Source: Polytrichum commune
Lineage: Eukaryota; Streptophyta; Polytrichopsida; Polytrichales; Polytrichaceae
DNA length: 64,000 nt
NCBI GenBank assembly: GCA_950295325.1
Contig: OX485803.1
Location: 14,942,001 to 15,006,000 of the forward strand
Direction of reading: 5' to 3'
The notes under the pieces were generated by a model. The model was not told the DNA's origin, made no database searches, and saw only the letters and a program-made list of their open reading frames with translations. A program made the translations under genes and the position numbers. Of the stretch, positions 1 to 64,000 are shown piece after piece. How positions within the stretch are numbered: the stretch's first letter is position 1; each line of letters begins with the position of its first letter.

Positions 1-2095
1 CATCTTGTACAAAACCCTAACTTCACTTGCTTCACTTGGCACTCATATATTAAGGCTACTGCCCATGGCAACGTTTTGTTGTATACTTTGAACTTAGTGT
101 TAAGCATATTCTAAGCATATCCATAACATTCTATGGCAGACTACCAACCTTTCACCTCAAAACTATAGTAAGAATGATGGGTCTTAAATGGTTACTTGTT
201 TCTGTGTAGACCAGTTCCCCTAGGATACGAAACACGTGAACGGTATGAGATTGTTAGCAAATCCAAATCATGGCCATGGCTGTGTTCCACATCATTTTTG
301 GAGTTCGTATGAACATCTTATTCATCATCAAAGTGACAATTCTCGTGCCCATTCTTTGGTCATATCGTAGGTCGGTCCCACTTAATTATGTTGACTATTG
401 AACTTAGAAAGATTATCTTGTTTTGAGCATGTAACACAACATTAGTCAACTATATGGGTCAGTTCCATGATCCTGGAATATGTCAATAATACTATGTGGG
501 CCCCTCAAACAAACTGGGATTATACGTTGACTATTCAATTCAATCACTTCGCCAAGGTGGACATGGATTTGGTGTTCCGGGAACCCAACTCCACTTTGCT
601 CGTTATCATGAAACTCCCTCGCAAATTGGTGGGTAACAAGGTTGGGAGGTTTGGAGGTTTGGAGGACATGATTCAAATCTTCCCACCCACATACTTGTGC
701 CTAAAATACGGAAATGCCATTTTCGCATGCACGCGCACAATTATGTTCAGTTTCTAAATTCCTTAATTTTGTGCACCTTTATGAAACAATGAAATAATGA
801 TTCTAATACATCATAACACTAAAATTGAATGAGGTAATTGGCATGTTGGTATACCCAAGGTGACTGTTGGGTACCTCATCTAAGACGAATGCCTTGAGCA
901 TGTCGTCATAGATAGCTATAGCTCGTCATGAAAGACATTACAACAATGGTTGGATTTCATGATCATCAACTTTTCTTATTATTTGAGTCAGCTAAAAGGG
1001 CTTGACCCGTGATGGGAGCCATTTAAAACTATTGGGACCATGATCGTTGGAGATGTGTGGAAGATTATGGGTTTGTCAACTACTCCACCAAATTTAAGAA
1101 AGACCTCATCATCAACACAATGCCAAGCCTCTCACATGCCGCAGAAAAATGACAAGGTTATCTTTCCTAATAACTACGTATTTTATAGGTCTCAATTATT
1201 TGGATCCTCTCCACTCTAGGAAAGAGGTAGCCTTCATGTGGTCCATCCGGCATCATGCTACAACGGTTAATGAATGGCGTGCTCAGACATCACCTCCACC
1301 ACTATCTCAAGCAATGCATCTTTTGCTTTGTTAATGCTAATGAATCCATGAAACACAAGTTATGGGATTGCATCCATGCTTGGAGGTTGGCTACCTTCAT
1401 TATGCATTAACTTAGTAGAGTGCAAACTAGAGACTATGACAACCTTCATTGGTAACGTGTTTTGTTCATGGAGAAGGCACATATGAAGTTGGATTTCCAT
1501 TTGGCATCTCCTCCACAGTATTACTCTCTCGACCTTATGGATTGAAAGGAATGACAAGGTGTTCAACCAAGTTCATGACACGAAACTAAAGTTAAACTCC
1601 TCATATGGTATGAAGTTATCATGTATGCCAAGTAGGCGTGGCGAGGGTTATCAAATGTGTGAAGATTAGCCTTTTCTCAGCAAAGGCACTCCTCCATAAT
1701 TTTGATCAAACTTGGAGAGCTAGAGGGTATTGTGCAAATGCAACAACTTGAAGACTTTTTTGAATTGGAATCTTCATTGACAATATTTTGTCCTTCCTTT
1801 TCTCTTGGCGGTTTGGGGTTGTCCTTCGGGGTGGTTGTAGGTGTGTCACTGGCTGATGGTTTGGGGGTTGTCCATCATAGTGGTTCTAGACGTGACACTA
1901 GTTGACAGTTTGGTGGGTTGTCCATGGTTGGGTTCAGTTCATTAGTTACTTTCTATGTGGTGGTATGATGCACTCGAAGTGCCTCCCCTAAAAGTGGGCA
2001 TGCTTTCTTGGTTCTTTAATCCATTTGGCATGGGCTTGTTGACCTTCTATTCAGCAGACGCACCATTAAATAAAGAAATGAAAAACAATGCTTTA
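1..2095. other. Gene-free repeat-derived DNA
   Basis: I see no gene here. The open frames are short and show no recognisable domain. Positions about 171-405 match 12108-12583: the same sequence about writing order, including a gggtcttaaatggttac-like block and a cctaggata-like block, but with some 240 bases present at 12145-12388 missing here. This marks it as a truncated member of a dispersed repeat. The rest is unique-looking A+T-rich sequence. Confidence 0.5.
171..405 (+). repeat. Dispersed repeat family R1, internally deleted copy
   Basis: This block aligns by eye with 12108-12583, sharing the order gggtctt(a/g)aatggtt, cctaggata(c/t)gaaac, tatgagat(t/g)gttagcaaat and gaa(c/t)(a/g)tcttattcat. 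The stretch corresponding to 12145-12388 is absent. The missing part is present in a third copy at 27018-27250. No terminal repeats or target duplication were found, so its class is unknown. Confidence 0.6.
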
Positions 2096-2490
2096 AGATA
2101 TTATGTAAGTTTAAAGTACTACATTGAATATTGTATTTAATGTCATACGATCCATTATATAATTGTGGTAACTTTTTGAACGACATTTCTTATCAATAAG
2201 TTTACAAATCTTGTCATCCCAACTTACTTTTAGTTCATCCACTTTTGTTATATTATGCATCCTAACATTTATGTAATGAAATATTGTCATGAATAATTAA
2301 AAATTGGATAGAAAATCGCTTAGTAAGTGACAATAATTGCCACATTGTAAATTTATGATGCCCAAAAACTCACAAGGAATGAAAAGTAAAGTTAGGTTTA
2401 CACTACACGGGTGGTTTACAATGAGTGTTGCATAAGGCAAGTAGAATTGGTGACACTAAATACACCATTTAGTTTGAAGTAATAGGAATC
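2096..2490 (+). mobile_element. MITE, acactaaat-ended family (copy 1)
   Basis: This ~390-bp A+T-rich block is homologous along its length to 19852-20236. Shared landmarks are an AACTTTTTG(g/a)A(t/c)GAC block, ATAAGTTTACAAAT, GATGAAATATTGTCATG-like and CACTTGGTAAGTGAC-like segments, and a closing GTGACA(c/t)TAAATA. The 19.9-kb copy has inverted terminal ACACTAAATAT motifs. It is a non-autonomous element of unassigned superfamily. No coding capacity was seen. Confidence 0.6.
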
Positions 2491-2569
2491 AAAGTCACTT
2501 TGTGATCATTTTTGCAAAGAGTATAAATGTGCATTGAAGCTTAAATGCTACCAAGGTAGATGGATATTA

Positions 2570-3160
2570 AGGGTTGTTTAGAATATGGATCATGAAGTCA
2601 TCCCTTGCTCCTCTAAAATATGTGATTGGCCGTTGAACTAGTCTAGGACCAGTTCAATTTACATCAAGAAAAAAAAATGTAAGTGTGACCATGGAACTTG
2701 AGGTCCCCAAAAGGATTATTTTTAAGCCTACATTATCCACTGTCATGTTCCAACAGTTATTACAGTGGGACATGCAAAAGAGGTTTTCTTGCTACAAATT
2801 TCAAGGGACCATGACAAAGAAATGTTGTTTTAAATATTTTTAATAATAAACAAAATTCCCAAGTGTTTCCATAGTTACGAGGAAAGGAGGGACAAAGAAG
2901 GGGTGAAGAAGGGGAGAAGGTCAAACATGAAGAAAATTCTCAAAATTGCCCTTTTCGGACATATATTAAAAAAATCAACACATCCACTTTTTGATGCACG
3001 ATCACTTTTCTTGGTCCACGTTTGGTTTACACCTAGTTGGGGGGGGGGCAAAGGCTTTCAAAATGCATTTTTAAGAAATTGGACCATGGAAGTGTGATCA
3101 TGGGAAAAAAAATGTCCTCTGATATGGAACAACTTCGTGGTCCACGATGTAAACAACCCC
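2570..3160 (+). mobile_element. PIF/Harbinger-like MITE, family A (copy 1)
   Basis: The ends are inverted: AGGGTTGTTTAGAATATGGA at the left and TCCACGATGTAAACAACCCC at the right, both continuing into a tggwccatgaag-like stretch. The flanks carry a 3-bp TTA duplication (2567-2569 and 3161-3163). A TTA/TAA target and G-rich tips are typical of PIF/Harbinger (Tourist-type) MITEs. The body matches two other copies, at 23664-24146 and 51845-52427. The G8 run at 3043-3050 lies inside it. Confidence 0.8.
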
Positions 3161-3210
3161 TTAAGTGGCTCGTTTTCTCAACCAGACCCCTATATTATTT
3201 TTAATGATGT

Positions 3211-3545
3211 GTGGTTCAGTGAGGATCAATAGCAAACATCATAAAGACACGTGTTTAAAAAGAGATTGAACTGCGTCTTCAAATATTATTCACTACTCTA
3301 CACTCAAAAGTGACCACAATTTGGGAGCACCTATGTACCAAGTTTAGGAATCAACAAACATGCACTTCCGATAACCATACCTAAGTAAGGGGAGATATGA
3401 ATTTCAATCCAAATTTTGCAGATGTTCCATTATAGATTTGCTAATAATGCAACACGAGTTTGGTTGTGTAAATATAATCGGTAGAAGTTGGAGAGCATGA
3501 AAAATGAACCAAATAACACCCACAAACCTTAACTCAAGCTGAGCC
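3211..3545 (+). repeat. Dispersed repeat family R2 (copy 1)
   Basis: About 330 bp match 12860-13175 in the same orientation. Shared segments include gtgtggtt...gtgaggatca, ataaagacac(g/a), actactc(t/c)acactca, caaac(a/t)tgcacttcc(g/a)ataacca and agaagttggaga(g/a)catgaaaa. It directly follows the MITE at 2570-3160. A 164-aa open frame on the minus strand (3404-3898) overlaps it, but that frame has no recognisable domain and is not conserved in the second copy, so I do not call a gene. Confidence 0.6.
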
Positions 3546-3879
3546 CTGGAGTCCCTTCTCTTTTGATACTTGGTTCCCTTTTCAAGCCAATGTTGACAAG
3601 TGGCCACAAGCCACAAGCCGCTTTTGCATGCACCACAATGTTCAAAATGGCTGAATTGTACAAGGACGGGATTTTTTAAATCTTCCGGATTTAAGGAAAA
3701 AGCATGCTTAATTTTTGTATCCGTGTTTTGTATCAAAAGAATCCCCTCCCCCTTTGATGGTATGTTCTTCATATAAAATGATTTCGTTGACAAAGAGAAC
3801 GTACATAGGACCCTTTCATTTACCCCAAGAAAAGCGTTGGAGAGGAGACACAAGAAAGTCCCACCCAAAGACCGATTTG

Positions 3880-3960
3880 GGTGAACCAACCCATACACTC
3901 GTTCCTTGTTGGATGCCTAAACCCTTGCCTCCAAGGAACGAGTGTACGGGTTGGTTCGCC
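3880..3960. repeat. Perfect-type hairpin, ~29-bp arms
   Basis: The left arm (ggtgaaccaacccatacactcg...) is the reverse complement of the right arm (cgagtgtacgggttggttcgcc), with one or two mismatches and a ~20-bp loop. Part of the right arm and loop recur at about 27263-27345. This suggests a small foldback transposon or fragment of one rather than a terminator. Confidence 0.65.
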
Positions 3961-4005
3961 CCAGCCCACAAAGACCTGCCACTATCTACATAACTTAACT
4001 AAGTA

Positions 4006-4350
4006 GTTCTATTAGTGTGGGTAGAAAATTAGCGTGAAAATGATTAGCATGGGACCCACTAATTTTTTGGTCGAGGTGGAATGAACGTAGGTCCAGAACC
4101 CCATGTCTTCCCTTTAGTCGTCACGAAGACTTCTAGCCAACATATTGATTAGTAGTTCCAAGACAAAAGCAACATGAAATCTTAATAAATTGTCCACATT
4201 AAGTTCAGAAAATCAATGGAGGTGGCCCGCACTGATTTTCTACTTGAAGTTTAGCGTGGGTTGAAAATTAATCAGGTCCACATTAATGCTCGTTATGAGG
4301 ATTAGTGTAGGTTTCAGAGAATATTATTGTGTGGCCCACAATAATAGGAC
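4006..4350 (+). mobile_element. TA-flanked MITE, family B (copy 1)
   Basis: The ends GTTCTATTAGTGTGGG (left) and CCCACAATAATAGGAC (right) are inverted repeats, and TA flanks each side (4004-4005 and 4351-4352). The body is rich in ATTAGTGTGGG/CCCACACTAAT-type subrepeats. A second copy lies in the opposite orientation at 22214-22562. TA duplication suggests a Tc1/mariner (Stowaway-like) origin. No ORF. Confidence 0.65.
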
Positions 4351-5198
4351 TATTTGATGTAGTTTGGACATGTGTCATCCCGGTCTGTTATACATGTGCA
4401 TATGAAGTAATCACTAAGTGTTGGAGGAGGTTGATTTGAAAATAGGAAGGCCATAAAATAAGGGTTAATTGAGGAAAAATGTTTTTTTATTATAAAAAAG
4501 ATGGATGCAAGGAAAACATGAAAGAACACATTTAGAAATCCATTAAAATCATCAAATACATTAGTTTCCCTTTTGTGTGCGTGTGTAGTGTGCATTGTGG
4601 ACACCGTGATGTACATCGTGTGCTTCATGATGTGCCATGGAAAGCTCATCAATTGCTATTTTTATTAGAGGACCATACACGTGTGCCTTATAAAATGATT
4701 GATTGTCTTTAACATGTCCATTCTATTCTAAGTCCAAGTAATACCTCGCCCATGTATTCCTATTCTTAGCTTGTGTGGAAAAAATTGGCTTAAAATAATA
4801 TGATGAGTAACAACCTTGATTTATTTTGAGGTCCCTGCTTGAGAACTCCAATTTATAGTCCCTGGATGTCAATGATCATATGAACTGAATATAGTATGTG
4901 GTCTGGAAGCTATATTAAGGACACTTTTGCGTCACTAACTAACCACTCTTCAAGAATGAAACCCCTTCCAATTTGATAATCAAGCAATTGGGACCAGTTG
5001 GGCACCATGTCACTAAGGCATTATGAATGGAGAGTGTGTGGTTGTGGGCAGACCACATCCAAGTCATTCATTCACAGAGCCCCATCTTATGGTCTACGAA
5101 ATTGCTCGGGCAACCCATAAAACAATTCTGATGGATGAAATATTGGCGGATGAAAAATCAATGTTTGCAAGATGAAGGGGTTGATTGTTCATCCCGTC
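4351..5198. other. No recognisable feature
   Basis: I see only A+T-rich sequence with short random open frames, a (GT)n-like stretch near 4575-4590, and no repeat shared with the rest of the window. Confidence 0.4.
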
Positions 5199-5337
5199 GT
5201 ATGTGAGCATTTGTGTGAGGTTTTGAATGTTTCGAGAGGGTTCCCTAAGTTGCCAATGGAGTCTCTCCAAGGGGCTCCATTGGGAACTTAGGAAACCCTC
5301 TCAAAACCTTCAAAATCCCACACAAATGCTCTCATAC
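5199..5337. mobile_element. Foldback element, ~63-bp arms
   Basis: The first ~63 bases (gtatgtgagcatttgtgtg... to ...ccaatggag) are the near-exact reverse complement of the last ~63 (ctccattgggaactta... to ...aatgctctcatac), separated by a ~13-bp loop. Such a structure is a MITE-like foldback or an inverted repeat able to form a long hairpin RNA. I found no clear target duplication. Confidence 0.7.
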
Positions 5338-8300
5338 AACTGGTTACATTTCATTTCATTTCAAGGTTATTCATCAAAAGGGATTTGGAGTTGATGGCTA
5401 GTACCCTTGGTTTTATCTTTCAGAAGAAAGAGGTAGGAGTTTAACCCCCCCCCCCATTGGCATCATTTCTTCCGCAAGTCCTTTTAATGAAGGACTCGGT
5501 TTGAAATTTTTCATTCAAGATTCGTGAGTAGATGAAGGTGGATATTTCGTCCAACATGGAGTTTAACAAGCTCTACCCGAGGGGAAGAGAAGCCAGAAGT
5601 TGGGGCAGCATAGGAGTCATTAGATTTGTGATATCAAAATCGACAACCGAGATCTTCCTAGCCCCCAACCACATAGGAGGCGTCAAAGCGCCGCAGTGTT
5701 GTGGATTGGACACCCACGCATGTGATGTTAAGAGCTCTAGAAGTGTAGTCTCATTTGTTTTATAAGAGAGAGAATCGCATGAGTCAAGAATTTCCTTAGA
5801 GATCTTGGGGAAGTGTCTCCCCTTGGCAAATGTCCATTGGTAATAGTAGAACCCATCCCTCAAACGGGGTCACCCATTTCTGGTTTCTTAGTGCCAGTTC
5901 ACACATCGTCCCAAGTCTTAAGTCCTAAGTAACTTGAGGTCAATCCATGCAATCTCAACCATTGAGAGCATGGAAGTTGGGACTTACCACTTCACATAGG
6001 GTCCCAAGTCCCAACATGGAGGCTTGCTAACACCCTCTCCGCACGACAATGAGCTCATGGCTTGACTTCTAAACTCCGCACAAAACAAGCCTTACATTAA
6101 TTAACCCTTATTTGTACTGGTTTCTAACTGTTACTGGTTACTTGTGACTATAGTGTCTACTCTCGAAAGGGAGAAGTAGTTCTTTACTTCTATTCCTATG
6201 TCCCGTGGACATAGGTCTAGGGGTGGACTGAACAGACACTCCATTCACATCGGTCCCCCTCCCGGGGTTGAAGTTTCTCCTCTCCCTTGCTAACGCAAGT
6301 GGACTTGGGACCCCATAAGAATTGGCCATTAGAGCATCTCCACTAGCACTTGCAACGGCAACACACACAAAAAATAAAATTTAATGGAGATGTGGTGGCC
6401 GGGTTGACCACCGGGCCGCTTCAAACTTGATGACCCAACAACTTTGCCAAGCAATTAAGTCCTTGAGGATGGACATACTACAAGATTCTTAAACCCATGA
6501 GGAGTTGTGTTAGTTGAAACTTGTGTTTCAAGGTTGCAAATTGAGTACATATATAGCTTGAAGATGACCTCTTGAAGACAATCGGAGGTGAAGCTTGTGT
6601 GTGGTTAACCCATGTGAGCCTATGTGACCATTTTACGGTCGCAATGATTTTTTGTTGCCTATTTTCACTTAGTTGGTTAGGTTATCTCAAAGAGGGGTTT
6701 GTGGGGGGGGGGGGGGGGGGATCTCTTCACCAACATGCACCCTACAATTTGCCCGTGTTAGGTTCATTAGAGTATATTTCATTTGCCCACATGACTCTTA
6801 TTTAGGTATGCTTAAGTACGTACACCAATTTCCAAGCCCCAATAGAACTAATGGTGAAGCCATAGACCAAATTTGGAGAAAAACAATTATGTTTAAAACA
6901 CTTCGGTCATTTGTGACTTTTTTTGGTTCAAATTAAAATTTTAAACCAAGCTATAGATGTACAAAATGTTGAAAATTGGAATCAACTTATTGGTGTCCAA
7001 GAGTTTCGATTGTTTAGTGTAGCACGAACCTTGGCGCCCTATCTATTGTGTTCGTTCATAATAGTAGTTGGGTTCCAAGAATTGCCATATCCCCCAACTA
7101 TTACCAAAAAAAATTCTCTTTGAATATCTTCATGAATTTGCAACACTTGTAGAACAACACCATCTTGATATGATGGAAAGTTGTTGGAGGTCGATCTTGA
7201 CAACACCTCGACCTTTGCATGCCTCCCTCCCATGGTGGGCCAAGGGTGCACTCACTAGGCACCACACACAACCCAATGCAAGTGTGGAAAAGGGTATTGT
7301 TTGAGACATTAATGTATAAAATATATAGAAAGGGGGCATTCCTTTTTTTATTATACTACATCCGTTGCCTACAAATAAAGGGTCGTTGTAAATTTCAAAG
7401 AAAGGCATATATATACAAAATGGGGTCCTAAATTTTAAAATTGCTTTTGGCAATATATGTGCTTACCTTACAACTTTATTGATCACACGTAGGTAAATCT
7501 ATATGCTATCATTTTCCTAGCGTTAATGATGTATGTTGCAAGGTTAAATTATCAAGATTTGCAACATATAGATGACAAATCCTTAAAAATACTCTCATTT
7601 GAAAGTGAAGTAAGTTGCACCTTGCAACCATAATGAAGACTCATTTTTTTTTTTCATGAAGCATATTATGTGTACATACTTGAAGAAATGATCACATTAG
7701 ACTAAAAACCTTAGTATAAATGCACGAGTTTGTTATCTAGGGTACCATTAGTACGTATGTCTTTGATTTCTTTTTTTTAAATATCACATATAGGGGTTTT
7801 TATTTCAGAGTCACCCGCACACGTCATTTAGAATAGCAACCCATGGTCATCAATCATTATGTGAAATAGAGCAAGAAGAATAATGTTTTTGATTGGGCAA
7901 ATACATGGCTAGTGAAGATTGGCATCATCAACTCTTGAGATGAGGTATTTGCATTCAAAGATGTTGATTTCCCACTCCTACAACATGAGGGTAGTATCTC
8001 CACATCAAATGTTGAGAATTGCCTTCTTAAACATCCTTTAAGTCGAGTCCTGCACCCGACTTCCGATCAATTCAGACAACCACCCCACACATGTTACTTC
8101 AAAACAACTTATTGCAATCCAAACGCACTTAGTGCATAGCAAATGGAAGAGTGTTGTTGCGTCATCTGGATTATGGTGATCCCATACCTGATATAAGGTG
8201 CCATAATGACCTTTGTACTTGACAAAAATTAGATCTACCATGTACCCATCAGCAATATCCCATGACGTACTTGCAAGCCACTTGCTTCAACTATACCAAG

Positions 8301-9062
8301 ATGTGCTCCAAATTCACGGTGAGGAGAGAACGCCAATGGGTATACTAAGAACACACATATCATGTATTTATGTATATATGCAAGGTTGTGTACTTGGCAA
8401 ACACCTTCATATAGGCGGACTAAACTCTACACTGCAACAAGGTCATGTATATTTATAGTTTTTCATTGTTATTCAAGATATATAGTCAATATTACATAAT
8501 TAATATGTGATGTTTGTACATTATTGATAATATTTGTTGATGGAATTTCAATATATTTTTATGATAATTGTAATTGTGGTGTTTTCAAGGCCTAAGTACC
8601 AATGAGCTATGGTAATATAAGGCTATCAAATTCTAGATTTATGGAAGGTTGGTTACATGGTAATAGGATTCATTTCCCAAATCGAATGACCCCTTGTGTT
8701 CATTTATAGCCATAATATTTGATGGTATTTTTTCTTGAAATAGGAAGATATCTCTCATGTTATTGCTTACTACCCACTTGCTAGCTTCCCCCCAGGATGG
8801 ATGGGCCAAGCTAGGCTTGCATAGACTGATCCAATAGTTAGGGTGATGGGTTCAGGAGCAAACCTTGCTTCAAATCCTAAAATTGTGTGAAAATTTTGGA
8901 ATTGAAACATGATGTCTTCAACATTGAAAATGAGGTTCTGACATGATACAAGCTAACAAGCTCTTATAGAAAAAGTCTCTCGTAGAGGCACCGAACTCAT
9001 AGTTCGGTCCTTCTTTCCTCTTTAAAGGACTTTACGGATAGCTCTACTTTGTAAGGGATGAT
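5338..9062. other. Gene-free region with homopolymer runs
   Basis: No gene is supported. A C9 run lies at about 5447-5455 and a G run of about 19 at 6702-6720. The minus-strand frame 5573-5863 looks slightly protein-like but matches no family I know. A gagcatctccacta stretch near 6331 resembles the tip of common plant MITEs, but no partner end was found. Confidence 0.4.
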
Positions 9063-9527
9063 GTTAAACCTCTCTGCATGAGCTTTTTAGGGGGAGGTGA
9101 ATAGGGGCTGAGGTAGCCCCCCCCCCTCAAAAAAAATCAAGATCTTATGAACTGACCAAGATTATAAAATATAATCACAAAAGTTATAACCTCAATGCTA
9201 ATGAGGATTTTGTAATGTTCTTGACTTCCAAGTTAATTACATGTTTTATTGACGGTTTCACTTCAAGGATGAAATCTTGCTTATTTACTAAGTGGAAGTG
9301 CACATAATATATCGGATTTTGGACCTTGAAGGTGAAGTGCATTCAACATGGGAATTGTGGACAAACAAACTTCAAGAATGCAAGGGTAATTTTGTTTCCA
9401 AAGTCGGGCGGGGCAAGCAACAACTTTCAGTCGGGTTTATAAAATCTTTTTTTTGGGGGGGGGGGGGGGGGGAGTTGCCTTGGCCCCTATCCTCCACCCC
9501 CTAAAAAGCTTGTAGGGGGAGGTTTAA
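9063..9527. mobile_element. Foldback/MITE with homopolymer-rich inner ends
   Basis: The left end (gttaaacctctctgcatgag, then ctttttagggggaggtg and aataggggctgaggtag) is inverted at the right end (ccttggcccctatcctccac, cccctaaaaagcttgtaggg, ggaggtttaac). The inner borders of the two arms are a C-run followed by A's at 9117-9138 and T's followed by ~G19 at 9449-9472, so the homopolymers are part of the inverted structure. The ~310-bp centre is non-coding. Confidence 0.7.
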
Positions 9528-10139
9528 CGTCCCCTCTCTGTATGTGGCAAACATCATGCAAATGCCAACAATAGGGCTCCAATACAAACTAAGTTCATGC
9601 ACCCACTTTGAATAAGATGTCTTTGTCTCTATTTATGCAATTTTGCAATGTTGAACACAACCAATGGCTTGTAGTTCTTTAGGAATTTTGGATGTTGGAT
9701 TGAATTGGGAATTGTCCCATTTGATTAGCAATCAAGATTCACACAAATTGTCATTTCAAGTATGAAACTCATAGCTGATGAGATGCAAAACTCATAAGCG
9801 ACCAAAGGTCTCTTTCCCTCTCCTTGCACGATCATATAGATAAAAGCTCTCCCAATTGTATTAACTATTACAATTATGTATTTATAACACACCTTCCAAT
9901 CTCATCCTAACATGTGTATTTTTGGGGTCCATTCACAACAATATACCACTTAAAGTTAGGCCCGCATATCATACACGCCATGTCTCTATTCAAAAATTGG
10001 AGGCAGGTCACTAACTTGCTCCAAAGCCGTTACATTCCACATATAGATGCACACAATGCACAAACTATTCTCACAAGTCCCATAAATAGAAGAAAAAAGT
10101 ATGGAGGACCGCATGGCGTGTGAAAGGTAGGTGGACTAA
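9528..10139. other. Gene-free; weak dispersed repeat
   Basis: Positions about 9660-9850 resemble 25010-25180 (shared ttagcaat...aa, gtcatttcaagt and gagatgcaaaa segments). No gene is apparent. Confidence 0.4.
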
Positions 10140-10720
10140 GGGTGAGTTTCCATGTAGGCCGCTCGCCCACCAAATTTTAATGTGGATAAGGACAAAATCC
10201 GTCCAAATGTAGAGGGAATTTAGTGGGGTAGGCTTCATATGTGCCAACTACCGAAATATGATACTTGTTGTCACACACTATTTTGAATAACCTAACGTTA
10301 TATCTATTTGTTGTATATCTCATATTTTACCAACAAGGGTGAATTTGGTAGTTTGGACATTATAGAACATGAACATTTTTGCTTGGTGAAGAAATGACAT
10401 CAATAATAAAAAAATTAGCATTGTGTAAATCCAGATAGTAAGTGACACCAAATATCATACATCTTCTCAAATTCAAGCCCACCTACTAATCTTCCCCTCC
10501 TTCTAAAACCAACCTTCAAAACCTTCGTGACTGGCACTTCTAGGTTACAGATTCTTCAATGAGTGCATGAAAGTCTAGTGGCCCATGTCCACCACCCTCC
10601 ACATTCTAGCGGACCCCTAGAATATGGTTGGATGGCGGCTTGCGCTTGAGAACATGCGAACACCTCCAACCCATTTTTTCTAGAACCTAGTGGACGAGCG
10701 GCCTACATGGAAACTTACCC
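10140..10720 (+). mobile_element. PIF/Harbinger-like MITE, family C (copy 1)
   Basis: The left end GGGTGAGTTTCCATGTAGGC and the right end GCCTACATGGAAACTTACCC are inverted, with the match running about 35 bp through CGCTCGCCCAC. The flanks carry TAA (10137-10139 and 10721-10723). Length 581 bp; non-coding. Further partial copies lie at 19585-19840 and about 20276-20450. Confidence 0.85.
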
Positions 10721-10723
10721 TAA

Positions 10724-12107
10724 ACTACCTCCTGTAGCTTCAAGCAATTTCCACATTGTTACTTTTAGGATGTTTAAGGGGATTGTGGATGTGGAGAGTG
10801 AATGGCTATGGAGAGGGAATGGCTACATATTCGTGGTGTCTAACATCCATTGCGAAGGTGAAAACATGATGAATTCTATTATAATATGTAAATGCATGTT
10901 TTAATAATAGCTGACTCCGGAAATAGGGTCATAGACCCCAAATTATTCTAGTGGTATCAAATTGAAATGAATCAACCCTCGATCTTGTAGGGGAGTTTTT
11001 CTTTCACTAGGGCCCCTTCATCCATGATGGATGAGTATAGACACCATAAATCCCAACCCAAGAGGGACTTATCTTATACGAGCATACCTCTCATACATCC
11101 AACATAAAAACTTGACCCCCTACAAGTTTGTCGCCAATTCATCCCAAATGATGTCGAGCACACTGATTTGGGCTCTTTAAAATTGATTCTGGTGTCAAAT
11201 CAACTTTAGAAAGTAAGTTGCATACTATTTCATGTATGAATGAGAGGTATATGATATATGATATTTCCCTCTCCTCTGTTTCACATCACAACACCTATTA
11301 CCAAAAGAGGCAATAAAACAGACCCCCTAAATGTTTGTGGTTGATTCATCCCAATTCAAATTCGTACTAATTTGAGGTTACGACCATGATTCAGGGGTGA
11401 ATATGGATAGTGATGATGAAGTTGTTGATCATTAGTGTAACCTAGCATACTCCTGAAAATAGAGTAAGTGACACTATTACGCATGTGACACTAAACACCA
11501 TAAACGGTGTAAAGGTTGAGGACATGTTGGTTTGTTTAAATCTAAAATCTCTCATTGGTGGCAAAAGTCAAGACCATCCCACATTACTCTACATTAGAGC
11601 TTGAGGGCCTAAGTGACCAAAGAGGTTTGAATGGATGAAAAACTACACATATTTTTACATGAATTTACCAATTCATGTCTACATATATTTCAATTTAAGC
11701 TACCTCAAGAGATGGATCTAACACAAAACCTGGAGATCTAACACGTAAAGGCCTATCACAACATTTCAATTTTCCATGGTCCAGCCTTCGAATGAGTTTC
11801 AAGGACCCTCACGAGCTCATGGTCATGTCCACTTGGTAATGTAGCCCTTAGGTACATATTGTGAATCTATAGAATTGATAGATGGTTGCATGGCCAAGTC
11901 ATGGTGGATGGATGGATGGGGGGGGTAGGTGTGAAGTTAGGGCTTGGATAAGGCTAGAGGAGTCACGAGTCATGTATTGCCGATCCCAAAAGGTTTGTGA
12001 CAAGTGGAAAAGGTTCGTGTCTTGGTCTTTGAGCCGGGTCCCCACCAATCGTAACCTAAGGAGAAAACCAAGTCATCTATATTCTAATAGACGAATGACT
12101 TCTTATA
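10724..12107. other. No recognisable gene
   Basis: A+T-rich sequence with scattered short tgacactaaa motifs (for example 11470-11520) that look like remnants of the MITE families seen elsewhere. A short GATG repeat with a G6 run lies at about 11905-11926. Confidence 0.4.
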
Positions 12108-12583
12108 AGGTGGATGGGTCTTGAATGGTTGCTTGTTTTTTTTTTCCCAACTAGCCCACTTTAGTGTCCCGGGAGATTTTTGAGCATAATCGGTCAAGTT
12201 CCTAGTGTTTCCAAGTCCAATCGGTTACATGTTGACATCTTTTAGGTTTCCTTTATTAATTTGAGGGATATTCTCTACACTCCTTTAAAACGATCGGTCA
12301 TTTTTATGAAGTTTTGAACTTCAACCGGTTATTTCTCAAACTCGATTGGCTCATTTGTAACTAGCGGTCAGTTCTCCCATTCATTGGTCCACATTCTCCT
12401 AGGATATGAAACATGCGGCTAGTATGAGATGGTTAGCAAATTCAAATGGAGGCCATAGCCAATTACCTCATAAATTTTAGAGTTCATGTGAATGTCTTAT
12501 TCATTACCAACGTGAAGATTTTTGTGCCCATTAATTGATCATATAGGCCTCCTTAATCATGTCAACCATTGAGCCTGGAATGG
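12108..12583 (+). repeat. Dispersed repeat family R1, longest copy
   Basis: The 5' part (12170-12400) matches 27018-27250, sharing cctagtgtttcca, aaaacgat(c/t)gg and gaacttcaaccggttatttc. The 3' part (12388-12583) matches 205-405. This copy links the other two into one family. No terminal repeats found. Confidence 0.6.
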
Positions 12584-12859
12584 TTAGCCTATCATAGTCC
12601 AATTTTTTAAAAACAAATGTCTTGTTGGTGTTTGTTCTCAAATGCACACATAACAACCTGCCACTCAAATATGGGTGTCCAAATTACTGTTGGGTTGGAT
12701 TTAGGGGCGTCTACCTTAGTGGTATCAAAATGAATCAACATTGCAGACAATGAATAATGGTGCACTTCCATGTGGAGTACAAGGGCCAACATATGAGAGG
12801 GTAAGGTATGCGGGTGTCATTTGGTTACTTTTGAATCGGAGATCTATATTTGATTGGTG

Positions 12860-13175
12860 TGTGGTTAGGTGAGGATCAAAAAACAAACACATAAAGACAC
12901 AAGTTTGAAAGAGGTTGGACTATAAAACCAACTTTTATTAACTACTCCACACTCAACAATGAATGCACTTGGGAGGACCTATGTGTTTGGTCAAGGAATC
13001 CACAAACTTGCACTTCCAATAACCAAAACTAAGTCAAGGGATGTTAAATTTTCAATCCGATTTTTTTTCCGCTAGTGCTACATTGTAGATTTGCTAATCC
13101 TACACTAGTGTTGTTGTGTAGTTGGTAGAAGTTGGAGAACATGAAAAGTAAAATAAATTATGCCTGTATACCTTA
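12860..13175 (+). repeat. Dispersed repeat family R2 (copy 2)
   Basis: Homologous to 3211-3545 in the same orientation (see the shared segments listed there). Both copies preserve the order of segments but differ by small indels, as expected for an old, non-coding repeat. Confidence 0.6.
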
Positions 13176-13810
13176 GAATTGCCTTGTTGTCCAACATGCA
13201 AGTTTGGAATGTGACCTTCCTCACACTTACCCATGTTGAATGTTGAATGATTGGATGAATTGAACTTTATACCTTGAGATGCTAGAAACATGAAAACAAT
13301 CCAAAAATCATGAAAACTTTGGGCAAGGTTAGAATATTAAGATCATTAAACCTTTGAAAAGAAGACATTGTAAAATACAACATTGTCGGGTCCACACCAA
13401 CATGCTTAAGGAAATCAAGTTTTCGCCACTCAAATGAGAGTTGATTTATGGGTTTTGGAAAAGAGAGGGAGTCAAGTACCCTTACTCGAAATTCAACTAA
13501 CCGTTACAATTTGTTGGTCATTTTTTAATGGGAAGATTTAGCGTACACTTCCATGTGGAGGTCCCCTAGTGGTTTGCCATCTAGTGGTTACCACTAACTT
13601 TGCCGTCACATCGAAGTGTGTCCTTAGTCTAGTGGGATCGAATTGTGATGAATTAACTATAAAGCTATGTAGGTGGGGGAGGGGAGGACTCAAAGTGAGA
13701 TGTCTAGCATTGGTCTTACAAGAGTTGGACTAGAGTTGCATGTTAAATGTACACCAAAACCAAAATTGCCAATGTTGGATAGATATTGCTTATTTTGTTT
13801 TATTTAGACC

Positions 13811-13977
13811 CATAACATTACTTAGATCCATAACAATATTATGTGGGACTGACATTATTCCACAAAATATTCCCTAATATCTCCCACATTTAGATTGAAA
13901 GTGGGAATATGAGAGAATATTCCACATAATAATGTTAATCCCACAAAACATTGTTATGGATTCAAATAATGTTATGC
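13811..13977. mobile_element. Foldback element, ~75-bp arms
   Basis: The left arm (cataacattacttagatcca, taacaatattatgtgggac...) is the imperfect reverse complement of the right arm (...gtgggaatatgagagaatat through cataataatgttaatcccac to caaataatgttatg). The whole is A+T-rich and able to form a long hairpin. It is probably a short MITE. I could not identify a target duplication. Confidence 0.65.
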
Positions 13978-14668
13978 CACTTGGGTACACACATGTGAAT
14001 TTTACATTTTATTTTATTTTTTGATATCATAAGGGTACAAGTATTGCCATGCATGCGTGGAATTGCTCAAGCATTAACATGATATTAGATGGTATGAATT
14101 GGCTTAGGATATATGCCACTCAAGCAAGGATTTCAGTAAACCTACCTTTCTATAGGCACATTGTTGATTCATCTCAACTTAATCTCACTAGACTAATTTG
14201 AAGCTTCTCACGCTTACTCTATGGTCACATATGTTAAGATAAGGAATTTTCCAGTCATAAGAAGTTTCCAACTGTTGTTTTCACCTTCAACTTTCTTGAG
14301 TGACACGAATCCTTATCAATATTAACTCAAATAACAACTCGGGTATACAAAAATTCTCTCGACTATGTACATTATAACAATACACAACTCCTTGGTTGCG
14401 TTCCATGGGACCATGTATCACATGAGCATAATTATCCTTTAATTATGGGATCCCGCGTTTATGGGGAGGACTCAAATTATGTATTGGGAACTTTTTGATA
14501 AGCAATTGTAAATAATCTTGGTTTTTTAAGTGCAACCTCTTTCCTTGGATAATGACCATCATGTAGTTGCTTAGGATTACTTCACAAATGAGCTAGGGGC
14601 AGTGACCATGTAATTGCGATGGCCCTTGATTCTCACTCAAAGGCCATCCCATTGATATGGTATGTTGG

Positions 14669-14712
14669 AATTTGCGTTAGGCCTACCTCTTGGGGGTGGG
14701 CCTAACGCAAAT
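14669..14712. repeat. Short hairpin
   Basis: aatttgcgttaggcctacc is inverted at tgggcctaacgcaaatt around a short G-rich loop. It stands just ahead of sequence (about 14743-14910) resembling the inner part of MITE family D. Confidence 0.55.
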
Positions 14713-14941
14713 TTTGATAGACTATGAAACAATATATATAATTTGCCATGTAGGAATCCATGTAGACATTTCATCCATGATTATTTCTTTGGACCCTTAG
14801 TCCTTCACCTTCTAGTGCAAAGTGAACTTGGATGGTCTCGACCTTTCAACCAACGAGAGGTCTTAGAATGCAATGGTCATGGGCCTTCATGTGGAGGCCT
14901 TACACGTCCAAAAACACTAGTCTCGAAATGGAGTTTGGTAA

Positions 14942-15115
14942 GACAAAGTAAAATAATCTTAGCCTTGACATGTGCCTAACTTTGAGGACCTAGGTTTCAA
15001 GGTTGGCCCCACTTTCATTGGGTAAAATTGTTCGTTTCCAACTCCGATCCAAGATCCTTGAAACCGAGCTCCTCGAAGTTAGACACATGTCAAGGCCAAA
15101 TTCTTTTACTTTGGC
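14942..15115. mobile_element. Foldback element with ~60-bp arms
   Basis: The left arm holds aaagtaaaa, then gccttgacatgtgcctaact, tgaggac and ggtttcaagg. The right arm holds their reverse complements in reverse order: ccttgaaac, ctcctcgaagtta, gacacatgtcaaggc and ttttacttt. The centre is ~50 bp. Non-coding. Confidence 0.6.
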
Positions 15116-15853
15116 TTTGTGAGCCCAAAATGGTGCCCACATGTGGTGATTAACTCTTCGAAACCAATTTTAGTTTGACTTTGATGTGTTATGATTATTC
15201 ACAAAACATAAAAAGAGTGAAGTGTGGTGTGGATTTAAGTTTAGGCATTAGAATGTGTTGTGTAGTTAATTCAAGGTTTGATTTCAATAAGAGGATGCCT
15301 TGATTATGTGAGTAAGGGGGTAAGGTGAAGCAAGGTGAGCTCCGCGGGTTAAATGCCCACTTTTGGATCCACCTTGGTAGTTTAGGAAGAAGGAAGCTTG
15401 GTGGATGGGGATGAGTCCCTACTTTGAAGGAGAGGGTTAAAGGATTGTGATTGGAGGTGCTAATCCTCTCATCCTATCCTCACCTCTCTCACCCTCTCTT
15501 CCCCTCTCCCTCTTTGCTACTTAAGGTGTTTTTCTCTCATTTTTCTCTCTCTCCATCAAGCGCTCTCAAGGGAGCAAGCTCTTAAGAGCTTGAGCCACGT
15601 GTGTGGATTATTAGTTTTTAGTGAAGTTAATTGGATAACTCTCTCTCTCAATACCTCCCAAGTGAGTGAGCTCTTAGGAGTAGGGTTGCATGTGTTGATT
15701 AGTTAGTAGTTAGTGAAACTAGAGTGTTAGATTAGTTCATTAGGGGCAAGGGAAAGGAAAGAGTAAGAGAAACTTAGAAAACATTTGGTTAGTGAATGAA
15801 GGGGGTTGTGTTAAGGCGCAACTAGTAGGGGGTTACCCATTCGGGTAATCGAC
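15116..15853. other. Gene-free; pyrimidine-rich stretch before the minisatellite
   Basis: Positions 15474-15560 are a CT-rich tract (ctctctcaccctctcttccc-like) of the kind seen downstream of plant transcription starts. Then comes a purine-rich, G/T-rich leader-like sequence up to the tandem array. This could be the leader of a non-coding RNA or the LTR/leader of an old retroelement, but no PBS, TATA box or ORF supports either. Confidence 0.35.
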
Positions 15854-16524
15854 GGCCTTGGCCACTGGTGGAGTTTTGGTTACTAGGCAGCAAGGCCTTG
15901 GCCAACTGGTGGAGTTCTGGTTACTAGGCAGCAAAACCTCGGCCAACTGGGTGGAGTTCTGGTTACTATGCAGCGAAGGCCTCGGCCACTGGTGGAGCTC
16001 TGGTTACTAGGCAGCAAGGCCTTGGCCAACTGGTGGAGTTCTGGTTACTAGGCAGAAGGCCTCGGCCACTGGTGGAGTTCTGGTTACTAGGCAGCAAGGC
16101 CTTGGCCAACTGGGTGGAGTTCTGGTTACTATGCAGCGAAGGCCTCGGCCACTGGTGGAGTTCTGGTTACTAGGCAGCAAGGCCTTGGCCAACTGCTAGA
16201 GTTCTGGTTACTAGGCAGCAAGACCTCGGCCAACTGGGTGGAGTTCTGGTTACTATGCAGCGAAGGCCTCGGCCACTGGTGGAGCTCTGGTTACTAGGCA
16301 GCAAGGCCTTGGCCAACTGCTGGAGTTCTGGTTACTAGGCAGCAAGACCTCGGCCAACTGGGTGGAGTTCTGGTTACTATGCAGCGAAGGCCTCGGCCAC
16401 TGGTGGAGCTCTGGTTACTAGGCAGCAAGGCCTTGGCCAACTGGTGGAGTTCTGGTTACTAGGCAGAAGGCCTCGGCCACTGGTGGAGTTCTGGTTACTA
16501 GGCAGCAAGGCCTTGGCCAACTGG
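15854..16524 (+). repeat. Minisatellite, ~41-bp unit, 16 copies
   Basis: The motif TGGTTACTA recurs 16 times, spaced 39-50 bp apart, each time with GGCAGC(A/G)A, then GGCCTTGGCC or GGCCTCGGCC, then an ACTGG and GGAGTTCTGG-type block. Units differ in ordered ways (GGCCTTGGCCAACTGG, GACCTCGGCCAACTGGG, GGCCTCGGCCACTGG), and blocks of three or four variants repeat together. This is a higher-order repeat produced by unequal exchange. Both strands are open in places, but the open frames are a by-product of the period. Confidence 0.9.
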
Positions 16525-18751
16525 CTTGGAGTTGCTTAACAACAACCTACCATTAATGATATTTAGGGGTTAGCAAGGCTACACCCAATTAGTGGGTGTT
16601 AGCATATAAAAAACTAGATTACATTAGACCACTTTAGGGGTGGATAAGTAGTTAGACCTATTAGGCTAGTTGTGCTACATGTGGGATTGTATGAGTGTGT
16701 GTAGCCGTTGAGTAAAGTGTTTTTCAACACTTGAAGCTCCCGGTCAGAATAACTCACTTGCATTATTAATGGAGAAGGTGGAAGACTCTTGCGATGACAA
16801 GAAAAAAGAAGTGAAGGTTAAACGAGCAAGGGGAATGTCCTTGAGGGCATGTGTGGCTAAAGCCGCGGGGTGGACTCTTGAGAAGGCCACCTCTAGCACA
16901 AGCCAAGAGGCTAACATTAATAAAGCACGATGAGTGAAAACAATATGCTTTCTTTGTACATGGTTCAAGGTTGTAAGAGATACGTGTGATTCTCAAAGCC
17001 ATCACCCGGACTAGGACGCTTAAGGGTGGTGGATTTGGCCTCACAGGCTTTCCAAACTGTCATTCTGAATCTGGCGTTTTCAAACGTGTGTGGCCTCCCC
17101 TTAAGTCTCATGTGTGAAGTGGCCCTAAAGTTGATACCATCATTGATTGCTACTGTGGATTGGTGCCATCGATTCACCTCAACATTGACATATACTACTA
17201 AGATGACGTGCTGACATAGAAGGATTTCGATCCCTAAATCCCTTAGAGACCCAAAATGACCAATTTTTGAGGTTTTTGTCTCAAATGAGAGCTTTGATTT
17301 AATTTATTTTTTTTTTCCGATGGAGGTGAAATTCATGATTGTATTAATAAATTTCATTTTGCATCCAAAGCCCCAAATGTCATTGGATTTGGACTAAATC
17401 TCAACCTTGTGAATTTTTTCAAAGTCATCCAATGCCCCAAATTCCATTGGATTTGGACTAAACCTCATCTACACTAGGTAATGTATTAGATAGGAAAGCA
17501 ACACTCATATGTACTTGGAAATCTATGAAGATTTGCAAGGATTTAGTTTATTTTATGTTTCAAATATCTACCATTGGGATTGGTAATTGGAGTTTTTGAA
17601 GTTACTCAACAAATATTTTGTACAATTGGATTTAAAATGGAGTGCTATGCATTGCAAGGGCTCCCAAAACCACATGTGGTGCAAACATAAAAAATTCAAG
17701 CCTCAATGATTCAAAATTTGGTTGGAAATCTTATGTAAAAAAATTCATCTCGATTGGCTCTCATCCAGTCATTCATTTGATGATGTCATTAGGTTAAAAG
17801 TTTGTTCTCAATCATTTATCCTGCCTATTATACCTTCAAATATGTACTAGCTTCTCATTCACATTGCCACGTGGACGGTTGATATTTTTTCAAATAGCTC
17901 ATACAAAGGCTGATATCATATCCGTACGGTTGGATGCTCAAAAACACCTATAGATCGAGTCTTAAATTATCTCTCTTATGCCATCTTCCCACTCAACTTT
18001 AGCTAAGCCTAAAAGTTGGTTCTAAAAACACAACCTCAAAACCATCGACACTATCTACTCCCGAGCCTAGTTGGCAAATGACGTGGCATGGTTTAAAATC
18101 GGAGGTTTTAAGCCCCAAACACCGACCCTCCCATCGGTACCTAGACATGAGGCAGGAATGTCTAACCTTTAAAAGTGTCACCTCCAGCCCTTGTGATTAA
18201 TTGGTTTTAGTCTCAGCTACGAGGGCAGGAGGAGCTCCATCAACAAAAACTGATGGTCAGATAGATGAGTAGTAAGGCATTTGGAGATGGGACAAAAACT
18301 ATCTAGCATGGCATTGCTTGGTAGATCAGACAACGAACACGTGTGAAAACCACTTAACTAAAACCTACCCGAAAATGTCCGGAGCAAGTTCTTGTAGGTG
18401 CATTGGGATAGCTGGATGCTTTCGCCACAACCGAGAGAGCTTCGCCCGGGTTTTAAGGGAAAAAAAACTTTACTTATTTGGCATTAGAAACAATGCATTT
18501 GAGGCCAATTTTGAGGAGAATGGTGCTTAGGATTTAGGGGTTTTCGTTATCCGAATCCAGCAGCAGCAGCAGCATGAAAGTGGCCTTGAGTGTTTGTCCT
18601 TTACGGATGGAGTTTGTCCCCGGCCAAGCAAGGTGGACAAGTGGCAGCATCAGCCTTTTGAAATGGAGAAAGTTAGGGTGCTGCAACAACCCGAGTGCTG
18701 ACTGTATGTAGTGCCAATCCTCAAAGATACGTAGAGTAGTAGAGGTGCCCA
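16525..18751. other. Gene-free
   Basis: No gene is supported. The end of MITE family D (TGTGAAGTGGCCCTAAA) occurs at about 17115-17131 without a detectable partner, so this is at best a truncated copy. A (CAG)n run of about five units lies at 18559-18574. Confidence 0.4.
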
Positions 18752-19150
18752 TAACCCATCACCACTTTAGATATTATGTGCCAGAGATGGAGAAGTACAA
18801 GGCGGTGCAATTTTTTATGTGTAGAAAGATAGAAACCAGGAGGATTGCAATTTTTTTGGTGATTTTATTCCTTGAATTGAAATTACTATGAATTTTTGAA
18901 GTCAAAAGTTGGTTTGAATATATTACCAATGTCTAGAGTGTGTCACAAGTGCTCATTTTAACCGCTCATTCCTTCTCGCTCTAGCACACATAAGCAAGAC
19001 ATGTGTCGTGGCACTGTCGGTTCGGCCTAATCGAAATTCAATTCGAGCCTGATTGGATTTGGAACCCAACATCATCGACATTCAGTCCCAATTTAATCAA
19101 ACTTCCGGTACCTTGTAGATTGTAAATGGGGTACTGATCAAGAACATATG
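18752..19150 (+). repeat. Dispersed repeat family R3 (copy 1)
   Basis: This ~380-bp block is followed by a second copy at 19208-19580, and a third lies at 40787-41160. Shared segments are gtgcccataac, aaggc(a/g)gtgcaa, gaggattgcaa, aattgaaattact, aaatttttgaag and gacatgtgtc(g/a)tggcact. The tandem arrangement of the first two suggests a local duplication. No coding capacity or termini are recognisable. Confidence 0.7.
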
Positions 19151-19207
19151 CCTCCACTATACATGTTATTCATGAGCCTGCCAAATTCCTACTTGTGCAT
19201 GTACAGG

Positions 19208-19580
19208 TGCCCATAACCGGTCACTTGAGAGATTCCATGCTAGATCTTGACAAGAATAAGGCAGTGCAAATTTTTCCCATGTACAAAGATAGAAATCAAG
19301 AGGATTGCAAATTTTTTGGTAATTTTATTTCTTAAATTGAAATTACTTTAAATTTTTGAAGCCAGAAGTTGGCTTGAACTTATTACCAATGTCTAGAGTC
19401 TTCCATAACCGCTCATTTTAGCTATTCATTCCTCCTCGATTTAACACTCAAACCATGACATGTGTCATGGCACTATTGGTTCCGGCTTGATTGAAATTTA
19501 ATCCCACCCATATTGAAATTTTGGTATCCTATAGATTGATGATGGAATCTTGATCGGAAATAGGCACCTTTAATATACAA
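19208..19580 (+). repeat. Dispersed repeat family R3 (copy 2)
   Basis: Same sequence order as 18752-19150, in direct orientation 58 bp downstream of it. Its right end abuts the left end of a family C MITE (19585). Confidence 0.7.
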
Positions 19581-19584
19581 CTTA

Positions 19585-19840
19585 GGGTGAGTTTCCATGT
19601 AGGCCACTCGCCCACTAGATTCTAGATAATAATGGGTTGGAGGTGTTCTCATGTAGATAAGCACAAGCTGCAAATCAACCACATTATGATAGCCTATTAG
19701 AATGTGGAGGGCCATGGAAATGGGCCGCTAGACTTTCACGCCCCCACTAAAGTACTCGGTTGAAACCTACAAGTGCCGGTCACCAAAGGATTGAAGGCCA
19801 ATTTTAAAAGGAGGAGGTTAGAAGGCAGGCCTGGATTTGA
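19585..19840 (+). mobile_element. MITE family C, truncated copy
   Basis: The left end GGGTGAGTTTCCATGTAGGC with CACTCGCCCACTAGATTCTA matches 10140 onward and is preceded by TTA. The inverted right end is missing. The sequence runs into the MITE at 19852. Confidence 0.6.
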
Positions 19841-19851
19841 GAAGATGAGAG

Positions 19852-20236
19852 TAGCTACACTAAATATGATATTTAGTGTCATATGGTATTTTATGTCACT
19901 ACAATAACTTTTTGGATGACGCTTCGTATGCATAAGTTTACAAATACTATCATAGATGATGGATGAGTTCATCCATTGGCCAAAACCCTGCCTTCTCTTG
20001 TCAATAGCTTGTGATGAAATATTGTCATGGATGATTGAAATTTGGATGAAAAATCACTTGGTAAGTGACTATAATTGCAACGTTGTAAATCTATAATGCC
20101 CTAAATTTTTTACAAGGAATAACAAATAATGTTGGGTTAACATTTGGCGTTGGTTACACTATACCACGGTTTACAATTAGTATTGAGCAAGACAATTATA
20201 ATTGGTGACATTAAATATCATATTTAGTGTAGTTGG
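19852..20236 (+). mobile_element. MITE, acactaaat-ended family (copy 2)
   Basis: The left end (CTACACTAAATATGATATTT) and the right end (AAATATCATATTTAGTGTAG) are inverted repeats of about 20 bp. The body matches 2096-2490. Length ~385 bp, no ORF. Confidence 0.75.
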
Positions 20237-20275
20237 CACATACGAACCCTATCGCACCCAATTTCATCTATCTTT

Positions 20276-20450
20276 GGGTGGGTTTGCCCGTATTCCTACT
20301 AGAATATGATGGGTGAGATATCATGTAGGTTGTTTGTACATTAGATTCTAGAAAAAAGTGGGTTGAAGGTCTTCGTGTGTAGTTAAACACAAGCCGCCCT
20401 CTAACCACATTATGGCGGTCTGCTAGAATGCGGAGCCCCCCCCCCCTAGT
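20276..20450 (+). mobile_element. MITE family C, decayed fragment
   Basis: Shares atcatgtagg, ttagattctagaa and a tgggttg(g/a)aggt segment with the family C copies at 10140 and 19585. It ends in a C9 run (20440-20448). Termini are not preserved. Confidence 0.45.
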
Positions 20451-20886
20451 GCGTATCAATGCCACTTATCCTATTTTGAGGCGTATGCTACGTTACACTA
20501 ACGATCAACAACCTCACCATTAATATCACCTCATCACACTTGGCATTCATTTGCGGTTGCTAATACCTTGGCATGAGTATGCTCAACAATGTTATGAAGT
20601 GTAAGCCTGTGTTACATCAATGATCTACAAGTTAACTAAAGTGTACACAAATGACACTCGACATTAGTATGCTCGATAACATCTTCCCCTTGCATACTAA
20701 AACGCAAAACTATCATCTCGAGTATCCCAGTGTGCTATGCTACATGTCATGATGAAAAAGGAGTTTCACTTTAAAAGTTTACTGAAGTTGATGAAGAATA
20801 TCATATTGGCAATTAGCATACATGACACTTTGAGACCTCTAGGCATCTAGTTTAGGCCCTTTCGCAAATAGTGTATGTTACACTAA

Positions 20887-21386
20887 GGGCCACTTCACAC
20901 ATGAGTTTGAGAGCCCATGACCATTATACTTCAAGCACTCTCATTGGTGGAAAAAGGCTAAGCTAGTCCAAGTTCGCTTCACACTACACTTGAGGGACCA
21001 ACGCAATATGTGAATGCAAGATGAATGTAAAGTCTACATGGATTCCTACATGGCATCAAATGGACCATGTCTCATGGTCACTTGGATTATTTTCAAAAAC
21101 CACCTCTTGGAGGTATGCCTAACACAAAACCGGGAGACCATGGCACTCCAAACGCTCACAACTGATGGTGTATTCTATTTTATCATGTGTGAGGACCTGC
21201 ATGAATAGAAATTCATTAAAATAGCATTTGGTTGAGGGCACGGTCACATATGACTTTGCACTACACTTGAGGGTCCGTGACCACACTACATGATTTTGGA
21301 GGTGCCTTGCGATGGCCTTTGAACACTTTCTTTTGGGCTCTCACAATTCCATGGTCACGGCTCTTGGCTCATATGTGAAGTGGCCC
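20887..21386 (+). mobile_element. PIF/Harbinger-like MITE, family D (copy 1)
   Basis: The left end GGGCCACTTCACACATGAG and the right end CTCATATGTGAAGTGGCCC are inverted, and both flanks are TAA (20884-20886 and 21387-21389). Length 500 bp, non-coding. Two more intact copies lie at 22870-23368 (opposite orientation) and 34237-34742 (same orientation). Confidence 0.88.
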
Positions 21387-21442
21387 TAAACACCATAAGT
21401 AGTGTAGCCCGGTTTTTTTAAGAGAATCCTTTTTCAGTCTTT

Positions 21443-22213
21443 TCAGGTATGACAAATGCACCATAAACATGCAAGCATTGAATTGTGGGTAGGAGATGGA
21501 GAGTTGGATATACTTGGGGGTTCACTTCCAATCAAAAATGTATCATAAAGTATGGTTTGAAGATCTCGGTTGAAGTTGACTTCCAAAGTGAAAGTTGTGA
21601 AGGATGAGTTTCGAACTACATTTGTAAGGTTGAAACCATTTATGTTTATTTGAAAATTCCAAGAGAGGAGCATTGGCCATAACCATTGTAGCAACCAAAG
21701 CATATATAAACTCTCATCCCAAATTGTACAAATCAAACATCCATCCAACATGTGGACATTTCATCCGATTATGTGATCCTTAGGGATTTTCTAGCTATTT
21801 CATCTACAATATGGAATAATCACATGATAGTATGTGTTGTAGTTATAGAATCACAAACTAGCTATAGATGGCGAAATTAAAAATCAGTGGTTGAAACAAG
21901 CACATCAATAATTGATCCGAATATTTATGAACATTTTTTCTATTTTTAGTATTTCAAAAGATCAAAGATTCACTAGAGTTGTCCTAAACATTTCTCAAAA
22001 AATTATGTTTTGGTAGGGACTTTTCACTCAATTATGACAAATTTGTTAATGTTTGATGAGTGTTCAAGTAGTACCAATATATGGAAATTTTGGTGAAAAT
22101 TTGAAGGGGGATGTTTGACTTTGGCCAAAAGATGGCTACATAAAAGTGAATTTCATGTCAAACTTTTGAAGGCATCAATGATGCTCTCAAAAGTTTGACA
22201 AGTGCACTGCATA
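21443..22213. other. No recognisable gene
   Basis: The minus-strand frame at 21443-21751 (102 aa) shows no known domain. Positions 22150-22205 form an imperfect hairpin around tcaaacttttgaaggcatca/atgatgctctcaaaagtttga. Confidence 0.4.
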
Positions 22214-22562
22214 GTCCTAACATTGTGGGCCAAAGTATTTTTCTAGAGCCCACGTTAATTTTCATAATGAGTATTAATGTGGCCCACATCCATTTTCAAC
22301 CCACACTAACTTTCCAATAGAAAATTAGTGTGGGTCAAATTCATTTGTTGTTAAGGAATTAATGTGGGTGGCTACTATCATTTTGTATTCCTTCTTATGT
22401 AAGTGATTACTTTAGTTTATGTAAGGTGTTACTTGGAAGTCTTCACGAAGACTTAGGGGAAGACCCAAGGTCTTCAATCCACAATAATTCCACCTTGACT
22501 AAAAATCAATGCGGCCCGCACTAATTATATCCACACTAATTTTCCACCCACACTGAAAGGAC
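22214..22562 (-). mobile_element. TA-flanked MITE, family B (copy 2)
   Basis: Reverse-complement copy of 4006-4350. It begins GTCCTAACATTGTGGGCC and ends CCCACACTGAAAGGAC. TA precedes it, CA follows it. It shares the internal gaagtcttcacgaagactt palindrome region with copy 1. Confidence 0.65.
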
Positions 22563-22869
22563 CACTTAGCGTATTTCATATTTATGTAGCCATCTTTTGG
22601 GCGAAGTCAAACGTCTCCCCTTCCAATTTTCACCAATATTGAATGCTTTACCACCACTCAAACACTCCTTAAAGGCTATGATTTGTTGAAAATGGACAAA
22701 ACTTCCTACCAAACATGAGTTTTTGAGAGACCTTAAGGACATGTCTATTGATATCACTCTTGGCTTCATTGGCCAAGACTCTTAGTTGCATAAGATGGTT
22801 GAAATCGACAAAAATCATAGTGTCATGAACAATTGATAATTGCCCCCTATATAGTACTCTAAATACTTA

Positions 22870-23368
22870 AGGCCACTTCACACACGAGCCAAGAGCCATG
22901 ACCATGAAATTGTGAGAGCCCAAAAGAAAGTGTCCAAAGGCCGTCCCAACACACCTCCAAACTCATGTAGTGCGGTCACGGACTCTCAAGTGTAGTGTGA
23001 ACTCATATGTGACCGGGCCCTCAACCAAATGCTATTTCAATGGATGTCTATTCATGTGGGTTCTCAAACATGGTAAATTAGAACAAACCAACGGTTGTGA
23101 GCGGTCGGAGTGCCACGGTCTCCCGGTTTTGTGTTAGGCCACCCTCCAAGAGATGGTTTTTGAAAGTAGTCCAAGTGACCATGAAACATGATCCATTCGA
23201 TGCCATGTAGGATTCCATGTAGACTTTACATCCATCTTACAGTCACATACTCCGTTGGTCCCTCAAGCGTGGTGTGAAGCGAACTTGGACCGGCTTTGCC
23301 TTTTCCACCAATGAGAGTGCTTGAAGTGCAATGGTCACGGGCTCTTAGTCTCGTGTGTGAAGTCGCCC
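22870..23368 (-). mobile_element. PIF/Harbinger-like MITE, family D (copy 2)
   Basis: Inverted ends (AGGCCACTTCACACACGAG and CTCGTGTGTGAAGTCGCCC) with TTA on both flanks (22867-22869 and 23369-23371). The body is the reverse complement of copies 1 and 3. A different, shorter element-like block (about 23370-23575, resembling 10268-10466) abuts its right end. Confidence 0.85.
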
Positions 23369-23663
23369 TTAGTGTCACTTACTATTCGTAATTACGCAAT
23401 ACTATAAATGTTTATTGTATATACATATATAGTCAACAAAGGTCGAATTGGCTGTGTGGGCATTATAAAACATTCATGTCTTTGCTTCGTAAGAAACGAC
23501 ATTAATAGTAAACGTATATAGCATTGTATAAGTCCAAATAGCAAGTCAGACTAAACATATAATATTCAGTACGTGTAGTTTATGGGACAAATGGATACTA
23601 CTATTATTGGTTGTCAGGGGACTTTTAAAACTATATCCATGTGATGTAGGCTTCTCACATTAA

Positions 23664-24146
23664 GGGGCGGTTTACACTATGGACCATGAAGTCGTCCCAC
23701 GGCCGTCTAAGCGATGTGATTGGACATTGAAGTCGTCCCGGGACGACTTGGGTTTACACCAAGGAAAAAATGGCAGAGTGACCACGGAGGTTGAGGTCCA
23801 CAAATTTGTTTTTTTAAGCCTACTCTATCCACTGCCATGGTCCAACGGGTTTTCCGTTGGGACAAGCAAAAGAGGTGGTCTAGGAAAAATAGCAAGGGCC
23901 CATGTCAGAAAAATGCCGTTTTAATGATTTTTTTGGATTTTTTTAATGATTTTTTTTCCAACTTAGTTAATGACTCCACTTTTTGGTGCATGGTCATTCT
24001 TCATGGTCCACATTCGGTTTACACCTAGTGAAGGGCCCACAAACCATGAAAAATAATATTTTAGTAACTCGGACCATGGAAGTCGTCCCACGCAAAATAG
24101 GCCTCTTACGTGGGACGACTTCATGGTCCATAGTGTAAACCGCCCC
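23664..24146 (+). mobile_element. PIF/Harbinger-like MITE, family A (copy 2, best preserved)
   Basis: The left end GGGGCGGTTTACACTATGGA and the right end TCCATAGTGTAAACCGCCCC are perfect inverted repeats, extending ~38 bp through CCATGAAGTCGTCCCACG. Both flanks carry TAA (23661-23663 and 24147-24149). Length 483 bp. The near-perfect ends suggest this is the youngest of the three copies (the others are 2570-3160 and 51845-52427). Confidence 0.92.
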
Positions 24147-24149
24147 TAA

Positions 24150-27017
24150 GACCGAGATCGATTAGTACAATTCCATCAGATATACACATGATATCTATAT
24201 ATAGACCCACAACAAATACAATAGGGGAAGTCCTAATTAGTGATTTTGAATCCGGCTATGCGGTTGTGATTTGCGACTTTAAATATAGGAAGTACAAATT
24301 ATGCAATCATTCCATGATTTGTGCGGCTGAATTAGCCATAATTATCCATATAAATCTTAAAATTTGGTTGAGATTGTTAGCTTTTGGATGAATGTGTAGA
24401 TATTGGGATGAACTTTGTATAACCGTGCAAACATGGCTTTGTCACTCCAATAGTTGTAGCCAATACTCTTCTATTGGAAACTTGAAATTAAGTCACTTAT
24501 CCCAATGTTAGATTGTTTTTTCTTCCCCTTTGTTTAGATTTTATAGTAACTCTAAGCGAGGACATTGAACCACATATTGGTAAGCTCTCTATTGAACCAT
24601 ATAAAGCAAGGGAATGAAGGCCCAACTTGAGGGTGAACTTAAACCAACATGCAATGTTTTGTAGCGAGTAACTACATAGAGGAATTAACTCTCACGTAGG
24701 TTAGCTTAGTGGCTTGCAACATTTGAAATGCTCAAGAGTTGTCATTATAACACTTGGATGCTTGAGATACAATTTGTGGGTTGTGTGCACACGTACAAGA
24801 GTGCAACCTTCTTCAAAAGGACACTCTTCTCCTTTATACTAGTGCAGTCATATGTTTGAACCTTGAGTCATTTTTGTCACATCGTGGATCATGTTTATTT
24901 ATTTATTTATCTATCTATCTATCTATTAGTTTTTTAAGTCTTCTAGCATCATGGAGGGTTGCTAGTGGCAATATATAGAGGATTGGTATCGTATGTGGCC
25001 ATGTTGCATGAGTAGTTCAAGCTCCTTGAATGTTTTGGTAGTTGGACCGAATCAAGGATTGACCTATCATGTTAGCAATTGTAAATGTTCAAGGTTGTCA
25101 TTTCAAGTTTTAGAATAAGAGTTGAGATGCAAAAAACAATAAGACGTCAAAGCATAAATCCCTCCCCTCTCTTCCATTCACTATTCACATGATATATGAC
25201 AAGCTTTGTTGTGGACAACATACACAAAATGACAAGTGTTGGGATGAGATTGGACTATGCACTAAAAATATAGACACCATTCCATGTCCCATAGTGAACA
25301 CAATTGGGAGGACGCGTGGGATTGCTTAAAAAGAACAAGAACCTTCACTTTGACCTCTTCTAACGTTTGCATCCTGACTCTTATTCTAAAACTTGAAATA
25401 TAGTAAAACAAATGAAATTCTCGGTTAGGTCAAGGGGCCAACTCATTCCATATGGACACAACATACTAATTCGGGGTCTCATATGCCATTTGGGAGTCAT
25501 ATTGTCTACAAATAGAACGTCACATATAGGAGATGGATGAAAACGCTAAATATTATTGTAGAGTCCAATTGTTTCTATTTATAAAAAGACTAGCCCTTAG
25601 AGAGAGAGAGAGAGAGAGCCTCTAGTGTTGCCATGAGTGAGGGACGCTTCACCTTGACTATAGCCGTGAGCTCATATGTGAACTTGTGATGAGTTTATTG
25701 AGCATAGATGTGGGACAAGTGTTGAGATCATGCAGTAATATTGTGACCTTAAATTGGGATGAACCAGTAACCAACTTGTAAGAGGTAATTTTTTTAGAAG
25801 TTTACATTTGCCTAGGGGGTAAATTATTAGACATTGTACGCGAGAAGTCGTGCTACAACATGTAGTAGCAAAACACGCACAATATATCAATCGTAATGTT
25901 CACCATGTCGCGCGGACTGCTTGCTCGTTGTGCTCATGTCCATTAGAGACATGACACATCAACCAAATCCAAAATGGTGAGCGCTATGAAATGAAATCCT
26001 TCTAAGGTAGAGGATGCTTAAACCGACATTTAAAGCGATTTAGCCTTATTTTGAGTCTATTTGGATAAGTGGTATGCATGGTTGGGTTAGCAATTTGGAG
26101 TAGACATAGTAGAAAAAACAATTGTACATCATATGAATATATTACAAATGTTTGAGTCAACTTCTTAAATCCCTCCATAGACCTACATTTTTTCCCCTTT
26201 GCAAATGGCTTCTAAAACTGTCTTGGCATTTGTCCAAGCCGCCCTTGTTTTTTGCCCAAAATCAACTTGGTTTCATCCAAACCACTCAAGCACTTATACC
26301 AATACTCCCATAACCTTTGCATGCGGGCCTCTAAAACATCATCTAAATAACCCACCCCTAACTAAAGTCCCAATGCTTACCCAAATCCAATCTCATTTTC
26401 CCCCAAAACCGGCCCCACACTCTTTCAAGACCGCCCCGCTTTTCACCCAAATCCACCCCCACTTCGCATTGGAGACATTCAAATAATATAATGTGTGCTC
26501 CAATTTTAGGATTAGGAGACATGCATAGGAAACACTTTTAAGAAGGGGTTGGAATTAGCACCCTCTACCTTACATTGTTGTTGAAATCTTGTATCACTAT
26601 TGCCCCCTCGGTCAATGTCATGAATCGAGGTCCCTCTACCCTTGAGAAAAAATGTTCATCAAAGGCCCATAGCGGGCCTTTTGGTAACTTCCATAGCACT
26701 CAGAACTTAGTGATCGGGTGAGCCAAGAGGCCGACCCGCACTGCCACAAACAAGCATGTGGGTGGGACTTGCAACCAACAACCCACAAGCAAGCTAGACG
26801 ATTGAGCGATCATATGCCCACAACAATGGCCGGAGATAGATGGCCACCTCCTTGAATTGAGCCCCTACCACTTTACCCAAGGCGAAAACGCATGGAATCC
26901 TATTATAACACGTGCTTAGATATCTCTTAAAAAAACATGACCCCAAAATGAACACCAAAAACCCTAAATTAGTCTAGAGAACCCACATGATATGAATAAA
27001 CCGCAACAATGTCCAAG
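24150..27017. other. Gene-free with simple repeats
   Basis: No gene supported. A (TTTA)n(TCTA)n tract lies at about 24896-24930 and a (GA)n tract at 25599-25618. The plus-strand frame 26199-26486 is a by-product of a C-rich degenerate repeat with a cacccaaatcca-like period (about 26220-26470). Confidence 0.45.
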
Positions 27018-27250
27018 GAGATTTTCGGGCATTTAATCGGTCAAAATCCTAGTGTTTCCAATTCCGACCGGATACACGTTATCACATTTCGATTTCCCTT
27101 CATCGATTCGAAATATATTCCATAGATTCATATAAAACGATTGGCCATTCGATTTTTTTCCAAAGTCTTGATGAACTTCAACCGGTTATTTCTCAAACTC
27201 AACCGCTTCATACGTAGTTGGCAGTCGGTTCCTCCCCTTTCATTGAACCA
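27018..27250 (+). repeat. Dispersed repeat family R1 (copy 3)
   Basis: Matches 12170-12400, including cctagtgtttcca and gaacttcaaccggttatttc. It ends near a segment (27263-27345) shared with the hairpin at 3880-3960. Confidence 0.6.
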
Positions 27251-27419
27251 CAAAGCTAAGGCTGGGGCGAACTAACTCGTGCATTGGTTCCTTGAAGGCA
27301 AGGGTTTAGGCATCCAACAAAGAACAAGTGTATGGGTTGGTTCGCTCAAATCACAAACCTAGCCCAAAGAGGGGCCATGTTTCTTCTTACTAGACCCCTC
27401 CTTTCCTTACCTTGCTAAG

Positions 27420-28527
27420 ATATAGTGGTAGGGGTGGCCCACGACGCCCCTCCCGCGACGTGCGAGGGACATGACCCTACTCACCTTACATTTACTTCTC
27501 CGCTTTCCACTGTCCCAAGCCGCGCGTCCCGACTTCCTTCCCCCTTGCCAAGCCCCGCGAGGAAAAGCAACTAGTCTGGCAAGCAAAGCCAGGCAGATGC
27601 GCGCCGCTTCACTCCAGCTCCTTATTTGTGGCCACTTACATCCTCCCTCACTTCTCGCTGCTCCTCGTGATGTGCTAGCTCGCACACTGCCGTGTTCCTC
27701 TCCGACTCAGCTGCTGCTTTGCGTACTGCAACTCTCCAAGTGCCTCCCCACCTCCTTCAACTTAACTAGATCTTGCGCGCCCTCTGCGGAGCTCCAGGCA
27801 GCCTCCTACTTGAAGCCTTCGTGGAGTCGTCGCGGTGCAGGAGGTGTTGAATTTGATCCTCGGACCGAGAAGAGTGATTTTGGGTGGGAGGAGGAGGAGG
27901 AGGAGGAGTCTGTGTACTACTACAAGCAGAGAGAGGTTTACAGTTTTTGAGGATTAAGTTACGTGGGCGTTTAAGTGGTTCTAGTAGATCCTCGTACTAG
28001 CAAGGTGCTGATGATGGATTTTCTTCAGTGGTCGTGATGAACCTCGGAGTGGTCTGCCAGGGGACGTGATCTTTGAAGAAAGGATTTTTGAGGTAGAGCT
28101 CAAAGGAGGCGGTTTTGCAGAATTAGGTGGGTAGAGAATTTTTATTTTATTTTTTGGTCCGGTGTTGTAGACGACTTACTACTACTCGAGGTGTGGTTGG
28201 ATACATCGAATTCAGATGGTTGAAACAAAGAATTGGATGACGAGCGGAACGACGCGGAGAAGCTCCTCCTCCTGCACATGGCTTGTGCGGAGGTCATCTT
28301 GTTAATCCTCGAGACTCAAGCTCGGTATTTACACCTTCTTGCAGAAAGAATCGGTAGCAGTGAATTCACCTCCGAGATTTAGAGCCCGGTGTTTCTGAAC
28401 ACCGAGCTATCGGTTTGTGGTTTCGGTACCAGGTTCAACCGCGCACTGCAACTATCGGAATTTGTTTCCTAGTCCAACTAAGTAATCTTTTCCATCGGAG
28501 AGAAATCATCCCCATCAATCATCAATC
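27420..28527 (+). promoter_or_regulatory. GC-rich promoter/5' leader of the GT47 gene
   Basis: GC and CpG content rise sharply at about 27420-27830 compared with the A+T-rich surroundings. A (GGA)n run lies at 27889-27907. Several open frames cross this stretch on both strands (plus 27471-27950, minus 27407-27685) without recognisable domains, as expected of GC-rich DNA. If the transcript starts here, the leader carries several upstream ATGs, including a frame at 28415-28609 that overlaps the main start. No TATA box is evident. The boundary between promoter and leader cannot be set from sequence alone. Confidence 0.45.
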
Positions 28528-31500
28528 ATGTCCACGTTACGCGAGGTGGCGGTGCCCCGGATCACGCCATTCTTGCAAATCCTGTATGGGCTATTCAACT
28601 TACTTCTGATCGGGGGGTTGGTGTACAGCTTCAAAAACACGGGAGGGTTTCACCACAAATTATCCTCTTCTCCGAAGAATCTAACTTCAGGGTTGATGAA
28701 TCAACATGATGCGTGCCCACCCGTTCCAGCAGCAAAGAGAGTTGAGAAGGTGGTAGAAGGCGCAGTCCTGGACCCGTGGCACGCATCTTCCAAATCGTTG
28801 CACTCGCCGTTCCGGTTCCCACGATGCTCCATGGATGTCTGCTTCAACTTCTCACGGTGCGACAACATGGACGAGCTGCTGGTATACCACTACGACGAAA
28901 TCAACCCTCCCAAATGGTTCTTCCAAGCTCTCAAAGCGAGCCCGTACTCCACCACCGACCCGGAGAAGGCGTGCATCTTCCTGGTCACGGTGGACAGGCG
29001 GATGGAGGAGCCTCGAATCCCTGACTTGAACACCTTGCCGCACTGGAACCATGGGTTGAACCATGTGCTAATCTCGTTCGTGGACAACTGGTCCAAGTGG
29101 AAGAACCCCATGGCCTCCACGCTGGAGAAAGCGGCCGTCATGACCAGCATCACGCACCAGACCACCTACCGCCCTGCGTTTGATATTAGTGTCCCCCTCC
29201 CTGCGTTGAAGTACTACGAGGATCTGCAGGAGCTCAAAGCGTTCCAACGAAAGTATTTTCTTACGTTTAAGGGGACCAGGTATTTGTCGGAGTTCGGTGG
29301 GGGTGGTTTCCGGAGCCACCCTTCCATGCGAGGCATGCACAATGGGAAGGATGTGATTGTGGTTACCACTTGTCGACAGGTACCTCACTCATCCTCTTGG
29401 CCTTTTTCATTGAATCTCTGCATACCTGTTTTTGCTACTCTGGCCATCTGTGCCTCCATAATTGTAATTCTATTTTTCCCTGGTCGCAACAACAACAAAA
29501 AAAACATTTCCAATCCAGTGGGTAGCTCAATCAGGATAGGGGTTCCTCAGTGCGAGATGAGGTGGGGGATTCTGGATTGGGAAGCATGTCCTCACTCATC
29601 CTCTCTGCTGCTTTCATTTCTTCAGATACCTGTTTTCGCTACTCCTAGTACCTTTGCCTCCAGTTGCAATTTAATTGGCCCCTGGTAGCAATACCTCCTC
29701 CTTCGACTGGGTAGCTCGATCAAAATAGGGGTTCTCCGTGAGAGATGAGGTGGGGCATCTTGGGTTGGGAAGAACGTCCGTAGTCATTGGTTTCTTTCAT
29801 ATCTTTGCCTCCAATTGCAGTTTAATTTGTCTCAAGTTACGAAATTAAATTCAATCCAGTGGGGTAGCTCAGTCAGGATAGGGGGTTCCCGTGTGAGATT
29901 AGATGAGGGTCCTTGGATTGCGAAGGATTTCATTATAGCTACAAGCTGTCGGTAGGTGCCGAAGAATGGCCTCAGACATCCTCTGCCTTCATTTCTGTGT
30001 CTGTATACTACTCTATCTGTTCCTCCGATTGCAATTTAATTTGTCCCAGGTTGCAAAATCTAATCCAATTCTACAGGTTATCCTGTGCTTGATTTTCTCT
30101 TGTTTGTCGATTTCAATTTTCCCTGGTTTGGGAAATTGGATTCTATGGGTAGCTCAGTCTGTAGAATAGGGGGATAAGTCCCAAATTGAGGGGAGTTCTG
30201 GAAATGGGAAGGGTGTAAGATGTTTCTTACAAGGTGTGGGCAGCTTCCCAAGCATGTCCTCACCCTCTAGTTTCCTCTTATCTTTTTAGCTGGTTTGTCA
30301 ATTCCAATTCGACCTGCCCCTGGTCTGCGAATTTGATTCATTAGTTAGCTTAATTAGTAGGATTGGGGCAACCGGATGAGACTCAATGTGACATTAGAAG
30401 GGTTTACTTGAATGGGCGCACTCGAAGTGGAGAACAAAAGCAATCTCCTGGATGGTTAGTTTTTTGAGGGTGTTTACTCGAAGCAGAAAAAATAACAAGA
30501 AATCTCTGAGTTGCTCGGAGGGTAGTAGGTTAGTCAACGTGACACTTAAAGTCTGCCGCGTACGACAGTAATGACGACTACTGAAAATGCTTGAGAAAAC
30601 AGAAGATGGCTCTCATCCTTTGCTACTTTTCGCCCGAGTCTTCCTGTGCCTTGAATTTCACTTCCCTGGTTGTAAAAATTATTTTCCATGGGTAGCTTAT
30701 ATAGGATATGGGTGTCTCTAAATGCGAGGTTTGGAAAAATTGGGGGCAGTAGAAGCAGAGACCTAAACAATCTTCTATTGCTCTTCGGTAGGTAAGCCAT
30801 TGTGACACTGAGATGCTTGAGAAATGGAAGGTGGTTGCGTGTACACAGATATTAGAGAGAAAATTAAATCATTTGAGAGAGTATTTTTGGTCAGCACAAG
30901 TGTTGGTGCAATCTTAGGTCTACAATCTCAGCCATGTGGCCAGTGAACAAGTACTACTTTTTCTTTTTGCCATCACGTGGGTTTCTCATTGCCAAATTGT
31001 TGTTTTTGATAGGGGGAAGGGGGTCTAGTTTGAGTGATCTGTAGGGACCCAAGGTAGGGAATTGTTGGTGATTCTCTTACGATGCTCTTTTTTGAGTGTT
31101 CTCTGAATGTGGTCTTCTTAAACCAGGTTTCAAACAATGAATATTTGAAGGAGCACCCGGAATTGGTACCCGAGTGCGAGGCGAACCATAAGGTGTACAA
31201 GGAATACAATTTTGGCGACTTGATGAATTCCACGTTCGGCCTTGCCCCCGCGGGGAGGGGCCCCTCCTCCTTCCGTCTGTTGGAAATCTTATCAGCGGGT
31301 TCCATACCTGTGCTTGTGTCCGACAACTTTGTCCTACCGTTCGACATGCTCATCCAATGGGAGCGGTGCGTGTTGATGTTCCCGACAACCGAGATGCACC
31401 GGATCCTGCCCACGCTTCGGGCCCTCAAGCACGAGGAGGTTGAATTTCGGAGGGAGTATTGTCTCTTCATCTACCGCGAGTTTCTGGAAACCGACCAAAA

Positions 31501-31621
31501 GCTCGTTGCAACCGTCATGCTCGCGTTGAAAACCAGGTTCTACGGCATGCTCCCCCGGCTCGCACAGAAAATCCCGGTCCCCACCAAGTTCTTGCGGGGC
31601 ACGACGCAACAACCCGCGTGA
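28528..31621 (+). CDS. Exostosin-like GT47 glycosyltransferase, two exons
   Basis: Exon 1 is 28528-29379 and exon 2 is 31127-31621. The 1747-bp intron is GT-AG, phase 0 (donor CAG|GTACCT, acceptor ACCAG|GTT), giving 448 aa. Residues about 15-33 are hydrophobic, so a type II Golgi membrane protein is likely. From about residue 90 the sequence follows the exostosin (GT47) domain: a Cys-rich CSMDVCFNFSRC, SPYSTTDPEKACIFLV, a RPAFDISVPLP block, FKGTRYLSE, HNGKDVIVVTTC, and in exon 2 NSTFGLAPAGRGPSSFRLLE and PVLVSDNFVLPF. This order and wording is closer to animal-type EXT1 than to plant xyloglucan galactosyltransferases. It is much shorter than EXT1 (~750 aa) because the second (GT64) domain is absent. 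The likely role is sugar transfer to a cell-wall or glycoprotein glycan; donor and acceptor are unknown. Family assignment is firm, exact activity is not. Confidence 0.88.
29380..31126 (+). repeat. Intron of the GT47 gene with a degenerate tandem repeat
   Basis: A unit of roughly 150-340 bp recurs about six times. Each starts near a GGGTAGCT(C/T) motif (29520, 29708, 29862, 30146, 30350, 30688). This is followed by a cagtcaggataggggttcc-like, gagatgaggtgggg-like and gattgggaag-like segment, then a pyrimidine-rich ttcatttctt/ctgttttcgctact part. The array therefore expanded inside the intron from one ancestral unit. No ORF continues across it. Confidence 0.65.
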
Positions 31622-34236
31622 TTGTGATCACTTGTTCATAGCCATTTGTTGTTTGAGGTGGCGTTCTGAGATTGGGTAAGAGGATGACTTCCCTAGAGCA
31701 TAATCCTCGCCCTTTTCCTCCGCCCTCAATCTATGTCGTAGATCTTCATGTCCGGAGGGCCTCTAGAGGAGATGGTGCACAAATAGTTTTGTCCACTGCG
31801 GTCCCTGGCTTGCTTGCCATTCCCTAGTAGCTATTGCAGAGAAATCATTGATTAAGAAAGGAGATCCCCAAGCCGGAGTAGAGTAGGTAGATAGGTAAGT
31901 GGACATTGAATCCACATGTAGGCAGGGAACCAAAGATGTACCAAAAATATGAATCAAAACCCCTCTGGAAATGGCCTAGGTGTTGGAACAAAGAGAATTT
32001 ACTTACTTAGATACTAGCGATTCATCCTCTCGATTTGTAAAATTGTATCATACAGCGTTAAAATGATCCCCGAAAAATAAAAACACTCGTCTTTGAAAAT
32101 TGGAGGGAGTCCTTGTGTGTGCTTCGATCCTTGTGCTGGGAAGCACCGTGGGTCGGCTGGGGAGCATTGTCTCATTTCATTTGCAATCGTGATGAATCAC
32201 ACAGATTGACCTTTTAAGTTATATGAGATTAAAATACAATGACTCTCGTCACCTTGCAGTTCGCATGTGTACTTTCTGAAGGTAGGATGGTAATTAGAAT
32301 TTGAGCACATAGTCCAATCTCAGGTGTAAATGGTGTCCACCAACTCCACTCTTGTCACACACACATCTATCTATCTATCCATATATCTATCTATATGTAT
32401 ATATACCATTCAAATGGAGGTGAATCGTGAATCCTGACCAGATAGGCCTGCAAACCATAAATTGTGTTGATGATTTGTTTCTGACATCTGTTTTGTAAAA
32501 AGTATGCGTGGGAAATTGGGAAGCACTTGCCACTGATGGAAGTTAAGAGAAAATGCTGGGGACATTCTCTTACTGTCAAGTTTCAACTCTTTGACTTGAG
32601 GACTGAAATTCGGACTGTTCGACCTTTGAGATCTGTATCTGGAATTTTATGGTGGCAGAGAACAAAAAGTCACTCCACATTTCCTTTGTAGCATTCGTGC
32701 TCTTCAACGTTGTTTATTTTTTCAGGATAGTGGGAAGGATATGGTGGGGGCATTGTGTTTGGCTTCTAAAGAGGAAGCGGTCACCAATTGGGTGGTGACT
32801 GTTGGCGTTTCGGGAGGCAGAGGTTGTTACCTTCGTAATTTCAACCTCCTTACTGTCATTCCTACAACTGATATTTAAGAAAACTTGGACTACGTCTGAC
32901 TTCAAAATTATAATTTGTTGAGTTTTATCATAGGCTCTTATAATACGATTGTATGGTAAGATCTTCCGATGGAATATGTAAAGTTGGTTTTGATAATATT
33001 GAAGTAGTTCTTCTGATTGTATATTCACTATTCATCATTTAGCATTGCAAAATGGATATTTTATTTTTTCCATCATATCTTAAGAACACAACATTCAAGT
33101 AATCACTTAGGATTCATGTCTCTCCCATAAATGTTTCATATAGCAGAAGTATATCGACGGATTCGTCAAAGGAATTGAAGCAACTGGCTAGATTTTTAAA
33201 ATATGTCCAAATTTACTTCAAATACGTCATCTTGCATTGTGTAATTCCAAGTAGTAAGTCACACTAAATACCATAAAGGGTGTAGTGGAATTACCTCGAC
33301 CCAAATATTGTTATTACATGATACTCTTTTCTCTTGACAAATCACTCTCATGGTTGAGGCTTTGGGGAGGGGGGGGGGGGTTAAGGTTTTAAGGCGCGTT
33401 AAGGAAGCAAAGAACAAAGACTTTGAGAAGGCTTGATGAACTTAGAAAACCGAAGTTGAGCTAATGTGCAACGAAGATCACCTTCGGACATTGTGAAAGA
33501 CAATCACCTTCGGAGAGCTCCGTGGGTTAGGAGCTCTGACATGTCAGAGATGTGAGGTGTGTTTCATACTTTCTTTCAGTGTCGTTTCTCCTCCTTACCT
33601 TCATGTGACGCATACCTCACTAAAGAAAGATTGAAACATGGCAGCAAGGACTTCGGCTACAGTGGTTGCAGAAACAATGTCAGAACTCATTCCCCATTAC
33701 AATTTATTGTGGTTCGTCACTAGAAGAAAACAGAAAAAACCAATGAACTCACTAAACTAATGAAATCTCTAATCCCAATTTACACATTCATCAAACTTAA
33801 AATTCGAATGTCCGGGCTCTACATAGCAACCAACGTTTTCACCCCTCCCGCTTTACTAGAACTACGAAACATCACTCGATGGGTGGATGGACGGTTAAAT
33901 GGATACATGGACTTTGACCTCCCTCCCCCGCATGGCACCTCCGAAACCCAAAAGCCCCATTTCCAATTCCCGAATCATCTTTTTCATCGATCCGGATATA
34001 AAAAGCTGACTTGAGGGTACAATATCCACAGTCTCGAATCGTGACTGGTCCCAAGAAGACCAACGGCAGGGAAGGGAAGGGAAGTGAAGTGGCTAGCAAA
34101 CAACGGAGCCGGCTGCACGGGGATCAAGGTCTTTGTAAGCAGCCCAGCCTTTTGCAGTGGAATTAAATTAAAGGTAACTTAGGTGGGGGAGTAACGAAAG
34201 TAGATAGATTGGTGAGACCGCCATTGCACAACTTAA
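31622..34236. other. GT47 3' flank and gene-free DNA
   Basis: The stretch after the stop codon at 31619-31621 holds the 3' UTR and terminator, which I cannot delimit. A TCTA/ATCT microsatellite lies at 32365-32396. A G-run of about 14 lies at 33367-33381. Positions 33225-33285 resemble a tgacactaaat MITE remnant. No further gene is supported. Confidence 0.4.
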
Positions 34237-34742
34237 GGGCCACTTCACAGACGAGACTGAGGGCCCGTGACCACTGCACTTCAAGCACTCTCGTTGGTGG
34301 AAAAGGCGGGCCGGTCCCAAGTTCGCTTCACACTATGCTTGAGGGACCAACGGAGCAAGTGAACGCAAGATGGATGCAAAGTCTACTTGGATGCGTGCAT
34401 GACACCAAGTGGATCATGTTTCATGGTCGCTTGGACTATTTTTAAGATCCACCTCTTGGAGGTAAGCCAAGTCTAACACAAAACCGGAAGACCATGGCAC
34501 TCCGAACGCTCACAACCGTTGGTTTATTTTATTTTATCATGTGTGAGGACCCCACATGAACATAAATTCATTGAAACATCATTTGGTTGAGCACTTGGTC
34601 ACATATGGCTTCACACTACACTTGAGGGCTTGTGACCACACTACATGGCTTTGGAAGTGTCTTGGGATGGCCTTTGGACACTTTCTTTTGGGCTCTCACA
34701 ATTTCACGGTCATGGCTCCTTAGCTCGTGTGTGAAGTGGCCC
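34237..34742 (+). mobile_element. PIF/Harbinger-like MITE, family D (copy 3)
   Basis: Ends GGGCCACTTCACAGACGAG and CTCGTGTGTGAAGTGGCCC are inverted repeats, and TAA flanks both sides (34234-34236 and 34743-34745). The body matches 20887-21386 in the same orientation. Confidence 0.88.
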
Positions 34743-35329
34743 TAAGGTGGGTGGGCGAGGAGTGAAACAACACTTCAACAACCCCAAGACTCCCGGCCCA
34801 CGTAGTTGACCTAAGCCAACCCTTGAAGCAAGAAAAGAAATGGTTAAAGTCGGGGACCATCCTTCAAACGTGCCTTGATCCTTGGCCAAACTTCCCTCCC
34901 CTATTTTCCTGCCAATTGTGTTGGGGCCGGGCCCTCATGGCGACGATCATGATCAAGCTCCGTACGTGGATTAACTTGCAAACCATTCTTCTCACTTTTT
35001 GCATCGAACAATGAGCCCCAGATTGGAATAAGGTGAGGTAACCTAGCACGCGGTACTAATTTACAATTGTCTCAAGTCCGAGCATGCAATCAACTCTATT
35101 TTAAACACATGTTTCTTTCATGTCTGTTTTTAGAACAAATGGACTTATAACACTAGGGTCCACGACCGATGAAACTTCAAAATTGAGCAATCTTACTCAT
35201 GGAGAGCAAATTTGAGGACCCAAGGAGTCTCAGGTGGATGAGCCCGATTTGGTTAGCTCCCTTACTTGGACACTTTTTTGGATTCCCAATCGGCAATATA
35301 GTCGCTTTAATTCAGTGGATAAGCAAATA

Positions 35330-35872
35330 TGTTGATTTAGCCGTCACCTTAATGATATTTGGGTCAGTCGCCTTCGCAAAAATCAGACTACACCCACCAT
35401 CCTTCATAATTAAGAGTGCTACGCACTTAGCTATGACACACTAGATTCTTGTAGGCCAGGTGGGCAAATTAGGAAGCCGCTTGTGGCTATGAGGTTGTGG
35501 GTATCCTATAATGAATAGCTAGTTCGGCGGCATCTGATCTTACCCGTGACCACTTTAGAGACATGACACGGTCAATATTGGCATTAAACTTGGTTTTCAC
35601 TGGCGAATGACCTATGTAGAATCTCCTAGTGATGTCATCCACTTACATAACATTGAACGATGGAAGAGTTCCCCCCTATACCACCAGATTGGGAAGCAAA
35701 GAATCTTTGATTCTAGAACCTAAGTCAACACAATCCTCAACTCCAAATTCAATGATCTCAAATTCTTTGGTCTTAAGTCGCAATTGCAAAGCTGCTGAAA
35801 CTTCTTATGCTCGAATCCAACAGTTGGATGATCCACAAGGCTAGTGATGTCCACATTAACCTCATCTACCTC
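35330..35872 (-). repeat. Retroelement-like coding repeat, copy interrupted by a solo LTR
   Basis: This segment and 40225-40780 are inverted copies of each other. Where they overlap, the two translated frames are alike: LMIFGSVAFAKIRLHPPSF here (plus strand, within 35199-35444) and FMIFGLVPFAKVKLHPPSS in the other (minus strand, within 40613-40795). Shared coding sense suggests decayed retrotransposon or transposase sequence of a family I do not recognise. Which strand was coding over the remainder is unclear. The right end continues across the solo LTR at 35873-36845. Confidence 0.6.
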
Positions 35873-36845
35873 TGTCGCAACCCTTGCTAGCCCCCTTGAC
35901 CATCTTGCCAATTTTCGTTTCTAGCAAAGGTTACGAGAGCTAACCCTTCGCATACCGCCATGCTAATGGTTAGCTCCTCCTACCCCGGACCTTATAGTTC
36001 ATAAGAGGGAACCAACCCTCCTACTTTGCTTTCAGGACTCACCCCTTAATCGGTAACCCATTCCTAGATGTGGACTTCCATCCATGGAAGCCCAATCCCA
36101 TGTTGATCATCGCGTTGCCGGAGCAACACTACAACAACCCGAACCATACTAGGCAACTATGGCCTCACATTGGGCCAATGCCCATGGAGGCCGTGCCGTT
36201 CGGCCTCGGGTGGGTGAGGCCACACCACCTCACCCCTATAAGCCTCTAGGACTCTACGCGGGACCCCTACCCCACCGTCAACCAACCTCTTGTCTCTCTA
36301 CCAAGAGTTGGAGCCAAGTGGACACTTTCCTTTAGCTGCTGGGCCTAAAACCCCCCCAGCAGCTTCAGACCATCATAACTTCCTTGTATGATGTCTGATC
36401 AGAACAACCTACCACTCCATCCTCATCTACGCTTCACGTAGATGCCGATGGACTCCTCACTTGCCCCATTTGGGCAAGTCTTGAGGAAGTTATGCCTGTT
36501 TGAATCCTTGCAGTCCCGGGAATCACTCCCAGGCACTGCTGTACCAGGGCGCTGTCCCGGGACAGCGCCCCACTCAAATGGCCATAACTCCTAGCTCACA
36601 CCTCCGCTTGAGGTGATCTTGAGCATTCTAGAATCACCACGCCATGAGCTACGCATAGCTCATGGCCTTACCCTCATGCCTCCTAGTCTCCGTGGGTGGG
36701 AGGCGTTCCCAACGCCCGGGGCCCTCACCCACACTAGGATCACTTGGGCCCTCTCACCAACGGCGCCACAAGTCCCGGGTGTCACTCCGGGGTCCCCCTT
36801 GTGCCCATGGTGTTTCGGGCACTCCTCATGGAGAGGTGCGCGACA
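35873..36845 (-). mobile_element. Solo LTR (973 bp), LTR retrotransposon
   Basis: It begins TGTCGCAACCCTTGCTAG and ends GAGGTGCGCGACA (TG...CA ends), with the 5-bp duplication ACCTC on each side (35868-35872 and 36846-36850). The first ~600 bp match the LTR of the element at 55871-57861. There, the primer binding site lies beyond the CTAGCAAGGGTTGCGACA end, so this LTR reads on the minus strand. The last ~370 bp are not present in that second element. The inverted copy at 40225 keeps the uninterrupted site, which confirms insertion followed by LTR-LTR recombination. Confidence 0.88.
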
Positions 36846-36850
36846 ACCTC

Positions 36851-39800
36851 ACACTAAGGTTTGGATCCAAGGTATGGAAAGTATAAAGTGCCTCAAACTT
36901 CAAACTATGTTGTCAATGATGGGAAAGGTAAGCCTTTCAATGAGCCCTCAAAGGTCACTTTAAGCCCAAAGCCACTCAAATTTGGTTGCGTTTGAATTTG
37001 GACATTCCGAACATTCCAACCATGAAAATGTTTTGGAGATGGTGAAATGTTTGTTCTACTTCAGTGCTCAATAGTGTTTGTACAACCTCTCAATTTGGGG
37101 ATCTCCTTGCCCAAAACCATGTCTCTAATACTTCTGTGTTTTTGTTGATGATCTAAAGTCAACTTACTTTTTTTAGTGCAATCATATGTAAGGTGCCCTA
37201 AGGGTGGGTCACCCTAAAGTTCAAGACTAGGAACTTTGAATATGAATAATCCTATTCATTGAGAGCAAAACTTTGGACTCAAGGTGTTTATCATGGGATT
37301 TGAGTCCACCTATGTCAAGAAGCGAAACTTCAAGGTTGGATTCATCCTTGAGTCCCTAATGTAAATTCACCCTCAGAGATCTGAACATATTATAGAGACA
37401 TTTCGATTGACTGATGATGTTGTGTGTTCCCAAAGTTAGTATTGTTTGAGCTAAGTCACAATTAGTATATCGCCCATTAATTGCAGACCTCAATTTCAAT
37501 TTTCCTAGTTGGGTGTGACCATGATGTGTTAGGTTGGCAAGGTTGAGACTCGTGGGTTTATACAAGGGTCCAGGTCCCAAAAACGTTGGGTTCGAAACAA
37601 CCCTGAATGGACATTATCTTTGAACTCAAGATTGGATCCAAGTGTGACAATTGATTTCGCAAACAAGGAGGACCACTTTTTAAGGTCGAGACTTGAAAGC
37701 AACAAGATTTGGCAAGAAAACAATGAGAGAGATTGTTACCACTTTGTTCCTTCATACCTTGGACTTTGACCATAGTGTAAACTCCTTGAGTCCAAAATCT
37801 CGCTCTCAACCAAAAGATTGTGGTTTTGAAGTTTCTTTGGTCTTCGATTCCAATGTAAACCCACCCTTGCTCTTCGAATTTGTCTCTAAGGAAAGTGGCA
37901 AACAAAGGCTACAAGAACATTGGGGTTGGAGCCTTTCGACTCGGTCACGCCTATTGGTGGTACGAAGCCATTGCATGTGACTACTTATATTACAAACATA
38001 TGCATGGAGCCTCAAAAAGCTGGGCAAACAAAAGGTGCATTCGAGCGGAACCATCAAAAAGAATAGGAGCTTTCTTACCTTGAAAAATCTTTACCCGACG
38101 TCTAGGTAGAAGCGCCAAACGTACAAACACTTTGGCTCAAAGAATAGTACAAGGGTAACAACTTTAGATTAGCAAAGAAAACCTTGGATTATTATGAGTC
38201 GATCTAAATCACATCATAGGATTTTACTTTTTTAAGAGTTTAATTAACAAGTTGATTGCATTGACCTCCTTATGAATTCGTTAAGAATCTTTGTGAACTT
38301 TGTTGAGCATGTTAAGGTTCTGAAGTGTTCATGGTTAACATGACTGATCAAGCAAATCATACTTCATATTATTGGGGAAAGAAAAAGAAAAAGAAAAAGA
38401 AAAATCGATTTGAGTTGGCTCCTCCAAGAACCACTCATGAATCACTCTCAAAAAGAAGCACACCCAAACATCCTCCGAACCCAACCATCGGCACCCCACA
38501 CTACAAGCCGATGCCCAACTCTACGAAGCTTTGCTTGATCCTTACAAAACAAAAACAGCCGGTGGAGTCTTTCTTACTATCTAGAGTTACACAACGTCAT
38601 ATCTGTTCACTATCGACGCAACTTTTTGCCACGTAAAGACGTCATTGTTCTACAACATCCAAACCAAACAACTAATCTGACCTATGTTGCCAAAAACATC
38701 AGACATATCGTAACGAGATATAGCACTCTGCAATCCCAAATAGCAAGTGTCACCAAACACAATATAAACCAATATAGTTTCGTTGGCCAAATGTTTGACC
38801 TTTCGATGGGTGCCAATCTTCACCCACCCACCCACCCACCACTCAAAGATGGGTGTCCGGTCCGATCAAGGTAAGTAACCGAAACCGGCGCACTTGCTTT
38901 AGTGATAGCATCCAAATGCATGCATAGTGTGACAAAACTAGGGCTGTTTGTCTGAAATTGACTTCCTCTTTCTCCCAATTGACTTTGAAGTACACAAATC
39001 TTTTGGGACTCGCGACAATTTGGAATATATATATGTATATGTATACAGTACTATGGGAGGATAACTGTAGTGGAATCTGTAAACTTTACACAAAAAAATA
39101 TGAGGAGAATGCCACATGTCAGCCCCACTTGCCTTTTCAAAACACGAATCCCACTGCCACGTCATCATCGCTCATCATCATCATCATCATCTCCTCGTCT
39201 CCAAAGTCCCCATCCATGTCATGTTATTTTCTTTTTGTGTATTTATTTTTTTGTACACGTGTCGCAATCCGGGTGGCACACATTTCGAAACCAGATAGAG
39301 GGGCCTTTTGTGCTCCTCACGTTCTCAAAGCCACAGTCCGGGGAGTTCTATACAAAGATCGGTATATTTCGTACCTTTTATAAAGAGGTTCAGATTTTCT
39401 TTTCTTTTCTTTTTACTCGGGGGGTATCAAAATCCTTTTTTAGTTTTTTCTTTTCCTTGGTTGATTTCCTACATTTATCTTTACCATTCAGTAAAGTTTT
39501 TCAGTTTCTAAATTTTACTTCGGTATGTTTTCTGTAGTTATGTATAGTAAGTTGGCGGTTTTTTATGTTAAAAACATTTATTAATAAGAAAAACTTGGTG
39601 TTATGCTTTTATGGGGGCGAATTTGTGTTGAAAGAGATCGCAAGTGGTCCTGGAAGGAGTTGAGCCTTCGGTGTTGTGGGTGAGGATGAAGATGGAATGG
39701 TGACACGTCTTTGATAAGTGAAGAGTAGCCCGAAAACCCTACGAACAAACGAAGGTCAACGGGCGGCACATCGTGAGAGAGGGTCCCTGGATGCTTAGAG

Positions 39801-40224
39801 CCTCAAAACCCTAATCGGCCCAGTATGTCAACAGAACCAACCATAAATTAGCCTTCATGGTTTTTGACCTTGTGACTCTAGTATTATAACCCTAGTTAAA
39901 ATTTTCCGCTCTATCCCTAGTCACTTCGGCTACTTGCCTTAAATAAATAAAAATACTCTCGGTAAATATCCCAAACTATGACGCCTCAACCGGCCATATT
40001 GCCGGTCTATTCTCCCTCGAGTCGGTCGGTTTCCAGCCTCGACAATTTTACATCGGTACGTCGTCCCAATCCTTGCAAACTCATTCGGAAATCTCCAAAA
40101 AAAAAAAATCAACTAGCTCCTAGCTAAACCTTGGTACTTCATGTACATTGCTCAAAACCCCCTCATCCAGTAAAGGCAAGACTATAATATGTTATTCAAG
40201 GAGCATCCTAGCTCACACACTAAA
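36851..40224. other. Gene-free; a few possible MITE ends
   Basis: No gene supported. Positions 37200-37374 start GGGTGGGTCACCCTAAAG and end TAATGTAAATTCACCC, a possible short MITE with imperfect ends. A (GAAAAA)n-like tract lies at 38377-38404, a (CATCAT)n tract at 39170-39192 and a TATATATGTATATG tract near 39025-39044. The 39070-39537 open frame is pyrimidine-rich and shows no domain. Confidence 0.4.
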
Positions 40225-40780
40225 AGGTGTGACATAGATGAGGCTAATATGGACACCTCCAGCTCTATGGAATTGTTCAGCCGATGGTTTCAGCATTAGA
40301 AGTTTGAGCATGATAGCAATTGCAAAGTAATCGATGAAATTGGAGTTGAGGAAGGTGTTGATCTAGGCTCCGGAATCCAAAATTCTCTACTTCCCAATGT
40401 GGTGTTATAGGGGGACACTCCTTGATCGTTCAATGTTGTGTAAGTGGACAACAATCATTAGTAGATTCTACATGGTGATCTACAAATAAAAACCAATTTT
40501 AATGCCAATATTGGTTGTGTCATGCCTTGAAAGTGGTCATATGTAGGATAAAATGTTCTCTTGTTGTTTTTTTTTACTTACAAAATACCCATAATACAAG
40601 TTGATCGGCACCTCACAACCACATGCCGCCTCCTAATTTGGGCACCTCGCGCACAAAAACCAAGTGTGTCATAGCTCGGTGGATAACACTCCTCGTTATG
40701 GAGGATGGTGGGTGTAGTTTGACTTTTGCAAAGGGGACTAACCCAAATATCATAAAGGCGGCGACTAAATCACCATGTAG
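40225..40780 (+). repeat. Retroelement-like coding repeat, uninterrupted copy
   Basis: Inverted copy of 35330-35872. Reading its reverse complement, the sequence at the LTR insertion point is ATCTATGTCACACC, equivalent to ATCTACCTCACACT across the insertion in the other copy. It therefore represents the empty site. The frame is broken by several stops. Confidence 0.6.
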
Positions 40781-40786
40781 AGCATA

Positions 40787-41160
40787 GGCACCCACAACTG
40801 ATCACTTAAGATACTATGTGCCGAATTTGGGGAAATATAAGGCAGTGCAAATTTATTCCATGTAGGAAGATAGGAATCATGATGACTGCAAGATTTTGGT
40901 AATTTCATTCCTTAAATTGAGATTACTATGAATTTTTGAAGCCAGAAGTTGGCCTAAACATATTACCAATGCCTAAAGTCTGCCATGACCACTCATTTCA
41001 ATTAGGCATTCCTCCTCACTTTAACACTCAAAACCAGGACATGTGTCATGGCATTATTGGTTCCGGCTTGATCAAACTTCCGTCCCAACCTGATTGAAAT
41101 ACCGGTACCCTATAGATTGCCAATGAGGTCCTGATTGGGAACATGCGCCTCTGCTATATT
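40787..41160 (+). repeat. Dispersed repeat family R3 (copy 3)
   Basis: Matches 18752-19150 and 19208-19580 in the same orientation: aaggcagtgcaaattt, gaatttttgaagccagaagttggc and gacatgtgtcatggca are shared. Confidence 0.7.
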
Positions 41161-41665
41161 ACTCACCCAACAACTGTACTGCAAACTAAGAGCCAAAAAT
41201 AGATGTCCAATTAAAGAAGCTAATTGAATTAGCCTCATCTACTCTTTAGGAAGCCCTTATACCAGAATGAAAAGAGTTTTATTTTTATTTTTATTTTTTC
41301 CATGGTGACCGATCATGGAGAATCACAAACATAATAGTTTCCACTTTGGTTGATTGTGTTCCCAGATAGGTTTTATTCTAGCTTCATTGGGAAGCTTGTG
41401 CAGTTTTCTGCGCATACTGGCTTTTTATAGATTTCAATGATTTTTTTTAATTAAAATATTGGGTTTTGAATTTGAAATTTTGTACAAAACCGATGTTTGA
41501 TTCAAATGTTCGAGTAACATGTCTGGATTTCATTTGGAAAGGCTAACCCAACCAGATAACTAACACATAAATCATGTCATTAATTGTATAGAGATGTGTA
41601 ATTAGGTTGCCCCAAGTTTATTTTATTGACATTCCACACTATTTTGAACATTCATGACCACAATG

Positions 41666-41706
<41 letters not shown>

Positions 41707-42640
41707 TTGGGCTTGCTAATCACATGAATAAACAAAGATGTAAGTTTGGTAATATGATTTCATTCAAGGTAGTTTGCAAGTGTAAAGAGACAACCTAATT
41801 GCACATATCAATGTAGTTACAATGTTGAGAATATGTGCAACCGCCTTAGGATCTTACTAATGCCAAAGTTTTTCTATGTGTGTGCTTAAGGGCCATCATA
41901 CAATACCGATTTCTTCTAAGTTCTATAAAGTGTGCATTGCAAAGGCCATAAGCCACTTGCCAACATTTCCTAATACTCTACACAATTTTGAAATAAACAT
42001 CTTCCACCACTAACATATGAGAACCACATGTGCTCCAATGATAGACCACCTATGCTCAAACTATTAACTAATTACACAAATGCATGTTAACACAAAAGGA
42101 TACCTATGGTTTACCATAGTTTGAAGTTAATCCATAACAAAATGACAACAATACATTAACAGTACATGCAAATAAAATTGAATGGTACTTGGTTGTAGCA
42201 CAATCTTGAAACTCATAGTGATCACCCCAAGCTTTGCAACATCTATATTAGATAAGTTTTAGTCCATCAAGACAACTCCTCATCCAATCCAAAGACATTC
42301 ATTGAACCTCAAATAATTTTGTTCTTCCAAATACACCTACTCTGCTTTATTCATGAAAATAAAATAATACCTATATTTTTTTTACTTACCCTATTCTAGA
42401 AATAGTATTTTATGGGTCAATTCATTCAAGCTATAGTAGATCCAAAAAAACTACAAGTTTTTTCCATTCTTGGATTAAAAGTACCCTACATTTTTTCTCA
42501 CATGGTTTAATTAAATTTCAACGATGACCTCCCTGTACTATGAAACTACTTACTAAGGGCTTTAAAATATGTGAAGGACAAGTACTCTAATAGAATAGAA
42601 TAGAATAGAATAGAATAAGTATAACATTAGTGCTTTTAGT
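41161..42640. other. A+T-rich gene-free DNA with microsatellites
   Basis: Contains (AT)n(AC)n at about 41668-41706 and a pentanucleotide (AATAG)n run at about 42590-42617, directly before the LINE fragment. Nothing else is recognised. Confidence 0.5.
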
Positions 42641-42649
42641 TTGCACCGA

Positions 42650-43903
42650 CATGATTCGGAGCATGTTCTTCCTTACCTTGATCATGTTTCACTAGGCATA
42701 TTTCCTACCTTCTGGGAGGTGGGTGCCATTAAGTAATAGTTTTAGGGGAGTCTATCAATTCTGAGCTTTCGGTGGGATCGGGATGGTGTCTGAGTTCATG
42801 GGGGTAGGTTGACTGGGACTTGGTTATTATCGAGTTTCCTTTTATTCACGACAAGGTGTGTCATGTATTTTATGGCTATCTGATGTACGTGTTTCATGAG
42901 CTTTTTGACTTCTCATGGGGGTATTTTGAGGTCATCTAGTACTTCTACTGATTGTTTGTGAATGTCTCCTCATACCCATGATGTGATGGTAATAAGGGGA
43001 TTAACATTCCAACGAACAATTTTTAATGTCTATATGAGGGGGTCATATTTATTGCATTTTTCTCTTAGGGTTGTCTCAGGAAATCTACTGTAACAGTAGA
43101 TAAAATCTATGAATTGTATGGTGTTTGATGGGTTTGGGGGGGGGGGGTGTTGTGGCTATCTATGGGGGAGGGGGCTAGAATACATAGGATGTCAGGTCTT
43201 AGCTGGGCCAAGCATGTCCATGTGTTTGGGTGGTATTTTGGTGTTTGGTGTGATGTCTAGACTAGTTGTACATAGTTGAGTGCGATGTTAATTGGGTAAT
43301 GGTATGAGTTTTGATGTTGGTGAGTTTAGGTTTAGCATTTTGGTATGATATGGAGTGGGATGCTAGTAAAGAAACCATTTATAAGGCTATTGAAGGTGGA
43401 ATTGTTGCCACCTTGTCATGAGAAGGTTTCATTGTTGTGGGCGGGGTGTAGGCCTTGCATGAATTATGCCCAATCTTTGTCCTCTCGATTGCAGTTTTAG
43501 GGGGTGCCATCGTGTAGACATCCAACTAGGAGAATGTCTCTATTGAAATCCACTACTAAAAGTACTTTGTGTGTAGGTGGTTTTTGGTGGGGATTTAGAT
43601 TTGATTTAGATTTTAGATTTTAGAGATCAGTTGGAGGTCAATGGGGTGTGAGCACATGTATAAGTTCATTATGAGCAGTGGTGTAAGTGGTTTGTTAGAT
43701 ATTTGAAGACTAGTAGTATGGAGATATGTTACTTAGGGTGGGGATTTGGTAATATATTTAGTGGAATATATGTTTGTGTGGATTATGGCAAGGGTGCCGC
43801 CGCTTGAGGGTTTGGATGTTATGAATTGTGGGTGTCTTCATAGGTTTGTGTCATTTGTGTGATTATAAAGGATTATGTAATCTGAGAATTGGTTGTCTAT
43901 GTA
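42650..43903 (-). pseudogene. Decayed LINE fragment B: endonuclease and C-terminal parts
   Basis: Read on the minus strand, 43500-43900 corresponds to the endonuclease part of the LINE at 53-62.8 kb. It contains VDFNRDILLVG, against CRDFNRDIALIG in that element. Positions 42990-43200 correspond to the C-terminal domain (TIQFIDFIYCYSRFPETT against TVQFIEFTYTNDRFPQDT). The reverse transcriptase and RNase H regions between them are missing, so there was a large internal deletion near 43270-43440. Many stops and frameshifts make it non-functional. It is older than, and belongs to the same clade as, LINE A. Confidence 0.75.
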
Positions 43904-44520
43904 CAGTAGTCTCCCACTTAAGTACACACTTTAAACCGGAGCCGTTGGTGCGCACTTAGTTGGTAGGTGCCTACTTTACTCACATTGTAAGTGTTCCAGA
44001 TTGGGCTAGTCAGAAAAAACAATTGTTTAATACCCATCCAGCTTACCCTTGAAGAATACATGTTAGGGTGCTCACGAAGCCGCTAGTTTTGTTCGATCCC
44101 CTTCCCATTGAGGCTTGATATTGATGGACAAGCTTCGACAACCTCAAAAAGAACCACCTATCAATGACGAAATCTAGTCTATCGAGACATTTGCTAAATT
44201 GGAAAGTGCTACCAACTTTAAAGGCTTTGAAGCTCTACACAACATTGTCCTCGACATCGACGACCAATTGCTTTGCTCTGATGTTCAAATAGAAGTTGGA
44301 CATATGTATGATGGACTGCGACGATCGTTTGAGACGTTTCAACAAAACGTTAACAAACTGACATTGAATGTCAAGCGTAAAAAATTCATGCATTCACGGC
44401 AAATGACTATGCATGATATGTTCAAACAATTAAATATGAACCTTGATTTTTGTCAAAAAAATTGTGCACTTAACCAGAATGCATACCTAAACGGGTGCAT
44501 ACTTAAGTGGGAGAACACTG
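43904..44520 (+). mobile_element. Tc1/mariner (pogo/Tigger-like) element, deletion derivative
   Basis: The left end CAGTAGTCTCCCACTTAAGT(acacac) and the right end (gtgcat)ACTTAAGTGGGAGAACACTG are inverted repeats of ~26 bp. They begin with CAGT and are flanked by TA on both sides (43902-43903 and 44521-44522), the hallmark of the pogo/Tigger group. Length 617 bp. An open frame on the plus strand (44199-44531, running through the right end) may be the vestige of the transposase C-terminus, with residues such as DIDDQLLCSDVQIEVGHMYD, but no catalytic DDE motif remains. It split the LINE fragment B. Confidence 0.8.
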
Positions 44521-44522
44521 TA

Positions 44523-45000
44523 AGTTGTTAGCAACTAGCGTAGTGCTTAGGCGAAGCACAGATGGGTTGTCGGCTTCTTGGTTGCAGGGTAATGCTCACC
44601 TTGAGCTCCTCATAGTTGTAGGTGAAACCGTTCTCCAAGATGCCATCTCTTGCTTCTTCAGTGGTCAATGTAAGGAAGGCAAAGTCCATTTTGAGCTATG
44701 GCTTTGTCAATGTCAAGAATTCGTGTTGGGTCCATTGTAGTGGCTATTATGTACAATCTCCTTGAAGATGCTATGTGCGGGTTCATTACGGAGTGTGTCT
44801 CCCTTGAGGTGGAGGTGGAGGCGGAGGCGGAGGTTGATTGCCATGGTAGCAAGTTTGAAGCCTTTTTGGACTTTTCCAATGACTTGTTTTCCATCTCCAT
44901 TACGAAAGCTCTATTCCATCTCAAGAAATCCAAGGCAACCTTAAGTAGGTTTCGGAGGTGTAGCTTGATGAACCCCACCTAATTTTTGGTGATGGTGTTG
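44523..45000 (-). pseudogene. LINE fragment B, ORF1-like part
   Basis: The minus-strand frame 44658-44978 resembles the middle of LINE A ORF1. KLHL-...-VALDFLRWNRAFVMEMENKS aligns with KIHL-...-VALLKGLRPFILQLDPKS, and SRRLYIIATTMDPTRI with NNRAYIVAPTPSQTKKI. The stretch (GGTGGA/GGCGGA)n at 44805-44832 encodes a Ser/Thr/Ala repeat not found in LINE A. Homology is weak and by eye only. Confidence 0.45.
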
Positions 45001-45690
45001 GCTCCAATGTCAGTCAGGTTTAAGTATTCTGTGTCAAAGGTGATGTTCATCGTTCAGAGACTCCATGCATGCTCCTTGTGTTTCACCTCTACTAATGTTC
45101 TTGAATCCGTGGTCAAAGCATATGATAACGTGGAAACATCAGAGAGTTTTGTTTCTTTATTCACCTTTTCTAAGACAAGTACTCTATATTTTATAAGCTA
45201 GTTGACTACTTACTAAAGCTTTTGTGAACTTAAGGTAACTTATTCAAAGAATGTTTTCAACAACTAGTACATATAAATGCACATATTCTAGTCTATAGTA
45301 TGAAAATTATAAATAATATATCTATGTAATCTCTTCAAACCATCCATTATTTACTTACATTAGTATGATAATCATGGATGTCCAATTAAGTAGCATACTC
45401 AATATATGAGTAATATATTTCACTTTACAGTTGAATAGCTTACTATTCATTATCTATGTCAATAAAACTATGATGGGTAGGGCAACTCCACAAGAACAAT
45501 GGAGATTTCTGAATGAATAAATGTCCATAATGGAGCAAGAAAACCTATTAATTCCAGTAATCATCTAAATAAGTTAATTGATGTTATGTTTTGTTTTTTG
45601 AAATAAAGGATCTTCATTGCAAGAGAAAATACAAACACGGCCAAGACATGGAAACTCCAAAGCGCCGGACATTAACCCTTAAGGATCTAA
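45001..45690. other. A+T-rich, no gene
   Basis: No gene supported. The sequence from about 45595 (tttttgaaataaaggatctt) to the MITE at 45691, resumed after it up to a (AAAATA)n run at about 46060-46085, may be one retroelement tail split by the MITE. Confidence 0.35.
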
Positions 45691-46024
45691 GGGCATCGCC
45701 AGCCCATTCCCGGCAACGGTAACTACCGGGAACAATGAGCCGGGGCTCGGCCAACGGGCTCGGTACCCAGCCCGTTATGCACAGGGTCCTGTAAAGCTAC
45801 TCCCGCTCTCGGCACATTTTTGGAGTTTGCCGAGAGAAGTTGTCCTCCCGCTACACACTGCCTTATCCAAAAGTAGCTTGTGAAGCTGGGACACCTGTGT
45901 GCCGGGGGGCCCTTGCCAGGCAATGGGATAGACCCCCCTCCCGCCAAACCCTCCCTCCATTGAGCAGGGCTCCCTGCATCCCGCCCTGCCGGGAGCTGAT
46001 GCCGGGAATGGACTGGCGATGCCC
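45691..46024 (+). mobile_element. GC-rich PIF/Harbinger-like MITE, family E
   Basis: The left end GGGCATCGCCAGCCCATTCC (CGGCA) and the right end (TGCCG) GGAATGGACTGGCGATGCCC are inverted repeats of ~25 bp with TAA on both sides (45688-45690 and 46025-46027). Length 334 bp. It is far more GC-rich than the surrounding DNA, which suggests a recent or CpG-resistant arrival. Non-coding. Confidence 0.9.
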
Positions 46025-46027
46025 TAA

Positions 46028-47233
46028 GAGGCCCATACTAGGCCTCTCCAAGGGAGTTTTAAAATAAAAATAAAAATAAAAAAAGCATATTTGAGCTCAA
46101 TACTTTCATTTTTAGCTAATCGTATCAAAAGTGACCCCATCCAAAATCAATTTATGTAAATCCAAAACCAAGTGTATTATGTAAATAATGTAAACACTTT
46201 GATGTTATTGAAGATTTAAGTTCAAATATGTAGCATGCGTGCCCTTGGATGCAAATGCATACATTGAAATTTGATCGTCAATGTCTAAGTATGAGCATAT
46301 ATTTTTTCCTTGACATAAGACAATGCAGGTTTTTTCCTTGACATAAGGTTTCAAACACATAAATACATAATTTATGAAGTTGGTGTAGCCCATATAAATT
46401 GTGTGTATGACCGTATATTGAGACCCCGCGTCCTTTCAGGTTAAACTAGCACATCAATTCATAAATGAGAATTCATGAGCTTTCACAGATTAATTTCTAT
46501 AATTATTACAGTAATACGCATTCAAACTGATTAAGTGCAAGTAAGCACATTAAGTCCAACCAAGCCTATTCAACGGTGGATGACTCCCTTTTCCAATAGC
46601 CTGCTAAACAGTGCATCGAATCTCCCATTTTGTTGTAGAAACTGTTCTTTGTATCCGCCCAAGTGCGTAACTCAAATTTGATTCCTTTTGCTATGCGAAC
46701 TATCAATTTCATGGTGTGGAGATTGACAGGAATTGCAAGCGTCTGAGCTACATCTAAAAAAACCGACTTTCCAAGTCGCTGAAAGTAATGTAACGGCCAT
46801 TGCACTTGGTATTTTTGTATGCAAATTTACATAGCTGGTATGAACTCTTCTGAGGTAGTATATGGATGATATAATCTGGTGACAACTGCGGTCTACATTC
46901 CCACTTGAGGTAAGATTCTATTCAAATATCCAGGTCTGCCTACACAAGTTACAGTGGCAATTACATTCATCAAGCAAGACAAGAAGGCAGAAAACCCATG
47001 GTTTCCGCGAAGCTCATTCATAACAATTCTCACTGTAACCCACGTTACTCGTAAATCAAAATGTGCCCCCTTAAAAAACACTCAAAATATGTATTAAATT
47101 AAAGTCTGACTCAAATTTGGATCAGGTGGACTCTATTGAGATATCCATTATACATGTGCCCTGTTCTGATATTCTGTAGATAGCGAGTCCATACTAGTGA
47201 CCAGGAATCGCTGCAGCCCAGCTCCTCAAAAGT
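46028..47233. other. 3' flank of eEF1B and gene-free DNA
   Basis: Includes the eEF1B 3' UTR below 47234, whose end I cannot set. No other gene is apparent. Confidence 0.4.
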
Positions 47234-49583
47234 CTCTGCAAAGATAAACGTGTGTCAGGCATTGCTGCAAGTATAGGTGGCAATGACAATAGACATCTCC
47301 ATTCAGCGGAGACCTATCTAGTTCGATTTGAACCATGACCTCTTGATGAGAGAACCACCTCCAAATCATTAGGGCTCCCTATGTAAAAAGAAAAGGTGAT
47401 CCAAAGCTCGAACTTAACAACTCGAGGAAACTTACAGATCTTGTTGAAAGCAACGATGTCACAGCTCTGGATGTATTCGTTGTTTGGCTCAGAGGTCAAA
47501 AAGTCTTCAATCAAGTTGTCCACACTCACTTCATCATCGACAATGGTCATCATGATTGACAGCTTCTTGATACCAGCAACCACTGTCTGGAGCTTAGCTG
47601 CAGACATTTACAACCAGTCAACCATATCAATTAGCCTTAACCCTTTCATATGGAACAGAGAACAGACTCCGCCAGATGCATCAGCTATTCAAATCTCCAC
47701 AGAAAATATTTGCAAGCAAGCAAATGTATGAGTAAATGATTGTACAACTCACATGCTCCCCAGTGAAGACCAGGCATCTGAACTGCTCTCACACACTCCT
47801 CCAGCTTCACCATGTCAGTCTCGTCATCCCATGGCTTCACATCAAGAAGCACAGAAGACTTGCCACCTGCACAGTACCCACAGCTTCAACAACATGACCT
47901 GTACATTGACAATCTGAGCTAGTGGAAAACTTCATATTTGATGCGCATTGAACTACAGAAAGTTCTAAAAAGAGCCCTAAGAGGCACTTACTTTCTTTCT
48001 TCTTGGCCCCTGCGGCAGCCTTCTTGGCGGCTTCACGCTCATCTGCAGCTGCCTTCTCCTCTTCAGTCTCATCTCCAAAGAGATCGAGGTCTTCATCATC
48101 CTGGACACAGGAGAACAAATAGCACGAAAATGGTTAACTACATATCTAACAGGTCAGATTTATATGCCCTCTAGTACAACTATTTTCCATTGCCTTGATC
48201 TCTGTAACCGAACTCTGCACAACCCACATCACTCTTCACACGTACAACGATAGGTACTTTATGAAGCCTGACTCTAACTTGGATTAGGTTGGCTTTGCAA
48301 GTACAACTGTGCGAAGCTATATCGTATTACCATCTGTCCCTGTTACTTAACATGCGACGGTTAGGTTAAATAAAGCCTTACATCAGCTGGGGCAGCGGGA
48401 GGGGCTACATCCCTAGAAGTGGTGTCTGGTGCAGCTCCGCTCTCGAGTCGTACTCCAACACCTGGAGTAGAGAACCTAGAGACAGTATAGACAAAATCAG
48501 GCAAAAGCAGAGTCTTCAACTTCGTATATTGCATCATCCAGTAATCTCTAAATGTTGCTTCACCACCCAGTATACTCTATAACCGTTTCTGGTTTGCGAC
48601 GCATAAGGCATGTCGATGGTAAATAACCAAAAGGAGCTTCTCCAAGCTCAAGAATTGTTAGGTTCACAAGAAAGCTACACTCGCAGACATAAGAATCACA
48701 ATTCAACACACCCTTCACTGAGTGACCTCATGCAACGTCCAGTTACTATGGCTCTCAAGTACGAATAAGGAAATCGAAATACAACTGTGCGTACCTGGGT
48801 CCAGCCAAAGCTGCGATGTGGGAGTACCATCTGGACACGTTCACATACTCGGCAGACACGCCTTTCAAGGCACCGAAGACGGCAAGGTCGTCTCTGGAAG
48901 CTTGATACCTGCAGGCACGGATTCGCACAACTTAAAACCTAATCTTTTCACTCCGGTAACCTTCCACAGAACCCCAACCTTCCCTAAACCTCGTAACAAG
49001 TGTCCGTATTCAGACACAAATCGCATCAAGTTTCAACAGATTCCTAAACAATAGTCTCAAACCTTCTGTACAAAGAGCAACTGCTACTGCAGCACCCAAA
49101 ACTGCTAGCTTCATATGACCATGATTAACATAAAACATGAAACCCTATCGCTCCCTAAACCGCCTAGCAGGACTCTTGAATCTAGAAACAAAGCACATCA
49201 AGTTTCAACAAACCCCGAAACGCTCATATTGAGCTTCATTTAAACTACAAGCATCCAGCACTGCAGAATCCAGCACTGCTTTCACGACATAACCATGATT
49301 CACATCCTAGGACAGGAAACCCCAACATTCCCTGAACCCCATACCAGGTCTCTGAATCCAGAAACAAATCACATCGAGTTCCAACAAATCCCTTGAATAT
49401 AACCTCGAACCTTTTACACAACAAACAACTGCGACTGCAGCATCCAAAACTGCTCAAATAACAGGATAGGACACGATAGGGTTGAAGGAAAACTCACCCG
49501 GTGATGTAGCTGCGGGTCAAGAGGTACTCGTCGAGCTTCTTAAGGCCCGCGGGGGTGCTGAGGTCATCAAAATGCACACCCAT
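47234..49583 (-). CDS. eEF1B: Translation elongation factor 1B, guanine-nucleotide exchange subunit
   Basis: Seven coding exons on the minus strand: 49498-49583, 48795-48908, 48382-48475, 47992-48100, 47753-47866, 47436-47597, and 47234-47235. All introns are GT-AG and phases match, giving 226 aa, the usual plant length. The N-terminus ([20 protein letters not shown], then [17 protein letters not shown] and [14 protein letters not shown]) is the plant eEF1B GST-C-like domain. Exon 4 encodes the acidic [16 protein letters not shown] and basic K/A linker. Exons 5-6 form the GEF domain ([61 protein letters not shown]). It exchanges GDP for GTP on eEF1A in the cytosol. The coding sequence ends at FNKI with T| at the exon 6 border; AG from the next exon completes TAG. 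The plant beta/delta form is likeliest by its start (FDDLS). Confidence 0.93.
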
Positions 49584-49700
49584 TGTGAAGCTGGAGACAA
49601 GAAATCGGCAGAGTGCCTAGAGTCGGAGGGAGAGCTGGAGCAGATGCGACTGCGAGGACGAGGAAGAAGGCTCCAAATGGTCTCGCGAGCGTGGAGGGTG

Positions 49701-49735
49701 TTTAGGGTTTGGAAAAGTTTTAGGGTTTGGGCCCA
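49701..49735 (-). promoter_or_regulatory. Telo-boxes and site II element of the eEF1B promoter
   Basis: On the minus strand, AAACCCTAA occurs twice (49702-49710 and 49720-49728), next to TGGGCCCAA (49729-49737), about 120-150 bp upstream of the eEF1B ATG. A telo-box combined with a site II (TGGGCC/T) motif is the established architecture of plant genes for ribosomal proteins and elongation factors, driving expression in dividing cells. A CATATATG next to it (49734-49741) is a weak TATA candidate. Confidence 0.8.
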
Positions 49736-49846
49736 TATATGCCGCAGGCTCCAGTTTACCGGGGCTTGACAACTGTACCCAATGTATCTCCAACGTGCCC
49801 GCTACATCTCCATCCAATTCTTACTCCAAAGCGGTACACTAACTAC

Positions 49847-50066
49847 CCGTACCTGCATGGCCAGTTCAGCAGAAAATAAGTCATTTTGTGAGGTGCCGAA
49901 ATATGTGATAAATACAAGGCCTCACTGCCCAAAGATAAGATACTTATTGGGTATTGTTCATGGGTGTCGAATAATGATTTAAATATTGTTGTAACTGCAG
50001 AATGACCTTGTAGTAATTAAAATAATTATTCGGCACTTAAGTGCCGAATTGGCCATGCAGGTACGG
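49847..50066. mobile_element. Short MITE beside the eEF1B promoter
   Basis: The left end CCGTACCTGCATGGCCAGTT and the right end AATTGGCCATGCAGGTACGG are near-perfect inverted repeats. Length ~220 bp. Inner ggcacttaagtgcc palindrome at 50032-50045. No target duplication was identified, and the superfamily is unknown. Confidence 0.75.
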
Positions 50067-50491
50067 TATCCTCACGGGGAGGTCACTTCATTGTCAAGTT
50101 GACATCACGTGCGGACAAAGTTTGCTACCCCTATATTACATGCCATATATAATTTTAAAATTTATGATATTTTTTCTACATATACATAACCATTGATAGT
50201 ATCTTTTTTACATATTTTATATATTTTTAGTCATCTTTATTGTTTTTAGTAATTATTTTAGTTCAATTCTGTGTCATTCTAGTTAGAAACGGTATGTTTT
50301 ATTAAAAAAAAAACAAATCATCAAATTTAGTTACCACTTTTAACTATGTCATAGGTACTGTGTATATCTACTCATGAAAAAAAATTGATAAAATTTTGAC
50401 CCATTTTGGTGGTGCAACTTACCAAAAGAAGATTTTTTTTGGTCGCACGTGGTGTTCAACTTGACAATGGAGTGATCTACCCGTGGGTATC
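50065..50491. mobile_element. MITE with ~50-bp inverted ends
   Basis: The left end (GGTATCCTCACGGGGAGGTC, ACTTCATTGTCAAGTTGACA, TCACGTGCGG) is inverted at the right end (GGTCGCACGTGGTGTTCAAC, TTGACAATGGAGTGATCTAC, CCGTGGGTATCC). The long ends would fit a Mutator-like MITE, but neighbouring elements obscure any 9-bp duplication. Its left tip overlaps the right tip of the MITE at 49847-50066 by two bases. Confidence 0.75.
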
Positions 50492-50804
50492 CTATTTAGT
50501 GTTTGATACACTAAATACGAACGCATACACTAAATATCAAAAGCCCTATGAAAGTAAGTAACATTAGGCGTAAACTCAAACACTAAATATCTACTATGGT
50601 AATATGTGGAAGTGACATGTTTGAATTTAGTCTTAGTGAGGATATAAAAATTAAAAATTATAGTTATAAAAAAATGATAAAAGGAGAATTCCAACATATC
50701 TTCTAACATTAATTTTCAAAAATTTGAAAATTAGTGGTGAGCATGGTAGGGTGGTAACAACATCAAATATAATCAAACATTATATATCTTATTTAGTGTA
50801 GTGG
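50492..50804. mobile_element. MITE, acactaaat-ended, third element of the cluster
   Basis: Begins ctatttagtgtttgatacac with further cactaaata motifs and ends cttatttagtgtagtgg. Inverted TTTAGTGT/ACACTAAA motifs at both ends relate it to the 2096 and 19852 elements, but the body is not the same. Right boundary approximate. Confidence 0.5.
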
Positions 50805-51844
50805 AGGGGTTTGTGAAGTACTACATGAGAAGGTCTTCAATTTATCATAATGGCGGAGGCATCACTGCTATACAGATTTCAATTGATGCTATATACATAG
50901 TATTCTACTTAAGATGAATGGGTTTATGTTGACATGAATAAAGTAACCATGTAAATTTCAATAGAAAGCTTTGAATTGTACGAGCCTTTTTAGAATTGAA
51001 AGCGGTTTGACTAGGGTCGAGCAATCCACTATACATTGTTGCAGCAAAATTCAATCCATTTTTTTCATTTTTGTGCCTCAAAATGTACATTGACTGGTGT
51101 AGAGGGGGTTATGGTAAGATGTTGTGGTCATTGTTATACCTCTTCCCCCTCGAAAAATAATGTTGGGGAGAGATGTGGTGGAATTGTTCTTAAGAAAAAC
51201 ATGCCCACACGAGCATGAACATTATATGCCATCCTATTGGTTTTTAGAGTCCTTGGATCCCTAGGTCTTGGTGGGGGACACTTGTTCTTATAATGGAAAA
51301 AAGGGGGAGAAGAATTTATTTTTTCGGCCCTTGAAAAGTCTCAAAAAAATGATGTGATGTAGATGTGATGTAGATAACTTAGAATAAAGTTTTGACTTTG
51401 GTATAGATCGTGACGATGGAGACAATGTGGTGTTAGACGTGTCACAAAACATTGTCAAGATTGATTTTCATGCCTATGGAGAAAACACTTTGTTCGTGTT
51501 GAAACCGTCACTAAAATAACAATTGAATATTTTATTCGATGCCCTAATATTACTCAGTATAAGGATGTTACTCTCCCGTGCCAAGAATCTAAGAGATTTA
51601 GAGGAAATTGCTCTCCTTTTATGTTGGGCCACCCTTGCAAAGGAATTAGTACTCAACCTAAATATTGTGTCGCTTTGCGTGAGCGGACCTCCTATTGAAT
51701 CGTCCGATTACCGAAAATATATGTTGTTTAAGGATTAAAAGAAAGAAGGGTTGATAAGCCCAACTAGTGCATGTTTGTTGATTCCTATGAATCTCTACGC
51801 GTCATAGTTGTGTCAAACTAGTTGAGTGTCAATTGCAAAAGTAC
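50805..51844. other. No recognisable gene
   Basis: Short open frames only. An atgtgatgtag direct repeat lies at 51350-51371. No terminal repeats found. Confidence 0.4.
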
Positions 51845-52427
51845 AGGGTTGTTTACACTATGGACCATGAAGTCGTCCTAAGGCCTTGTAAAATTTGTGA
51901 TTGGACGTTGAACTCATCCTAGGACTACTTCGGTTTACACCAAGAAAAAAATATATCAAAGTGACCATGGAGTTCGAGGTCCCCAAAAGACAAATTTGAA
52001 GGCCCACATTGACACACTAACATGGTCCCAACGGGTTTTGCGGTGGGAGAGGCTAAAGAGGTGCTCTCGTACAAAAAGGCAAAGGCCCATGGCAGAGAAA
52101 CGATGTTATGATAAAATTTTAATGATTTTTTTGGGGCGAAGAGAATATGAAGACAAGAGAAGACAAAATATTGGTCAAACTTGAATTATTTGTCAAAATT
52201 GCCTTTTTTGGACATATATCGAAGAAAAAAAAATCAATACATTCACTTTTCAGTGCATGGTCATTCCTCTTGGTTCACATTGGGTTTACACCTAGTGGGG
52301 GGCCCAAAGGCTTTGTAAATTGACTTTTTAAGGAAATCAGACCATGGAAGTTGGACCATGAAGTCAGGCCATGGGAAAAGACCATCTTCCACGATCTAAC
52401 CTCACGATCCATGATGTAAACGGGCAC
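51845..52427 (+). mobile_element. PIF/Harbinger-like MITE, family A (copy 3)
   Basis: The left end AGGGTTGTTTACACTATGGA and the right end CCATGATGTAAACGGGCAC are imperfect inverted repeats, and the body (catgaagtcgtcct, ggtttacacc, gtgaccatgga) matches 23664-24146. The flanks are TAC and TAT, so the target duplication is no longer exact. Older than copy 2. Confidence 0.78.
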
Positions 52428-52754
52428 TATGTAGTGTGCTTGTAGCACATAAGTTCCATCTTTCGTGTAGGCATGCTAGCCTTCACCATATAGGGATCAA
52501 ACTCTACAACCTAAGTAGATAGATAGATAGAAACTCTGGTCCCTATTTAAAGGGGCCGGCGTGAATGAAGTGTCTGTTCGTATTGTCAAATGACCCGATG
52601 CCCACCAGACAAGGGGAAATTAGGACAATACTACTCTCCCCTTCCGGGGATGGACACTATAGTAACCGGAAAACAAAATAAAGGTAACCCTCCTTGGTTG
52701 TTTAGCACATAGTTGCGTCTATGTTATAGTATAAGTTGTAATTTGTTGTGTTTG

Positions 52755-52890
52755 GTGGTCGCCAAGTCATGTTTCCTTGGTTGGTTGAGGGAGGATGTTT
52801 AACTACATGTAGACGGTCCGGGTTCGGCTCCCGTTGGGTCCGTTTGAGCGTTTAGTGTGTTATACGTGACTTGGTGCTGCTAGTGATTTA
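52755..52890 (+). mobile_element. Possible tRNA-derived SINE
   Basis: An A-box-like TGGTTGAGGGAGG (52782-52794) lies ~40 bp ahead of a B-box-like GGTTCGGCTCC (52821-52831), matching the RNA polymerase III internal promoter spacing. The surrounding sequence does not fold as a full tRNA. It sits next to the 3' end of the LINE, which starts at about 52890-53019. A poly(A) tail and target duplication were not seen. Confidence 0.35.
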
Positions 52891-53018
52891 AAGGCAGGAA
52901 AATTGTACCAACCAGCTGGCTCCTACCCATCTTCATGAGCTTATTGGTGTTTATATTGTTCAATAAATAAAGGACTACCTTATGATCATTTTCTTGTTCT
53001 TGTTTGTTTATTTGTTGA

Positions 53019-55870
53019 TTATTCTGTTGGTATTGTTTGGTTATTTTCAATACGTCTTTTATGTAGAAGGATTGAACTGGCATATTGTATGGCAATGGTG
53101 TTTATTTCTTTGAATGTATAGTTTATAGAATTTTGAGGTAGTTTAAATGTTTGTTCAATTTGTTTCATTGACGGGATATGCGTGGTTCCTCTAGCTCCAG
53201 CCGAGATGACTATAAGTGGGTCTACTTTCCAGCCTTGTTGGGTGATGTCATTAATTAGTGGTTGATATTTTTGAATTTTATTGTCAGTTGTATCTTGTGG
53301 GAATCTGTCATTTGTGTATGTGAATTCAATAAATTGTACCGTGAGGTTGTATGTTGGGTGTGGTGGTGGCGTGCTTTGGTGTGGGAGTTCTTTGATACAC
53401 AGGAGGTCGGGTTTAAATTGTGCGTTGCAATGGCATCTTTGTTGTTCACATGTACATGGTAGGAGCCATGTGAGGACTGTATTATCTTGTGGGTTGTTGT
53501 CGAATGTCCCTGCATTCATAAGGATGTAGCATATTGATTTTTGCAATGTTAGGATTAGTTTTCCTAGTTTTCATACTGATTTGTTATGTCTTTTGGTTCT
53601 TAGGGCATGTACATGGTGTTGATTGCATTTTAAGAGTACATGTAGCCATGTATCTGCATAAGAGGAGTTACAGATTGGGCATGTGGTAGATGAGAATCTT
53701 TCTATGCCAAAAAATAGTTGTTTTCTGGCATTGCCCATGTATTGTCCAGTTCGGAATTTTAGTATGCATGTTTTTTGTGAGTTTGTTATTACAGGGTTAG
53801 ACCATAAATTATTCGATATTTCATTATCAATGTCAGGGTTCATTGTCCATTTGCTAATGTTGGGGAATTGTTCTGACATGGTTTTTAGGTTGTTAACTCG
53901 GTCGTGTTTAGTTATGTATGTTTCGAGGCATCTAACAGGGCCTTTGTCAGGTCGCTTGTTTGGTCCAGGCCATGTGTCTTTTTGGAAGTAGTATGGTGTG
54001 ATGTGTGCAAATTCGTATGACTTGGCAGCGAATCTGTATCTCTTTTTGGCGCCATGTTTTGCTAATTGGTCTGCTTGCTCATTCCCATCAATGTTTGTGT
54101 GTGCTTTTACCTTATATATCGTAGTAGGTTGCGTTCGGCTTTTTAGCATTTCTATCATAGATGTTAATATAGTTTTGTAAGTAGTTGTGTTGATGTCTTG
54201 TATAATATTCTTTTAGTAATTTGATGTTGTGTTCGATTACTGGGGGTTGGTTTAGTGGGAAGAGTTCGCATTGTGGCATTCATTTGTTATATGTGGTGTT
54301 GTTTTGGAGTGACCATTGGCATAGATATGTGTTGATTTTTTTTGTTATTTTATACTTATATTTGGTTTCGTTTGATTTGTGGTTTAGTATAATGTGGATG
54401 TGGAATCTGAGTGGGTTATTTTTTATGTTGGGGGGTAAATTGGGTTGTTGTGGTAGTGGTGGGTGTAAGGGGTTTTCTTGCATTCTGGGTGTTAGTTCTC
54501 TATTTCCTGATATATATATCTTGCTTTGAGTGTGCGGGCTTGTAGGTGCGTGTTACACAGATTTGGGCAGTTTTGGTTGCAATTTTGTTGGCAAAAAAGT
54601 TGTTACGCTATACGTAGTACAGTTTTTTCAAGTTTTGTTGGTGTTTTATAATATATTTGAAAGTCTTTTGGTGACATTAGATTTGTGCCATTGGGGAGAG
54701 AGATGTAATTTACTTTTTGTATATTGTGAGTTAGGAGTTTATGAAGTAGTTTTAGGGATAGCTCGGGGTTTAGTTGTGGTAGTTCGGTTGTGGCTTGTGT
54801 TCTCCATTCATGTTCTAGTTCTATTGTGTGGAGTTGGAAGTTTGCTTCTATACTTTTGAGGTGAGCTCCTCCTTCTTTTTTCATTAGAAATAATATTCGT
54901 GTTGTAGGTGATCTTATACAGTCTTGGTATTTAATTTTTTGTATGTCCTTTGCCCCACCGTGTTTGGCTAGTATGTGTTGTATGAGCCCTTTGTATATTA
55001 TTCCTAATCTTCCGGGGTCGTTTAGTGCGTTTCTATGTTGTTCACTAATACATCTTAGGTAGGCATTTTTTAATGAGAATGCTTCTAGTCCAAATAGGTC
55101 ATGTGATAGTTGGGTTATTATATTTGTTGTGCATTTGGGTAGACCACATATTATTTTTCAGATTCCAATTATTTTTTTGTCTAATTTTTTGATGGTTGGT
55201 AATGAGTATGGGATTGCGTAGAAGCTATAGGCTATACCAGCTCTGATGACAGTATCCACCATGCTTATTTTTTGTTTGATTGTAGCTGGGCATTTTGTTA
55301 GTTCTTTGTATTGGTTTATTATTTTGGCCAACGTGATGTGTGTTTGGAGCTTCCATTTTAGTGAAGGTACTAGTTGTATGCCTAAATAGACGTAGGGTTC
55401 GTTTTGGTGTAGGATAGGTAGTGGTTGGTTTATGTAGTTGATGTTTTGGGCTTGGATTTTGACTTTGAATGTTTCTGGTTTTGTTTTGATTTATTTGGGC
55501 ATCATGTGATGGCATATTTTGGTACTCCCAAATCCATTCCGGCCCAATCACAGTATTTGTGTAATTTGCTTAGTTGTGTTTGTATTGATTGAAGATTGCT
55601 TGTGATAGCAGCAGATCATCTGCATATGCTGCCGAGCTGATTGTTAGTTTGGACGTACCAAATGTGTATCCATTCTTTCCTCTCTGTAGCCATCTTAGTA
55701 GAGGTTCTAGGAATATTAAGAAGAGGTATGGGTTGAGTGTGTCGCCTTGTATTGTGCCTCTTTGTATTGGTATAGGTTTTGTCTTTCCGAAGTGTTCACC
55801 GGTGAATATGGTATTGGAGTTTGAATAAATGTTTCCTATTAGGGTCACCGCATCTTCTGGGTATCCTAAG
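53019..55870 (-). pseudogene. LINE A ORF2, 3' part: RT core, RNase H, C-terminus
   Basis: It resumes at LGYPEDAVTLIGNIY, then RT motif B (QRGTIQGDTLNPYLFLIFLE) and motif C AYADD (about 55635-55600) with both catalytic Asp. A thumb segment YLGIQLVPSLKWK (about 55390) follows. RNase H is shown by KVKAHTNIDGNEQADQLAKH (about 54120-54055), holding the last catalytic residues. Then comes CPICNSSYADTWLHVLLKCNQHHVH (about 53680-53600), a Cys/His cluster as found downstream of RNase H in related LINEs. The last ~170 residues (53546-53019) start with a Cys-rich part and contain IPSMKQIEQTFKLPQN. Several frameshifts and stops (for example 55220-55550 and 54160-54600). The C-terminal domain is shared with LINE fragment B. 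Confidence 0.82.
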
Positions 55871-57861
55871 TGTCGCAACCCTTGCTAGGTCCCTTAACAA
55901 TCTTGCCAATTTTCGTTTCTAGCAAAGGTTACATGCATCGCGGCCTCCTTTGTCTCATGCGGTTCGCCCTTTCCAAACCTCACCTTGGTGGGCTTGACCG
56001 CTCTACCAATCGGCAAGCCCGAACTCCCTTATGAGTTTTGGGCTCAAGAAGAAGTGGTAGCCTCTTTATCAATACATGAGACATTTCTCCCATTCATTTG
56101 AGCCTCAAGGTACAAAAGACTTGGCCTCGGCTTAAGGCTACTAGCCTTGGCCACAATGCCATAGTCTTACATTCGGTTCGCGGCACAAGTATTATTTGGC
56201 GGGGAACCTATCTCCCCTCAACGTCCATTGTTGTAACGCACCGCCAAATTGCTTAATGGGGTCATCGGCCTTGATGCTCATGGCAATTTTGATGATCCCC
56301 GCCACAACCTCAATAAACTTTGGAAATTTGAACTTGGTATTCACCACCCGCTTTTGAAACCCACCTAAAACGATGCATTTCTTAGAAAGCTCGTTCATCA
56401 AAGATGTACTATTCATTTGGGTGCGAAATGGGCGCATATACGCCTTAAGAGGCCCAGACGCCTCATTTCCACCAAATTCATTCCAACATCAATACCTTCC
56501 AAGCATTTCGAATTGGAATTTCAATCCAACATTAATGCCCTCCAAGGTTTTGGGTGCATTCGGTATTCTAGGCCCCAAATGTTTTTTTGAGGTGTGCGGG
56601 AGCCCTTTCAAAGGACTCCACCATTTTCCTTACTAAATCCACCATCATGCCCACCATTGTCATTAGAACTAATGGTATGGCCAAATTCCATTTACACATG
56701 ATCTTTGTTCCAATTTGAGCCTTACAACCTTTTGGAAAACCCGGGCTCACCATAATAACCCTCAGGTTTGATAGCCATGTCTCCCTCAAAGTGCTAGCTC
56801 AAAATATTGGAACCCTGCTCTGATACCACGTGTCGCAACCCTTGCTAGGTCCCTTAATAATCTTGTCAATTTTCGTTTCTAGCAAAGGTTACGAGCGCTA
56901 ACCCTTCGCATTCTGCCATGCTAATGGATAGCTCCTCTTACCCCGGACCAATAGTTCATAGGAGGGAACCATCCCTCCTACTTTGCTTTCGGGACTCACC
57001 CCTTAATCGGTAACCCATTTCCCCAATCTGGACTTCCATCCATGAAAGTCCAATCCTATGTTGATCATCGCGTTGCCGGAGCAACACTACAACAACCCGA
57101 ACCATACTAGGCAACTATGGCCTCACAATAGGCCAAAGCCCATGGAGGCCTTGCCGTTCGGCCTCGGGTGGGTGAGGCCACACCACCTCACCCATATAAG
57201 CCTCTAGGACTTCACGCGGGGCCCCTACCCCACCGTCAACCAACCTCTTGTCTCTCTACCAAGAGTTGGGGCAAGTGAGGAGTCCATCGGCATCTACGTG
57301 AAGCGTAGATGAAGATGGAGTGGTTGGTTGTTATGATCAGACATCATACAAGGAAGTTATGATGGTCTGAAGCTGCTGGGGGGTTCTAGGCCCAGCAGCT
57401 AAAGGAAAATGTCCACTTGGCCCCAACTCTTGGTAGAGAGACAAGAGGTTGGTTGACGGTGGGGTAGGGGCCCCGCGTGAAGTCCTAGAGGCTTATATGG
57501 GTGAGGTGGTGTGGCCTCACCCACCCGAGGCCGAACGGCAAGGCCTCCATGGGCTTTGGCCTATTGTGAGGCCATAATTGCCTAGTATGGTTCGGGTTGT
57601 TGTAGTATTGCTCCGGCAACGCGATGATCAACATAGGATTGGACTTCCATGGATGGAAGTCCACATTGGGGAAATGGGTTACCGATTAAGGGGTGAGTCC
57701 CGAAAGCAAAGTAGGAGGGATGGTTCCCTCCTATGAACTATTGGTCCGGGGTAAGAGGAGCTATCCATTAGCATGGCGGAATGCGAAGGGTTAGCGCTCG
57801 TAACCTTTGCTAGAAACGAAAATTGACAAGATTATTAAGGGACCTAGCAAGGGTTGCGACA
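55871..57861 (-). mobile_element. LTR-retrotransposon derivative inserted in LINE A
   Basis: The 1991-bp insertion has TG...CA ends (TGTCGCAACCC/GGGTTGCGACA) and the duplication CTAAG on both sides (55866-55870 and 57862-57866). Read on the minus strand: 5' LTR 57861-56831 (1031 bp), then after 2 bp the primer binding site TGGTATCAGAGC (56828-56817) complementary to initiator tRNA-Met, internal sequence 56816-55933 with a decayed gag-like leader (ATG at about 56782, MAIKPEGYYGEPGFSKRL), and only the last 62 bp of the 3' LTR (55932-55871). Protease, integrase and RT are absent: it is a non-autonomous, internally deleted element. With one CTAAG counted, the LINE frame runs through the site unbroken, so the LINE RT was open when it was hit. 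Confidence 0.9.
56831..57861 (-). repeat. Palindromic LTR with 442-bp arms
   Basis: 56831-57272 is the reverse complement of 57419-57861, apart from scattered mismatches, around a ~146-bp centre. The solo LTR at 35873-36845 has only one such arm. It matches 57861-57273 (to ctcacttgcccc) but then continues with different sequence. So the outer half of this LTR was replaced by an inverted copy of the half next to the PBS. Confidence 0.88.
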
Positions 57862-60652
57862 CTAAGTCTTTTGTTATTGCTAACAGCCTTGCGTGATCGA
57901 GGGAACCAAAGGCATTTTTGAAGTCAATATATAATAGGTATATATCTTGGTTTATAAATCTTGCATCATCTAGTGCTGCTATGAGGAGTTGGAGTTGTAT
58001 GGTCGTGTTTTTTTCTGATTTGAATCATTTTTGGCTGTCGTGTAGGATTTGGTATTTTTCTCCATATATTGATAATATGAATGTTATGGTACTTGTAAAG
58101 AATTTGTATATTGTGTTTGCGAGTGCAATTGGTCTATGGTTTGATAATTTTGAGGGGTCTCCTTTTTATATAAGAGTATAGTTAAGCTTATTTTCCATGA
58201 TATTGGAATTTATTTTTGTTTGTAACAGTGGGAGAAGAATAGGAAGAGTAGTTTGTGGAAGCTTTCGGACATAGTCTTTTTAATTATATTGGGAATTTTA
58301 TCGGGACCTGGTGTTTTGTTGTTTGCTAGGTTTTTAAGGCAAATGTCGTATGTTTCTCTATCAAAGTATTCATGTAGTGAAATTTGCGGGTTTCCTATTT
58401 TGTTGATAACAAAATCATCAAGATCATGCCAGAGGTATTGTCTTACACCGCATGTACAGTATGATGTGTGTTCTGGTTGGTGATAGCATGTTGGTACTGT
58501 GGGTTTGTTGCTTATGAATTGTTGTATGTGGATTTCGTTGGCTATGTCTATAGGGTTTGTAAGTATGTTGTTGTGTTCATCTGTAATGCAATCGAGTGGG
58601 GGTGTTTTTCTTTATTTTTGAAGACTCTTTTGTTAATTTTCTTTGGACTTTTTTCATATAATTGTTTGTATTTGGATATGGTTTTTTTGATGCATTCTTG
58701 GGTGTATTTTGTGGTAATTTTTCGGGCATGTATATTTGCAGTTTTGGCTATTTGGGCTAGTGTTTTTATCCATTCTTGTTGGTTAGGTTATTGGTTGGGG
58801 GGGGGGGTGGAATAACCACTTGAGTATGATTACTTAGTTCTTCTATGATTGGGTGTGTCGACCAGTTAGGTGACTTTTTTATTTGGTAGATTGTTTTCCT
58901 AATTAAGTGGTAGGTGGAGAGATGGTTTTTCCATTTTGTTTGTAGTTTTCTTGGTAGGAAGCCTCTTTGTTGTGATGTTCGGTTTGTGAGGTCTGGGAGG
59001 GGTGGTGCGCTACACGTGTCCTGAATTTTTTCAGAAATTTGTTGAATTAGGTGGTCTAACTTAGTGCAAGATGTTTGTCATTGTTCATTTGTTATTTGGT
59101 TGTTATTTAATGTGTTTGTGAGTTCGTTTATTTGGAGTGCATTTTCTTCAAAAAAAATTGTTTCGAATATTTCGATATTTGCATATGGGATGGGGTTTAG
59201 TAGCCTTGGTGGTTTTTCTGTTGTTGGTGGCATACAACGGGTTAGTAGTGTATTTGGTGGTATATGTAGTGTTACTGAGGAGTGGTCTGAGTTTAGGTTA
59301 TGGTCATTATTTGTGGTTGATGAGTATAGAGCATTATTGGTTGTTTTAATGTAATATCCATCTATTAAGCTAGTTTGGTTGTAGTCTTGACCCCCTTGTC
59401 TAGAGTATGAGCTATCCATGGGGATATATGTGAGTTGGAGGTTATTCGTAAATGTATGTCATTCTATATCTTCAACTTGTGGTGGAGTTGTTATGTATTT
59501 ATTTTGTCGTCCAATTAGGGCTATGTCTCTATTAAAGTCTCTGCATAGGATGAATGTGTGGTTTGGGTGGTTAGTATTTTGTTGTGTTATGTTTTGTTGT
59601 ATTATTGGTATAAGTCGTATGTCCTCTTCGTATGATGACATGTAAATGTGTATTATTAACCATGGTTATAGGGGTTGGTTGTTTATTTTTATTATTTGTA
59701 AATATGGTGATATTGCAGCTGGAGTGGGGATTTTGGTGATGTTACCAGGATATGCGTATGATTTGTTTATGAGTGTAAGGAATCCACCTCTTGCAGGTGT
59801 ATATGGCATTATTTGTTGTATACATCTTGTTAATGTATGTGTATTGTTGAATATTAATTTGTATTGTGAGAATAAATTTTGTATGTACTTTGTGAATTTT
59901 GTTGCGGTTAGTTTAGTTTTTTTGTATAGTGATGATTGCGGGGTTATTTGGTGTATATGATATAAGTTGGTGGAGGTTTGGTAGGGCTGTGTTTAGTGAC
60001 GAAGCGTTCCATGTAATTAAGTGTGTGCTGTGATTTGTTGTTTGGTTTTCTTGGGGGCGCAACGTGGGTATGTCGGGTAATGATGGGGGTGAGAATATTC
60101 ATTTAGCGGGTCTTTGCATTTTAAAGCTTCTCTAAGTAATTCTTCTGGTAAAAAGGAAATTTGTCTGTTATTAGCTGTATGTTTAAGGGTGCATTACTTT
60201 GTTTGATGAAGTTATATAGTTCTTTGTGGATGGTTTTGGGTGGGTTGATAATGTCTTGGTTTGTTTGTAAGAATTGTGTGTATGGGTGTGTGGTTGTGAT
60301 GTGTTTTTCGGGTGGGTTTTGGAATGAGGTCATGCGTTCTAAAATTGTTGTTGTCCAATCATGTTATGGGGTTTGTATTAATAAATAGTTGCATGTTTCT
60401 ATTGCGAGGTGGTGGACGATGTTGGTTTCTGTAGATGTATCTTGATAGGTACGGGTAGTTTATGATTGTTTCGTGGTGTTTTGGGTGTGTTAAGTTTATG
60501 ATAGGGGAGAATTGTTTTGCTAGATGTTGGTATTCATGTTGTAATTTGATTGTGCATTCTATAAAATACCTTTTACATCTATTTTTGTGTGTGGTTGGAT
60601 GTGTTTGTAGGATGTTGGGCATGGGTCCCGGGTTGGTTTCAATGTCCCCACT
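57862..60652 (-). pseudogene. LINE A ORF2, 5' part: endonuclease and RT N-terminus
   Basis: After the 2A motif come ~200 residues with no assigned domain. The APE-type endonuclease follows: TWNASSLN (about 60020-59990, the motif I Asn), CRDFNRDI (about 59545-59522; the usual GDFN has lost its Gly), the QDYNQTSLIDGYYI region (about 59380) and NSDHSSV (about 59285-59265, the catalytic SDH). The frame is broken several times. Reverse transcriptase then starts; YIDFKNAFGSLDHARLLAIT (about 57930-57870) is RT motif A with its first catalytic Asp. The frame is cut by the LTR-element insertion right after this. Confidence 0.8.
60623..60649 (-). other. 2A ribosome-skipping motif at the start of ORF2
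   Basis: On the minus strand the nine codons read GDIETNPGP, an exact match to the 2A consensus D(V/I)ExNPGP, followed by MPNILQ and the endonuclease region. Upstream in the same frame lies a Leu-rich hydrophobic stretch, LLIIQAFFLHLLIL, then a TGA (60653-60655) and Ser, then the motif. In 2A peptides translation skips the last Gly-Pro bond, releasing the upstream peptide. The TGA directly before the motif shows this copy can no longer be translated through it. Confidence 0.85.
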
Positions 60653-60679
60653 TCATAGTATTAGTAAGTGTAAGAAAAA

Positions 60680-61420
60680 TGCTTGGATTATGAGCAGGTT
60701 TTTTCGTTCTTTGTGTGTTGTGTGTTGTTATTTTTTATTTTTCTTTATTTTAGTGTCTAGATTTGTTATGTGGTTTGGGTGTTCAGTGGTTCTTTTTTGT
60801 GGTTTTTTGGGATGCGTAGTTTTGTATTTGTTTCTTTTTTCTTTTTCTTTTTTATTTTGTTATTTTGATTTTGGGCGAGGCCGGTAGGCCGAGCCCGTCT
60901 TAGGTGGTTTTCGTTGATTCTGTTTTGTGTTTTTGTGTTTTTGTGTTTTGGGGGATTGTTTGAGAGGATTGGGGTGATGTTGTGGGTTGTTGTTTTTGTA
61001 GTGGTATGGTGTGCGTTTGTTTGTTTTCTTATTGATTTTTGTGTTTGATATGGTTTTGGTTTTTTATTTGTATTTTGAAGGTGTGCTTTGGTTATGTTTG
61101 TTTGTTTCTTGTGTTTGTTCGTAGTGTTTATGTTTATTTTTGGTAAGGTTTTACGTATATTATTTTGGTTTTGTTTTTTGTTTTATTTGGTCATTGGTTT
61201 TGAGAGATGTTTTGTTTTTATTGTTGTGGTTATTTTTTATAATTTTGGTTGTTTGTGTTTGTTTGTGGTTTTCTTGGTTTTTGTTGTTTTGGTTTTGGCT
61301 ATCAATCTTTTCTTGTTTATTATTTTGCTTTGTTCCTATGAGTTTTGGTTTGAAGCATAGTTTTAGGTGGGTTTTGAGGTTTGGGTGGGGTTTGGGTATT
61401 TTTGGCTTAGTTTTATTTAT
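60680..61420 (-). other. A+C-rich linker between ORF1 and ORF2
   Basis: The minus strand is almost free of G and T over long runs (the plus strand reads ttttggttttgt-like). Read as protein it would be K/N/T/Q/P-rich. Stops occur in all frames. It may be a low-complexity tail of ORF1 or an intergenic region. The strand skew is the strongest in the window. Confidence 0.55.
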
Positions 61421-62752
61421 TTATTGGTTTTTTATGAGTGTGTGTTTGGTTAATGTGCTTTGGATGTCCAACATTTGCTTCTTCAATTTGTCGTTGATGT
61501 CATCTACATAGTTGTGGGCCTCTTTGACTATGTCATCCTTCAAGACCTTCATCTCTTCGTGTAGTTCAAGCTTGAGTTTCTTATTACCTTCTTCAATGGC
61601 CTCGTTCATGATGGTAAAAACTTCGCTTTTGGTGGCATTCTTCTCACCTTGGTTTTGGTTTTGGATTGCTTCAATGGTGTTCACCAAGCAAGTGTTAGTA
61701 TCTTTAAATCCAAACTTAACCAACAAGTCTTTGGAAGGCTTGTCAATACCCTCAAGACTTCTACGGTGTGGAGTGATTTCCACATGATAAACAACAATTT
61801 ATTCGTCTTTTCCTACAAACTTTTTGTATACAAAGGGGTTGAGGCATTCAACATTTGCACTACCATTGTGTCTAATCCCATCTTGCTTGTGGAACTAAAT
61901 GGAGACAACATTCTTGGTTCCAATTATCTTCCAAATTTCAAGAGATGTGTCATCTATGCTCATCAAGATGGGAAGGTTATAGAAGGTGAGAGTTAGAGCT
62001 TCTTTCCTTTGTTTTTGCTCCAAGGTAAGAGAAGGCCCTTCCTTCACTTGTCCTTCCAAAATTTCATGGTGTGTTGCAACTTGAAGTTCTTGAATTTTCT
62101 TGGTTTGTGAGGGAGTTGGTGCAACAATGTAAGCACGGTTGTTGGAAGTGCCCTTTTGCACCTCTACAATCTCAAATTCATAACCTCTTTTAAAACTATT
62201 CTCTAAAACATCCTTGAAGAGCATGTGTGAAGAGACACCAATCAAAGTTTCGCTAGTGATTTTCATTGAAAGGTTGTTCTTCATAGCTATGGAGTGGTAA
62301 GTCTTACCTACCTTTCCAAGAGTACCTTGGGTTGATTTCGGGTCCAATTGTAGAATGAATGGTCTAAGTCCTTTCAACAAGGCCACCCCATCAATTTTAG
62401 GGTGGAGAAGGTGGATTTTGGCAATTCCCGCCCAAATTCCTTTCTCCCCACCTCTCTTAACACTCATGCACATGATAGATATGGGCTCAATAAGATTAGT
62501 GCCAAGTGGTATTTGCATAAAATCAAGTATTGTTCTTACTAGTTCTTTCACATGGTTGTGTAGGAGAGGGGTGTTAGGTAACTGAAATTCAATAGCAACA
62601 TGGAAGTCCAAAGCGAGACATGTATTGGGATCAATAGGGATATCATATGGAATTTGTATTAAATTTAGGTGTTGTCCAAGGACACCATCCTCTCTCTTAC
62701 CTGGGTAATAGATTTGGGGTATCCTTCGGAAGGATATTGCGATCCCCTCCAT
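61421..62752 (-). pseudogene. LINE A ORF1
   Basis: One continuous reading frame of ~443 codons is broken only by TAG at 61895-61897 and TAA at 61799-61801; the frame before, between and after the stops is the same. The frame remains open further upstream to a TAG near 62820, so the true start is uncertain. The first ~285 residues include a region ending LTFYNLPILMSIDDTSLEIW, reminiscent of the RNA-binding (RRM-like) domain of LINE ORF1 proteins. The last ~100 residues (EAIEEGNKKLKLELHEEMKV and onward) form a charged, heptad-like coiled coil. No zinc knuckle is seen. The likely role was RNA binding and chaperoning of the LINE transcript. Confidence 0.72.
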
Positions 62753-64000
62753 TTCTTCCGCTTCCTTCCTTGGTACTCCCCTAAGTACCGTATCTTCAAT
62801 GGAATCACCATCGAAAAGCTATTCCATAGCCAATTTCTTTATGTTAGTAAAACAATACCAAATTTTTTTACGGAACCCTCGTTCCGGGACAATAGAATTT
62901 ACTTGTGGGCTTGTGGAATTTGGTGTAGAAATTTGTTCGGTGTTGTCTTATCTTGGGTTCTCTTGGTACCTATTTCTTTCGTAGCTTGATTCTCCTTTGC
63001 CTTCTCCGCTGTTAAGAAAAATATGCATTATCCGGTAAGCACGGGTTTTTTTTTTTTTTTTTTTTTTATGGTAGTGTTTAAAAATTTATAGTACCTTTCC
63101 CTTCTCCTAAACCCTTGTTGTAAATCCCTCTCAATATTGTCCTACTAAACTTCAGAATAATATAACTCTCACATAACTCATTGTCTTCAAGTGAAACTTG
63201 GTCCGCTTATTAAGTACCTTACTAAAAGTATCCACACCAAATTTCAGCACAAATGGAGCTCATACTAAAAATTTATGCGTGTTTTTCTAACTCTAACTTC
63301 CTAGCATGAATGTTGTGGTATAACATCCGGTCACTAAAACTTTAATAACTTCGAACCATTAAGTCCAATCAATCTCAAATTTTGACACATAATAGATAGA
63401 TAAGATTAGAAGGCAGTGTCAAATTTTTGTAGCCATAGCTATAATATTCAGAAAAATTCATATTTTCAAACATTATTATCCTAGTTGTCTTTGTTCCTAG
63501 ACACCCTTCAGTTCAACTTTGTATAACTTTTTCTCCCCAAAGACAGAAGCTTCGAAATTTTTATCTCAACTTCTATATCTCATAAAAAATATCCTCTCAA
63601 ATTTTCATAACAATCCAACACTCTAACCATTCATAATTTATAAATATTTCATTCCTAAGTTCTGCTCACTTAATAATGAATGAAACAATACAAATAGTGC
63701 ACTTAGTGCAACCTAGTCATTCTAAAATTTTCACCCCGTCATTCTCTTATATAGATGGGCTTCTTAAACACTTATTTTTTTTAAATGCTCAAAGTTCTTT
63801 CAACTCTATACAAGTACTAATTCCAAATGCTAATGTTCCTCCCTTTAACACACTTCTAACACCCCTTAAATACTCTTCTACCTTGCCTACTTCGGCCAAT
63901 AGAAAAAAATTAGGGTAAGGATTTCTAGAACCCCAAAAGGCTAACTAATAGGAGACATTTTGGGTAAAAAATTTCTAGAACCCTTATCTTGCTTGAAATA
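62753..64000. other. LINE 5' flank and A+T-rich DNA
   Basis: The sequence from 62753 to about 63000 may be LINE ORF1/5' UTR. A T-run of about 20 lies at 63048-63067. Near the window end, gggtaaggatttctagaacc (63914-63933) is repeated as gggtaaaaaatttctagaac (63961-63981). No gene is recognised. Confidence 0.45.

Follow-up and report, generated by a model that had tools for sequence, protein, structure and literature searches.

A putative 2A (StopGo) peptide conserved in LINEs of the land plant Polytrichum commune

2A-bearing LINEs and the element in Polytrichum commune

LINEs that carry a 2A peptide are already known outside plants. A 2013 study reportedly described animal LINEs in which the 2A core lies in frame with a protein that unites an APE endonuclease and a reverse transcriptase (RT). 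The context upstream of the 2A in the animal elements is rich in Leu. In L1Tc/ingi of trypanosomes, the 2A is said to sit at the N-terminus (work of Heras et al. in 2006). SART1-type LINEs link ORF1 and ORF2 by stop-start coupling, and plant L1-clade LINEs possess an APE endonuclease, RT and RNase H together with zf-RVT and an L1-type ORF1. A limited literature search found no earlier report of 2A-LINEs in plants.

The window analyzed here is a stretch of 64,000 nucleotides from Polytrichum commune, in which a broken LINE extends from 52.5 to at least 62.8 kb (Table 1). Minus-strand positions 60700-60623 translate as NLLIIQAFFLHLLIL*SGDIETNPGP, the last nine codons of which (60649-60623) spell the full 2A consensus behind a Leu-rich stretch, as the original prediction had it. 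The copy is also dead, as had been claimed, with a TGA two codons ahead of the first Gly of the motif, and the last 256 codons of its leader contain six in-frame stops. The frame had further been thought to run straight from the motif into the endonuclease. This is true of relative L004, which is 88.5% identical to the window over 59310-61200 and stays open for 399 codons past the motif, reaching the endonuclease, but the motif-bearing open stretch of the window copy comprises 97 codons and the frame is broken beyond it.

By blastn, 57862-60874 aligns to relative L027 and 61448-62737 matches ORF1 of L101, and a gap against L031 indicates that the window copy is without the PCIF1-like domain and the first half of RNase H that are present in relatives. 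The sequence WNASSLN (59991-60011, minus strand) lies within the segment of the ORF2 N-terminal extension and endonuclease. Pfam matches to the second part of the RT (RVT_1, E 1.3e-6, 28.7 bits) and to RNase_H (E 1.8e-5, 25.4 bits) fall slightly below the curated cut-off of 29.6 and the cut-off of 25.8, respectively. The TATC repeat at the 3′ end is shared with L030 and L031. An Rfam scan of 52500-63500 returned no known RNA up to E 1.

Table 1. Parts of the LINE, in positions of the window
Feature	Positions	Strand	Basis or remark
2A (StopGo) core GDIETNPGP	60623..60649	(-)	translation and genome-wide conservation
Leu-rich 2A upstream context NLLIIQAFFLHLLIL*S, TGA-interrupted	60650..60700	(-)	relatives: LLLLSG/LILRSG-type hexapeptides
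Degraded leader, ORF1 to 2A	60650..61420 (approximate limits)	(-)	open or nearly open in relatives
GC-rich hairpin element GGGCTCGGCCTACCGGCCTCGCCC	60873..60896	(-)	
ORF1 remnants	61424..62818	(-)	open pieces 61898-62818 and 61424-61798
ORF2 N-terminal extension (~210 aa) and APE-type endonuclease, broken frame	59078..60622	(-)	endonuclease: Pfam in relative L027
Reverse transcriptase, first part, with some preceding sequence	57908..58611	(-)	YIDFKNAF at 57908-57931
Reverse transcriptase, second part, GDTLNPY and YADDL	55158..55884	(-)	RVT_1
RNase H C-terminal part, CCHC-like motif, C-terminal extension	53019..54176	(-)	RNase_H
3′ UTR with terminal TATC repeat tail (52516-52529)	52516..53018	(-)	3′ ends of L030 and L031 similar

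An APE endonuclease and an RT in one protein, the mark of an APE-type non-LTR retrotransposon, were found in L027 (Exo_endo_phos, 27.3 bits against a cut-off of 24.5; Exo_endo_phos_2, 29.9 against 27.4; RVT_1, 61.1 against 29.6). For the corresponding stretch of L028, Pfam returned no family up to E 0.5, and the L028 endonuclease stretch showed weak similarity to exonuclease III chains (E 0.03). Among sequences in the PDB, those closest to the RT part of L030 are R2 proteins. The elements resemble plant L1-clade LINEs in having an APE endonuclease, RT and RNase H, but differ in the presence of a 2A and of a PCIF1_WW match in Pfam scans of element pieces. No match to zf-RVT or DUF4283 was obtained in such scans of pieces of L027, L028, L030, and L031, and neither the zf-RVT nor the L1-type ORF1 that mark the plant L1 clade was found. 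Instances of LINEs with a PCIF1 domain were not recognized in a literature search of titles and abstract starts. A low-confidence model of the ORF1 of one relative (mean pLDDT 57.8) suggests RRM-like and coiled-coil parts, and the model of the ORF2 N-terminal extension was uninformative (mean pLDDT 41).

Compared by description, the animal 2A-LINEs share with these elements the in-frame 2A core, the APE endonuclease-RT protein and the Leu-rich context. The elements here differ in their host, a non-flowering land plant, in a long and almost neutral leader after ORF1, in tandem 2As that share one frame, and in an ORF2 that includes a PCIF1-like domain and RNase H. In the LINE L1Tc/ingi, too, an in-frame 2A precedes the endonuclease, but there it is N-terminal, whereas hundreds of leader codons precede the 2A here. 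The original prediction drew on elements with the 2A at the N-terminus of the ORF, which does not fit the relatives, where a long leader in the same frame, with few or no stops, precedes the motif.

Conservation of the motif in two lineages

The pattern GD(I/V/M)ETNPGP had 63 matches in the 408-Mb genome, GD(I/V/M)ExNPGP had 261 in the same 408 Mb, and the widest (extended) 2A pattern had 427; each reversed pattern had none. The query used to retrieve relatives was the protein encoded after the motif, the motif itself being excluded, and the 104 lineage-1 copies nearest one motif-bearing copy were scored among some 1243 candidates. The exact motif was adjacent and in frame in 77 of these 104, a variant or frameshifted motif occurred in 25, and two had none; L027 and L028 have an unbroken frame that runs from the leader past the motif as far as the end of ORF2. 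Both the retention of the motif and the open frame in intact copies bear out what had been proposed. Over the nine 2A codons of 56 lineage-1 copies, pN/pS was 0.13 vs. 0.86 over codons -32 to -13. The sole strongly variable 2A position in these copies was the x of the consensus (P21, T20, S10, and L5 of 56), followed by the Glu position (E48, K7, and one stop of 56), and Met came directly after NPGP in all 56. Some of the copies with Lys in place of Glu belong to a subfamily that has near-identical members and a fully open ORF2 (L028, GDIKPNPGP).

Hexapeptides upstream of the motif, such as LLLLSG, LILLSG, and ELLKCG, resemble by inspection a tested viral class of L-rich upstream contexts ending in (A/S/C)G, as set out in PMC12846837. 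In the same paper, His at the Glu position is given, from reported or quoted work, as highly active and Gln as partly active. Among the marks of a 2A/StopGo peptide, the core octapeptide D(V/I)ExNPGP is exact in the window copy, the upstream context agrees by inspection, and a single open frame on both sides is found in relatives and not in the window copy. Judging from sequence, we consider the motif to be a genuine, selected 2A/StopGo peptide, with putative skipping activity, of a large LINE clade in a land plant (probability roughly 0.8).

A second lineage, 42-43% identical to the first, has the 2A as well. An in-frame 2A-like motif was present in 19 of the 20 copies fetched, with the Glu position divided among E (7), H (6), Q (4), and K (2), and Met followed NPGP in one of the 19. 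Some copies carry two or three 2A-like motifs, and neighboring 2As, where present, share a frame in 11 of 12 cases. By inspection, the 2A and the ORF2 N-terminal module appear to be duplicated in L098 and combined from two lineages in L099 and L119. Several 2A peptides per reading frame are likewise described, in PMC11512398, for the polyproteins of Paavivirinae picornaviruses; those are RNA viruses, whereas a retrotransposon with duplicated or combined modules is concerned here. A scan of viral contigs for relatives yielded two stretches that fit a pattern, neither of which was confirmed.

The leader and its possible role

The elements cited in the original prediction can release a short leader, but the leader that the 2A terminates here, which separates ORF1 from the enzyme part, is roughly 240-870 codons long. 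The distance from the ORF1 stop to the 2A was 236-548 codons in seven copies, and two further copies have 871 and 875 open leader codons, about 33 of which overlap ORF1 in the last. Within 200 codons upstream of the 2A in 56 copies, stops numbered 147 in the 2A frame against 696 and 718 in the other frames; the stretch was stop-free in 28 of 56 copies in the 2A frame and in 0 of 56 in each other frame, at least one in-frame stop being found in 28 of 56. There were no stops in the 546, 548, and 267 leader codons of L027, L028, and L029, one in L032 and three in L036, while L098 has a TAA 13 codons upstream of its first 2A. We read the in-frame stops of some leaders as decay. Pooled over 68 pairs of open copies, which are related and non-independent, pN/pS was 0.80 for the leader, 0.19 for the 2A region and 0.18 for ORF2, and the leader thus appears close to neutral though mostly stop-free in the 2A frame. 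The hairpin is conserved in lineage 1 and its core hardly varies. The arrangement of the ORF2 start differs among subfamilies. In L028, L032, and L099, the ORF2 AUG overlaps the end of ORF1, 5 nt ahead of its stop codon, much as in SART1-type coupling; unlike that system, L027, L029, L036, and L037 have no overlapping AUG, the first AUG lies 20-125 nt past the ORF1 stop, and leader and 2A follow.

These patterns suggest that the leader is probably a disposable segment crossed by ribosomes, from which the putative 2A frees a clean endonuclease-RT protein. After completing ORF1, ribosomes would start anew at its stop codon or close by, and would then translate the leader. At the 2A, the Gly-Pro bond would not be formed, the leader would drop off and translation would continue, giving an endonuclease-RT-RNase H protein with an N-terminal Pro; where a copy has more than one 2A, several pieces would be set free. 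The leader would be kept open because ribosomes cross it, and its protein sequence would be of little importance because it is discarded. It may instead carry RNA signals, such as the conserved lineage-1 hairpin. We see about even odds for a fuller version, in which the disposable, ribosome-traversed leader comprises partly repeated modules and a frame-independent RNA hairpin and is cut by one or more 2As, the modules being swappable (L099, L119) and the Glu position having drifted to H, Q, and K. Since each 2A would make the piece upstream of it irrelevant, modules could be duplicated or swapped between lineages without harm to the enzyme.

Another explanation is that skipping is partial and yields leader-fused and free ORF2 proteins with different fates, a dual targeting like that described for sea-urchin proteins in PMC4981915. 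The hydrophobic stretches at the ends of leaders and the frequency of H, Q, or K in place of Glu in lineage 2 are consistent with this, but the poor constraint on the leader (pN/pS 0.80) and the distance of hundreds of residues to its N-terminus, which an N-terminal signal would not show, make it unlikely. It is quite improbable that the peptide is kept as a structural or targeting segment of a leader-ORF2 fusion and not for skipping. Leader and ORF2 do form a single open frame in L027, L028, and L029, and the Lys-at-Glu subfamily has several near-identical copies; however, the conserved residues are those of the viral 2A consensus and the position that it leaves open varies, the upstream context is like the tested class, and the attached leader is near neutral, unlike a useful fusion domain. 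Nor do we give much credence to a start of ORF2 at its own AUG right after the motif (NPGP-M), the motif being then only a relic or a piece of some upstream peptide. The Met in all 56 lineage-1 copies would permit such a 2A-independent start, but purifying selection on the nine codons upstream and the excess of stop-free leaders would be left unaccounted for, and because Met follows NPGP in 1 of 19 lineage-2 copies, a start codon there is no replacement for the 2A route. A chance match within one dead element, to which the broken window copy and its TGA might have pointed, is excluded for practical purposes by hundreds of pattern matches against none in the reversed controls and by conservation in relatives.

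Implications

With the motif taken as a selected 2A/StopGo peptide, Polytrichum commune offers a plant genome with 427 extended-motif matches, in which the motif of sampled copies sits in mobile elements and is under selection at the peptide level. Skipping by plant ribosomes on native plant sequences, the activity of the E-to-H, Q, and K variants in their own context, and the reason why ribosomes would cross hundreds of nearly neutral leader codons can now be tested. The elements could supply plant biotechnology with home-grown 2A sequences, and the drift of the Glu position to H, Q, and K, if true, would constitute a natural library of working 2A variants.

The window copy and its relatives

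The window holds a broken LINE copy that had been predicted from the sequence to encode a 2A (StopGo) ribosome-skipping peptide (core consensus D(V/I)ExNPGP). Positions 60649-60623 of the minus strand indeed read GDIETNPGP, NLLIIQAFFLHLLIL*S directly upstream corresponds to the Leu-rich stretch that had been described, and the claim that this copy is dead fits with a TGA that lies two codons upstream of the motif's first Gly. Six stops lie in the last 256 codons of its leader (the stretch between the ORF1 stop and the 2A), frameshifts follow downstream of the motif, and blastn comparison revealed about 2.0 kb within the reverse transcriptase (RT) region (55872-57861) that is absent from relatives. 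This extra segment contains a short direct repeat, near 56.85 and 55.9 kb, which translates as KGPSKGCDT. Conversely, about 1.35 kb that encodes a PCIF1-like domain and the N-terminal half of RNase H in the relative L031 is missing from the window copy. Elsewhere in the window, Pfam matched the exostosin GT47 domain in two open stretches (28486-31621, plus strand), probably exons of one glycosyltransferase gene.

The 2A motif is more than a chance match. Across the genome searched (407.8 Mb in 64 contigs, of which C1 to C7 measure 42-78 Mb apiece), GD(I/V/M)ETNPGP was matched 63 times, GD(I/V/M)ExNPGP 261 times, and 427 matches were obtained when the Glu codon was any VAN codon (E, H, Q, K, D or N), with no match to any reversed control. 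Homologues were sought with a query from L004, a copy that does carry the motif, made up of only the 399 residues that follow it so as to guard against circularity; 104 of about 1243 candidates were scored and all were followed up. In this comparison of family members, which had been proposed with the original prediction, the motif was exact and in frame in 77 of the 104, variant or frameshifted in 25 and absent from two. On contigs C1 and C2, 40 of 46 relatives carried an exact, adjacent, in-frame motif and one was frameshifted; of the remaining five, L032, L092, L093 and L094 have Glu replaced by Lys, and L095 is interrupted and has a motif about 1 kb upstream. All 58 scored relatives on C3-C7 (L028, L033, L034 and L036 included) were examined: the motif was exact in 37 and absent from L057, whose match begins only at query residue 118; in the other 20, one or two residues differ, a stop codon replaces Glu (L049) or the frame appears to be shifted (L073).

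Sixty copies were fetched in one format (54 from C3-C7 not fetched earlier and six from C1-C2, most of the six picked for lack of an exact motif), and 56 were compared, leaving out L057, L073, L095 and L096, in which the motif site could not be aligned in frame. Pooled pN/pS, descriptive since the pairs are related and not a test on independent data, was 0.13 over the nine motif codons, 0.26 and 0.40 in the next two stretches of ORF2 (the endonuclease-RT part after the 2A), 0.61 in the last 12 leader codons and 0.86 in leader codons -32 to -13. The sole strongly variable motif residue among these copies was the consensus "x" before NPGP (P21, T20, S10, L5), followed by the Glu position (E48, K7, stop 1).

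In the same genome, contig C8 is taken for plastid DNA because it carries an open rbcL, a tRNA-Arg(CCG) near rbcL and a full-length chlB. Flowering plants are not known to have plastid chlB or this tRNA, which points to a non-flowering land plant as the host, perhaps a moss. On the nuclear-sized contig G000:C2, ChlB-profile matches with stops and a nearby RuBisCO large subunit match (about 70.04-70.11 Mb) are perhaps a plastid DNA insertion.

Element architecture and the leader

The architecture was pieced together from L027, L028 and L029 plus the 3′ parts L030 and L031. From 5′ to 3′, ORF1, the leader and the 2A are followed by about 210 residues of unassigned fold, an APE endonuclease and RT, and then by a PCIF1_WW match (Pfam; 42.6 bits in L030 and 48.3 in L031, cut-off 31.1), RNase H, a CCHC-like motif and a C-terminal extension. 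Pfam named the endonuclease of L027 and assigned no family to the same stretch of L028. PCIF1 is a cap m6Am methyltransferase with the catalytic motif NPPF; because NPPF aligns with HPPN or HPHN in the PCIF1-like part of ORF2, methyl transfer looks to have been lost, and this part may be an inactive module that binds RNA caps or nucleic acid. The predicted ORF1 model was of low confidence (mean pLDDT 57.8) with a long helix at its end, and its best Foldseek matches, at low TM-scores, were mostly RRM proteins with some aspartokinase regulatory domains.

Coordinates of LINE features in the window copy and its relatives
Feature	Location	Strand	Remark
LINE 3′ end, TATC-repeat tail	window 52516	-	
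GC-rich hairpin, CTCGGCCTACCGGCCTCG	window 60873-60896	-	also in leaders of lineage-1 relatives
ORF1 remnants	reach at least window 62818	-	LINE extent at 5′ side
PCIF1_WW match	L031:1502-2101		between RT and RNase H
PCIF1_WW match	L030, residues 635-730 of ORF piece		between RT and RNase H

From the ORF1 stop to the first 2A there are 546 codons in L027, 548 in L028, 267 in L029 and L037, and 236 in L099, with no stops in the 2A frame of these leaders vs. 14-39 in either of the remaining frames. One in-frame stop occurs in the 548 codons of L032 and three in the 402 of L036, and the leader parts read in L034 and L035 (871 and 875 codons, the second sharing about 33 with ORF1) have none. Over 200 codons in each of 56 copies, 147 stops were in frame vs. 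696 and 718 in the other frames and a compositional expectation of 564; in-frame stops occur in half of the copies, and we take these for decay. For the 27 copies that are fully open, the 68 pairs meeting limits on alignable length and pS gave a pN/pS of 0.80 in the leader vs. 0.19 around the 2A and 0.18 in ORF2. The leader thus stays readable, yet there is hardly any constraint on its protein sequence, and this is the main ground for proposing that ribosomes would cross the leader, which would then be disposable. ORF2 may start by re-initiation after ORF1. Of the eight copies compared, L028, L032 and L099 have an ORF2-frame AUG 5 nt ahead of the ORF1 stop (AUGnnUAG), the first such AUG after the stop is at 107 nt in L027, 125 nt in L029 and L037 and 20 nt in L036, and L100 has no open frame after ORF1.

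A GC-rich element predicted to fold as a hairpin was detected in 51 of 56 leaders when up to four mismatches were allowed, and its exact core has 292 genome copies (reversed control 0). The core is 92% identical between copies vs. 50-53% in the 40-nt flanks, the search itself favouring similar cores. Counted against the 2A frame, the core falls in every one of the three frames (46, 16 and 4 of 66), so the element is conserved at the nucleic-acid and not the protein level, with a promoter, packaging or re-initiation signal as possible roles. Its 24-base form, at up to five mismatches, was absent from L099 and from six copies of a second lineage (L014, L017, L020, L022, L098 and L100). Several hairpin copies stand in tandem in the leaders of L034, L035 and L001, and in L001 the intact 2A is also preceded in frame by a decayed one (KDTETNLGP); on these grounds, leader modules may arise by duplication of the ORF2 5′ end.

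A second lineage and tandem 2As

The second lineage is represented by L098, which is 42-43% identical to lineage 1, the clade of the window copy, over about 1,580 aligned columns. With the post-2A protein of L098 as query, 112 places were scored, the last being lineage-1 copies at 38-39% identity. Twenty with matches beginning near the query start were fetched by choice, leaving out four C1-C2 places already known to have the motif; 19 of the 20 carry an in-frame 2A-like motif, and L110 looks frameshifted. In these 19 copies the Glu position is E (7), H (6), Q (4) or K (2), NPGP is intact in 17, and the leaders hold 33 stops in frame vs. 214 and 176 in the other frames. In L098, 267 codons of a single open frame separate two 2As, with a TAA 13 codons before the first; L099 carries three 2A-like motifs, the first cut off from the second by a stop. 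By inspection, L099 and L119 have a 2A and N-terminal module from one lineage joined to the other lineage's. Among 100 listed places of the 427, 12 were neighbours within 3 kb on one strand, and 11 of these were in frame (binomial p = 5e-5).

Relation to known 2A sequences

The six residues before D12 read LLLLSG, LILLSG, ELLKCG, ALLQCG and similar. One study describes L-rich upstream motifs ending in (A/S/C)G, one of two being active, and gives H at the Glu position as highly active and Q with a quoted partial activity (PMC12846837). The same study reports that StopGo is functional in plants in artificial constructs and that no evidence was found for its natural use by plant viruses (PMC12846837).

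By inspection, six near-identical copies (L028, L032, L033, L078, L081 and L093) form a GDIKPNPGP subfamily, of which L028 has a fully open ORF2. The 2A-LINE strategy is already known outside plants, including animal 2A-LINEs. A limited search of openly available literature on 2A and on bryophyte LINEs, judged by titles and the opening lines of abstracts, found no report of 2A in plant LINEs. The present elements differ from the known 2A-LINEs in having a plant as host, a leader that is long and nearly neutral, 2As in tandem and changes at the Glu position. The GDIKPNPGP subfamily offers a test case for a non-canonical 2A.
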